Positions 1-64,000 of a DNA stretch of 64,000 nucleotides are shown piece by piece. A program made the position numbers and the translations under genes. The number at the start of each line of letters is the position of its first letter. Position 1 is the stretch's first letter. The stretch is from Tetradesmus obliquus (Eukaryota > Chlorophyta > Chlorophyceae > Sphaeropleales > Scenedesmaceae): assembly GCA_030272155.1 (NCBI GenBank), contig CP126201.1, positions 5,132,501-5,196,500 of the forward strand, written 5' to 3'. The notes beneath the pieces were generated by a model. That model saw only the letters and a program-made list of their open reading frames with translations, was not told where the DNA came from and searched no databases.

Positions 1-908
1 CCATGCTGTTTATTGCTGCTGGCGCCTACACCTGTGACTGCTTGCTGTGTTGGGTGATGTGCCGCTGAGGCCTGCTGCTTTTGGCTGCTGAGGCTGCTGG
101 TGAAGCGGCCCCCAGGTGGGGCAGCAGCAGCAGCAGCAGCAGCAGCACGTTGGACAGGCCCGGCTGCTGCAATGCCAACTGGGCTGCTGCCAGCCTCATC
201 AGCACCAGCCCTGGCAGAGCCTGATGGGCTGCTGGGGGAAGCCTCTGGCAAGCCCAATGCCACAGCTGAGCTGTCATGGCCGCTGCTGGCAGCATCGACC
301 GCAGCCAAAGATCCGGCAGCGCTATCCTGTGCGGCTTTGGTGCTGCTACTGCTGCTCTTTGTCAGAACCGCAGCGCTGGACTGTGCAGTGAGCTCTGCTG
401 CTGCAGCCTCTGACAGGATGCTGCCTGCAGTGGCGGTGCTGCTGTCACTGCTGCTGGGCTGATCAAATGTGCTGCTGTTGCTGCTGGCTGTGTCAACTGC
501 TGGCCCGCCCTGTAGCTCAGGGGTGGTGGCTGGTCCAGGCACAGCACCAGCAGCAGCTGCTGGCTCCTGCGGGGGTTCCCCCTCCAGCCGCAAGCCATCA
601 AGTGGTTCGCCCCTGCTGCCTTCACCACCGTTTTCTTTACTAGTGTCGCTGTCTTTGCTTGGTGATGCATGTGCATCTGCTGCTGCAGAAGTACTGTCGG
701 CTGCTGCCTCTGAGGATGGCTGGTTTGTGTCAAGCACAACATCACTGGTTATGCCGCTGCTGCTGCTGCCAAGGCCGTACCTGTTACTGCTGCTGATGGT
801 GTCAGCATTGTGCTGCATGGCTGCGTCAGCTGATGCGGAGAGGCTGCCCCCAGCATCGCTGCCCCCAGGCAGCTGGTACTTGGCTGCTGCTGCCTGGTCA
901 GCCAAACC

Positions 909-949
<41 letters not shown>

Positions 950-2767
950 CACCACTGTTGTCTGTTGTGTGGCTGCTCCCTGCTGTGGCGTTGGTCCCCT
1001 CGCCGGCATGAGCGTCACCACCTTCAGCTGCCACACTGCCTACTGTTGCATCCGTGCCTGCTGTGGGAGGTCCGCTGACAGCAGGTGTTTCTACTATGGC
1101 AGTGTCATTGATGCCACTGCCACTTGCGTGGTCAGCAGCGTGTGTGTCGGCTGTACCAGCTGTGGTGCTGTTGCCTGCTGTGGCGCTGCCCTGCTGCGGC
1201 TGGCTGCTGGCAGGCACAGCACCATCACTGGCCTGAAGCTCGCCTGGTGCGGCAACATCCCTTGTTGCACTGCCAACGCTGCTGCTGCTGCTGCTATTGC
1301 TGCTGCTGCTGCTGCTATTGCTGCTGCTGCTGCTGCTACTGCTGTTGCTGGGCTTTCCGCCCTCTTCTCCAACCTCCACTTTGTGTGCAGCAGCTTCTGC
1401 ACCTGTTGTTGGTAAATCAATGACGGCAGGTGCATCTGCTATGGCAGTATCATCGCTGCTGCTGCCAGTGATGATGTCCACAGCGGGTGTGTCTGCTGCA
1501 CCAGCCGCAGTGCTGCTGCCAGGTGACGCGTTGCCTTCCTGAGGCTGACTGCTGGCAGGTGATGCGTTGCCTTCCTGAGGCTGACTGCTGCCAGGTGACG
1601 CGTTGCCTTCCTGAGGCTGACTGCTGCCAGGTGATGCGTTGCCTTCCTGAGGCTGACTGCTGGCAGGTGATGCGTTGCCTTCCTGAGGCTGACTGCTGCC
1701 AGGTGATGCGTTGCCTTCCTGAGGCTGACTGCTGCCAGGCACAGCCGGCTGGCTGCTGCTGGCAGGCACAGCGCCTTCACTGCTCTGCAGCTCACCTGGC
1801 ATGACGGCATCCCCTGCCGTATTGCTCGAGCTGCTGCTGCTGCTGCTCGGGTCTGCGCCCTCCTCATCGCCCTCCCGGCCCATGCTGCTGCTGCCGCTGC
1901 TGCTCAGCCACTCTGCTGGAGGCCTGTCAGAGGTGACCGGCAGGCAGGCAGGCTGCGCGGCTGCCCTGCTGCCCCGTTGCTGGCCTGCTGCTGCTGCTGC
2001 TGCCAGTGGCCGCAGTGTGGGGTGGCTGCGGAAGGCCTCGTACAGCGTCCAGATGTCCAGCTGGGGCAGCACAGGGTGACAGGCGGCAGCAGGGGTGCAG
2101 TTGTCAGTTGATGCCCTGTCAATTCGCACTGGTGTTTTGTCGCTTGGTGCTGGTGCAAGCAGATGATGCTGCGCAATGTGTGTCAGGTGCATGCAAGCAA
2201 CCATGGCACATGCTGGCCGTGCCCCCAGGGTGCTCTCGTGTGCCTCATGCTGTCACTGCGCACATGGCCACCCACATGATGAGTGCGCCTGATGCGTGTG
2301 GCTGTGCCTCACCTCGCTGAGCCCTGGGGCGCACCAGTGGTTGCAGTCCACGCTGCCGTCCGCGTACATGGTATGCGCCTGCCACAGCTGCAGGCTCAGC
2401 GCATAGCTGTCCACCAGAGACATGTTGTGCCTGCGGGCAGGGCCACAGCCAGCAACAAGGCAGGTTGGTGAGCAGAAGGCAAATAACGTCTTCTGCTTCC
2501 CAGTGAGTTCAAGCTGCTTTTGATACACAAATGGTGTGAGTTGGTGACCGCGCATCGTGCCAGATTCGGCAGTGTCCGTTTGAAGTGCTGTGCAGCCATC
2601 AGAAGGATCATTTTTAATCTGGAGCGTGGCGCTGTTGTGTGTGCACTGCAGAGAGGTGTCAGCTGTTCTGTGATTCATCTGCTCAGCTGTGCTGCTCACC
2701 TGCCCAGCACGTTGACTGCTGTGTCCGCGACGCGCCGGCCGATGGACAGCGGGTAGCGCCCTGCAGG

Positions 2768-2802
<35 letters not shown>

Positions 2803-3059
2803 CGGCACGGCTGAGGCAGCGGCGCCACGCATGGAGCAGCAGCATCTGCACAGAGGCACAAATGGCTGCATATATCACACACCGCATGTCACTGTTTGGC
2901 CCCTTCATTGCAAAATCACAGGTGCCTGCCAGCGCGCACCTTGCCCCGCCGGCACGCATCGCGTGGCTGGGTCCACCATGTTTCCTGCTGCGTCACACTC
3001 GGTGTGGTCGTGGCCTGACACCTTGAAGAACATGTTGGGGAAGGTGGCTCGCGTCCTCT

Positions 3060-3123
<64 letters not shown>

Positions 3124-3979
3124 AAGGCAGGCGTGACACGGTAAGCACCATGCATGACTGCTGCTGTGACTGGCTGCTCTGCTTGGGTGTCACAGTATGC
3201 TACTGGTGTCAGACATGCATTACTCCGCTGCCACGGCATACAGCTGCTGTCCCTGGCAGAGCCACCTGCAGCGCTGAGCAGCGCAGCCTGCCACCTCCCC
3301 CACCTGGTAAAAAGCGCCCAGCTGCAGCAGCGACTGCGTGTAGGAGTCTGCCATCAGCCCTATGCAGTTGTGGAAGTGCCAGCGCCCAAAGTTGAGCAGG
3401 AAGATGTCCTGGGGGGACGCCAGGCTGCCCTGCAGCACCTGCAGCAGCGCAGGGGCCTGGGCGCAGGCGCGTGGGGCAGCAGACAGCAGTGGCAGCCAGC
3501 AGCAGCAGCATGGGCAGTGGGGTTAGAAGTGGTCACCGCACCTGCTTCTAACGCAGGCCGGCTGCCTGTTGCTTTAGACACTGGCTATGCATATATAGAT
3601 ATGATCTTGAACCCATTGAAGCAGTATGGCCGGTTGCTGCTTGCCGGTTGCTGCCGCGTTCAGCAGCCTGCACCGCGCATGCCGTTTGCTGACGCTGGCT
3701 CAGGCCTGGCCGCACCTCAGGGGCTGATGGCGCAGCTGCAAACTCCTCGCCCCTCACGCTGTGCACCCAGCAGATGCGGCCGCCTGCACAGCAAGGTGGG
3801 ATGGGCAGGGCAGTGTCACACCCACTGCAGCCGCTTCATACATATCACAAACTGCTGAAGTATTGCCCTATTCCTGCTGGTGAGCCATGCTCATCACATG
3901 TGAATAGCTGCCACAAAGCATGTCGCCGCGTAACTCAGGATGAGACCATGCCCCAACAGCTGCCTGCTGCTGCCTGCTG

Positions 3980-4017
<38 letters not shown>

Positions 4018-4439
4018 CGCGCACCCTCCAGCAGGTGGATGCACTTGGGCACGTCGGTCATGGGCCGCTTGCCGCGCAGCACGCTGGTGTGATTGGTGTC
4101 GGCGGCGCGCCACAGCGCCGCGTTGGCTGCTGGGCTGGCGCTGGGCGCGCACTCGCCTTGCTTGTGGTCCCATGCGTCCAGCAGGAAGCAGCGCAACGCG
4201 TAGTAGGAGTGCTTCATGTGGGAGTCGCTGCGGCAGCAGGAGGAGGCAGGAAGGCAGCCGACGAATGGACCGGCAGGGCAACATTGAGGTGGCTGCAGTG
4301 GAGCTATCATATATCTCTTGCCACTGCTGCTGCTGCATCATACTGCTGCATCATCACTGTGCAGCAAGGGTAGCAGTCACTGCCTGATTGAGACCTGCTG
4401 GTATGCTGCTGTACGGCTGAGTGCATGCTGCTGCTGTAG

Positions 4440-4504
<65 letters not shown>

Positions 4505-4954
4505 ACCCTATCAGCCACAGTGTGCGGTGCCTCAGGTAGGCCATCAGGTGGCAAGGCGTGAGCTGTGCTGGCGCACCGCCCAGCTCAGCCCTGGCTGCTG
4601 CCATGACCGCAGCCGTCTGGAAGGGCCAGCACGTGCGCTTGGTGGTGGGCTGTGTCGGGTTGCATGCCACGCTCCTGTGAGCACAGGCATGCACAGGCTG
4701 CTGAGACTGCTGCTCCCAAAAATCAACCAGATGCAGCTCACCATGCAGCGCGATGATGTGACATGGGGCCGCAGCGTCCAACTCAGACTGCTGCTGCTGC
4801 TGCGCTGCTGCTGCCGCAGGCGTACGGTTGAGGAGCCGCAGTCAGAGTGATTGCCACTCCCAAGCACAAACAAGGTACAATGTCGCAGTGTACGCACTGA
4901 TATCAACTTTAAAATGTACATGGTTATACTTGAGTTGCTGATTGTTGCCAACGC

Positions 4955-5005
<51 letters not shown>

Positions 5006-5232
5006 TGGGCCACCACTGGCCATTGCACTCACCAGTCATCCTTCCTCGGCTGGCACCCAGCAGCGCATCTTTGGAACACACCTCCAAACAGCAGGGGCAG
5101 CTCGTTGCTTGCAGGTTGTCTGTAGCTGGCTGGGCAGCTGTCTGCTGCATGTGCTGGTGTGGCTGACAGGCCGAGCACTGACACCACTGAGAAGCATAAG
5201 ATCAGTGACCGAGCTTTTGTAATCGTTATCAT
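1..5232 (-). CDS. PC-esterase / trichome-birefringence-like (TBL) O-acetyltransferase with giant low-complexity C-terminal tail (3' partial)
   Basis: TBL/PC-esterase family proteins move or remove acetyl groups on cell-wall or secretory polysaccharides. Exon model (minus): 5232-5033, 4674-4507, 4227-4025, 3735-3716 (20 nt), 3456-3304, 3057-2940, 2760-2700, 2430-2313, 2060 to the window edge; all phases agree. Residues 1-26 look like a signal peptide (MITITKARSLILCFSVVSVL...). The GDS motif (GDSHM, about residues 123-127) is assembled across the exon 2/3 junction. The DxxH motif is DCNHWCAPG (about 336-344). LDIWTLYEAF then resembles the end of the TBL domain. The last frame has no stop from 2060 down to position 1, giving at least 686 residues rich in Ser, Ala, Asn, Gly and Thr, with (S)n and (A)n runs. 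The true 3' end lies outside the window. Family assignment is firm; the substrate is unknown. The 20-nt micro-exon is the least certain piece. Confidence 0.75.
1518..1739. repeat. 36-bp tandem repeat, 6 copies, in the coding tail
   Basis: Six near-perfect 36-bp units, each containing gttgccttcctgaggctgac on the plus strand. Read in the minus-strand coding frame, each unit gives the 12-residue motif SSQPQEGNASPG or SSQPQEGNASPA. The unit is a multiple of three, so copy number can vary without breaking the frame. Looser, longer duplications of the same tail are visible on either side (for example GELQ-S-GAVPASSQP twice, and a DTAI-PAV-PT-G block twice). Confidence 0.85.
3061..3120. repeat. (CAG)20 in a PC-esterase intron
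   Basis: Twenty uninterrupted CAG units on the plus strand. On the minus strand, where the gene lies, this is (CTG)20 directly before the 3' splice site of the exon beginning at 3057 (CTGCTGCAG, then AGGACGCGAGCC). It occupies the polypyrimidine-tract position. Confidence 0.9.
4442..4502. repeat. (CTG)20 in a PC-esterase intron
   Basis: About twenty CTG units on the plus strand, so (CAG)20 on the minus strand. They start directly at the 5' splice site (GGGTGAGC, then CAG repeats) of the exon ending at 4507. A similar tract of about 16 units sits at 4957-5003 downstream of the first donor. Confidence 0.9.
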
Positions 5233-6297
5233 GTTGATCTCTGCTTTGCAGTGACCAGCTGCACACGGCGCAAGCGGACAAAGTGCGCGCGTGTGAGTGA
5301 CTCGGGCATCCCTCACTGAATGAAGGCAACGTGATCCGCAGCAGGTGGTCAAGCAAGCCCTATCGGCTACTACGAAGCATAGTGTGAGCTGCTGCTCCTG
5401 CCTGGGCTGAATGGGAGCAGCGCAGTTGCGCGTAACAAGAGCGGGAGAACATGGCAAGGAGTGATGTCCGGCACAGCTCGTCGAAAACGATCCTGAAATA
5501 ATTTCTCGTAAGTAACGATAGTTTCACGGAGCTATGCTTCATCGCGCAGCACCGAAGCAGCCAAGCACGGTTCCTGAATATGCACCCTGCCTCAGGCTCC
5601 TACTGCAGTAACACCATAAATTACCAACGCAGCAACGTAACAAAAAGTACACTGCTAATTACAATCGCGCGCATGCCCAGCTTCAAGATGCATGAGACTG
5701 CACAGCATTACGAGTCATCACAGTATGCACCTGACCAGTGGTTACACGGCTGCAGCCCAGCTGCAGGGCCTGCTGCTACGCACCATGCAAGCAGTGTGTT
5801 TGAGGCAGCTCAGCTGACTCCTCTTCAGGAGTTGACACTGCTGAAATCCTGACTGCGATGCTATATGCATCAAGCTCCAGCTAGGTTGGCAAAGGAGCCT
5901 CCTTTGTGCCTGAGGCGCATATGCGTTGTGGGCAAACTGTGCAAAGCGCTGCAGCGATGGCATACCATGCTGAGCGTCAATGCACGGGAATCATGAACAC
6001 TACAAGGCCGGCACGTGTGCTGCACGGCTGAGTCATTGGCAGGGTCAACTTGCCAGCTGGCCTGGCCTGCTATACATCTCTACAACCTTGACGCGGCTGT
6101 CTTCAACTAAGCTACCTGATGTGTGCTGCGAGCCTGCGGCCTCACGACTGCTGCTGCCAGTCACTGCCCCTCAACAGCGAGCTGTCTACCCTACCCTCTC
6201 AAGAAGAATGAGCGTATCTGCTTTTCACATGCTGTTTGGTGCATGCAAGTCACACGCCCAAGTGCACTGTGGGCAGCGTCACCCCTGGTGTCCTCCC
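5233..6297. other. Intergenic, no gene seen
   Basis: About 1.1 kb between the PC-esterase start and the stop codon of the first fucosyltransferase gene. It should hold the PC-esterase promoter and the 3' UTR of the fucosyltransferase gene. I see only short ORFs without conserved motifs and no strong repeat. Confidence 0.5.
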
Positions 6298-8383
6298 TCA
6301 CATGCGTGAGAAGTGTGCTGCTGACTCAGCGGGGCTGGTGGGCCTGCCCGGGCACACCTCACCCGCATCGTCAGCGCCAGGGCTCAACTCTGCAGGCACA
6401 GAAAGCAGCAGCAGCAGCAGCAGCAGCCATCAGGGTCAGCAGTACTAACACTCGCTTCATGGGCAAGTTGAGCTTGTCAGCAGTACACTTGAGCCGCCCA
6501 TGTGGGACAAGCTGCTAAGCGTGCTTGTCATCTGGAGGGCTGCACGCTTCCACCCCAGCCCCTTCTGCAGTGCACACTAGCAGCAGCGCGCCATCAACCG
6601 CATGCCGCCTGCTGCTCACCATACAGGTTGCCCCAGCGGCCGCTGAGCCATGCGCCCACCCTGCCAAAGCCGCTGCTGCGGGTGATGATGTGGTAGTCGG
6701 CCAGGCTGAAGGACAGCATCTCGCCTGGAGCAGCAGCACCAGCAGCAGCAGTTGGCCAGATTTGCAGAGCAGGAGGGTCATTCCGTGCTGAACAAGTGCA
6801 GCTGTACATGCCTGTTCTTCTGAAGAGCAGCATCTGAGGGCAGTACATCAGGCTACCTGTGGCGCAACTGCGTCTATCATGCTGCTGTGTGGTCAGCACT
6901 GTGTTATGCTGGAAATGCGTGTACATGTGTCACACCTGCAGCAGCTCTGTTGTTTAACAGTGTGCCGTGCTGCGTGCCTCACCCACTGAGTGCTGCACTG
7001 CCAGCTGCAGCGTGGAGTCCTTGCACAAGCTCGGGTCATCATTGAGGTGGCACGCCACATGCACCAGCTGCAGCTGGTCATCAGTCAGCACCTTGTCACC
7101 GTAGCGCTTCACAGCAGCCTTGCGGAACGCGCCTGAGTCCGAGATCACAAACCACACCACGCGCTGCCCAGGGGCCGCGTACGCCTCCCCCAGCGCCTGC
7201 GCACACGCAAAGTAGGGCGCTGCCAGGGCCAGCAGCGCACTGGGCGCCAGCGCGGCGCTGTGCAGGAAGGCCAGCTTGTCGCCAAAGCGCACCTGCAACC
7301 CGCACAACAGCCAAGCGTCGCCAGAGAAACCTCAAGCAAACTTCCTACAGCAATATGTAGAGAACGCCCTCTCTGCTGCGTTACTGCCACTGTTAGGGCC
7401 AGATGAGGCAGCATGTGCGCGGATGATGCATGCAGAGGACTGCTCCATGCTGCAAACACTCATGCCAGCCACCAGCCAAAATCCCTCCACTTGTACAAAT
7501 TCCACTGTCTACCCTTGTCCCCCTCTCTGCTTTATATGCTGAGGGCTGCGCTGCGCAGGAAGGCCTGCGCACCCGAAGCGCACCTGAATGCCGATGCGCA
7601 TCACGCCCGGCTCGGTCAACGGGCCCCAGAAGCGCTGCCCGTACATGCGCTGCACGGCCGCGTTGGGTGAGCACAGCGCCCAGAAGCCGCACATGAAGGC
7701 GGACTCGGGGCGCAGCCCGTAGTGGCGCCACCAGGTGTCCTTGTGGTGCGGGTTGGTCAGCATCATGTAGCTGGCGCCACGGTTGGAGGTGGACAGCACG
7801 ACAGGCACGTCAGCCATGCCTGCGGGGAAGTCGGTGAGGTTGACGCGCCCCAGCGCCTCCAGCTGCGCGTCCAGCGGGTTGACCAGGTTGTGCAGCGCGT
7901 ACGCCTCGTACGGCGGTGGGTAGCGCACCGCTGCGTTGGGCTGCATGCTGGTGCGGCTGGTGGCCACCTGCGGCAGCGCCTCCAGCAGGGCGCCAGGCAG
8001 GCGCTGCGGGTGGCTCCAGTTGAAGTGCGGGAAGTCGCAGGCGGCCGCGAGGCCGGGCGGCCGGCCTGGTGCCGCATACTCTGTGAAGGCCCGCCCTCCC
8101 AGCAGCGCCAGCAGCAGCTGCGCCACCAGGCCTATGGTGTGGTCGGCCGTGCCTGACAGGTGCGGGATGGACACCAGGTAGCGCTGCTGCTGGGCGGCGC
8201 TGGTGTCGCCTGCTGCCGCTGCTGCTGCTGTTGCTGCTGTTGCTGCGGCGTGCAGCTGGGCGTACTGCCGCAGCCAGTCCTTGGGCTCGTCATGGCCACA
8301 TTGCTTGATCTGTGGGAAGGTGTCCAGCACGGCTGCAGGGTACCCGCCCAGCAGCTGTGGACCAGGTGATGCCTGCGTGCTGT

Positions 8384-8433
<50 letters not shown>

Positions 8434-8723
8434 ATCTTTGCCTCTGCTGCTTCTGCTGCTGGCGTTGATTCGTCTGCATTCTCTGGTTGGTTGGTTGATA
8501 ACAGCCTGCTGCTAGGCGGTCCTTTCTGTAGCTGGTTGCGTGCTGCTGTGCTTACTGCCAGCACTGCTTGTCCTGGGGCGCTCCAGCTGCTGGTGATCCA
8601 GCTGTGGCCAGACAGTGCCAGCGTTGTGAACACCAGCAGCAGGCCAATCGTGGTGGCTGATGCTGCCTGCCTGCCCCTGCTGTCCGCTGGAGCTGCTGCC
8701 CCGCCAGCTGACGACATCTGCAT
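6298..8723 (-). CDS. GT37-like (xyloglucan-type) fucosyltransferase, copy 1, four exons
   Basis: Exons (minus): 8723-7584, 7292-6983, 6724-6620, 6389-6298; total 1647 nt, 548 residues, phases consistent. The upstream frame opens only at GTG, so I start at the ATG at 8723. Layout is a type II Golgi protein: short N-terminus, one membrane anchor (about residues 20-40, IGLLLVFTTLAL), an Ala-rich stem, then the catalytic domain. GT37-like signatures are YLVSIPHLSGTADHTIGLVA, FMCGFWALCSPNAAVQRMYG, and the nucleotide-sugar-binding IGIQVRFGD, followed by SLADYHIITRSSGFGRVGAW. The family adds fucose from GDP-fucose to wall or secreted glycans; the acceptor here is unknown. Intron 1 splits IGIQ from VRFGD, whereas copy 2 (16.7-18.3 kb) is unbroken there, and its first 45 nt copy exon 2 (see findings). 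Confidence 0.72.
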
Positions 8724-9800
8724 CGGCCCTACCCCTCTCTGCTCCAGGAGGGACAGGGTCGCGGAGACAGGGTGTGTGCTGCTGTTGCTGTCGTTTGCAG
8801 CGGGCCAGTTTCCGCCACGCAAAAGGCTTGTGTTGCTGCAAAATGTTAAGTCAACACAACGCTGTACCCGGTGCAGCACAAAGCGGCTTCAGCTGTGGCA
8901 CAAGCAGATGGCGGGCACCCGGCGCGCGAACTGTCAATCAGTGCTGAAGCTGCGTTAAATACGTATGAATCGTCCAACTGTTCGACTCAACTTTGTCGAT
9001 GCCTATTCGTGGCGCAGGGCATCTGGGAAACGCTGGCAGCTACAAAACCTTGCATTTGCCACGAACCACCACGGTAAAGGGGCATGCAATGATTCTCATC
9101 ATGGTGATGAAATTTGATTCAAAATCAAAACGAACCTTGATTGCTCGTTGCGATGACTTTCGCTGTTCAAAGCCTGATCTACAGTATCGCGCGCCTCAGC
9201 ACTCCTGCGGCTCTCAAGCCAATACATTCACTCTTATGCAGTCGAAATGGGTGACTGAAATTACCGCTAACCGATGGTTTCCACTTCAAACACGCTGGAA
9301 TGAAGTCAACCAGCGTGAAAGTCACCAAGCTGTACAGCATGTGCATGCTGTTGAGCACAACAGAGTTGGCGGCACCTACTAGGTGTCTAGTAGACGGGCT
9401 GTGCTCCCCTCGTGCAACACAACAATTGTGATGATTGTGTAGGTTGCAGCATGCGGACAGGTGACATGCGATGGGTCTACTGTGCTGTGTTTACGTGATG
9501 CACCTGCTTGACTTGCTTTCAATCAATGCGCAAGAAAAGCAGCTGCACCGAGCTTGACTTGCAGCATCTCAGCTGCAAAGCACAAACATGTACCCCAAAT
9601 CTATCATTAATTGTCCGTGACCCGTGACCCTGTGGTCACATGCACCAGTGAGCATGTATGACACCAAAGTCATCGCCTGCTGTGGACTATGCTGCATCAC
9701 ACCAAAGCAGGCAAGACTGCGTGACCTCGGTTGCCCGCCTGCACATATCTATCTATATATAACTAGCGGCCAGCATCCCCATAACACAACAGCTGCTGTG
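8724..9800. other. Intergenic, no gene seen
   Basis: About 1.1 kb between the fucosyltransferase start and the PAM-like stop codon. A short TATATAT-like AT stretch lies near 9750-9765. It is more AT-rich and has fewer CTG tracts than the genes. No coding signature was found. Confidence 0.5.
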
Positions 9801-10932
9801 CTACGCGCTATGCAGTAGCTTGTCATGCTCCATGCTCTTGCCAGCCCCCAACAAGGTGGCTATGCTGCTGGCTGGGAATGACACGCCGCCTGCATCAGAA
9901 GCCCTGGCTTCCTTACCAGGCTTGGCCAGCCAGTACAGCGCAAACGCACCCACCAAGGCGCCAAGGCCAGCACTGAAAGTCAGCACAGCAATGATAGTGG
10001 CAAGCACTGTACGGTCACTCGCACCCAACCCAGAGCCCTTCACCGCAATTACGTCATCATCTGCAGCGTCTGTCGGCTGCTGCTGCGTGGCTTCTATTGC
10101 TGCTGCCTGCTGCTGGGCTGCAGCCGCCACGACTGCCGCCACAGCCTGGTGCTGCGCAGCCAGCTTCTGCTGCGTGGCAGCTGCCGCGGACAGCTGCTGC
10201 TGCGCCAGGTGCTGCGCAGCGAGCTGCTGCTGCATCGCCTCCAGCGTCTGCTGCAGCTGCTGCAGCAGCGCCGGGCTGGCCATCTGCCGCTGCTGCTCCG
10301 CCTCCTCCCTGTCCTCCTGCTGGTACATGCGCTCCCGCTCCCGCCACGCCTCAGCGTCCTCCGACTCCAGCTGCTGTACCACAGGCAGGGAGCGCGCCGG
10401 CACCAGCACCGGGGGTGGCAGCCCCGTGTCTGGCATCACGAAGCCCTCAGGGAACAGCACGTACTTGCGCAGCGCGCAGCCGGCGCACAGCGGCGCGATG
10501 TACACCGCCAGCAGCCGCTCGCTTGCGCCCGACAGCGCCACTGGGGCGGGGCCCACGGCCAGGTCGTGCGGGGTCAGGTCGGCTGTGTTGGGCAGCGTCC
10601 AGTTCTGTGTGGGCGCGCCCGCGTCCACAATGACCGCGTCCTGCCCCGGCGCCCACATGAGCGCCAGGATGCGGCCGTAGGGGCCCTTGGCCAGCGCGTA
10701 CGCCTTGCCGTATGAAGCCAGCCCGGCAGTGGCTGCCGGCGGCAGGTGGCAGCAGCCAGGTTGCAAGCTGTGGTCAGCTTGGGTTGCGGTTGCTGTGTGT
10801 TGTAAGCGTCTGCTGTGGCAGCACGAACAGCACGCATGTGGAGACATCGGCCACCCAGCCCACGCTGACAAGCTCAGCCAACAGGACCACGCTGTCACGC
10901 ATGCAGGAGGAGGACATCCATGTATTGGCTTC

Positions 10933-10976
<44 letters not shown>

Positions 10977-11264
10977 CACTCACCGGTGAGGTTCCTGGTG
11001 TTCAGGTCAAAGGTGTGCACGCGGCCGTTCTCCTTGTCGGCCACGTACACCATGCCGTCACACTCGTCAAAGGCCACGCTGTGCACCACGCCGATGCCGC
11101 TGCCTCCCGGGTTGTTGTGGATGTCGTAGGTGCCGTTCTTCTCAGGCAGCTGGAACTGGCTGTGGTAGGTGCCGTCAGCCAGGAAGCGCACCGCGCGGCT
11201 GTTGCAGTAGCCGTCACCAATGATGAAGGTGCCGTCATTCAGCGGAGCCACCTGCACATGAGGG

Positions 11265-11300
<36 letters not shown>

Positions 11301-14300
11301 TGAGCAGACTGCAGGCTGACAGCACATGCACGGCAGCTGCAAACCTGGAAACAAGGACGCCGCGCAGCTGCCTGCTGCCATCAGCAGTACTGCAACAGCA
11401 GCTACTCATGACAAATGGCGGACGTCATAGACAGCCACACATACAGCAGCTGCCAGGCAACCTCCTCCAACCCCAGCAGCTCCCTGCCAGCTGCCCTTCC
11501 CCCCCATTGCGCCCGGCTCTCACGTGTGTGGGCTGGCACATGTGGATGCGCTTCGTGCCCGGGCTGTCAAACTGGCCCATCTCCATCAGCAGCTCGCCAG
11601 AGGCGGAGAACTTGAGCACCTGCTGCCGCCCCGGGTCGGTCACCCACACGTTGTTGGAGCGGTCCACGCTGATCATGTGCGGCATGTAGAAGTGGCCGCT
11701 GCCCCAGCGCCGCAGCACGGTGCCTGCGCAGCAGCGCAGCACATTGCAGGCCGGGCACGCAGCAGTGGTTGGTGGTGGCAACTGCGCAAAGTTTGTGTTT
11801 CAGGCATTGGGCACAACAACACAAATGCTGTGCACTGCTTGCAGCCAGCTCGCTGCGAAGTGGCCGGGGCGGCGGCTCCCACCTGTGTCTGGGTGCATCT
11901 GCACCACCACGTCTGTGGGGATGGGGTCGTGGAAGAGGTAGCGGAAGTCCGCGTCAAACGCGTCCGCGTCCCACACCCGCCCGCCCCTGTACAGCACCCA
12001 CAGCATGCCATCAGGGCCCAGCGTCACCGACGCAGCGTTTCCCAGGATGGTCTGCAGGCAGCAGCACACGCAACAGAAGGCAACGGGGCAGCCAGTCGCA
12101 GGCAGGCAGGCAGCAGGTGCAGGCAGACTCAGTCACTGCGTGTAGTCAGTATTAATAACGGCATACATGCAGGACAGCTCTGCTTGCACACATCACCAAT
12201 GCAATAGCGCCAGCGCAATGCAGCCCAGCATCCTCTTGACAGCTATTGTACATCTGCTTCTGAAGTGGTCATCTTGTGCCGACGCAGCGATTGCTGCTGC
12301 AGCACGCCGCATGTTGTTGAGTGCCTGGCGCTGCCCAAACACTGCTTTAGCTGTAGGACATGTATGATCCCGTTGTGGGTCACATCGTGCTAAGTGGTGC
12401 CGGGACAACACACATACACCTGTGCAACTGTGCTGCTGCTGCTGCTGCCCTGTCCAGGCCCACCTGGTTGGACAGCACGGTGTCGTACTGCAGCGGCCGC
12501 CACAGCGGGTAGGGGTCGGGCAGCAGGCTGGCGCTGCGCTTCATGTTGCCCGGGCTGGTCTCGTAGAACAGCCTGCTGGCGTCAGCCTGGCACACCTCGT
12601 TGTGTGGCAGCGCGCTGTACACCGCCAGGTCCATGGAGCAGGTGTCGTTCACTGCGCTGGCGTTGGCGTCCATGCCCAGGCTGTTGAACTCACACGCCAC
12701 CAGCAGCCTGTCCCCCGGCAGTATGACCTGGCCCGTGATGCCCGCCAGGCCCAGCGACAGCTGAGGGTCGCCACTCGCCATCACGTGGCTCGCGCCTGCA
12801 AGGCGTCAAGGTGGCAGCATTAAGATGGCAGCAGCAAGGCGGTAGCAGCAGCAGCAGCAACAATGGCATCAGCAGTTGTTGCACCATACAAACAGTGCTA
12901 CTTATTGCCATGGTGCACCACGCGTCGCAGGAGATCCCTGTGCTGCAGGTTGCTCAATATCTGCAGCGATGCGCTGACATCTCTGCTACTGCTGCGTTCA
13001 TCACATCCTGCAGGGGCGTCGGTGCCCAACAGTCATGCACTGCTTTGCCATGCCAGGTCTGCCACACAGCGCCATGGGTGGACTGCCCGTCACCACTGCC
13101 AACCAACTCAACAGCCTGCCGGTTGCTGCTGCTGCTGCTGCCGCTGCTGCTGCTGCTGCTGCCGGCTCTCACTCTGGAAGGGCGTGGGCCCCTTCTTGAG
13201 GTACACAAGGCTGCCCAGGGACGAGCGCCCCACCCTCACGCCGTAGGTGGTCAGCGGCTGGAAGCCCTTGTAGCAGCAGCCCGTCCACACCGTGAAGTGG
13301 CCAGCCTTGGGCCGCACCTCGGCCGCGTTGCTGTAGGAGAGCATGCCCGCGCTGAAGGGCATGCCGCGGTTGTCAAAGCTGCGGCAGTGCGGCAGCGGCA
13401 GAAGCAGCCAGTGCTGCTTGGTGCACTACAGTGTTGCAGCTAGGGCGCATGCCAATGTGACAAGGATTACTTACAACCAACCGCACATGTGCAAGCTACA
13501 ACGCTGCAGCCTCTTCATGTAAAGCAGGTCTGCTGGATGCTGTGTTACCGTTAACTGGATGCTGCTGCTGCTGCTGCTGCAGGCTGCGCCTTCAGGGGTG
13601 GCTGACAGCAGCAGGCAGCCCCTCCATTGCGCACGCTGAGTGTGCTGCATGCACCCCGCAAGCTGCTGGCACGGCTGCTGCCTGCACCCGCTGCTCAGCC
13701 GCCTGCTGCTGCATGCTCACTTGAGCCGCACGCCTGTGTTGTCGGGCCGGGGCCGCACCCCTGCCGAGTAGTGCACCTTGAGCACCGCGTACTTGATGCG
13801 GCTGCCTGCGCCCATGGAGTAGCCCACACCGCGCGGGTACTGCAGCGGCAGCGTGTCGCGGCCCCACGCGTACCTGGCAGCAGGACAGGCAGCAGGGCAG
13901 GCATTGCTGATAGTGGCCGCTGGTGAGGCTGCCATGGCTGCCATGTGCGCGCTGCCACACGCGCGCTGCCTAGCCAGGCTGCCAGCAGGCTGCTGGCACA
14001 GTGTGTCTCACAGCAGCTGCTTGCCAGGCAGCACTGAACATGGCGGCGATGCATCTGCTGCCAGGCAGCACTGAACATGGCGGCGATGCATCTGCTGCAG
14101 CGCAAGTCATGTTTCGTCATCTGCTGCAGCGCAAGTCATGTTTCGGGGCGTGCACCGCTGCGCTTTGGTGTTGGCAGCTGCAGCAAGGCATGCACTCACA
14201 GAGTGTGCATGGGTGAGCCTGAGATGGGCCTGCAGGCGGGCTGTGCGTTGCAGTCCCATGCCCGGATCGGCTGTTGCTCCCCTTCCTTGGGCAGCTTGGA

Positions 14301-14785
14301 CGGAATCTCGCAGCCTGCGTATAGCATCAGCAGCAGCAGCAGCAGCATGCGCTACAAATCATGACTACTGCAAGCTGCCGCGCCCCACGCCATGTGAGCA
14401 CACTTGGCCACATTGCCAATCGATTGCTGGGCCTTGTACAAGTGAACATGCTGAGGTCCATGTGTGTCAGGCCTGCTGGAGGTTGGTTCACATCCTGCTG
14501 CTGCTGCTGCTGCCGCGCCGCCTCACCCATGACCGTGACCTCGTCCACTGCCTGCGGGTCAGCCAGCACGTCCACGCCCACCAGCCTCAGCGGCTTGTCT
14601 GGCAGCAGCCAGGCCGTGCACAGGTACTCGCCCTCCCCATCTTTAAGCATGGCCTGCTTAGGAATGAATACTTCTATGCTGCTGCTGGAGCTGCTGGCCT
14701 GCATGAGGCTGGGCTGCACTGCTGCCTTGGCATCAACAGCTGCTAGCCCCAGCAGCAGTGACACGAACAACAGCATGCTGCACAT
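9801..14785 (-). CDS. PAM: Peptidylglycine alpha-amidating monooxygenase (PAM)-like: degenerate PHM + intact PAL + membrane anchor
   Basis: PAM makes C-terminal peptide amides in two steps: PHM hydroxylates the terminal glycine, then PAL cleaves it. Exons (minus): 14785-14527, 14472-14440, 14314-14200, 13873-13721, 13378-13173, 12795-12464, 12051-11883, 11723-11524, 11251-10984, 10732-9801; 2667 nt, 888 residues, phases consistent. Signal peptide MCSMLLFVSLLLGLAAVDA. PHM-like part: YAWGRDTLPLQYPRGVGYSMG and VLKVHYSAG (CuA His) are clear. PAL: FYMPHMISVD, CQPTH, GDGYCNSRAVRF, GVVHSVAFDECDGMVYVADK, ENGR and LTPHDLAV, so the three zinc His, the catalytic Tyr and an Arg are present. A Gln/Ala-rich coiled region follows, then a TM helix (about 820-847) and a 41-residue tail. 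The CuB site looks lost (RVGRSSLG where PHMs have RVHTHHLG); see findings. The 33-nt exon 2 is tentative. Confidence 0.8.
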
Positions 14786-16050
14786 CCTATTGACACAACA
14801 ACATAAGCAATTATTCAAGGTTTCAATTTTGTCTTTGCATCTCGATCCCTCTCAGTCGTGAAGAAACAGCAAACAGGTGTCCGCGAAGTGTACGGTTCAC
14901 TGATCGTTAGAAAAAGCCCAAGCTCAATGTGATGATAGTTTTAAAGATACATATGCTTTGAATGGTCGTTGAACGGCTTGAATGTGTGTGTGAGCTCCTT
15001 TCTTTGCGAACCAACGGCGGTTTGCATGACATGTACTGCCTGATTGTAGCTCGGGGACCAAGGCTATTGCATGCGACTATAGAACAGATTGAATCACTGC
15101 TTTGAATGGAGTGTCTTACTATCAATTAGTCTGTGAGCGCGCGCCTCTGGCTCGCCACGTCGGATCCGCAGCCTGCAGAGCTCTGAGCTGATGACATGTT
15201 GCTGCACATGATGTGCAGCACATTGCTTGGACATTGCTCCATTGCTCTACGTTTACAAGCTGACCAACCTCGAGAAAATTCATTAAACTTTCTTCAGGAG
15301 GTGTAAAAGACACTGTTATGTGTTTAAATCTGCGTCTTCTTCTTCTGCCTCTGCTGCTGCTGGTGGTGGTGCAGCCAAAGCCTTTTTCGCCGCTTCCTGT
15401 TTATCACTGAGGTTCAAGCCTGCCTTTCAAGCTTTTGCACGTTCATCCGTCTCATTGATGAAGCTTATTCCAGGAAATTCTTAGTGCACTCTGAATGAAT
15501 CTACAGCACATTTTGACGCTCAAACATGAGAACCACGCAACAACCAGTCACTGAGTGTCACTGAGTGTCACTGCACACAGCTTCACGCCGTGGCAACACA
15601 GAACATGGGCATGCACTGTGACTGCCACTTCAGAGGATCTGCACGCCAGGAGACCACCACATGAGTCACTGAGCAAGTGTTGGACAAAGCAGGCCTTATT
15701 GTCACTGCCACCAGCGCAGGTGAAAGTTCCAGTGAATATGAAATGGACGTGGATCTCAGCGCCCCATCTAACACACAAGCAGCATCTACCAATTCCCAAC
15801 GACCAGGGATCGGGCGCAACATCAACATAGATCTGCTGATGCTGAAAGATACCACACAACTCTAGTAGATTTGTCATGTTTGTCACTTCAACCCCATTGC
15901 TAGTTGCCAACGCTGACTGTCATAATCGTGGTTTAGAATCAGATGCTGCTGACAACGTCCCAAATTATCCTGCAAGCCTCACACTTCCTTTGCAAGCATG
16001 ATGCCCATGCACCACCAATGCCAGTTCAACATCAAGTTGATGACGCAAAC

Positions 16051-16084
<34 letters not shown>

Positions 16085-16699
16085 CTGCTGCTGCTACACA
16101 GGTACAGACCATGTGTGTGGTTGCATGCTCCTGCATGGCACCAGCGGATGCGAGCATACAGATGAATAGCAGCATCTATGTGAAGAATACACAATGGTTG
16201 ATTTGTTGGTTGAAATCTGCCGCATGCTGCTGCTGCCAGCTGCTAGCACAGGTTGTACTCTCAAAGCAATGGAACAGCCGCTGTCCTGGCAGCGGCTGAC
16301 AGCACAGTGTATGCCCCACAAGTGCCACATGCGCCACCAGCAGCACACTATGCCTGGAACAGCTAGCTTGCCACAGGTGCTGTCAGCAGCAGTTGCCAAT
16401 ACGCATCAAGTGAGGGGCGCTGTGCACCACTGCGCTCGTGCATCTGCTTGACGAGCAGCTGCTGCAGCCAGCAACACCACGAGCTGCACAAACTCTAAAC
16501 TGCCACCAGCTGCAGGTATCACCGCCAACAGCAGCGTGTCTGACACGTCTCATGGCACCAAGCCGCCAGCAGCAGCCATTGATGAACAGGCCTCGTGCTA
16601 CTGAGCAGTGCCTTGAGGCAGCAGTACGCGAGCGCATGCCCAGCAAGCAGCGCCAACCAAACGCAGTAGCACTTGCTGCCAGCCTCATGTGGTGATGCC
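14786..16699. other. Intergenic, no gene seen
   Basis: About 1.9 kb between the PAM-like start and the stop of the second fucosyltransferase. It contains a (CTG)-type tract around 16,050-16,095 and a tandem tgagtgtcac near 15,550. ORFs here are short and read as low-complexity or unstructured sequence in all frames. Confidence 0.5.
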
Positions 16700-18280
16700 T
16701 CAGATGCCTGCGCCGTGCAGCGCCACCATCATGGGGTGCGCCCCTGTGTAGGGGTCGCAGCCGCTGGCCTCGCCCAGGGTCAGCTCGTGCACGTTGTTCC
16801 ACTTGCCGGACAGTGCCGCCGCCGCGCGCCCCAGCTGGCTGGCCTCAGTGATGACGTGGAAGTCGGCCAGGCTCAGCGCTAGCATGCTGCCCAGGGCGTG
16901 CTGCATCACGCGCTGCGTCGCCTCAGGGTCGCAGGCCCAGCCCGCCATCACCTTGCCGCGCGTGGCCTTGCCCGTGTTGGCCCTGCAGCTGGAGTGCACC
17001 GCTCGGCTATCGGTGTCGGTGAGCAGTTTGTCGCCAAACTTGTCCTTGGCGGCGCGCCGCAGCTCGCGACTGTCTGACAGCAGGTACCACACCACCGCCT
17101 GGCCCGGCACGCTGTAGGCTGACTCGATGGCGGCGGCACACTCGAAGAAGGGCGTGGCCAGCGACATCAGGCTGGCGCCATACTTGGGCTCGCCCGCCCT
17201 GTCATCGTCGCTGTTGAGCACCTCGTCGCCGAAGCGCACCTGGATGCCGATCTTGAGCGCGTGCGGGTCGGCCAGCGGGCCCCACATGCTGCGGGCGTAC
17301 AGCCGCTGCACCTCAGCGTTTGGCCGGCACAGCGCCCAGAAGCCGCACATGAAGGCCTCCTCGGGCCGCAGGCTCAGCCGCCAAAAGTCATCAGCGTGGT
17401 AGGCGTTGTTGGCCAGCTTCCATGTGGCGCCGCGGTTGCTGCCCACCACCGCGTGAGCCAGCCCGGGGCGCTCCTGCGGCCAGCCTGTGAGGTTGGTGGT
17501 GCCCAGCCAGACCGTTGTGGGCGCGCTGGCGTTGATGAGGTTGAACAGCTGGTACGACTCATCGAACGGCGGCGGCAGCGCGTGCAGGCCTGCCGCGGCG
17601 TCGCGTCGCTGCGCGAAGGTCTGGTAGTCGTCAGCCAGCAGCGGCGCGTACACGGCGCGCGGCAGTGGCTGCGGGTGGCTCCAGTTGAACAGTGGGTACT
17701 CGCAGGCTGATGAGAAGGGCGGCACTGCGTCAGGGTCTGGGTGGAAGGCTGTCAGGGCGCGCCCGCTGAGAAGCGCCATGTAGAGCTGCGTGACCAGGCC
17801 TGTGAGCCGCTCCGCCATTCCCGTCTCCGGCGCCACTGACACCAGGAAGCGTGGCGGCGCCTCCCCACTGGTGATGGCGCTGTGCAGCTGCCTGTACTGC
17901 TGCATGAGGGGGCTGTTGTTGCAGCGACGCGCCTGCTGGAACAGATTCAGCAGGGGGTCTGCTGCTGCCGAGCTGACCTGCTGCTGGTCGTCGAGCCCTG
18001 CTTGTTGGATGCCGCTGCCAGCGATGATGCCTACACTAGCTGCCTGTGCTGCTAACTCCGCTGCAGCTGCTGACGCCTGGCCGCTGTCACCCGCCTGCTC
18101 CAGTGTATGCACTGCTTGCTTGAGCCAGCGGTTGTCTGTCAGCCACTGGTGGTCTGACAGCAGGATGATTGTGTTGACGCACAGCAGGCCCAGCGTCAGC
18201 AGCGTGATCAAATTGGGCGGCGCTGCTTGCGTTGTCCCTCTGGTGCTGCCACCGTGTGAGAAGCGTAGATGTGTCATCAT
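16700..18280 (-). CDS. GT37-like fucosyltransferase, copy 2, intronless
   Basis: A single uninterrupted frame of 526 residues from the ATG at 18280 (MMTHLRF). The same frame is open further upstream to about 18457, but only from GTG and through a polyglutamine run, so I treat that as 5' UTR. Type II anchor at about residues 24-42 (LITLLTLGLLCVNTIILL), then stem, then catalytic domain with FLVSVAPETGMAERLTGLVT, FMCGFWALCRPNAEVQRLYA, KIGIQVRFGDEVL, SLADFHVITEASQLGRAAAA and a C-terminal SGCDPYTGAHPMM. All align with copy 1 at 6.3-8.7 kb and with the plant GT37 layout (LF-P-VW, IGIQIR, and a late S-W-TFGY-like motif). The missing introns suggest either a retrocopy or an ancestral intronless state. 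Predicted Golgi GDP-fucose-dependent transferase, acceptor unknown. Confidence 0.75.
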   Translation of the reverse strand: MMTHLRFSHGGSTRGTTQAAPPNLITLLTLGLLCVNTIILLSDHQWLTDNRWLKQAVHTLEQAGDSGQASAAAAELAAQAASVGIIAGSGIQQAGLDDQQQVSSAAADPLLNLFQQARRCNNSPLMQQYRQLHSAITSGEAPPRFLVSVAPETGMAERLTGLVTQLYMALLSGRALTAFHPDPDAVPPFSSACEYPLFNWSHPQPLPRAVYAPLLADDYQTFAQRRDAAAGLHALPPPFDESYQLFNLINASAPTTVWLGTTNLTGWPQERPGLAHAVVGSNRGATWKLANNAYHADDFWRLSLRPEEAFMCGFWALCRPNAEVQRLYARSMWGPLADPHALKIGIQVRFGDEVLNSDDDRAGEPKYGASLMSLATPFFECAAAIESAYSVPGQAVVWYLLSDSRELRRAAKDKFGDKLLTDTDSRAVHSSCRANTGKATRGKVMAGWACDPEATQRVMQHALGSMLALSLADFHVITEASQLGRAAAALSGKWNNVHELTLGEASGCDPYTGAHPMMVALHGAGI

Positions 18281-18361
18281 TCTGCCGCCTGTTGCTGTTG
18301 CTACTAGTCTGTTGCCAGCAGCACAGCTGCTGCTGCTGCTGCTCCTCCTGCTCCGCTCCTG

Positions 18362-18365
<4 letters not shown>

Positions 18366-18416
<51 letters not shown>
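18366..18416. repeat. (CTG)17 upstream of fucosyltransferase copy 2
   Basis: About 17 CTG units on the plus strand. On the gene strand this is (CAG)17, in frame with the fucosyltransferase ATG downstream and encoding polyglutamine if translation started further upstream at a non-ATG codon. Expected to be 5' UTR. Confidence 0.8.
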
Positions 18417-18457
18417 GCTCCTGCTGCCCGTGCCCTAACTGGCACGCCGCAGCTCAC

Positions 18458-19768
18458 GCCTTGCTGTATTCAGACATAAGACGTATGACGAGATTATGTT
18501 CTCTTGCGATTGTGTCGATGGCGCTGTGTGTCAGCGGGCTTCCAGTTGCATGTGCGCGCCAAAGCAAGTGCACCCGCAGCTGTTGTCCTATGGCAGCCGT
18601 AAGTATACGTAAATTTAGCACAAGTATACTAAAAGCTTTTTGAAATAGTATGCTAACTTGCCAAACACCTCAGCAGGCTGCAATGTGGGTCCAACACGCC
18701 ACGTTACTGCCCGGAATGCAAGCAAAGCACAGCAGCGAACTCTTTGATACACACAACAGCCATCCATGGCCCAACGCGTCATGTACTAGTGGCAAGTATT
18801 GGTTTTCTCCGTCGAGATGATGACACATGTGCACAGCCAACACAGTCACTGTACAGCGCACATGTGTGATCACTCCTTATAGCTGGCCAGCTGAGACCCT
18901 TGCTGCGTTAACGTTGGCTGTTCATGCCTCAAGTGACATGGTCTGGATGCCGCAGCAACAAGGACACAGCGACAGTGTACACAACTGTTGCATTGCCACC
19001 AGCTAGAAGTACTGGTAGCACCAGCTGGCTTTTGTCCTGTACCACGTGTGTTGCCAGCTTGCAGCAGTACCTGCTGCTGGCTTTGAAGAAAACATTTGTG
19101 AGCTCTTACAGCAGTCCATGCTGTTACAGCATTACATGTCCTGCCCACTACCAGCTGCAATAACTATCTTTGCCGGGTACAACAGCTGGGGGGCCGCTGG
19201 CATACTTGCTGTGCACATGTCCCTGCCCAGAGCCTGTCTCAACACCTCAACACGATCTCAGATCAAACCAACAGCTGGCTCATACCGTCTGATGAACAAG
19301 AGAAGATGGTGCCAGGACCCACATCAACCACCCTCCCCTTGATAGCAACAGCATCTGAAACGTACACGTGAGGGTCAGTGGAGGTGCCACATCAGTGGAC
19401 CCACCGCACCATGCTAATATGAACTGGCAAGACACACCTGGGAAGCCGCTGGACTTTCACGCTCACAAGCAACCAGAGACTGCATACTTGTAGCATCGTA
19501 CCACCCATGATAACCTGTTTTGTGTGGCCTGCAAAGCTCCTTGTTGCTACAGAGGCCCAAGCATGCATGCAGCAGGAGCACAGCCACTGAGCAGCTCTGG
19601 CCGAGTGACCGCACAACGGTGAATCCCAAGAGCACACAAATGCTGCCACCAGACAGCAGAAGTACTGGTGCACCTAGCACAGCCGCGCCAGCACAACAGA
19701 GAGCTGTATGGGTCATCACAAACGACCCCTGCTGCTGCTGCTGCTGCTGCAGTAGCTGGAGGTGCGTG
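18458..19768. other. Intergenic, no gene seen
   Basis: About 1.3 kb upstream of the fucosyltransferase and downstream of the EF-hand gene. Short ORFs only. It should contain the fucosyltransferase promoter and the EF-hand 3' UTR. No repeats of note apart from a short CTG run at 19,732-19,752. Confidence 0.5.
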
Positions 19769-20807
19769 CTACTGCTCCTTGAACGTGCTGCTGGGTGAGG
19801 AGCCCTGCTGCACGCCGGTTGCTCCTGGCCTGTAGTTCTTGGCTGTCACCCTGTTCAGCAGCTGCTTCACCTGGTTCTGGTGCAGGCAGGCCAGAAACTC
19901 TGTGAGCGAGAGCGTCTTGCCGCTGTTGAGGTCTGCTGTGCCGAACACCTCCTCCAGCTTGGCGTCCAGCTCGGCGCGGCCGTGGCGCAGGTACATGATC
20001 TGCAGCGCCTCCTCCAGGCTGATGCAGCCGCTGCCGCTCTTGTCGTTCATGACAAACTCCACCACGTTGAACAGGCCACGCGGCTCGTAGCCTGGCGGCA
20101 GCAGCGGGCCAGCAGGTGCAGGCACAGAGTGGTAAGTAAGCTGGACGCTGCTGAGGGGCCACAGCAAACCCCTCTTGGGCAGCTCCACTGCCAATAAGCC
20201 TCCACAAAAAGAGTGAGATAGAGTCGACATTGCGCGCAAAGTAGTTCTGGCACTCCTGCTGCTTTTGTTCTTGATGATGCTGTTGGTCAGACACAGATGC
20301 TGGCTGCTGCATGCGCCAGTCTCTGTTCTAACTAACCTTATATACAGGATACAAACATGTCCTCTATAGTATCAGCTCCTGCACTGCTGGCATTAAAGTG
20401 ACAGCTGGAGATGCAGTCTGTGCAGACTGGGTTGTTCTGGCGTTAAGAGATTGCTGCAGAAGTGTGTCAACAGTGCTGTTGAGGCATGTGATACGCCCCT
20501 GTCTGGCAATAGCTGCCACGCGGAGTTTCACGGCAGTTACCATACCTGTGCTGTCTTGCCTGCAGCGGTGGTACAACCGCTGGAACTCCTGCCAGCTGAT
20601 GCAGCCATCACAGTCTTCATCGACCTCCCAGATGAGGTCCTCCACCTCACCCCTTTTGGGCTTGTGCCCAAGAGCACTGAACAGTGCCTGCAGCTCCTCT
20701 GGATCTAGTTTGCCATCTCCTTTGCGGTCTAGGGCGTTGAAGGCGCGTGTAAGGTCCTCTGCTTCATTCTTTCGGGCATAGCGCTCTCTTGCTGCTGCTG
20801 ACGCCAT
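19769..20807 (-). CDS. Four-EF-hand calcium-binding protein (calmodulin/centrin-like size)
   Basis: Two exons (minus), 20807-20546 and 20091-19769; 585 nt, 194 residues, phase 1 junction. EF loops: DRKGDGKLDPEE, DEDCDGCISWQE, DKSGSGCISLEE and DLNSGKTLSLTE. The first two have good acidic ligands. Loops 3 and 4 have weaker positions 3, 5 and 9, so they may bind calcium poorly. The two pairs are separated by the short YHRCRQDSTGYEPRGLFNVVEF linker that holds the intron. The tail is Ser/Gly-rich. The layout resembles small axonemal or calmodulin-like EF-hand proteins of flagellate algae, but I cannot name an orthologue. Confidence 0.8.
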
Positions 20808-21537
20808 GTTTATGGCTGATACAGGCCAGCGAGCTGACAGCAGCGCAGTTCGCCTATGAAAACACTAGTAGGAGTAAATATCAAGCGTTTTCATGTGTGA
20901 AACGTGATGTGGCGCTCCAGTGCAGGCAGCTGCACCAACCAGTCAAAACTGGTGCTCGTTCCGCGTATGCTATGTCGACTGCTTTTCAAAGTGCTGTCAC
21001 ATAACTAGTAACGGAAGACGATGTTTGCGTACCATAGGGTCGGCACTATGGCAGCTGTAGTACTGAGGAGTTTGTAGCAAAGACCTCAAACTCGTCACCC
21101 TCAGAACGAACTGGCTGCCAGACACGGAAAACTTGACAAACTCAATGTCGACGCCGAAAATGTTCATCTGCCAGCTGGATAATCGGGTGTTCTTGGTGTA
21201 CAGGCAGCCAGCTCGTAGTGCTGCTGTCTGTTGTGACGCTGCCACCACCCCGAGAATGTAGATCCCCTGCAAACTTCGACAAAACCTTGCTTTACATTAC
21301 CTTAGTGCACAGCAGCCCAAGGCATCTGCCTTTGAGACATAGCAGCAGCAGCAGCAACTGTAGGTCTTGCCCAGTGGCACTGGGCGGGGCAGCAGCCTGT
21401 TGCTGCCACAAGGTGCTGTTCATTCTGCCCAGTTACACTAGAGCAAGTTATCAAGGGATTCCTTCACCACAAACCAGCAGCAGCAGCAGCAGCAGCAGAG
21501 GCAGCAGGAGTGCGGTGCTGCATGTGCAGCAGCAGCC
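20808..21537. promoter_or_regulatory. Divergent intergenic region between EF-hand and helicase genes
   Basis: A 730-bp gap with the EF-hand gene leaving to the left and the helicase gene to the right, so both promoters must lie here. I see no clear TATA box; a CAG run sits just before the helicase ATG (21,478-21,500). Confidence 0.4.
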
Positions 21538-24500
21538 ATGGGTGGCATCAAGAACAGGGATGAGAAACGCAAGGCAGCCAAGGTGTTCAGGTGCGGCCAG
21601 CGCTGCACAGCAAGCAGTGCGCGTGGTGGCACCTCAGTGAGTGGTTTTGCAACCTGTTGACATGTGCGTTGCTGTCATGTGCCTGCACATGATGGAGCTG
21701 CTGGCACTCGCCTGGGGGAAGTATGCACGTGTTTCTCTGCCAGTGTCGGGTGAAAGCCAGGCATCTGCAAGCACCTGCTGCTGTGGATCGCTGTGCATGC
21801 AGCTCTGGTGGTGGCGGTGGCGCCAAGGGCCCAGCCATCATCGACAAGCGCGGTCAGGAGGAGAAGTGCCCCCACTGCGACAGGGTGTTCAAGCAGAACA
21901 ACAGGCTGAAGGAGCACATAGCAAAGCAGCATGCAGACCAGCAGCAGGACAGCATAGCAGCAGCAACAGCAGGCGCAGCTGTTCAGCAGCAACCACAGCA
22001 ATCAGGGCCAGGCCGACCGGGCAATGCTGGCGCAAGCAGCAGCAGTAGCAGCAGCAGCCACCAGCCTGCACAGGTGGGTGGGTGCAGTGGGTAACCCAGC
22101 AGCGATTTTGTATTGTTTTATTTTTACACGCTGTACCACTGTATGGCGAGGGACTGCTGCGTTTCAGGGGCGCAGATGCCGATGTGCTATGCTTGTGGCA
22201 AGGACCAGCTGAATGTGCTCTGCTTGCCACAGAGTGCACTGCGCGTGCTGTGCAGCGAGCATGCATCGTAGCTGGTTGAATGCACTGCACATGCTTGCCG
22301 TTGCCGCTGCAGGCAAAGCCCGCCAGCGCTGGCAGCACTGCTGCTGGCAGGCCACCCGCAGGAAGCAGCAGCAGCAGTGGCAGCAGCAGTGCCAGGGCCA
22401 GCGGGGCTGCACCTGCAGCTGCTGCAGCTAGTGCAAACAGCAGCAGCAGCAGCAGCGGCGCCATGTTTGATGTGGGCAGTCGCGGGGGCTTCTACACTGA
22501 GAAGTCCCCCAAGCTGCTGCTGCACGAGTGGTGCACGCAGCAGAAGCGGCCACGGCCCAAGTTCAAGGCGGTGCCGCTGGAGGGCGCGCAGGATGGCGCT
22601 TTCCGGTGAGCACAGCAGCCAGACACCAGCACGGAACTGGTGGCTGGTGCAGGGTAGCAGGAGGCGAGGGTGGCAGGTGCACACCATGTGAATACTACAG
22701 GTCGCAAATGGATTTCTGCTGTGCGCTTCACACTAGCGTGCACAGCCATGTCAGACCTCCGCAGCAATGGCAGTATGCCAGCTGAGGTTGTTCTGTTGAC
22801 ATCATGGGCGTCATGTGCACAGCTCCATTGTTCTGTTGACATCATGGACGTCATGTGCACAGCTCCATTGTTCTGTTGACATCATGGGCGTCATGTGCAC
22901 AGCTGAGGTTGTTCTGTTGACATCATGCGCGTCATGTGCACAGCTGAGGTTGTTCTGTTGACATCATGCGCGTCATGTGCACAGCTGAGGTTGTTCTGTT
23001 GACATCATGCGCGTCATGTGCACAGCTGAGGTTGTTCTGTTGACATCATGCGCGTCATGTGCACAGCTGAGGTTGTTCTGTTGACATCATGGGCGTCATG
23101 TGCACAGCTCCATTGTGGGTGACCACCTCCCTCTGAGACAGCTGCCTGTGTAGCGGGTTGCTGCTGGTGCAATGTTCTTGTCCGCAACTCTGCGCTGCCG
23201 CTGCCTGCCTTGTGCTGCTGCTGCTGCCAGTGCGCGCGTGGTGCTGCCTGACCCCAAGCACCCTGGCAGCGACAAGGACCTGGTGCTGTGGCTGGACAAG
23301 GACTGCGCAGCAGCCAGCGAGGAGGAGGCGCAGCAGCGGGGGGCGGTGGCGGCGCTGGTGGCGGTGGCGGGGCAGCGCAGCTACGACTACCTGCTGCCGG
23401 CGCGCTACAAGCCGCTGTGGGGGGAGCTGGTCACCAAGGTGGGATGCAGCCACGGCCCCCAGTGGGCTGCAGTGTGTGCGCATGGGTGATGTGGGTTAGG
23501 CACTTGTGTGTAGTGCTGGTGAGCAAGCATGAGACACGCTGGTGCTGCTGCTGCCTTGCTTCGCAGCGGAGTTCAATCTTCTTGCACTAGCCATCAGCCA
23601 GCTTGCCGCCCGATAGGCGTTGCTCACAGCGCTGCCTTCTCCTTTGGTGACCTGACACAAGTAGCTGTGGTGTCTCTGGTGGTTGCGGGTTGCCCTGACA
23701 GGCACAGACACGCGCAGAGGCGCAGGCACGTGCGGCAGCGGCAGCAGCGCAGGCCAAGGCCAAGCAGGCGGCGCAGCGGGCCGCCTCAGCCAGCCGCGCG
23801 CCTGTTGCCGTGGTCATGTCTGACAAGCAGCGCCAGGCGGTGGAGGGGCTCATGCAGCAGATGGCACTGGACGACAGCACAGGCGAGCCCGGGGCAGCAG
23901 CAGCCGCTGGCAGCAGCAGTGGTGTAGCTGCGGGGAGTGAGTCTGAGGAGGAGGTGGAGCTGCGGCGGGCGTTTGTTGACGCGCTGGTCAAGGCAGGCTT
24001 CAGCGCAGCGGACGCCACCTCAGCGGTGCGTGCTGTGGGCACATCAGCTGGCAGGGATGCAGCAGCGGCTGCCTCTGCTGCCACCGCTGCTGCGTTCAGT
24101 GGCGGGCGCGGCGTGACGCGCGTGTGGCGCAGCCATGACGGGCTGCAGCCCTACCTGGACTGGCTGTGCCTGGCGCTGCCCGTGGAGCGGCTGCCCGCAC
24201 GCTACAGGCCAGGTGAGGCGCAGGCAGTCAGGCTGGCACAACAGCAGCATGGACCAGCAGCACCACGGCTAACTTCACTCTGCATTGGTTGGGATTTTGG
24301 TTGCATGGTGGCAGTGCCACCTGGCCCTTGCCGCTGACATCAGCAGCATTGCTTGTGCCAGCAGTACAACTGGCTGACTACTGTGTTACAAACCAGCAGC
24401 TCACGGTTGGCGCTGTGTTGCTGTGCTGCTCTGCAGGCGGCAGCAGCGGCACTGTCGGTGTGCTGCGTGTGAACAACCCAGCGGCAGCTGGCAGCAGTGG

Positions 24501-27207
24501 CAGCCTCAGCTCAGCAGCAGCGGCAGCAGCAGCAGCAGCAGCAGAAGCAGATGACAGTGCGTCAGCGTGGCTCGATGACCCTCATGTGTCCCAGCTGGCG
24601 GGCTACGGCTACCCTGCTGACCACGCCATGGCGGCGCTGCAGGCCTGCGGCGGCAGCCTGCTGCGCGCACTGCACAGCCTGCAGCAGCAGCTGCTAGCAG
24701 GCAGCAGCAGCGCCGGTGGGTCGCATGATGGCGAGGAGGAGGTGGTGTATGCAGCAGCAGAGGGAGGCGGCGCTGGCGCTGGTGTGCCTGCGGCGTGGGC
24801 TGACGAGGCTGAGGTGCTGGGTGCCATCTACGGTGACGAGCTGGACAGCAGCAGCCCCGGCCTGCTCAGCCTGGCTGTGGACGGCGGCGAGCAGGTGGGT
24901 GGGGTGAGCAGGGCGCCACAGCTGCAGCAGGCTGTCGGCTGTGTTGTTCTGTCCTGACCAGTAGGGATACTCGTGCAAGTGTTGTGCCCCCTTGTCTCCT
25001 TTCCAGCATTGTCCAGACTTCAAGCAGCGGATGGCGACTTACTTGGCTTGGCAATTTTCTCGCCCCTGTGAACTTCAACGTGTTTGCTGCTGCCGTGCTC
25101 CGCGCGTTGTGCAGCTTTACACATGTGTGCACCGACTGCGCCTGCGTATGCTGCTGTGTGCTGTGCTGCGCTGCAGGTTGACGGGCGGCTGCTGCTGCGT
25201 GTGTGGTGCCCCTGCGCGCCAACGCCCTACCCTGCTGCACCTCCCCTGCTGGCACTGTCGTGTGGGGCGCTGCCAGGCAGCAGCCTGCTGGCCCTCACGG
25301 CCAGCCTGGCAGCAGCGGCGCGGTCCTTTGTTGGCGACCCCATGGTGCATGAGCTGGCGGTGACGCTGGGCGAGCAGCTGGAGGCGGCAGCAGGCGGCAC
25401 ACGCAACAGCCAAGGGCAGCTGCTGCTGCCTGCCCCGCCGCCGTTTGACCACCCCCTGCGCGCTTCACCTGCAGCAGCTGCTGCTAATGGTGATGCGGAC
25501 AATGGCTGTACAACAGAAGCTGAACAGCATGCAGCAGCAGCAGAGGCAATCATGGGCGATGACGGCAGCAGCAGTAGCAGCAGTAGCAGGCAGGGCAGGC
25601 AGCAGCGGCGGCGTCCTCAGCAGCAGATGTCTGCTGAGCAGCAGGCTGCTGAGAGCAGGCGGCTGGCAGAGCACTTTAAGCAGCTGCAGGTGAGCGCCTG
25701 CCGCGGCACACAAGGCCGCTGCTGTGCTGGCTGCACATCAAAATGGTTCAGCAGCTCTGCAGTCACGTGCTGCCTGCAGCATGTATGCACAGCCCGTAAG
25801 CGCTGGTATACATGCTATGAGCATGCAGGTGCAATGGCTGTGTGTTGGTAAGTTGTGCATATGTACTGTTTTACACTCTCCTGCAAGCACTGAGCTGCGC
25901 AAGGACTGACCAGTGCATGTCACATGCCTGGCAGCAGCACACGGGCATGTACGCCAGTGGGCTGTGCAGCGATGGTTCATGTGTTGGTCGAACACGGCAT
26001 CTTGATGTGCAACTGCGCATGCCAGCAGGCACAAATCCTGGACCTGCCACACCCACTGCTGCTGCCTCCTCTGTTGCTGCTGCTGCAGGTGTCTGCAGCA
26101 CACGCGTCCATGCGTGGCTCACGCGCGCGCCTGCCAGCGCACGGCTGCCGCCAGCAGGTGCTGGATGCCGTGGCGAGCAACGACGTGGTGGTCATCAGCG
26201 GCGCCACAGGCTGCGGCAAGTCCACGCAGGTGGGGCGGCAGCGCAGCCAGCAGTAGACCATGCTCATGCACGCCATCAAGCACACATCCAGGTTTTGACT
26301 GCATACATTCAGCAAGGCATGGGAGCAAGCCGGTGTCAAAAAGTGCTGATCAACATTGCAGGATGTGCAACATTGCATGCGCTGCTGCCTGCTGATATCT
26401 TGTGCATGCTTCGCCTTGTGCGCACAGTTTGGCTGTTGCCTCTTCACTGCTTGTTTTTGCTGCTGGCTGCTGCAGGTCCCTCAGTATCTGTTTGAGCAGG
26501 CGGTGTCTGCGGGGCAGGGCGGGTCCACCAACATCATCATCTGCCAGCCGCGCCGAATTGCAGCCGTGGGGCTGGCCACACGCGTCGCTGACGAGGTGAG
26601 CTGGCGCGCTGCTGCAGGCTGCTTTGCTATACTGCTGCCTGCCTTTCGTGATGCGTGCACATGTTTAGGATTGCGTGCGCATGGGTGGAATTGTGTCTGC
26701 ATGTGTGGATTTGTGTGGAGATGCATGGAGATGCGCGCACATGCATGCACATGTGTGGAACTGCGCGCACTGTGTGGAGATGTGTGTACATACGCGGGGA
26801 TGCGCTGAAATGAGTGGACATGCGCGCACATGTGCGCAGATGTGTGCACATGTGTGGAGATGTGTGCACATGTGTGGAGATGTGCTGACATCAGCGCGCG
26901 GTTGCGGGGAATGTGCGGGTCTGTTGGTTTGTGTGCTGATACTTGATGTTGTTTGTGTTTGTTTGCGCGTGTGCGTGTGCAGTTGTGTTTTTGCGTATGT
27001 TTCTGCATTGATGTTGACGTGCATGTGCACATGTGCCTGCGCCATTTGTTGCGTGCGTGCCACGCGGTGGGTATGCGTCTGTTTGTGTTTAAGCACAGTG
27101 CAGTAGTGCCTGTGCAGGGCCTGTGTGCAGTGACAGCGTAGTGCAGGCATCAAATGTTGCTGCAATATGCCGGAGACGCTTCAGCTGTCACCATAGCGTG
27201 GTAACCG

Positions 27208-27267
<60 letters not shown>

Positions 27268-30200
27268 ACTCGCATGCTCCCCCCCCTCCGCCCAAACAGG
27301 TGGGCGACCCTGCAGGTGTGGGCGGGCTGGTGGGCTACAGCGTGCGCCTGGACAGCAAGACCTCGCAGTACACGCGGCTGCTGTTCTGCACCACAGGGGT
27401 GCTGCTGCGGCGGCTGATGAGCGACCCGCAGCTCACAGGTGGGCACGGGGGCTGCTGCCGCCTGTTTTACGCGAGGGGGTGGCTGCTCGTGGATGCAGTC
27501 GCTCTTTCATCTGATAAATTGTTTCTGGTGTAGACTGGAAAGCAATGGGGTGTTGGTTGCAGCCTCCAATGCCCAGTAGATGTGTTGCAGCAGTGCTGAC
27601 TACATCAGCTGTGGCCGGCTGTTCTGGCACGCAAGCGTTGCACACGGGCAACAGTTACGGCAGCCACGCTTGTCCCTGTCCAAAATGCTGTTGCCGCCTG
27701 TGCTGCCGCCGCCCTGCTGCTGCCGCCAGGTGTGAGCCATGTGGTGCTGGATGAGGTGCATGAGCGCAACCTGGAGAGCGACCTGCTGCTGCTGCTGCTC
27801 AGGCGCACGCTGCTCTCAGCACAGCTAGGCAGCAACGGCAGCAGCAGCAGGCCCCCGAAGGTGCTGCTGATGTCTGCAACAGCAGATGCGGACCTGTTTG
27901 CCGGGTACTTGACGGGCGCAGGCCCTGAGGCGCTGCTGCTGGGGCAGGCGGGCGGCGCAGCGCAGCAGCCACGGCTGTCGCGGTCGCTGGCGGTGGGCCT
28001 GCTGAGCATCCCCGGCTTCACGCACCCTGTGCGGCAGATGTGGCTGGAGGACGCGCTGCAGGCGACAGGCATCGTGGTCGGCAAGCAGTCACGGTGCGCG
28101 GGCTGCGGGCTGCTGCGCGGCCCCTTGCATCAGCAGCTGCAACGCTTGCACGCGCCCAGTACAGCACTGCATACCACTCCTGCTGAACACATGCGTCTTC
28201 TCTGGGTTACCTGTTGCCTTTGCCTAGCTAACGCCTCGCTTGCTCCTCGCAGGTATGCCAAGCGCAAGAAGGCCAAGTCCAGTGCATATCAGGCAGAGCC
28301 GGACGATGCGGGGCTGGGCTACGAGGACGACGACATGGAGGGCAGCAGCGGCGATGACGATGACGACAACGAGCAGCAGCAGCGCCCTGGGCAGCGCAAG
28401 CAGCAGCAGCAGCGTGCTGCACCAGCCAGGCAGCCCAACAAGCAACCTAACAAGCAGCAGCAGCGGCCTGGCAGCTCAGGCGGTGCCAAGGCGCAGGAGG
28501 CTGGTGCAGCAGGCGGTGGTGGCAGCTGGCAGGCAGCGCTGGGTGCTGATGCGCCTCACGGGCAGTACAGCGAGGATGTGGTGCGCTCGCTGCAGCTGGT
28601 GGACGCCTCCCTCATCCACTACGAGCTCATTGAGGCGCTGCTGCTGCACATCGTCAACCTGCAGCGCCAGCACGGCCCAGCAGGGCTGCTCAAGGTGGGG
28701 GGGGGGGGGGGGGGGGGCGGGGGGCGGGGGGATGCATGCGGGGCGGGCGCATGCGCTGGCGCAGCCGCTGGCCAGGATGGCGTGAATGCTGCGCGTGCTG
28801 ACAGCTTGCAAGGCATGCGCCAAGCGGTGCTGACAGCTTGCAAGGCATGCGCCAAGCGGTGCGCAGAGCAGTGGCTGTTACCGTTGTTGACAGAGAGTCG
28901 TGTGCTGTTGCCTGCACTACTTGTGCTGCGCTGCGTTGCCTGCCTGCCCCCTGCAGGGCTGGCCGGGCGCGCCGCCTGGTGCGTTGGAGGCCGCGGCCAA
29001 GGGCGCGGGCGGGGGCGCGCTGGGCGCTGTGCTCATCTTCATGCCTGGCGCGCCTGAGATCGACCGCCTGGTGCGGCAGCTGCAGGGCAGCGCCAAGCTG
29101 GCGGGGGCGGCGGGCCACGCTGGGCTGCGCGTGCTGCCGCTGCATGGCGGGTTGCCCGCGTCTGTGCAGGCTCGCGTGTTTGAGCGGCCACCTCGTGGTG
29201 TGCTCAAGGTGGTGGTGGCCACCAACGTGGCTGAGACCAGCCTGACCATTGATGACGTGACGTGCGTCATCGACACAGGCCGCCACAAGGAGATGAGGTG
29301 CGCGCCTGACATGCTGCCCAGGGTGGGCTGAGCGGCAGCAAGATAGTGAGGGTGCAGCAGCAGTCAAAGGACATCAGGGCGTGTTGATGAAATCAAGGTA
29401 CATGTACTGCATGCTATTGCGGGCTTGTGGCTGCTTCTGTAGCGCTGGTGCAGCCAGGCAGGCAGGTTGAAGAGTTCCCTGTCTGCCTTGTGCCGCCCTG
29501 CAGTTACGACATGTCACGTGGGCTGTCCCGCCTTGCTGAGACCTGGGTGTCGCAAGCAGCAGCGCAGCAGCGGCGGGGACGCGCAGGGCGCGTGGCACCA
29601 GGTGGGACACCGCTGCGGTGTGCGCAACAGAGCAGCTGCTGGCATGGCACCTGGATGTGGATCCCCAGCGTGGTGTGGACACCAAGCACAAGGGTTAGCA
29701 GTGCAGGCAGGCGGCGTGGGGTGGCTGGGCTGCTGCATGTTGCAATGCATTGCACCTTGGGTTTTCCCCAGTGATGTCATCGCGGATGCTGCTGCTGCTG
29801 CTGCTGCGCTCCCTGCTGCCAGGCGTGTGCTACCGGCTGTGGCCGGGGCGCATGTGGGGCCGGCTGGACCCTCAGCAGCCGCCCGAGGTGCTGCGCGTGC
29901 CGCTGCAGCAGCTGTGCCTTACCACCAAGGCCACACTGGCGGCAGCAGAGCAGGAGACAGGTGAGGCGCGGCGCTGAGGCGACAGAGGCATGCAGCAGTC
30001 TGCACCAGCAGGGCCTGCTGGCAGTGCATGTCATATCAGACACTGCTGTTGTGGAGTGCTGCATCCCAACATGACATGGTAACCTTTCACCGTTTCACGC
30101 GGCTCCGCTGATCTGCCAGGCTAGGCTGTGGCGTGCAGGGCAGCAGGTGCCTGGCTGACCACATGGCTTGCATCAGCCATCATAGCGCATAGCATGCAGC

Positions 30201-32257
30201 ACGTGCTTGTGGCCCTCTGCTGACTGTGCTATGGCTGCCGCCTCCTGGCGCTGCCTGCAGGCTGCCCTGCCCCCAGCCTGTCCCAGGTGCTGTCCTGCCT
30301 GCTGACGCCGCCTCCCGCTGAGGCCGTGGCTGGTGCTGTGTCCCAGCTGGTGGCGCTGGGCGCGCTGGCGGTGACGCCCTGGGGGGAGGGCGAGGCGCTG
30401 ACGCCCCTGGGCAGCCACCTGTGTGCCATGCCCATGGACGCTGCCCTGGGCAAGGCGCTGCTGTACGGCTGCATGCTCAGGTGGGACGGCTGGCGTGGTG
30501 TCGCATGCTCAGGTGGGACGGCTGCATGCTCAGGTGGGACGGCTGCATGCTCAGGTGGGACGGCTGCATGCTCAGGTGGGACGGCTGCATGCTCAGGTGG
30601 GACGGCTGCATGCTCAGGTGGGACGGCTGCATGCTCAGGTGGGACGGCTGCATGCTCAGGTGGGACGGCTGCATGCCCAGGTGGGACGGCTGCATGCTCA
30701 GGTGGGACGGCTGGCGTGGTGTCGCATGCTCAGGTGGGACGGCTGGCGTGGTGTCGCATGCTCAGGTGGGACGGCTGCATGCTCAGGTGGGACGGCTGCA
30801 TGCTCAGGTGGGACGGCTGCATGCTCAGGTGGGACGGCTGCATGCTCAGGTGGGACGGCTGCATGCTCAGGTGGGACGGCTGCATGCTCAGGTGGGACGG
30901 CTGCATGCTCAGGTGGGACGGCTGCATGCTCAGGTGGGACGGCTGCATGCTCAGGTGGGACGGCTGCATGCTCAGGTGGGACGGCTGCATGCTCAGGTGG
31001 GACGGCTGCATGCTCAGGTGGGACGGCTGCATGCTCAGGTGGGACGGCTGCATGCTCAGGTGGGACGGCTGGCGTGGTGTCGCATGCTCAGGTGGGACGG
31101 CTGCATGCTCAGGTGGGACGGCTGCATGCTCAGGTGGGACGGCTGGCGTGGTGTCGCATGGCGCTGCAGGCAGTGTTCTCTGGGCTCTGTTGAGCAATAG
31201 GTGAAAGGCAGCGTTGCTTGCAGGCTGGGGACACGGCTGTAGCTGCCGTCCATTAATCAAACGCAAGGTAGCTCAAGCACATGTCTTGTCTCTGTTCACG
31301 CTGGAATTGGTTGATGTGTCATGTTCACACATCTGCTTGCTCCATCGCCTGCTGCGTCCTGCTGCGCAGGTGTGCCAGCCCGCTGCTGACCATCGCTGCC
31401 GCCTTGGGCCATGGCCGGCCCATGTGGGTCAACCCGCCACCTGACAAGCGCGGGGAGGCAGCAGCAGCACGCCAGGCGCTGGCGCGGCAGGTGCGCGGGT
31501 GAACGGCTCGCTCTCTTCATGTCAGCATGTGGAACCGCAGCAGTTAAAGAAGCACCTGCACATTATACATGCTCTGCTAAGGCCTGCTTGCCTTACCAGC
31601 ATGACACGGGTGCGCGGCTGCGAGGCATGGTTTATGAAAGCTGTGTTTGAGGCACCACGGCAAGTGACAAACCAGTGCACATCACGACTCCTATCTGCTG
31701 CCTGCTCATGCATCATCGCACATTCAGTTGTGCGCGGCACAAGCATCAGGCTGTGCATCTCTCAACTCGCAGTTTTGCCCCAGAAACATGCACTGCTCAG
31801 CCACCTTGCACTGGCTCACCTCCCTGCTGCCCCGCGCTGCGCTGTGCGCCCCGATACCCCCCCCTCCCCCCGACCCCCCCCCCGCAGGCCTACAGCCAGC
31901 GCAGCGACCACCTGGCAGTGGTGGCCGCCTACAACGGCTGGGTGGCGGCACGCGCTGCAGGGGGCAGGGGCGCTGGCGGGGACTTTGCTCGGCAGCACTT
32001 TGTGTCTGAACAGGTGCGGGGCACAATGCTTGAACATTGGTCCGTTTTTTGGCATGTCTGGATTTAGTGTTCAATTGCTTTGACATCACGTGCTTGCTGC
32101 ACAGCACATCCTTTGGAGTACGTGCAGTCCGCTGGCCGGCACAGCGTGCGCACGATGCGCCTGCAGCATGCACGTAGAGGGCCTGTATAATTATGCAAGG
32201 CGCGTCAAGGCACCATACCTCCTGGACACGGTAAACCATCTCTGGTTTGCGCGGTGC

Positions 32258-32290
<33 letters not shown>

Positions 32291-33416
32291 CAGGTGCTGG
32301 AGGCCATCGCCAAGGGCCGGCTGGACTACGCGGCAACGCTGGCAGCACGCGGCTTCCTGCCAGACTGGTACGTCAGCCACCTGCGCACCCTGCAGCAGCG
32401 GGGGCCGGCAGCAGCGGACTGCGGCAGCAGCAGCACGCCGGGCGCCGACGTGTACGGCGGCTCTGCTGTGGCGTGTGGCGCGCCTGACGAGTACAGCCAC
32501 AACGCACGCATCGTGAAGGCGGCCATCTGCGCAGGTGGGTGCTGGCTGGGGTGCCTGACACCTGCTGCAACATACGCTTTGACATGCCTCGCAGCAACCT
32601 TGCCAGCAGCAATGACCGATGAGGGTCCAGGGACAGTTGTCCGCCAGACATTGGGCGCATGCACGCCATGAGCAGGGCTTGAGCTAAACAGCAGAGTTCT
32701 GAGCGCTGCCTGCCTGTCCCCCCCCCCCCCCCGCTGCAGGCTTCTACCCGCGCATCCTGCGCGTGGAGGCGCCCACCAAGTACCAGGCAGTGGCGGGTGG
32801 CGCGATGAGCGTGGAGGCTGACCCATCCTCCATCAAGTTCTTCGAGCGCGGGCTGGGCCGCGTGTGGCTGCACCCAGCCAGCGTGTGCTTCAAGGCGGGC
32901 AGCTACACCTCAGGTGCGCGCAGTGCGGCTGGGGCGCAGGCAACATCGATTTGTGGGTCTTTTGGCCAGCAGATACCGCCTCTTTGGACACAAACTTTCA
33001 GCTGCTGATGAAGGTCTAGTAGAAGGCCTAGTAGACCTAGCAGGTCCCCACCAGCTACCTCATGACAACTCCAGTTGCTGCTGCTGTTTCCCCTCCCCTT
33101 GCACCGCCCAGGCTGGCTGGTGTTCACGCAGCTGGTGGAGACGTCGCGCCCGTTTGTGCGCGAGGCGAGCATGGTGCCGCTGTACGCGCTGCTGGCCTTT
33201 GGCGGCGAGCTGGAGGTGCTGCACGAGCAGGGCCTGCTGCTGCTGGACGGCTGGGCCAAGTTCAAGGCGCCCGCGCGCGTGGGCGTGCTCATCAAGCACC
33301 TGCGCGCTGCAGTGGCCCAGCTGCTGGCCGCCAAGGTGGCTGAGCCCAGCCTGCAGCTGGCAGGGCAGCGCGTGGTGGAGGCGCTGCACGCGCTGCTGGC
33401 CACTGACGGCTTCTAG
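21538..33416 (+). CDS. DExH-box ATP-dependent RNA helicase, DHX57/DHX29 type, 21 exons
   Basis: Exons: 21538-21590, 21803-22073, 22313-22605, 23231-23438, 23702-24212, 24437-24894, 25177-25689, 26089-26229, 26476-26595, 27300-27438, 27730-28093, 28253-28694, 28957-29297, 29504-29601, 29823-29960, 30261-30480, 31370-31490, 31888-32013, 32294-32534, 32740-32913, 33112-33416; 5277 nt, 1758 residues, all 20 junctions in phase. Order: N-terminal C2H2 finger (CPHCDRVFKQNNRLKEHIAKQH), a KSPKLLLHEWC dsRBD-like segment, UBA-like helices, RWD-like domain (ADEAEVLGAIYGDEL), then motif I GATGCGKST (about 807), Ia QPRRIAAV, II DEVH (about 910), III SAT, V NVAETSLTIDDV, VI QRRGRAGR (about 1307), winged-helix/HA2, and C-terminal OB-fold. 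Likely acts on structured RNA in the cytoplasm. An acidic/Gln-rich insert (about 1024-1110) separates RecA-1 from RecA-2. Confidence 0.88.
22787..23110. repeat. About 40-bp tandem repeat, 8 copies, in helicase intron 3
   Basis: Units of 40-41 bp, each with gttctgttgacatcatg followed by CGTCATGTGCACAGCT. Two subtypes differ in the linker (ccatt or gaggttg). Each copy contains the near-palindrome CATCATGNNCGTCATG and a GTGCAC palindrome. The array lies wholly inside the intron 22606-23230. Confidence 0.85.
26640..27120. repeat. TG-rich degenerate repeat in helicase intron 9
   Basis: A long alternating purine/pyrimidine stretch built of variants of atgtgtgcacatgtgtggag. It fills most of the intron 26596-27299. 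The minus strand therefore shows misleading His/Thr-rich ORFs. Alternating TG/CA sequence is a known potential Z-DNA former. Confidence 0.75.
27209..27266. repeat. (CTG)19-20 before a helicase 3' splice site
   Basis: About 19 CTG units on the coding strand, followed by a C-rich tract and AAACAG, which ends the intron before the exon at 27300. Confidence 0.85.
28697..28717. repeat. G21 homopolymer at a helicase 5' splice site
   Basis: Twenty-one consecutive G residues start two bases into the intron (CTCAAG, then GT, then the G run), directly behind the donor of the exon ending at 28694. More G runs follow to about 28,730. Confidence 0.85.
30472..31162. repeat. 21-bp minisatellite of 30 copies carrying the exon-16 5' splice site
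   Basis: Unit CATGCTCAGGTGGGACGGCTG. The first copy (30472) is the real exon end and donor: exon 16 finishes at CATGCTCAG (30480) and GTGGGA begins the intron. Copies then start at 30504-30693 (10), 30725 (1), 30757-31051 (15) and 31083-31125 (3), the groups being separated by 32-bp steps holding an extra gcgtggtgtcg. One copy (30672) reads CATGCCCAG. All plus-strand frames are open across most of the array. Confidence 0.9.
32259..32289. repeat. C31 polypyrimidine tract before a helicase 3' splice site
   Basis: Thirty-one consecutive C residues, then GCAG and the exon starting at 32294. Shorter C tracts precede the exons at 31888 and 32740 (C15 at 32718-32732) in the same gene. Confidence 0.88.
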
Positions 33417-35466
33417 GCGGAGCTGCGGGGGTGGCACCTAGGGCCAGCACCTAGGGGCATCTGTGGCATAGTGCTGCCCTGCAGGGTGCTCAGCGCATGG
33501 TGCTTTTTTTATGGATTGCCGCGCCACATGCGTCATGGCCGGGCAATCTGGCAGCTGCAGTATGCTAGGTAGCCTGGCTTATGAGAGAGAGGTGTAGTTG
33601 CATGTGGCGGCTGTCACTGTCTGAGACCGTTCTGGCACCACATACGCTGGGTAACCTGGCTGACGGTATACTTGTAACTTGTAACTTGAGAGGTCTGTTG
33701 TAGTGCACTGTCTTAAGTTTGAGGGCTTGTGATGCCACCACATCTCGGCAGTGCCGCTTAGGCTGGACTAAGAAGATGGCCAGTTTCTCGGTACTGGGGC
33801 TGGGGTATGAAACCGTCTGTTGACAGCAGGTCTACAGCACCTGCAACACCCAGCGTGACGTGCTGATCCTCAACAGTTACACGAACTAGACTGTTGATAT
33901 GCGCCAGTGAAATCACAATTAATTGCAGACCGCTACCACCGTGTGTTGGACAGCAGGCCCACAACACTGCAACAAGGTGTGAACTCGAACGTTTGCATTA
34001 CTAACACTGTTAGTATACAGGATATAACAGGTATGGCATACCTGTTGGGGAGCCAGTGGTAGGATCCTTTCACACCGCAGCAAGTCACAGGACAGCATCA
34101 AGCAACAGAAAATGCAATGGCCTCTTGGAATGGTTGCCTAGGCACCAGCAGAGCTTCATCGTCTATTCCAACACGCTCTCGATCAAATGCATTGCTGTGG
34201 CAGATTCACACGGCTGCATGCAGAGGATGTCCCAAGCCAGCCATCAACCTCTCACCCCGGCGTCATGCTGCTGACATGAGAGCCGCACCATCATGGCGCA
34301 GCGGCTACGGCAACTGACAAAATGCTGCCAGCAGAGCGGCTCTGCTGCTATGATGTGCATCCCATTGGCGGTAAAAGCCTCAAAAGGCTGTCAACTACAA
34401 CTAAACCAAAAAACAACTTCACACCTTCAGCTGCCGCAGCAGCTGCTGCTCACTGTGCATACAGATTCCGTCACTATTTAAAATCTCAAACAGCCTGTGC
34501 TCCGTGACGTTGCAGCTGTCCTAGCCTTGAATGGCACGTAGCCTACACTCTCACCATGCTTGGAGCATGTAGCTGACCTGGCAGCCGAGTGCACAACCAC
34601 CGACATACCCGTGCTCTACAAGTCGCAACCTAGAGATCAGCTGATGCTAAACGACACCCCACATGACTGCACCCTCACAAACATATGTTGCGTGCAGAAC
34701 TCTGCAAACACCAGCTCAGCAGGACACCTAGAGTAAGCCCAGGCGCCCAAACCCTTCAGGCGACATGACTTCAGCTGTTGTCTGGTTGCTGTGTACAGCC
34801 ACAGGGAGCCCACCAGCACCAGCACCAGCACCAGCACCAGCACCAGCACCAGCACCAGCACCAGCACCAGCAGCAGCAGGAGAGCACACCACGCACAAGA
34901 AAGCGTGAGACAGGCACGATCTGCAAAGAGGAGTTTCCTGGCAGCATGTATTATGTGAACGGATGATGTACACGGACGTCCTTGCACACTACACAATAGT
35001 GCTGCCAACGCTTAGGGATCAAAGTCCTGACAAGCTGGTGTGCGCCAAGTCTTCTTCACCAGTGACAAGGCTTCGGCGCCTAGCTGCCTGCAAGTTGCCA
35101 CTCACCCAGCAGGGCGCAGCTTCAGCCCCAGAGGGGGTGGCTCTTGCCACCACCGCTGCCTCCAGCGATCTGGACATTGGTCTGCTTCACGCTGCAGGGG
35201 CAGCCGCAGTGCACAGTGCAGCAGCAAAAATGATCTAATGGCACTTCAGCTGGTGCATGTTGAACCGCTAGTTGGGCTGCTGCTGCCATGCAGCTTGAAA
35301 CATGTACATCTCATATGCAGCAGCCCAAGCTGCAGAGGTGCAAGCGGACAGTAACATGTTCATCAGACAATGCATGTTGGCTAGTTCAAGGGCAGGACAT
35401 ATGAGTGTTGCTTGTGATTAGGCACAGCTTCACTACCTTAATTGGGCTGCTGCATGGCTGATGTAC
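33417..35466. other. Intergenic, with (CACCAG)10 hexanucleotide tract
   Basis: About 2 kb between the helicase stop and the first VVAAQP gene, convergent ends. TGTAAC motifs near 33,670-33,690 resemble the algal TGTAA polyadenylation signal and may end the helicase transcript. A (CACCAG)10 tract lies at 34,811-34,872. ORFs are short and without motifs. Confidence 0.5.
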
Positions 35467-36007
35467 CTACTTGGTGTTGACTGTGACGGGCTGTGCTGCA
35501 ACCACTGGCTGCGCTGCTACAACCGGCTGTGCCGCAACCACCGGCTGTGCTGCCACAACTGGCTGCGCTGCCACAACCGGCTGAGCTGCGACGACTGCCT
35601 GTGCCTGGGCAGCGGCAACTGGCTGCGCTGCTACAACGGGTTGGGCAGCAACAACAGGCTGTGCTGCCACAACTGGTTGTGCTGCCACGACAGGCTGCGC
35701 TGCTGGTGCGGGGTTGTTGATGATTATGATGGGCCCTGGTGCTGGCGCTGGAGCAGCTTTGGTGTAGGCGTGCTTGCTGCAAACAAGGAGTGCAACAAAC
35801 GTTCAAATGTCAGGGGAATTAGGGGTTGTGCTGGGACGAGCACCCATTGGACGACAGCTGCCCTGTTGAGCTGGCCAGCTAGCTGCTCAGCAGTCGACCA
35901 CATCCGACTTACAACTTCGCCAGCTTCCTTCCAGGCTTCAATCCCCATGCATTGGTCCTAGAAGCAGCCAGGCAGAGGAAGCACAGCGCAAGCACGACGT
36001 GCTTCAT
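35467..36007 (-). CDS. Small secreted VVAAQP-repeat protein, paralogue A
   Basis: Two exons (minus): 36007-35913 and 35776-35467, 405 nt, 134 residues; GTAAGT donor, TTTGCAG acceptor, phase 2. The signal peptide is MKHVVLALCFLCLAASRTNA. The mature part starts WGLKPGRKLAKFKHAYTK, then AAPAPAPGP, a hydrophobic IIIINNPAPA block, and about eleven VVAAQP-type units, ending VTVNTK. Two more minus-strand genes just downstream share the layout (37.3 kb and 38.1 kb). I recognise no known family; low charge and Ala/Pro/Val repeats suggest a wall or matrix structural protein, which is inference. Confidence 0.65.
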
Positions 36008-37266
36008 CGTGAAAGGTTGGAGGTAAGGGCCTGGCGTTGCACCCGGTATAACACTAAGCACACGTTTGTGGCAATACGGATCTCGTTGTGGGCAATGAAT
36101 AAGCTGAGGAGCGTGTCCTGTACATGTCCTGCTCTTCACCTGATCGTTGGATGTCAGCGCCAGCTGTCGCGGTGCTGGTGCCCGCCGGTCATCGCCGGCA
36201 GGTGACTGGCACTTGGGTGTCTGTCGGGCTGTTGGAGCACTCACACGTAATTTAATATCGATCAATGTTTGTTTCACGTTGGCTGCTAGTCCGATTATGT
36301 ATGCTGTGATCAGCAGATCTTGATGCTGGCAGTACAGCCTGTACTGTACTGCCACAGAATGTACATGACCAGTTCTGCTGTCAGTGCACAGGGCCAGTCA
36401 GAGACCACCAATCGTACTATCTGACCCGTTCGTACACTTGATGCAAAGAGCACACAGCTGTAGGGTGTGTTGTATGCATGCAGCACTGCCCCATATTACT
36501 CTTGCAGGTGGCCCACCGGGTGGTGGGCTTTCTCACTCACATACACATGCATTGCTGTTTGTCATCAAACCTTTCACAGCACTTCTGTGAAATTTTTACT
36601 GCATTCAAGCAAGTGCTTTCAGTCGCACGTGTTGCTTCAAGCTATTATTCACTACGTAGCAAAAATGGTGTACGCACCAACACTGCCGCTGCCGCTGCTT
36701 ACAAGCTGCACAGCAACACGCAGGCTGCTGTCACAAAGAAAACCTGCGAATTGAAAGCTTCTGAACTCATCAAGCCGTGCTACGTAGCACTAATCCAGTA
36801 GGCAAGGTCCGCTGCTGCCCAAAGCCGATCTTCATCTGCATCTGTGCATCCCTTGCTTCACAGGCGCCGGCCCCACAGTGGATGCATCTTGCTGCCGCCA
36901 GCACTGCCAGCCTGCATATTCTTTTGCTGCACACTGCGCATCAACAGACAATACAGCAGCAGCAGGTATGAGGCAGCAGGATACAGCAACAATCACGGCA
37001 TGCACACCCGAGTTTGTTGCTGCAAGATTTGGCACTTGTGTTGGTCGCGCACGTTATCAAGAACATGAAGCACAACGGCAGCAAACGTGCATTGCTTGTG
37101 AGCGTTTGCATAGCGTAGCCATGATGATGCCGCCTCTTCCAGCGCGCAATGCAGCCGTCTGCCAGGGCATTGCGCTCGCCCACCCCACCGAGAACAGTAG
37201 GCCTGGCAGCGCATGTTATTGCGCATACTGACAATATCATGCCACGCAGAATGACAGCATTGAAGC
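36008..37266. other. Intergenic between paralogues A and B
   Basis: About 1.25 kb holding the promoter of paralogue A and the 3' flank of B. Only short ORFs with no recognisable motif. Confidence 0.45.
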
Positions 37267-37527
37267 TCACTTGGTGGTGACTATGATAGGCTGGCCAGCC
37301 ACTGGCTGTGCTGCTGGCTGGGCCGCCACCACCGGCTGCGCTGCCACTGCAGGCACTGGCTGTGCAGCGACCACTGGGGTTGCCGCTTGGGTCGGTGCTG
37401 CTGCTGGTGTGTTGATGATGATGATGGGCTGCTGGGCAGGCGCAGGCGCTGGGGCTGCCTTGCCTGCATGCTTGCCGGAGAGCCTGCATGCCGCAGGCAG
37501 CAGCGCCAGACAGCAAGCAGCATGCAT
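37267..37527 (-). CDS. Small VVAAQP-repeat protein, paralogue B
   Basis: From the in-frame ATG at 37527 this reads 86 residues: MHAACCLALLPAACRLSGKH, then AGKAAPAPAPAQQP, the IIIINTPAA block, PVVAAQP repeats and the ending IIVTTK. The first 17 residues could serve as a signal peptide. However, GCATGCAG|G at 37,495 or so also looks like a 3' splice site in the same phase (2) as paralogue A, so a separate upstream signal-peptide exon is possible; I did not find one. Clearly homologous to A and C in order and wording of its blocks. Confidence 0.55.
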   Translation of the reverse strand: MHAACCLALLPAACRLSGKHAGKAAPAPAPAQQPIIIINTPAAAPTQAATPVVAAQPVPAVAAQPVVAAQPAAQPVAGQPIIVTTK

Positions 37528-38055
37528 GCTCACGCATGGGACATTGCCAGAGAATGACTGGGAGTGCGTTTCTGGCAGCACCGAGTCATCATTGCGCGAC
37601 AAGATAAGGCGCATGTCATAGGGTGAGTGGATGCACAGTCGCTGGTTCTTCAAGCTGGTGGCCTGAGGGATCTCAACAAACTCAACAACTTGACACTTCA
37701 GTAAGTTGCAAAATGTTTGACGCTGCACAGCAGCTGCTCAAGCTGTTGAACACACCACACATGGCCATCAGACATTTTTTTTGGCCATCAGACATTCATG
37801 CATTTGCTCACGGCGACGGAGCCATAAACTCACAAGCTGAGCAGTGAGTGGCCCTTTGCAGCGCTCTTGCCTGCCGCAGGCTGGATGTTCTGTTGCTGCA
37901 GCAGGAAGCAGTACAGCACTGAGTTGGCAGAGCATGGCAGGGTGTTGATGGTGTTTCGCATCCGCAGGTTGGCAGGAGCCAGCCTGATGTGCCACACTTT
38001 GTGTATGCATGTAACCAACAAGCATGACACCAGTAACCAAATCGGTGGCTGCCGT

Positions 38056-38323
38056 TCAACAGCGTGGTGAGGGCAGTGCATCTGTGCAGCGCGGCTGCAC
38101 GCTGCTTGCACACACCGTGACATATGTGTTGACGATCACTGGGGTAGGGGCTGCCACAGGCTGTGCAGCAACCACAGGCTGCACAGCAACCACAGGCTGT
38201 GCGGCAACCACAGGTGCTGGTGCTGGCGCGGGTGCAGGGTTGTTGACGATGATGATGTGTGGCTGTGCAGGTGCTGGCGCTGCTGCTGGCGCGTGGATGT
38301 CATGCTTCAGCTCATGCAGCTTC
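38056..38323 (-). CDS. VVAAQP-repeat protein, paralogue C (5' exon not found)
   Basis: The exon starts after CCTGCAG at 38323 in phase 2, as in paralogue A, and reads KLHELKHDIHAPAAAPAPAQ, then PHIIIVNNPAPA, VVAAQP repeats and VIVNT. It then runs to a TGA at 38056 or is spliced at GTCACG|GTGTGT. Its 5' exon should lie upstream (higher coordinates), but the CACTA transposon begins only 160 bp away at 38,484. The missing exon may therefore be on the far side of the insertion (beyond 55,490). Whether the gene still works is unknown. Confidence 0.5.
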
Positions 38324-38480
38324 CTGCAGGCACAGCCAGCACGGCAGCAGCATTGCATATGTGAGCAAGGTGCAACCGTGTAAAGCTTGTATGAGGGGCA
38401 AAGCTGTGAGCACATGGTGCGCAAGGCACTGGCGTCTTCTGTCCTTCGTTCTTCCCCTACACCCGGTGCAGTGGAAGGGC

Positions 38481-38483
38481 CTT
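38481..38483. other. Left target-site duplication (CTT) of the CACTA element
   Basis: CTT directly precedes the left terminus CACTATGG and is matched by CTT at 55490-55492 directly after the right terminus. Three-base duplications are the rule for CACTA elements. Confidence 0.85.
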
Positions 38484-38533
38484 CACTATGGTCACTGAAA
38501 TGTCCAGCTGGATGTCCAGTCATGTCCAGTTGC
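38484..38533 (+). repeat. Left terminal inverted repeat of the CACTA element
   Basis: Matches the reverse complement of 55440-55489 at 45 of 50 positions by eye; the first 12 bases (CACTATGGTCAC) are identical. The diagnostic CACTA terminus is present. Confidence 0.88.
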
Positions 38534-38670
38534 TGGGGTGCAACTGGACATGTCAAGTGGCATGTCCAGTGTGAGACTGGACATGGCCATGTCCAGCGTG
38601 TGACTGGACATCAAGTGGTAGACTGGACAATCAACTGGACATGCAACTGGACACGCAACTGGACGTGTAT
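38500..38670. repeat. Left subterminal CTGGACATG repeats
   Basis: About 13 copies of TGGACA or its complement TGTCCA in 170 bp, in both orientations, usually within ACTGGACATG. The same motif fills the right end (55,368-55,475) and appears nowhere else in the window at comparable density. Likely binding sites for an element-encoded protein (inference by analogy with En/Spm TNPA sites). Confidence 0.8.
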
Positions 38671-39044
38671 TACAGCACACAAAATGATGCTGATGCGTGC
38701 ATAGTTCATGGTAAAAGAAGCCACAGCATGCAACCGCATGCCTTTGTCGTGCCAATAGATGGCTCTTAGCACTGGTGACCGGTCATGCATGCTGCTACAA
38801 TACTGCACTTGTGCAGTACTTGCTTGAATGCAGTACACAAGAGCAGACTGCAAATAAAAGGCTTGCAGGACACACAAAACACAATCAGCAGCATCAGCCA
38901 TACAGTCAAATGCAGCTGATACAGACCTCTACTGCTCAGCAGCACCTGCTGCTACCATCAACCAGCAGCAACTACTCCACATCAACTTGTACTATCCACC
39001 AGAGGTGTGAACCAACCGCTGTACCTGCGAATCAACAACACACC

Positions 39045-39347
39045 CTACGTCTCATACTCTGCAAACTTGTTATTTACTCCCGCCCCTGCCCTCCTACGCC
39101 TTCCACCTGCTGCTGCTGTTGCTGCTGCTTCCGTAGCATCCAAGTCGTCTCCGTCACTGGCTGCAGCTTCAAACTCGTCCTCTTCGCCGCCGCTGCTGCT
39201 GCTGCTGCCTGCTTCTGCCTCCTCTTCTGACTCCTTAGACTGCTTCTTCTTCCTGGGCGGCTGCTTTCCCCCCTTGCCCCCCTTGCGCTTCTTCGCTGGT
39301 GCAGCCTCTGCTGCAGCGTCTGTAGCAGGCGCTGCAGCGGATTTTGG

Positions 39348-39384
<37 letters not shown>

Positions 39385-40325
39385 TTGCGCTTCTTCAGGG
39401 CCTTAGCTGCAACACTGCTGCCCTCCAGATCCTTGCCCTGCTGCTGAGCTGCCTTGGCCTCTGCAGTTGGCAGCATCGCCAACAAGCCCTTTCCAGCGTC
39501 CTTGCGCAGCTGCTCAACAGTTGCGCGCTCCCCTGTCTCGAGGGCCTTGCCCAGCGCAGTTCCCTGCAGGACACCATGAGTAGCAGCAGATGCAGCGGCA
39601 TGCATACCTGTCAGACATGTTGAATGAGCTTGAAGTACACAGAGCAACATGAGCCCCGACCAGCGTATCCTGCAGGGAAACAGGTGAAGCAGCAGCTGCA
39701 GCGGCATGCACATAAGCCAAGTGCTGCCTGAATGAACAGCTTGGTGAAGAGCACTGTGCAAGAGCGACAGTTATGTTGCAACACTTTGTCATTGAACTGC
39801 AACAAAACGCCATCGGTGCACAACTTCACTTACCTTCGCCTCCTTGAACCAAAATATACGCGCCCGTGCTGTCTGCGGATCACATCATGTGGACCGAGCC
39901 CTTTAGGGTTGGCTCACAGGCTCATTGGGCGCATTCTAAAATGCATACCAGGATAAAGCGAACAAGTAAACCAGCACCCTGAAACACAATAACACTTACC
40001 CTCGACAGTCCCAGCCGCTCCCGTGCTGCAGGAGCCATGTTGCGCCTCCCCAGCATCTCAGCCATCCTACTCCAAGCAGCACCGCCTGGCGAGCCCTTGT
40101 CAGCACCAGCCTCGCTGGCTATGGCAGGCTTGGCTGAAGACGGTGGGTGCTGGTCATGCACAGCAGGCCTGCTGTGCGCTGTGCTAGGGGTGCGACCTAC
40201 ACCTGCAGCAGCTGTAGCAGCTGATGCCTCACCGCTGGCGAAGCTCTGCGTCTGACGCTGTTGCACCTGCTGCTGCTGGTGCTGCTGCTGCTGGTATGCT
40301 TGCGACTGTCTGTCAGCGCTGCGCA

Positions 40326-40359
<34 letters not shown>

Positions 40360-43149
40360 AACAGTACGGCTGATGCTGCTGCTTGTTTGCAATGGTGTCG
40401 CCTGCTGCAGCTGCTGCTGCTGCTGCTGTTGCTGCAGCTGCTGCTGCTGCTGAGCCGCACTGCTGCTGCTGCTGCTTGTTTGCAACGCTGGCGCCTGCTG
40501 CTGCTGCTGCTGCTGCTGCTGCAGCTGCCGCTGCTGCAGCTGCCGCTGCTGCTTCTCAAGAGCCTTGTCCAGCACTGCATCTAGGGGATCTAGCTCTTCA
40601 CCTGCATCTGCCGCCACAGCAGCCATGCTGCCGGTGCTGACACTAGCAGTGCTGAGTCTGCCTGCTGGCGCTGCCCCGGGAGCCGAATCGAGCCCTGCCT
40701 CAGTCACTGCACCACCACCTGAGTCCTGCATGCTGCCAGGTGCCTAAAGCGGGGTTGATCAATATAGCACAGGGCACATCGTGTTACTTTCACGAACATG
40801 AGCGAAGACGACTGCAAGAGAGCGCACTGCTGGCTAAACAAATGCCAATACACCAAGAAAGAACAAGTGCAGATGAACACCAATTGTCATGTGATCTGAG
40901 CATCCTTGAAAACACAGGGGCTGCAGTAGCTGTGGTTGCTATCATTGCTGCATTCTGCATGGCATTGAACGCCTCTGCCTGGCCTATGCTGCCAAACATG
41001 GGTTTACCCACCTGAAGCTGGCCTGCGGGTGTTGTGCCACCTCCAGTGCTGTCTGGTGCCTTCTGCCATACAGTGGGCATGGCATGCATGTCACGTGCAG
41101 AGGAGGACGACACAAACCGGCAAGCTCAGCAAGTGTGTGAGTTATGAGTTGTTCAAGTCCTTCAGCGGGGTACAAACGACAGGGTGATTATGCTGCATCG
41201 ATTGCTGCCGACTGCCCGACTCAAAGGTGCTGTATCTGCCAAAGCAGAATGTGCACTTTCCTCAACGTCAGCAACTACCAACGTACACCTCGTCAACCTT
41301 GCAGAGCCATGAAGCTGCCAACAGGCTCATGTTAACAAGTTTCTGTCCAAGCATGGTTGTTCATCACTTCACCTGTACTGGGAACCAGCAGTCAACTAGG
41401 CTGACTGGGCCTGGCTGCTGGCCGGTCATGGCCTCCTCTGCGCTGACAGCTGCCGCCAGCTGACGTGCTGTTACACCCTGTGCTGTGCCTGCATGCTGTT
41501 TGTCGGCAAACTCGGCCAACGGCCTGAACTCATCTGGCAGCGGCGCAGGCTGCTCATGCCGCCGCTGGTAGAGGTCCCAATACTTCTGCTTCCATGCATC
41601 TGCTGCTGCTTCAGCCTCGCTGAGGTTCTTGCGTTTGTTGGCACTAGCTGGCACTGCTGCTGCCGCTGCTGCGTTCGCTGCTTGCAGAACACCCTCTGCT
41701 GCCTCTTCGCCCAAGCTGCCCTCTTCGAGTGCATTGGCTGCCGCTACAAGAGCACCTGCCGTCAGAGCGTCAGCGGCAGCATGGGCGTTCTCGATGCTCT
41801 TGGCCTGCTGGCAGGCCTTCCTGCAGCAGCAGCAGCAGCAGCAGCAAGAGGTTTGCAGCGATTGATGTATTTGGAATCCTTTCTGTGATCATCAGTGGTC
41901 CTCCAGGTGCTGTACGCTGCTGCTGCAGTGAGATAGCAAGTAGGGATGATACAAATGCCCTTGCCCTGGCTGCCACTTTCCCATGCCGCCACTACTACTG
42001 CGCATCTCTTAGCACTGTACAGCAAGAAGACACATGGGAATGCCTGCCACATCTAGTTTTCAGGCCTTTTGTCACTTGCCTGTTAATCAACCTCACAGCA
42101 TCCGTGGGGCTCATGCCACAGCCGCGCTGCAGCACCAGGCTGATGGCATCCTTCAGTGGCACCCACTGCAGGCCCTCGCCATCAGATGCCGTGATGAACT
42201 GCCCCTTGAAGCTGCTGGATGGATAGTCAATCTCGGGCTGGCTCTCGCTCTCGCCCTCGTCCTCCAGATCGTCTTCGTTGGTCTTGAGCACCTGCAAGGC
42301 ACAAAGCAAACAGGTTGCTGCCCGCATGCCGTAACATGCAAGTGCTGCCACTTCAGCTGCATCTTGTTCACTGCGCGACTTATGGTGGGGTTCTAAGACA
42401 TTGCAGCTGCTGTTCACAACACCATGTGGGGATACCAGTGGACTGCGCATGAATACGCTCTTGTCCATCAATGCTCTGCTAGCTGGTGGGTGTGCTGCTG
42501 TCTCTTTGCAGCTGCAGGCGTACATCTGTAGACGTGCATGCTAGAGAGGTGTATCATGTAGCTGATCCCACCCGAATAGTCATTGTGTGCATCGGCCACA
42601 TCTTGAATGCTATGTCGAGCAGCTTGTTTGGCGTTGGCGGCCCTGTCAGTGCTGCTGCTGTGCTGCTGCTGGCCCTCCTGCCTCTACTTTCGGCCTTGCT
42701 GGCACCTGCAGCGCATCGTATCAACAAGACGCTGAACGTTGTACAAACGACAGCAGCACTTTACAGTGGGTGAGGTTGGCTGTGTGGAGCAGCTGCCTGC
42801 AGCTAGGCCCTTCACCTGCAGGTGCCGCAGCTGTGGCCCTCCCCTTGCTTGCCACCTTGCCCAGCACCTGCAGCTGCAGCCGCAGCTGACCCTCTTCTAC
42901 TGTGGAAACCGCTAATGCGTTACCCTGCAGCACGTTCTTGAGGCACCTCTGCAGGGGAATTACTGCGCCGTTTGTGCTGGAGATCTGAATGTCGTCCTGG
43001 CTTTCTACGCCTGTTTCCTGCCTGATCACGGACAGCACCTCCGCGAGAACTTCTTCTAATGTGTCTGAATCATTGTAAAGCCAAGCGATTTTGAAAGGAG
43101 TGCCACCGTCGATGGCAAACACAATCTCCCTGATCATTGTTCCTGCCAT
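39045..43149 (-). CDS. Second protein gene of the CACTA element, unknown function, 6 exons
   Basis: Exons (minus): 43149-42856, 42291-42080, 41820-41373, 41011-40916, 40743-40000, 39563-39045; 2313 nt, 770 residues, all in phase. Intron 2 uses a GC donor (CAG|GCAAGT). The N-terminal 95 residues (MIREIVFAIDGGTPFKIAWL...) look like a compact alpha/beta fold, possibly ubiquitin-like or PB1-like (weak). Next come an acidic segment ending in a short helical domain (GLQWVPLKDAISLVLQRGCG), an Ala-rich helical region, and a long Gln-rich stretch (about 400-520). The C-terminus is basic (KKRK, AKKRKGGKGGKQPPRKKK), then acidic (EEEAEAGSSSSSGGEEDEFE), typical of nuclear proteins. By position it would be the element's TNPA-like or accessory protein. 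Exon 1 might end 12 nt earlier (CAG|GTGCTG). Confidence 0.7.
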
Positions 43150-43606
43150 GATCTCCACCACCGATCATTAGCAACGCAACCGAAACAAAACGTGCTGCGA
43201 GAAACAAACCGGTCACATCTGCGGGGGGGACTCCAGGAGGGGAAGCATCCGCCATCTGGATCTGGGGTTTGAACTACAGAGCAGTTACATAACATCTCGA
43301 GTCATAAATGGCCAGCTTTGCCTTGTAGAAGAAGAAGACTAGCATATCAAAGGTGTTAATTGATCCCCATGTGGCTGGAACAGTTGGTCTGAGTGTACCT
43401 CTCACATGATGTGCCGTCTTCAGTTGTGCACAAAGGGCTGCACCTGCGCGAGCTGCACATGCAGCACCTACATCTGTAAGGAATTGTCAGCAGAACCCAC
43501 TGCTGTTATGCAGCTGTGTCACCAACTTACCGCTGCACATGTGTGTGTGCATGCAACAAGCGTGAGGCAGCCATGAACAGGTCATCCGCTCCACCACAGC
43601 AGCAAA

Positions 43607-46600
43607 TCAGCGCTGCTCTCAACAGGCATAACAGGAGCACGCGCTGCGCAGCACGGCTGCAGCTTGCGCTTTCTTGTGAGTGGCACCTGTTTGGAGGCTT
43701 GTTGCGTGCATGCTGTGGCAGCCGGGTGTGCTAAGAGTGTCTAGCAGTGCTGTGGATGCAGTGTTGCCGCTGCAGCTGCTGCGCAACGCCAGCAGGTGGC
43801 AGGGGCATGTGTAAGCAAGCGGTGTTCAAGCGCGCACGCCGCCAGCAGCTGCCGGCCTGCATGGCGCCTCCTTCACCAGCACGGCTGATCCGCGCTGCTC
43901 TCAACAGGCATAACAGGAGCACGCGCTGCGCAGCACGGCTGCAGCTTGCGCTTTCTTGTGAGCGGCACCTGTTTGGAGGCTTGTTGCGTGCATGCTGTGG
44001 CAGCCGGGTGTGCTAAGAGTGTCTAGCAGTGCTGTGGATGCAGTGTTGCCGCTGCAGCTGCTGCGCAACGCCAGCAGGTGGCAGGGGCATGTGTAAGCAA
44101 GCGGTGTTCAAGCGCGCACGCCGCCAGCAGCTGCCGGCCTGCATGGCGCCTCCTTCACCAGCACGGCTGATCCGCGCTGCTCTCAACAGGCATAACAGGA
44201 GCACGCGCTGCGCAGCACGGCTGCAGCTTGCGCTTTCTTGTGAGCGGCACCTGTTTGGAGGCTTGTTGCGTGCATGCTGTGGCAGCCGGGTGTGCTAAGA
44301 GTGTCTAGCAGTGCTGTGGATGCAGTGTTGCCGCTGCAGCTGCTGCGCAACGCCAGCAGGTGGCAGGGGCATGTGTAAGCAAGCGGTGTTCAAGCGCGCA
44401 CGCCGCCAGCAGCTGCCGGCCTGCATGGCGCCTCCTTCACCAGCACGGCTGATCCGCGCTGCTCTCAACAGGCATAACAGGAGCACGCGCTGCGCAGCAC
44501 GGCTGCAGCTTGCGCTTTCTTGTGAGCGGCACCTGTATGGAGGCTTGTTGCGTGCATGCTGTGGCAGCCGGGTGTGCTAAGAGTGTCTAGCAGTGCTGTG
44601 GATGCAGTGTTGCCGCTGCAGCTGCTGCGCAACGCCAGCAGGTGGCAGGGGCATGTGTAAGCAAGCGGTGTTCAAGCGCGCACGCCGCCAGCAGCTGCCG
44701 GCCTGCATGGCGCCTCCTTCACCAGCACGGCTGATCCGCGCTGCTCTCAACAGGCATAACAGGAGCACGCGCTGCGCAGCACGGCTGCAGCTTGCGCTTT
44801 CTTGTGAGCGGCACCTGTTTGGAGGCTTGTTGCGTGCATGCTGTGGCAGCCGGGTGTGCTAAGAGTGTCTAGCAGTGCTGTGGATGCAGTGTTGCCGCTG
44901 CAGCTGCTGCGCAACGCCAGCAGGTGGCAGGGGCATGTGTAAGCAAGCGGTGTTCAAGCGCGCACGCCGCCAGCAGCTGCCGGCCTGCATGGCGCCTCCT
45001 TCACCAGCACGGCTGATCCGCGCTGCTCTCAACAGGCATAACAGGAGCACGCGCTGCGCAGCACGGCTGCAGCTTGCGCTTTCTTGTGAGCGGCACCTGT
45101 TTGGAGGCTTGTTGCGTGCATGCTGTGGCAGCCGGGTGTGCTAAGAGTGTCTAGCAGTGCTGTGGATGCAGTGTTGCCGCTGCAGCTGCTGCGCAACGCC
45201 AGCAGGTGGCAGGGGCATGTGTAAGCAAGCGGTGTTCAAGCGCGCACGCCGCCAGCAGCTGCCGGCCTGCATGGCGCCTCCTTCACCAGCACGGCTGATC
45301 CGCGCTGCTCTCAACAGGCATAACAGGAGCACGCGCTGCGCAGCACGGCTGCAGCTTGCGCTTTCTTGTGAGCGGCACCTGTATGGAGGCTTGTTGCGTG
45401 CATGCTGTGGCAGCCGGGTGTGCTAAGAGTGTCTAGCAGTGCTGTGGATGCAGTGTTGCCGCTGCAGCTGCTGCGCAACGCCAGCAGGTGGCAGGGGCAT
45501 GTGTAAGCAAGCGGTGTTCAAGCGCGCACGCCGCCAGCAGCTGCCGGCCTGCATGGCGCCTCCTTCACCAGCACGGCTGATCCGCGCTGCTCTCAACAGG
45601 CATAACAGGAGCACGCGCTGCGCAGCACGGCTGCAGCTTGCGCTTTCTTGTGAGCGGCACCTGTTTGGAGGCTTGTTGCGTGCATGCTGTGGCAGCCGGG
45701 TGTGCTAAGAGTGTCTAGCAGTGCTGTGGATGCAGTGTTGCCGCTGCAGCTGCTGCGCAACGCCAGCAGGTGGCAGGGGCATGTGTAAGCAAGCGGTGTT
45801 CAAGCGCGCACGCCGCCAGCAGCTGCCGGCCTGCATGGCGCCTCCTTCACCAGCACGGCTGATCCGCGCTGCTCTCAACAGGCATAACAGGAGCACGCGC
45901 TGCGCAGCACGGCTGCAGCTTGCGCTTTCTTGTGAGCGGCACCTGTTTGGAGGCTTGTTGCGTGCATGCTGTGGCAGCCGGGTGTGCTAAGAGTGTCTAG
46001 CAGTGCTGTGGATGCAGTGTTGCCGCTGCAGCTGCTGCGCAACGCCAGCAGGTGGCAGGGGCATGTGTAAGCAAGCGGTGTTCAAGCGCGCACGCCGCCA
46101 GCAGCTGCCGGCCTGCATGGCGCCTCCTTCACCAGCACGGCTGATCCGCGCTGCTCTCAACAGGCATAACAGGAGCACGCGCTGCGCAGCACGGCTGCAG
46201 CTTGCGCTTTCTTGTGAGCGGCACCTGTTTGGAGGCTTGTTGCGTGCATGCTGTGGCAGCCGGGTGTGCTAAGAGTGTCTAGCAGTGCTGTGGATGCAGT
46301 GTTGCCGCTGCAGCTGCTGCGCAACGCCAGCAGGTGGCAGGGGCATGTGTAAGCAAGCGGTGTTCAAGCGTGCACGCCGCCAGCAGCTGCCAGCCTGCGA
46401 TGGCACCTCCTTCACCAGCACGGCTGATCCGTGCTGCTCTCAACAGGCATAACAGGAGCACGCGCTGCGCAGCACGGCTGCAGCTTGTGCTTTCTTGTGA
46501 GCGGCACCTGTTTGGAGGCTTGTTGCGTGCATGCTGTGGCAGCCGGGTGTGCTAAGAGTGTCTAGCAGTGCTGTGGATGCAGTGTTGCCGCTGCAGCTGC

Positions 46601-46794
46601 TGCGCAACGCCAGCAGGTGGCAGGGGCATGTGTAAGCAAGCGGTGTTCAAGCGTGCACGCCGCCAGCAGCTGCCGGCCTGCGATGGCACCTCCTTCACCA
46701 GCACGGCTGATCCGCGCTGCTCTCAACAGGCATAACAGGAGCACGCGCTGCGCAGCACGGCTGCAACTTGCGCTTTCTTGTGAGCGGCACCTGC
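43607..46794. repeat. 282-bp satellite array, about 11.3 copies, inside the CACTA element
   Basis: Near-identical 282-bp units; every 282 bp the same 89-codon (+) and 63-codon (-) frames recur, for example from 43747, 44029, 44311 and so on. The central nine copies differ almost only at one base: ctgtatgg instead of ctgtttgg in the copies at 44,535 and 45,381, exactly three units (846 bp) apart. The first copy is partial and the last two carry shared changes (a cctgcgatggcacc variant). It lies between the two element genes. Confidence 0.93.
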
Positions 46795-47740
46795 CAGGCT
46801 TCAAGTTGAAGGCTTGTTGCGATAGCCCTACAAGCATGCTATGGCAGTCTTGTCTCTTAACAATGTCTTGCAGTGCTGTTGATGCAGATTGCATCAAATG
46901 CAGTGCACCTGCAGGTGTTATGCACAATTTTACCATATGTGCATGTGCTATGCATCACCACGCAGAATGGTTCTGTGCTGGCCCATACATCACCTGCATT
47001 GTGTGCTTTGATTGCTGGTTTGCATATTGTGACCGTGCAGCACGATCATGACTGTTAGCATGTGTTGATATAGCAGCGTTGCTACCAGCTTGCTGTATGA
47101 CGTGCCGGCTCAAGTGCTGAACTGCACGTCAATAGCCATTGGCCGCTATGAAAGCTATGTATGCAGAGTTGAGACGCCTGCCAGGTTGCCTGAGCAGCAG
47201 CGCAATGTTTTGGCAATGACTGACTCTTCTTGGTGTTGCGCTCTCAAGCCCTTGACTACAAGCCAAGCTATGATAGCTCAGCGCGCACCAGCACGCGTAT
47301 GTACACATAGTTCATGGTTCAAACACAGTCATTACATGACACGCTCAGCAAACTTTCACATAAAGGAACCACAGATGTGGAGTACTCCACCTACTGGTAG
47401 GTGGCATGCAGCAGCCCCTGCACTGCAGGTGGCACCAGATACTGCAGCGCACACGCACCAGGCAGACACGCGCTGCCATGTAAGCCCTGAACTAATATCT
47501 GCAGCGCACACGCACCAGGCAGACACGCGCTGCCGTGTAAGGCCTGAACTAATATCTGCAGCGCACACGCACGAGGCAGACACGCGCTGCCATGTAAGCC
47601 CTGAACCAGCTGCAGCAGCACCCACGCACCAAGCAAACACACGCTGACATGCAAACCTAGCTCAATGCACTGTGCATGCCACAATGGTCACAAGCGGCGC
47701 TCACAGCGCCTCCACCGATGTACAGCTGCTGCTTGCACAC
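46795..47740. other. Element interior between satellite and transposase stop; contains a 57-bp repeat
   Basis: No gene seen. At about 47,440-47,645 a 57-bp unit (cgcacacgcaccaggcagac plus variable remainder) is repeated about 3.6 times. The last copy is the most diverged. The rest is unique sequence. Confidence 0.6.
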
Positions 47741-50700
47741 CTAGCGCAGCCGGCCGGCCCCACCAGTTGTGAAGCGGAATGGCACAAAAGCTAGGCTCTT
47801 GCCTTCTTCGAATGCGTGCACAAACAGCGGAGCTGCTATGTTCTGCAGCAGGACAGGATAGTTCTGGCCTGCAGTGAAAGAGGACTGCAAAATGCCACCC
47901 TTGCTGTCCCTGCTCATAGTGCTGAACAGCACCTGATCACAGATGTCAGGGTCAGTCAATGGCTGCCGGTACGGCAGGAAGTCACACATTGCCAAGCGCA
48001 ACACCTGCTCACCGGCAGCTGCCGGCAGCGACAAGCGCAGGTAGTACTTCACACGCGCAGCGTACGGCTTGACTTGAGCACCTTCCATGTACAGCACCAT
48101 CACCCATGTACCGTCCCTACTGCGCGATAGTGGGTACAGCGTGCTCGTCGCATAAGTGCCCCCTGGCAACACTGCACGCTGGTACTGCTGCACCACAACC
48201 TCATCCCACCTGCCACTCCACCGCTGCCACTCAGCTTGCGTCAGGTTGATGCGCAGCTTCTCCCTAACAAGGTCCTTCACAGTGCCCCAAGCCTCAGCCC
48301 CAAACGGCTTTGGCGCACCCATGAGGTGCCCCTCAGCCCGCAGTACACTGCGCGGAACACCCAGTGGCGCATCCCTGCCCACATGCTCCTGCCACGTCTG
48401 CAGGTTCAGGTGTGCATACTTGAGCCGCGCCCTGCGCAGCGCCCTGGTCACCATCTCATCAATGATCATCGTCACCTCTGGGTGCGACTTGGTGCCACCC
48501 TTAGAGCGGCCCTTCTTGCCGCCGACCAGCCGCTCAATCCAGAGCTCACCCAGGGGTGCAGTCAGGCCTCGGGATGCAACTTGCATCAGCAGTTGACAAG
48601 CCAACAAGTGGAGGTTGAAGGTGCACAGCTTGCCACCCGAAAGCTCCTGCAGACAGTGCATGGTAAATTTGAATCAGCCAGGTGGATGTCATTTGAGAGG
48701 AAGCCGCACAGCAGCAGCAGCAGCAGCAGCAGCACCATGCACCACTGCACAATGCCTGCCAGCCTACGTTAACTGAGACATGCATGCCAACTGAAAAGAT
48801 CAACAGACCAAAACAAACTGTTGTCGGCTGCATCCTCGCATGCCACACGATGGTTGCTACAGCACCAAAGCGGAAAACCTCACATGCAATGCTTGATCAA
48901 AAACGTAATGCAGTGCAGCATAACAAGCTCACCCCCTCAGCCGCCTTGCAGTAGGCCAACAGCTCCTCGTGCGCCTCCATCGCAGCTAGCAGCATGTGGT
49001 CCTCGCTGTCAAAGGAGTGGTGGGTCATGTGGAACAAGCCAAAGCGCCGCAGGTGACCAAAGCTCTTCTTGACAATGTCCGGCTGCAGCACCTCCTCAGA
49101 GGTGTTGCCGCTGCGATGCGGACGGAACAGCAGCGGCAGGAAGCACTCCAGGGCCCGCGCAAAATCTTCAATCTGCCAGGATCCCTTGCTGCTGCTCAGC
49201 ACATCCCTGGCGGGCCTGTTGAAGTTCGGGTGCAGGCCAATGCCAAGGCCACGGACACGGCCCTTGATGATGCGCCTGGACTCATTGGGCACTTGCGGCA
49301 CCTTGCTCTCCTGCAAGAGACAAAACAAGAAGTGCGCAGAACACGGAAAGCAGAAAGGCATGTCATGCTGAGACGTGCACTAAACGCAGAGAGAACAAAG
49401 GTGGCAGCTAGCAAGCCTGCTAGCAGATGACATCTAAATCTGGGCATGTACAACAACACCGCTTTGAGTTGCCAAGCATGCTGAGCGCATGCTGGTTGAA
49501 CTAATGACATGCTGCAAAGTTTACACTGCATAATATGCAAATGCGTGTGTGTACACATATCGTTGTGGTGTAGCGCAAGGTTTTTAGCTGGACACAGAAC
49601 AGTTTGTGACACTTGCTCACCTGTGCTGCCGCTCCCTTGGCAAAGATGGCCTCCAGAAAGTCCTTAAACACGCCCAGGAAGAACGCGTGACAGAAGGGCA
49701 CGATCCACAACCGGTTGGCATCCACCCAGTACAAATCCTCGCTGAGGAAAGGGCTCAGCCCCTTGAAGGGGGAGTTGTCAGGAGGCTGCACACCAGCAAC
49801 ACGGTACTGCTCTGCAACATGCGCGCGCACGCGGTTCACAAACTCATCCACGTAGCGGTCATCGCCACCGGCAGTCATGCTGCACGTTTTGCCTGCTCCG
49901 TAGCCCTTGGTGATGGCCACTGCATGCCCATACCCTAGATACCGCACCACGTCATCAACCTTGGTCCCCACCATGATGCAGAAGGGGCAAACCAGGTACG
50001 CTGTCCAGGAAGCCACAGTGTACATCAACTTGGCACGCGCAGGGGAGTCCGCATACACAGCCCCCAGCACAGCAAAGTGCAGGAAGGCTGTGCCTGCCAA
50101 GATGGCGGACGTGTTGGGGTCCCGCTCAGCAGGAGTGACATACACGCCATGACCACCTGCAGACAAAGCAGCAGTCATGTGCAGAACAGTAGCAGCACTC
50201 AGTAATGGATACAAGTATACAGCATGCCTGTTTTGCCGCTATACCGCCGATATTGATGAGAACATCATCAAAGCGGCATCAGCAGCATCAGCAGCAGCAG
50301 CAGCAGCGACAGCGGCAGCAGCCGCGCCAGCAAGTACTTCATATATTGCGTAACACAACACCTGCGGCACCACCATCACCAGCAGCAGCGGGCGCAGCTG
50401 CAGACACACACAGCGCGCCAGTGTCAGTGCTGCAGGCATGCCTACCAAGCAGCAGCACACCGGATTGAAAGAGAGACAAGTGCCGGCTGTGCACCTGTTG
50501 CGAGCATGACATGCAAAGCAGCGCGGATCTGCACATAACACAACTGCTTCCAAATGCCGCTACACAACGCTGCTGCGCGCACCTGCGCCATCTGAGGCGA
50601 CGCCGCCACCTCCAATAGCAGCAGCAGCAGTTGCATCACCAGCAGCAGCGGGCGCACCTGCAGACACAAAAAGCGCGCCAGTGTCAGCGCTGCAGGCATG

Positions 50701-53700
50701 CCTATCAAGCAGCAGCACACCGGATTGAAAGAGAAACAAGTGCCGGCTGTGCACCTGTTGAGCATGACATGCAAAGCAGCGCGGATCTGCACATAACACA
50801 ACTGCTTCCAAATGCCGCTACACAACGCTGCTGCGCGCACCTGCACCATCTGAGGCGACACCACCACCTCCAGCAGCAGCAGCAGCAGTTGCATCACCAG
50901 CAGCAGCGGGCACACCTGCAGACACAAACAGCGCGCCAGTGTGCAGGCATGCCTATCAAGCAGCAGCACACTGGATTGAAAGAGAAACAAGTGCCGGCTG
51001 TGCACCTGTTGAGAGCATGCCATGCAAAGCAGCGCGGATCTGCACATAACACAACTGCTTCCCAATGCCACTACACAACGCTGCTGCGCGCACCTGCGCC
51101 ATCTGAGGCGACGCCGCCACCTCCAGCAGCAGCAGCAGCAGCAGCAGCTGCATCACCAGCAGCAGCGGGCGCACCTGCAGACACAAACAGCGCGCCAGCG
51201 TCAGCGCTGCAGGCATGCCTACCAAGCAGCAGCACACCGGATTGAAAGAGAAACAAGTGCCGGCTGTGCACCTGTTGCGAGCATGTCATGCAAAGCAGCG
51301 CAGATCTGCACATAACACAACTGCTTCCAAATGCCGCTACACAACGCTGCTGCACGCACCTGCGCCATCTGACGCAACGCCGCCACCACAATCTTCAGCA
51401 GCAGCAGCAGCTGCATCACAAGCAGCAGCGGGCGCACCTGCAGACACAAACAGCGCGCCAGTGTCAGTGCTGCAGGCATGCCTACCAAGCAGCAGCACAC
51501 CGGGCTGAAAGAGAAACAAGTGCCGGCTGTGCACCTGTTGCGAGCATGCCATGCAAAGCAGCGCAGAATTGCACATCACACAAATGCTTCCAAATGCCGC
51601 TACACAACGCTGCTGCGCGCACCTGCGCCATCTGACGCGACGCCGCCACCTCCATCTTCAGCAGCAGCAGCAGCTGCATCACCAGCACCTGCAGACACAA
51701 ACAGCGCGCCAGCGTCATCGCTGCATGCATGCCTACCAAGCAGCAGCACACCGGGTTGAAAGAGAAACAAGTGCCGGCTGTGCACCTGTTGCGAGCATGC
51801 CATGCAAAGCAGCGCAGAATTGCACATCACACAAATGCTTATAAATGCCGCTACACGCTGCTGCGCGCACCTGCGGCATCTGAGGCAATGCTGTCATCTT
51901 CAGCAGCAGCAGCAGCAGCAGCGGCAGCAGCAGCAGCAGCAGCACCACCACCAGCAGCCGCAGCAGCCGGCGCACCTGCAGAGACGGACACAACGCGCCA
52001 GCGTTAGCAATGCATTAGCGTGGAACAAGCACCAGCTGGAAGACTGAGCAGTGCATATCAAACCATGCAATCCAACATGCACGTTCAAAACGTGTTATGT
52101 ACCTGTGGGCTGAGGTGGCGCAAGCCGCACTATGTCCGCCGTCAGTGGTTGCAGGAAGGCATCCATCACTGTGGGCTCTGTCGGGCCCTCGATCAGCACC
52201 GTGAGAGAATGCCACTCCGCCCATGCTGACGCGCCATCAGGAAGGCACTCGTACCTGCAGCCCGGCAACGGCAGTGGTGTTAGCATTGCGCCATGCCGAC
52301 ACACAGTTGTGGCTCCACAGAATGTTTATTTAGAGCGCTCTTCTCCAGCATGCAAGCATCATTGTGTTTCATCAACTTCAGCCACACACAGCGCTAGTAT
52401 TTATGGTTGCGACCCTGACATACCTCCACCAAATGCCGCCTGTGGACCACTGTCTGTTCTTGAACGGCTGGAAGAAGTCGCCGCCCACTGCGATCACGCC
52501 ATGGCCTGGTCCAGCTGCCGCACCACCTGTGGCTTTGTTAACGCGCTCCCATTCTGGTGAGGCCCAGAGGGAGCCAACCACCTTGGCCTTGGCGGTCCTG
52601 ATGGCTACCACGAAGTCTGGGTCCATCATCAGCTCCTTGATGGACTCCTGTGGACGGATGTACCAAAACCTCTGCAAGCAAACAGTCACAATCATCAGGG
52701 CAGCAAGACACTGCTGCTGATTTGCTAGTCAGCCTCCCTAGGCGCTGGCGTTATGAAATGCCTGCGTAGAATCAGGCAAAATGCTAGCCCGTGTCCTGGA
52801 CTGTTTCGCGTCAAGCGGCGTCATCAAGAGTGCACCATGATTAACTCACACAGCTGGAGGACTTATGGCCAGAGCATCTGCCGAGACACCACCAGCCCTG
52901 TCAAGCACCCTCCTGCTCACTCACCCTCACAGGCACCTCCTTGCCCAGCACAATGTTGAAGCGCTTGCCTCCACACTTGCCGCAGCAGTCATGCCGGTGA
53001 GCCTTCCACTCGGAGTGCGGGGTAGGGGGCCAGCCGGTGCACCCCAGGAGGCAGGAGTGCCACTCGTACTTGCTGGCAGGCGCCACATCCAGCACCTTCT
53101 TCATCATGTACAGGCTCTTGGGGAGCGTGTGGTCCTGCAGCAGAAGACAACAGAGCTTCACCACCGCATGCACGGCACCATGCCAGCAGTAACTGAGCCA
53201 ACATAATCCGCGTGCACATCAATGTCGATACTGTTACTTACAGCTGTGCATACCATATCAACAACACCAGCCAGCGCTAGCTAGCACCTGCACACATGCT
53301 GATATGTATGCCTTGCCTCACAATATACATGTCACGACAGCAAAGAGCATTCCAATGCAGCAGCTCTCACCTGAGGCAGCGCAAACTCAGTCATGAAACC
53401 AAGGATGTCGTTGAAAGCCGCATTGGTCATGCTGTGCTCATTCCAGATGGAGATCAACTTGTAGACAGCATCCATGTTGTTGACACGTGCTCCTGGGAAC
53501 AGCGGTTTGTCAGCATGCTCCTGCCACCAAGTGTGCTTGGGCAGGCAGCGTGGCATGTCCTCTGGCCTGGCGTAGTCCTTGGCAGTTATAGAGGGGTGAT
53601 CCCAAAAAAAGCCAGAAGATGACATGCTGGCCCGAGCTGCAGACGCAGCAGCATCACCAGGAGTGGCAGCTGCTGCTGCTGCTGCAGCGCCATCACCAAC

Positions 53701-54951
53701 AGCGGAGGCAGCAGCAGCGGCAGCAGCAGGAGTACGCATACCACCTGCTGCTCCAGCTTCACATGCACCACCCGTCACTGCTGCCCCGTCAGCAGCAGCT
53801 ACTGTTGCATCACCAGCACCAGCCGCGGCAGCAGCAGCGGCAACAGCAGCTGCGGCATCTTGCCCGGGTTGATCGGCACCACCGGCTTCATCATCTCCCG
53901 CTGCCTCGTCTTCCTCAGGCTCACTGCTAACATCCAGGTCGTCCAGCTCCTGGAGATGCTGCTGCGCCAGCTGGCGCACCCACGCTTCCTGACCAGGTGT
54001 GAACTGCTGCTGCTGAATACCAGACTCCAGCTCTGACCCAAGGTCAACTTGCTGCAACTGCTCGTCGTCGTCGTCATCATCACTGCAGACTGCGCGAGCA
54101 CCGAGCCTGACAGCCCCGGCTGCCACAGCAGCTGCGACCGCTGCGCGTGCTGCACGAATGTCGGCAGCAGCAGCTGCCACCACCTGCTCGCCAGCAGCTG
54201 CATGCACTGCTGCTGCAGCGGTTGCAGGGGTGCCATTGGCTGACACAGCTGCTGCTGCAGCAGCAGCAGCAGCAGCAGCAGCCTGAGCATCACCATCACC
54301 ATCATCATCAGCAGCAGCCACATCAGCAGCCTGCTGCTGCAGCTGCTGCTCGTATGAGGCAGATCCGCCAGCGTCATCTCCAAGTGATCCACTTGCTGCA
54401 GGCGATGCTGCTGCTGGCGGCGGTGCTGGTGCTGCTGCTCCTGATGGTGGTGCTGGTGCTGCTGTTGCTGCGGTTTCTGCTGCGGCTGCTGCCGCTTCTG
54501 CTGCTTCTGCTGCTGCTGCTGCAGCTGCTGCTCCGGCTGCTGCTGCTGCAGTGTGCTGTCCGCCACTTGCAGCCTGCTGCAGCACACCTGCAACAGGAGG
54601 CAGGCAGCCCACATGATATGCCAGCAGGTGAGTGAATGTTCATGGAAAATGGCGGGCAGGCAACTTCTTCTGGCCATGGGCCTGCAGGCCAGACAGCTGG
54701 CTGACAGCTGCAGGTGTCACTGCATCTGTGCATACGGTACCTGCGAGTTCCTGGCGCTCCGTGGCATCTGCTTGTGTGTTTGCAGGTTGACATTTTTCAG
54801 GCCCATGCTTTTTGTACCATGAGGAATAGCTGCAGTCTTCCCATTTGCGGCAGAGGGGGCATTGCCTCTCCACCGTCTCAGGTTGGAGCGTTGATGGACG
54901 CGTAGGCGCGTCGTGGTAAGCATTAGGACGTTTAACTTTGGTTTTAGGCAT
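47741..54951 (-). CDS. Tnp2-like CACTA transposase, 15 exons, intact frame
   Basis: Exons (minus): 54951-54741, 54587-53371, 53134-52925, 52671-52424, 52254-52103, 51975-51871, 51688-51623, 51437-51360, 51174-51094, 50915-50841, 50657-50583, 50397-50362, 50156-49621, 49310-48933, 48646-47741; 4374 nt, 1457 residues, every junction in phase. N-terminus MPKTKVKRPNAYHDAP, then a CPLC...H...C zinc-finger-like cluster, then about 300 Ala/Asp/Gln-rich residues. Tnp2 signatures follow: PLFPGARVNNMDAVYKLISI, LPKSLYMMKKVL, CCGKCGGKRFNIVLGKEVPV, RFWYIRPQESIKELM, GGDFFQPFKNRQWS, LTVLIEGPTEPTVMDAFLQP, and YADSPARAKLMYTVASWTAY with CPFC. GGDFF and YADSP sit where Tnp2 catalytic Asp residues fall. It cuts and pastes the surrounding element. 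Exons 6-12 are tandem duplicates coding an Ala/Gly-rich linker inserted in the catalytic domain. Confidence 0.88.
50340..51990 (-). repeat. Tandem array of seven exon+intron units (about 251-287 bp each)
   Basis: Acceptors (minus) at 51975, 51688, 51437, 51174, 50915, 50657 and 50397; donors close exons of 105, 66, 78, 81, 75, 75 and 36 nt. All are multiples of three and all are phase 1-1. Each unit holds TGTGTCTGCAG before the exon and CAG|GTGCGCGC after it. The exons code variants of GAPAAAGDAAAAAxxGGGVASDGA. The introns (about 185 bp) are also closely similar. Confidence 0.88.
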
Positions 54952-55367
54952 GTATCACTTCATCCGGGCAACCACTCAGCGGAGGTGGCCGTGAATGATA
55001 CTGCAGGCCTGGCAGACCGAACTGCTGTCAGTGAAACCTGAACGGCCTTAAAATCTATGTTATTGTACTGAGCAATCTGGGAAACAGCCAATGCGTTGTC
55101 CGATCAACAACACATCGCTTGCACTGATGGTTACATGACACGGTAAGCACTGTCGCGCATGTTGCCATAGTAAAGACGCTGGTTCAACTTCTAAAGCAAT
55201 AATTTAATATTCAGCTGTACAGAGAACAGAGACCCCGCATGGTCTGACAAACCCTACAGCAGGCGTCCTTTAGAGCATATATATGCGGTGAGCTTGTATA
55301 AACACAGATTAAATACGTTGTAGGTTGCTTTCAGGCCATGTATCACAAGTCAACGCTCCAGCAGCAG

Positions 55368-55475
55368 CACATGTCCAGTCGCAAAGCGCACAGGACATGA
55401 GACTGGACCTGCACACCCACCAACTGGACACGATTTGGTGCGACTGGACATGCCTGGACATGCAGCTGGACATCT
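55368..55475. repeat. Right subterminal CTGGACATG repeats
   Basis: About eight copies of TGGACA/TGTCCA within 110 bp, matching the left-end array at 38,500-38,670. Confidence 0.8.
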
Positions 55476-55489
55476 CGGTGACCATAGTG
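55440..55489 (-). repeat. Right terminal inverted repeat of the CACTA element
   Basis: Ends GTGACCATAGTG on the plus strand, the exact complement of the left terminus. About 90% identical to the left repeat over 50 bp by eye. Confidence 0.88.
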
Positions 55490-55492
55490 CTT
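55490..55492. other. Right target-site duplication (CTT)
   Basis: CTT immediately after the right terminus, equal to 38481-38483. Removing the element and one CTT would rejoin GGAAGGGCCTT with CCATCGCATG. Confidence 0.85.
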
Positions 55493-56980
55493 CCATCGCA
55501 TGCTGCACCCCATGCTGCTGCTGGGACCCCGTTAAGCAAATGTCAGCACATTAAGCAATGCCAATTAATGAAGCGATGAAGCTGGAGGCCACATGAAGCT
55601 GGCAGGGGAGGTGGTGCTGCTGCCAGGGAGTGAAGGGCCATAGCAGCACACCACTCTGCAGCTGTGCAGCAGCACATATGTGCTACCATGCATGGTAGCC
55701 ATGTCCTACACCAGTTGATGTGTGTGAATGGCAGTAAATCATGTGAAAACATGTAGCTGCAAGCCACAATTCATTGTGCGTAACGTTCAATGGCTGCCGT
55801 TGGCTGACCACGCCCAGCCAACTTACTCCAGCATTGTCCCTTGCAGATGACGCTGCTGTGCCGGCAAGCGTGTAGCACAGACTGCTAACCATTGCGTGGA
55901 AAGCAGACATGATACAAAAGCAGCTAGGATTAAAACTGCTCTCATTTCGCCGTTAAGACGTGCTTGCAGAATCGATGCTGCTGCGCTCGTACGCAGCTTG
56001 ACGCCTGGAGGTCTTTGAAATTGCCTTGTTCAAGAGGACGCGCCAGCTGCACCTCTTCATGCAAACATCTTTGTGTTCTTGGGTCGTTGAAGCGTACGGC
56101 CAACGCTTGACGGAGCAGCAGGTGTGTGCAGGTGCATCGCACCTCGATGGCCGTTGAGCCCAGCCTGCAGCTGCAGCGAGTGCTGGAAAGTCTGGACGCC
56201 ACCATATGCCAGCAGGGGCTCGTAGCTGCATCTTTCAGGCCGACTGCAAATCTGGTATCATACAGCACACCTGTGCTCATGTCGTGCTGCTGTGTGCAGC
56301 TCAAACGCTGCACGTGCGTTCTTTGCTCAAACTGTGCACATGCATAAGCAGTGCACCTACGCGCAAGCTGTGCCAGCAGTGCATCAGCAGCCTAAGCCAA
56401 CACACTTAGTTTAAGCTTATCGATGTTACCAATTGCCTCGGTTCCCAACACCCAACTCAAGTCCAGCGCATACCCAAAGCGTGGCTCAGGTCACCTGTCC
56501 CACAAAAATGAGATGGTTACCATCAGTGCGTGGAACTGTCAGCAGCTGGCAGCGCTCCACACAGGACAACGATATGTGCAACAGCCCTGGCTGCTTATTC
56601 AGCAGCAACAAGTCAGATATAGCGTGAAGATGCTTGAATATAGGACAAAGCTTCATCAAGCAATACCATTGTGTACAATTGCACCACATTGCTGCGGCGG
56701 CTGTCCAACATGCCCATTGCGGCTGCATTAAATTAACTGACTACAAAAGTTGCCCAGTAACTGCAAGTCACTCAGCAAGTCATCAAAGAACTGCCTCACT
56801 GAACCTTTCCTACCATTTGAACGGTGACGTCCCCACCACTGCACTAGTATTAAGCTGATGCTGACACTTGCCAAGCACGTTCTTTGCCCAAAAAGCAGTG
56901 ATGGTTGCAAGATGAGCACCATGCTCTCGTCACCTAGAAATGACAGGCAGCATTCAGATCTTCAAACACCAAGCATCTGC
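55493..56980. other. Intergenic right of the transposon; possible displaced exon
   Basis: About 1.5 kb. On the minus strand an ATG at 55910 opens a hydrophobic start (MSAFHAMVSSLCYTLAGTAA) that meets a perfect GTAAGT donor near 55,825. It could be a signal-peptide exon of a gene whose rest lies left of the transposon, but its phase (0) does not match paralogue C (2). A 123-codon minus frame at 55,942-56,313 ends FCKHVLTAK; I recognise nothing in it. Nothing else is supported. Confidence 0.35.
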
Positions 56981-59900
56981 CTAGCTTCCTTGTGCTTTGG
57001 TCCTGATGACAATGCTGCTGTTGGCTACAGTAGCTGCGCTGCTGCCGCCAACTGCCTTGGCAGTGATGCGGTTGTTGCCTGACGCCAGCAGCTGGCAGCT
57101 GGTGGCTGCCATGCCCTTCTTGTTGGTGGTCAGGCTGTAGCTCTTGCAGGCCACAGCCTTGCGGCTGGGCTTAATGTTGAGCAGCACGCGCTGGCCGATG
57201 GCGGGCCGGCCTGTGGCCTTGTCCTGCACCGTCACGCTGACCGTCACGCGCCCACCCACGGTGGGTGCTGCTGCAGTGCTGGCGGAGGCCACGCTGTGCT
57301 GCAGAGTCACCTTGACCCCTGAGGCTGTGCAGGGGTTGACCTCCAGGTACTTGTGTGCCGCCAGGGCCTGCACAATGCCGAAGCCGTACTTCTGGTCGCG
57401 GCCGGCTGTGGTGTTGGCTGGCTTCACGGCAGTCTTGCGCAATGCTGCACGGATCTCTGCTGCCGTGCACTGCGTGTGCGCCGACCACACCAGGCCAGCA
57501 ACGCCAGAGGCAGTGGGGGTCGCCTGCAGCAAGCAACGGCAGCAATGCATGTCACGGAGCAGCTACTTCAGCTGGACACAGCAGGCATGATCTGTGCAGC
57601 TGCCTTGCACTCATGGTCAACATAGCAGGGTGTGCCGTCAGCTAAGTCCGTGCTGTGGTCAGTGTTAGGCTCTTGCCCCCCCTACCCGGGTGCTTGTGAC
57701 ATAGTGCTTGTGACATATTGCTTGTGACACAGAGCACATGCACGCATCATCAACCACGCAACTCCAAACATATGTTTAATTAGAAACCAAAAGCTCATGC
57801 AGGCATGCGGCTGCCATGCACAGCGTCCTGCCAGTCCCCCACCCAGGCGCAGTGCCGCCTCACCATGCTGGTGCCTGACAGCAGGTCGAGGCTGTACTCG
57901 TTGGCCTGGCTGACCTCAGTCACGCGGATGGTGGCAGACACAGCCTCCCCAGCAGCCAGCGCCTCGCGCAGTGCGCGGCCCTGCTTCTGGCTGATGCTGA
58001 TGGCGGGGGTCCAGCCCTGCTCCGGCGCTGCATCGCAGATGTCCACGCTCACGCCCGCCAGCCGCTCACACTCGGGCAGGTCGTCCCTGTTGAAGATGAT
58101 GGCGCCGATGCCGCCGCCAGCCGCGCAGTTGAGCAGCTTCTCACAGAAGGTGGTCTCCCCGCGCTGCAGCAGGCAGATGGCGCCGTCAGCCTCACACTTC
58201 TCCGCGCCCAGGCCGCAGTCCACCAGGCGCCCGCTGGCTGTGCCTGCCGGTGAGCCGTCCACGCGCGCCACCTTGGGCTTGTTGAAGAAGTTGGTGTCGT
58301 TGGCCAGCGCCGCCAGGGGCGTGTCCAGGCTGAGGATGTCGCGGGAAAAGGGCAGCGCGGCGTAGCCGCTGGCGTTGGTCATGGCCACCGGGACGGTGGA
58401 CAGCGTCTGCACGCCGGGCGCGGCCAGCTCCACGTCTGCGTTGAAGGTGGAGAAGGTGGCCGGCTTGCTGTTCCAGTCCACGGCGCCGATGGAGATGACC
58501 TCGTTGTAGCCTGCAGGGTAGTTGGTGGTGTTATCGCCGCCATTCCCCGCTGCTGCAATCCACAGCACGTCGTTGCGCGCCTTGGCCAGCGCCGCGATGG
58601 CTGCCTTGGAGAAGTCTGTGACGCTGGTGGAGCCGTAGCTCATGGAGATGACCAGCTTCATGTCAGGGGTGGAGGTGGCCAGCTTGCGCCTGGCAGCAGC
58701 AGCAGCGGCAGCAGTGGGCAGGGCAACAAAGCAGAGTGTTGAGTGAGCAGCAGAGTCAAAAAATGCAGCTAAAGTACCTGTTGCTGGCACTGCAATGCTG
58801 CTGCTCATGTGGGTGCTGCAGGGATCAGCCTGCGGCATGAGGTGCTTGGCGCAGCTGCATGCGGGTTCAGCTGCTGAACTGAAGTTTGCTTGCTGATGCT
58901 GTCATGGCTGATGCAGTGTGTGCAGCTACAGCGCTCTCACAGAAGCAGCAGGGCTGCTGCTGTAGTATAGCGCAGAGCAGCTGCTGCAGCAAACCAGCTG
59001 GGCCACTTGCTGCCGTGCTGTGCTGCCGTGGTGCTGCCACACCTGTCCAGCTCAGCGATGCACTCCTGCCAGGCGGCCACCTCCAGGTCGTCACTGGCGG
59101 CCATGTTGGGCCCAAAGTAGTTGTAGTGGTACAGCTGCGCGCCCTCGCTGGACACACCCACCACGCCGCGCCCGTTGCGCAGCGCACCGATGGTGCCGCT
59201 GGTGTGCGTGCCGTGCCTGCAGCATGGACACCAGGTGCACGGCGTGTCACACCATTGTGCAGGCTGTGAAGCCAAGCTGCTTAGCATGCAATGCTGCATG
59301 CAGCACTGTGTTACCGGCTTACAGGTTTTTTCTCCCTGCATGTTTTGCGCAGCTGGCTGTGCTGCCCCGCACCTGTTGGCGTCCTCATACCAGGTGTAGC
59401 AGTAGCGGAAGGGCTGGCTGGTGTCGCCGTCAGGGAAGCCAGGCATGCACCCAGACGTGGCTGCGGGGGGAGACGGCAGGCAGAATAACACTACGTCAGC
59501 ATAAGCAACACGCAACCCTGTAGCCAGCACCAGAACTCACGTGCAACTGTGATGTTGCCGCTGCTGTGGCTACTGCAAGGACGCATTGGACATTCAGTCG
59601 GCAACAAGCATTGCCTTTCGTGTTTGCAATTGTGCCTGACAGATGTGCACGTTGGTGTGCGTGTCACTTTGGCTCAACTCACTCGCGTTGTTGAACTCCT
59701 TGTTGGTGCGGTCCAGGCCCGTGTCGATCACGCAGAACAGCACCTTGCTGCGGAACTTCTTGGCCACCTCCACCATGGCGGGGTCGTCAGCCTGCACCAG
59801 CTTCACGCCGTACGGGACGCCCTCACCGCGCCGCCCCAGGTCGGCGTCAGGGCCCAGCTTGCCGTCAGACTCGCTGCACACCGCCTCCTCCGCGGTGGAG

Positions 59901-60489
59901 TTGCTGTCGCTGCTGTCAGCTGGCGGCGCAATGCTGGGCGGCGCGATGATCATGCCCGCGGCGGGCTGCGGGAACAGCGCACGCATGCCGCCCGCCTCCA
60001 CGCGGCCCACGCCACGCATGGCTGCCAGCTGAGCGTTGATCTCCGCAGCAACTGCGTCAGTTGCCGGGGTGCTGCTGCTGCTGCCAACGCTGGCTGTGGC
60101 TGCTGCTGCGATGTTGCCGCCGCTCACTACAAGCGAGTTGAAGTCTGTGTACTCGCGCATGATGCTGTAGCCCTGCTGCTGCAGTTGGCTGCGCACCTGC
60201 AGTTTTCAGGCATACAGCGCAGCAGCTGGTGTTAGGGATGGCACTGTGTGTGCTTTACCACGGCGTCATGGCACGATGCCATCTCATGTCACGTTGAACT
60301 GCTGGCAGCCTCCATGCAGTATGCCCTGTCTCATAGTAACAGAATGTGCAGCCTGCTGTTGCCACAGCTGGGTCTCACCTGGTCCAGCTCATCAGGTTTG
60401 TACTGCACGATGAAGCTGCTGGAGCTGCCCTGCGCAAGGATAGGCGCTGCTGCTGCCAACAGCAGCACAGCTGCAAGCAACCGTACCAT
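56981..60489 (-). CDS. Secreted subtilisin-like serine protease (S8) with PA domain, 6 exons
   Basis: Exons (minus): 60489-60379, 60196-59683, 59460-59373, 59216-59043, 58689-57864, 57523-56981; 2256 nt, 751 residues, phases consistent. Signal peptide MVRLLAAVLLLAAAAPILAQ. A prodomain-like region follows (FIVQYKPDELDQ...). Catalytic Asp in VIDTGLD (about 198), His in HGTHTSG (239), oxyanion Asn in AAGNGG, Ser in GTSM (570, with ATPTASGVAGLVW after it). A PA domain (LVDCGLGAEKCE, CLLQRGETTFCEKLLNC, GAIIFN) is inserted between Asn and Ser, as in plant subtilases. The C-terminal part is beta-rich (VTLQHSV, VSVTVQDKATGRP). All triad residues are present, so an active extracellular or vacuolar endopeptidase is expected. 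The Asp, His and Ser lie on different exons. Confidence 0.9.
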
Positions 60490-61696
60490 GGCTGCCTGTG
60501 TCACTGGTTCTGCAGTTAATAATGCTCGCAACCTCCTTGAATTTGCCTTGGATTCAACGGTCACTGCCTGGAGTGCCAGAGGGAAGGCAGCAGGTCAAGA
60601 GTGACAGCAATACAGCACAGCAACATATGTCAGCTACCTTTCAATGGCTGGACACATGATCAAGCAGGGACTATGTTGAAAGCATGTGACGCGATTATCG
60701 ATTAACAATGCATTCTCCGAGTGCCTTTGAGTGCGCTTTTCTGTGGGCCTGCCCGGATTGATGTCGCAGTTGGACACTTTTCGTCTAGGAAGCTACGCCA
60801 GGAACTGCACTGCTCTATAAGCGCGTGATTGCTGTTTGAATAAGACTGAAGCAAATGCTCGCTGCGCGTGCAACGACAGCGCACCCGGCAACTCGCGCGC
60901 CAATGGCCTCCCTCCCAGCTTTCAGTAGGACTTCGAAACAGCACCTAGTTACTGTTCATACACAATACAAAATATTATGCATTCAGCGCGCAGAAGCACG
61001 TCATGCACGTTTGGCCACGAGCTGTGAGGAAGGCACCAACAATGCCTGCGAGCCGGCGATTGACCCCCAAGCCGACGTGGATATGGCCGAAAGCACAAAA
61101 ACGTACTCTTCCACCATTAATATATGAGTCAGGCATACCGCATCTGCGCACACCGCAGGTCCTTTGCCAACTTGGCTCTTTTGGCAAGACAGTTCAAATC
61201 AGCAGATCCCGAAACCTACAAGCAAATAGAGCTGGCAGGAAACCGGATGTGCATGCTGACTCTGTACAAACAAACTTCACGCACAAGGTACGTACTCGGC
61301 AAGCAGCACCAGCCGTGAACCCCGGACCAGCAGTCAAGCTGGCAAGTCACCCTGACATGCACCTGGTGCGTTTGCACTGCTGCCCGAGATATGGTGTGAT
61401 AGAACGCACCTCCTCAGGAGGGGGTGTTCTACCGTAGAACGCCCCGTTCTTGTGGGTGTCCTTTCTATCTATTCAAAGGTTCATTTTATGGCACTGCTGC
61501 CTCCCGTAATACTGACAATCGACGTATCTGAGTTGGTATGTGAGCTTCAGCCGCAAAACACACTCCTTCAAATTGACTGACAGTTGTTGGGCCCACTATG
61601 TGACGAGGCAGGCCATTACTCTTACTTTTGAACATCATTAATGCAGATATAGGTGACAAAGTAAAACAATCATGATGAGAACGCCGCGTTCTTAGT
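60490..61696. promoter_or_regulatory. Divergent intergenic region between subtilase and KDZ gene
   Basis: About 1.2 kb, AT-richer than its surroundings, upstream of both the subtilase (leftward) and the KDZ transposase (rightward). It may contain the left end of the KDZ element. I looked for an inverted-repeat terminus but cannot define one, since the right end is outside the window. Confidence 0.35.
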
Positions 61697-61978
61697 ATGT
61701 CTTCGCGTAATACGTTCAACACTCCAGGGGTGCCGATCCTCAAACCTTTGACCAAGCCATCCAGAACTAATGGAACTATTCTTAGACCCCTTGCTGAACC
61801 ACAGCGGGTTGTTGGTCGCAGCAGAAGGAGTGGACTTCAAGCTGGCAGCAGTTCTTCAGCACCTGGCCCCTTGCCAAACCCAGCAGACAGCGCCTTCCCA
61901 GCGCAGCAGAGTTCAGAGGAACAACAGTGGGACGATTACGGCTTTTGCGATGCAGAGCAAGCACAGGCAGAAGCTGCT

Positions 61979-62024
<46 letters not shown>

Positions 62025-63941
62025 CAGCAGCGTCTATGGGGGCAGCAGCGTCAGAAGGTGTTGGGGGCGTCTCCGCTACCTTCACTACAGCTGGTGCAGC
62101 TGCAGCTGCCCAATCCAAACCAGAACGCACCAGCACTCAAGCTGCGATAGAGGAAAACTGGCAGCAGTATAGGCAGGACAACTTGGAGCTGTTCTTCAAC
62201 ACACAGGCAAAGCAGGCAGAGTTTGATCAGCAGTACAGCATGTTCCTGCAGCAGCAGGTCACAAATGCTGTCGGCAGTGCCACATGCGGAGTGTGTGGGC
62301 TTGGGGTTGCACACTGCCAGGTAGTGCGCCTCGTGGAGGTCACTGTGATTGACATCGCTGCTTGGTTCACAGTGAAGGTGCCTGTGGTGCGCTGCAGCAG
62401 GTGCGAGCGGCAACAGCATGTTGGTGCAGTGATAAGGCTACAGAGTGATTTCGCCTGTATAAGCGCCCGTATGTCTCTATCGGTGCTTATGTATGCATAA
62501 CTCAGGCAGTGCAACTCGTGGTTGCAGGACTTGGTTGCAGGTTATGGTAGTCAGCAACGCTTCAGAGATGTTACTGGTGGCTAACCTCATTTCACCTGGA
62601 TTGCGCACATGCAAACAGGTGTCAGGACAACGCAGGGGTGCGCCCAGCTGCGGCTGTGGGTGCAGCACAACCAGCTGTCGGTGCTGCCGGGGCTGGATGT
62701 GCTGCCGGTGCAGGAGGTCAGGAGCACCCGCTGCAGCAGCAGCAGCAGCAACAGCAGCAGGAGCGCCAGCAGCGGGATCAGAGGGCTTGGAACGCCAAAG
62801 CCCTACATGCTGGGTGCTTCCCAGCTACACCTGTTCATGGCGAGCACCTGCAGTTTGCCCAGAAGGAGCGCAGCCTAGTGTGGTTCACTCTGCGCCTGCT
62901 GCGGCACGCGTTCGGTCTGCGCCAGCATGTGCAGCGCCTGGCTGTCAGCAAGCTAGCAGAAGCCCAGCGTGAACTGCTGGAGGAGCAGCTGTACAGCTCG
63001 CTGCTGCGCAGCATCAACAGCGACGTGTTCCGGAAGTACTTTGCTGCAGCATTAGATAACTACGCTGCCATGTCGCTGGAGGTGGGAAGCCGGCAGTGGC
63101 TGGAGCTGCCGCCTGAGAGCCTTGCGGGGTGCTGCACTGTCTGCCGCCGCGGGCACTTGAAGTTTCTGCAGCAGGAAGGGGTGTTGGGTGAGCACTCATT
63201 TGCTGGCAGCAGCAGCGCTGGCGTCTGCAGTGACTGCAGCAACCTAGCCGCAGCAACGGCAGGAGGTCCTGGCTCTGTAGCTCCAGGCGACGGTGCTGCT
63301 GCGAGTGCAGCAGCAGCAGCAGCAGCAGACATAGGGCAGCCGGGAGGAGCACCTGCTGGCAGTGGTGACAGTGGATCAGCTGATCAGCACAGCATGTATG
63401 CTGCCACAGGCAGCAGCCCTGAAGCAGCAGCAGGCAAGGCAGCAACGTTAGCAGCGACTGGTGAAGGCAGACCAAGCCGGTCAGCTGTGTTCCACACGCT
63501 GGGAGCAGGTTTGATTCTGCATTCAGTCCTGGTGGATGGGCTCCAAAAGATGCGGCACTTTCGAAAGGCTGGTGAGTCAGTGCTGCCGCGGTGACTTGCA
63601 AGTCCACGCTCACATGTCATGCATTCTCGTTCAGTCCCTGTGCTGGCCTGCGCAGTCTGCATGTTCAGCTGACCCCCTTGCGTTCCACACCTGCACACTT
63701 TGTTCAACTGTTCGTGCCTGCCACTTTCACTTCCTGTGCCTGCAGGCCGGGCATCAGGGCGGGTGCCATTGCTGCGTGAGCGCCTGCTGCCTGACACTGA
63801 CTTCATGCTCTGGGACAGTGCTGCGGGTGCCGAAGATGACAGCGCTGGGTCCGATTCATGCAACACCTTCAAGGCGGACAAGGTGTTGGGCAGGTCATCC
63901 GACCTATTTGATCAGAGCGGCATCGTCACCCTGCTGTGCAG
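61697..63941 (+). CDS. KDZ-superfamily (Kyakuja-Dileera-Zisupton) transposase, 3' partial
   Basis: Exons 61697-62400, 62619-63571, 63746-63941 (ending in a GTGAGA donor, phase 2); the gene continues past the window, with at least 617 codons here. The N-terminus MSSRNTFNTPGVPILKPLTK is Pro/Arg-rich and followed by an Ala run. A cysteine cluster CGVCGLGVAHC...VEVTVIDIAAWF...PVVRCSRC matches the CxC domains that accompany KDZ transposases. Later, HSVLVDGLQKMRHFRK sits at the place of the DGN-type catalytic motif (Asn replaced, here DGL), and SCNTFKADKVLGRSSDLFDQ plus SGIVTLLCR matches the conserved C-F-A...D-TG-...CRH block, whose His would be the first codon of the next exon. Mobile-element gene, unrelated to the CACTA element. 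Confidence 0.68.
61974..62022. repeat. (GCA)n tract coding polyalanine in the KDZ gene
   Basis: About 16 GCA/GCT units in the first exon of the KDZ transposase, read as Ala (AEAAAAAAAA...). Confidence 0.85.
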
Positions 63942-64000
63942 GTGAGATGTGTGTGATGCAGCCACACCAGAGCGCGTATTGCAACCAACCTCGCCATAAC
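63942..64000. other. Start of an intron of the KDZ gene at the window edge
   Basis: GTGAGATGTG follows the third exon; the remaining 59 bases carry no stop-independent signal and are taken as intron. Confidence 0.5.

Follow-up and report, generated by a model that had tools for sequence, protein, structure and literature searches.

Introduction

En/Spm of maize is a CACTA element which encodes a transposase and a second protein, TnpA, which binds the subterminal repeats and joins the ends of the element. The soybean elements TgmR* (13 kb) and Tgmt (20.5 kb) carry CACTA tips, a 3-bp target duplication and subterminal repeats, and combine a multi-exon transposase gene (10-11 exons predicted for TgmR*) with a second gene, as described in the excerpted account of PMC4219821. 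The corresponding excerpt of PMC5738225 presents internal tandem arrays as a usual feature of CACTA elements, which can also seed satellites according to that of PMC7320549. With respect to algae, Idaten of Volvox carteri is a CACTA element, as cited in PMC4158355.

The element presented here lies in a stretch of 64,000 nucleotides (the window; C11:5132501-5196500) of a 104.66 Mb genome of 17 contigs. It is very probably an autonomous cut-and-paste DNA transposon of CACTA (EnSpm) type which has very recently been active in this genome. It shares the features listed above with En/Spm as well as with TgmR* and Tgmt. While those elements encode a recognisable tnp2 domain, the present one has no Pfam match in its transposase, contains predicted tandem mini-exons, and has a second gene without a Pfam domain. 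The kind of element is known and its details are unusual. It belongs to a complete and probably algal CACTA family which comprises autonomous as well as non-autonomous copies with hardly any divergence, and which is a candidate tagging tool. The initial annotation had placed the DNA in an alga. This fits the 52 matches, counted by exon, which the genome gave to chlorophyll a/b-binding proteins; only a cyanobacterium was positive among 14 controls, and the matches indicate a photosynthetic host rather than its kind. Taken together with the size of the genome, they make an alga the probable host.

Ends of the Element

The element occupies positions 38484-55489 of the window, exactly 17,006 bp, as the initial annotation had claimed for its CACTATGGTCAC and GTGACCATAGTG termini. 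The left terminal inverted repeat (38484-38533, plus strand) starts with CACTATGGTCAC and the right one (55440-55489, minus strand) ends with GTGACCATAGTG. The two ends are identical at 12/12, 18/20, 27/30 and 45/50 positions, the last of these giving the exact value for an identity which had been put by eye at about 90% over 50 bp. The CTT triplets reported on both flanks were found at 38481-38483 and 55490-55492 as the target-site duplication. Subterminal arrays, also reported at both ends, consist of seven CTGGAC and five GTCCAG motifs on the left (38502-38664) and of five CTGGAC and one GTCCAG on the right (55373-55471), and are presumed to be binding sites. Twelve such motifs lie in the left ~180 bp and six in the right ~120 bp, giving 18 in the outer ~300 bp versus seven in the other ~16.7 kb. 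With CACTA...TAGTG inverted ends, subterminal repeat arrays and a 3-bp duplication (in seven of eight copies, see below), the element is of CACTA type by structure and behaviour. Zisupton duplicates 8 bp of its target according to the excerpt of PMC12730594, and Zisupton/KDZ was set aside as a candidate class since the duplication here is 3 bp.

Transposase Gene

The two genes which had been claimed inside the element were both modelled with open frames on the minus strand. Gene 1, encoding the transposase, spans 47741-54951 in the model, with 15 predicted exons and 1457 aa. Its exons were placed with the help of homologous loci of the same genome, identified by a protein search with the exon-13 frame (L045/L054, 83%; L046, 80%; L047/L048, 48%, with L047 lying within L055; L049, 47%; L050, 46%; L051, 43%; L052, 33%; L053, 32%). 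Exons 1-5 (54951-54741, 54587-53371, 53134-52925, 52671-52424 and 52254-52103) are followed by seven mini-exons and then by exons 13-15 (50156-49621, 49310-48933 and 48646-47741), with predicted introns which are GT-AG throughout. Just past the transposase stop codon lies a 57-bp tandem repeat (47442-47651; 3.7 copies by TRF).

The transposase gene is open in all eight full-length copies found in the genome, of which those in the window, C5, C7 and C16 were modelled and the other four show no differences in this region. Compared with the window copy over 758 codons of the core, dN/dS was 0.0023/0.0149 for C5 (12 substitutions), 0.0035/0.0149 for C7 (14) and 0.0046/0.0205 for C16 (19), a ratio of 0.15-0.24.

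Blocks with D, D, C(2)C and E recur in the window copy and in eight homologous loci wherever these could be aligned, which was not the case for each locus at each block. They read G.DF.QP (in six sequences), [AG]DS[PA], C(2)C as CPFC, CAFC or CGYC, and W[IV]E[RN]L; the exceptions are L054, where a stop replaces the presumed catalytic E, and L050, which reads ADSAA at the second D. Plausibly, these blocks are those of a DDE enzyme in which C(2)C follows the second D, the catalytic residues themselves being putative assignments. An H(3)C is also conserved (NLHLLAC, NLHLLTC, NLHVLVC); exon 14 contains an H(3)H as well, which more distant relatives do not keep. A distant relative of the transposase, at L053:1006-3156, is an intronless open frame of 717 aa which spans the presumed catalytic blocks.

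Searches with profiles and structures were negative within their scope. No Pfam family was found for the spliced transposase core up to an E-value of 10, single exons gave nothing useful either, and of the relatives scanned, L053 matched no family and one frame of L052 matched none of the transposase families. A profile search of the genome with PF02992 gave no match, the 14 controls being silent too. A scan of viral and prokaryote contigs with an exon-15 profile confirmed no relative, and no relative of the transposase was found among the solved structures searched. The Tnp2 transposase of the initial annotation is supported by its motifs (DDE and C(2)C) and lacks Pfam confirmation.

The superfamily place of the transposase is accordingly less firm than the type of the element, and a reading which we regard as possible, if less probable than membership of EnSpm, is that the element moves like CACTA with a transposase from a lineage of its own, as yet undescribed and placed close to Plavaka/EnSpm or next to CMC, the membership then being structural only. 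The missing Pfam transposase match speaks for such a lineage, as does the conserved H(3)C, which takes the position before the last E that H(3-4)H holds in CMC transposases according to the excerpt of PMC12730594. Against it, EnSpm is matched by the CACTA tips, the 3-bp duplications, the layout with two genes and a C(2)C which follows the second D. Under the EnSpm assignment, the gene 1 product would act as a DDE transposase which cuts at the CACTA tips and joins the cut tips to a target opened with a 3-bp stagger.

Predicted Tandem Mini-Exons

The tandem exons noticed in the initial annotation were found as an array of predicted mini-exons at 50362-51975 (minus strand), encoding an Ala/Gly/Asp linker which is presumed to lie between the first and second catalytic aspartates. 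Within it a 263-bp repeat (50374-51940) duplicates an exon plus its intron. The seven mini-exons of the window copy measure 105, 66, 78, 81, 75, 75 and 36 nt, and all run from phase 1 to phase 1. Five were found in each of C5 and C7; in C16 four were matched by script, at the spacing of five; and the related locus L054 has three, of 75, 84 and 69 nt. Since the mini-exons are all of phase 1-1 and are multiples of three in length, the transposase frame survives changes of the array.

We consider it less likely than not that the array is an intronic repeat which is spliced out whole, with apparent exons that are accidents of a GCT-rich sequence. The frame is also kept when all mini-exons are skipped, and slippage of GCT alone would yield lengths in threes, both as this explanation would have it. 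Against it, the seven units of the window, C5, C7 and the diverged relative L054 all show open phase-1 exons together with their splice borders, and while the mini-exon lengths are all multiples of three, five of the six unit spacings in the window are not. Should transcripts confirm the mini-exons, the array would be a clear case of varying exon number inside a working transposase.

No report of tandem mini-exons in CACTA elements was found in the open-licence literature searched. The initial annotation had held the combination of satellite and tandem exons to be unlike that of described elements; internal arrays are already known (in the excerpt of PMC5738225), and only the mini-exons look unusual. 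A bolder proposal, which we advance as speculation that is rather more likely wrong than right, is that the element represents a distinct CACTA-type lineage in which the stretch between aspartates 1 and 2 is built of frame-neutral mini-exons of copy-variable number (seven, five, and three in a decayed relative). Unequal exchange or exon skipping would then tune the linker of the catalytic core and leave the enzyme unbroken, in parallel with a private, fast-changing satellite.

Second Gene

Gene 2 was modelled at 39045-43149 (minus strand) with eight exons (43149-42816, 42705-42572, 42291-42080, 41820-41373, 41062-41012, 40743-40000, 39872-39834 and 39563-39045) and encodes 826 aa. The first six exons were built with the homologue in L054/L056, and one of the predicted introns is GC-AG. 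The protein has a polyQ middle and a lysine-rich C-terminus, and matched no Pfam family up to an E-value of 1. The frame is open in seven of the eight copies and is broken in C7 under the present model; in C5 and C16 it ends two codons early relative to the alignment. By analogy with TnpA, the product is presumed to be an accessory DNA-binding protein, and most likely binds the CTGGACA/TGTCCAG repeats and gathers the ends as TnpA does in En/Spm.

Copies in the Genome and Recent Activity

The initial annotation had named, as its refuting outcome, the absence of any second copy of the termini combined with that of an empty site at this locus in any strain or relative; contrary to the first part, seven further full copies were found. 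When the left 217 bp were used as query, eight places in the genome matched at 100% (rounded) and 32 at 86-89% among the best 40 of 114 candidates; the right 150 bp matched beside all eight of these copies, seven at 100% and one at 93%, among the best 40 of 176 candidates. The eight full-length copies lie at different sites, each with both ends paired in the same order and ~15.5-17.5 kb apart, and their 12-bp tips are all the same. The copies, with their flanking triplets, are those of the window (17,006 bp; CTT/CTT), C13 (17,009 bp; AAG/AAG), C12 (17,006 bp; GTG/GTG), C11b (15,878 bp; TGG/TGG), C7 (15,478 bp; CAC/CAC), C16 (15,743 bp; GTA/GTA), C5 (17,469 bp; CAG/CAG) and C2 (C2:7114235-7131240; 17,006 bp), the last of which is flanked by TAG versus TCA, without a target duplication. 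A perfect 3-bp duplication is therefore seen in seven of eight copies, with seven different triplets, and the chance of at least seven matches in eight at 1/64 each is ~2e-12. This probability and the paired recurrence at seven other places put the ends of the element beyond chance. The state of C2, identical to the window copy and without duplication, is as would be seen after recombination between copies or a deletion in the flank.

The copies of the window, C12 and C2 match one another at every one of their 17,006 bp. Across the window, C13, C12, C11b and C2 there were no mismatches in 13,520 aligned sites outside the satellite, and the only indel there was one CAG triplet in C13. A second lineage comprises C5, C7 and C16, which differ among themselves by 0.2-0.5% and from the copies of the first lineage by 1.2-1.8%. 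As five copies show no point differences outside the satellite, movement must have been very recent. The lack of point differences among these five copies outside the satellite, the open genes (1457 aa and 826 aa in the models of the window copy) and the low dN/dS support the earlier suggestion of an autonomous, possibly mobile copy, and the element may be active at present. It is doubtful that the sequence is intact but already silenced, with its recent burst over, as the five copies without point differences outside the satellite place the latest transpositions very close to today. That the identical copies reflect segmental duplication or assembly error instead of transposition, as three copies 100% identical over 17,006 bp might suggest, is most improbable and was set aside, because the printed flanks differ, each matches its own place in the genome, seven copies have their own 3-bp duplication, and intact targets exist for two.

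Empty Sites

A search for empty sites had been suggested as a check in the initial annotation. In the host genome it succeeded for two sibling copies and gave no such counterpart of the window site. As query, the two flanks of every copy were joined around a single copy of the target (those of C2 were simply joined), and the best 40 of 77 candidates in the host genome were scored. Five places hold the C11b site without an interruption; two of them match at ~100% over 240 bp, two more at ~100% over 238 bp, and the fifth at 90%. The C7 site is likewise unbroken in a tandem array with units of ~5.5 kb (C7:4994043-5044058), ten of which match it at ~100% over 240 bp. Both of these empty sites hold a single target copy. 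Since the genome thus contains both target sites in a form without the element, these two siblings demonstrate directly that it inserts with a 3-bp duplication, which the window copy does not. C16 is inserted in repetitive sequence, and six places (69-85% from the flank start) as well as shorter ones cross its junction. Among the best 40 of 77 candidates from the host genome, no match crossed the junction for the sites of the window, C13, C12, C2 or C5, so that the window's own site, which would read GGAAGGGCCTTCCATCGC when empty, had no uninterrupted counterpart there.

The flank of C11b reads like part of an RNase H of the kind carried by retroelements (Pfam PF00075, E-value 4e-4, below the curated cut-off). 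An Rfam search of locus L024, which includes the right flank of C7 in the ~5.5-kb array, found no RNA gene.

Satellite between the Genes

A satellite with a 282-bp unit lies between genes 1 and 2 (43606-46793; 11.3 copies by TRF, 12 seed matches). Twelve seed matches were counted in each of the window, C13, C12 and C2, eight in C11b and C7, nine in C16, and 14 in C5, where one spacing is double. Comparison of C11b with the window copy revealed four satellite units fewer (8 versus 12) and no point difference outside the array. Satellite length thus varies between copies without other point differences, which offers a natural test of the rate of array change in transposons. The satellite was rejected as coding sequence, as there are stops in all six frames. 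Both this array and that of the mini-exons may lengthen and shorten through unequal exchange or replication slippage.

Tandem arrays and seeded satellites are likewise described for CACTA elements of grasses and for Jozin of Chenopodium in the excerpts cited above (PMC5738225, PMC7320549). By contrast, the 282-bp satellite seems confined to the element: the 88 matches reported from the genome all fall within its eight copies (eight of eight candidates scored).

Related Elements

A non-autonomous family of 2.7 kb shares the tips of the element (84-91% over the outer ~150 bp). At least 37 full-length members at 96-100% were present among the best 40 of 166 candidates scored, and three copies, including the query's own place, were at 100% over 2,601 bp. 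The interiors of L031-L033 and L035 showed no match to the element except for short stretches, mostly of CAG type. The element in L035 measures 533 bp and has the same tips. Of six non-autonomous elements read at both ends (in L031, L032, L034 and L035, and two in L033), four are flanked by 3-bp duplications and two are without. The proteins of genes 1 and 2 probably also move the 2.7-kb elements, which have the same tips as the 17-kb element. A version of the 2.7-kb element measuring 4,963 bp, with extra internal sequence, was seen at L034:1001-5963; it adjoins another element end at 669, near the start of contig C9.

The relative in L054/L056 (C8:5575000-5588499) has transposase exons 3, 4, 13, 14 and 15 which are ~81-88% identical to those of the window, as well as a homologous gene 2, an array between the genes, the three tandem mini-exons and, in L054, a 57-bp repeat after the transposase stop at the same place as in the window element. 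In contrast to the window element, it has a stop in exon 15, the 13.5 kb which were read show no clear CACTA ends, and its intergenic array, of 345 bp in 2.5 copies, replaces the 282-bp satellite, to which it has only short matches.

Outside the element, the window also contains minisatellites at 30503-31145 (21 bp), 22779-23109 (41 bp) and 1513-1739 (36 bp), and many CAG/CTG microsatellites.
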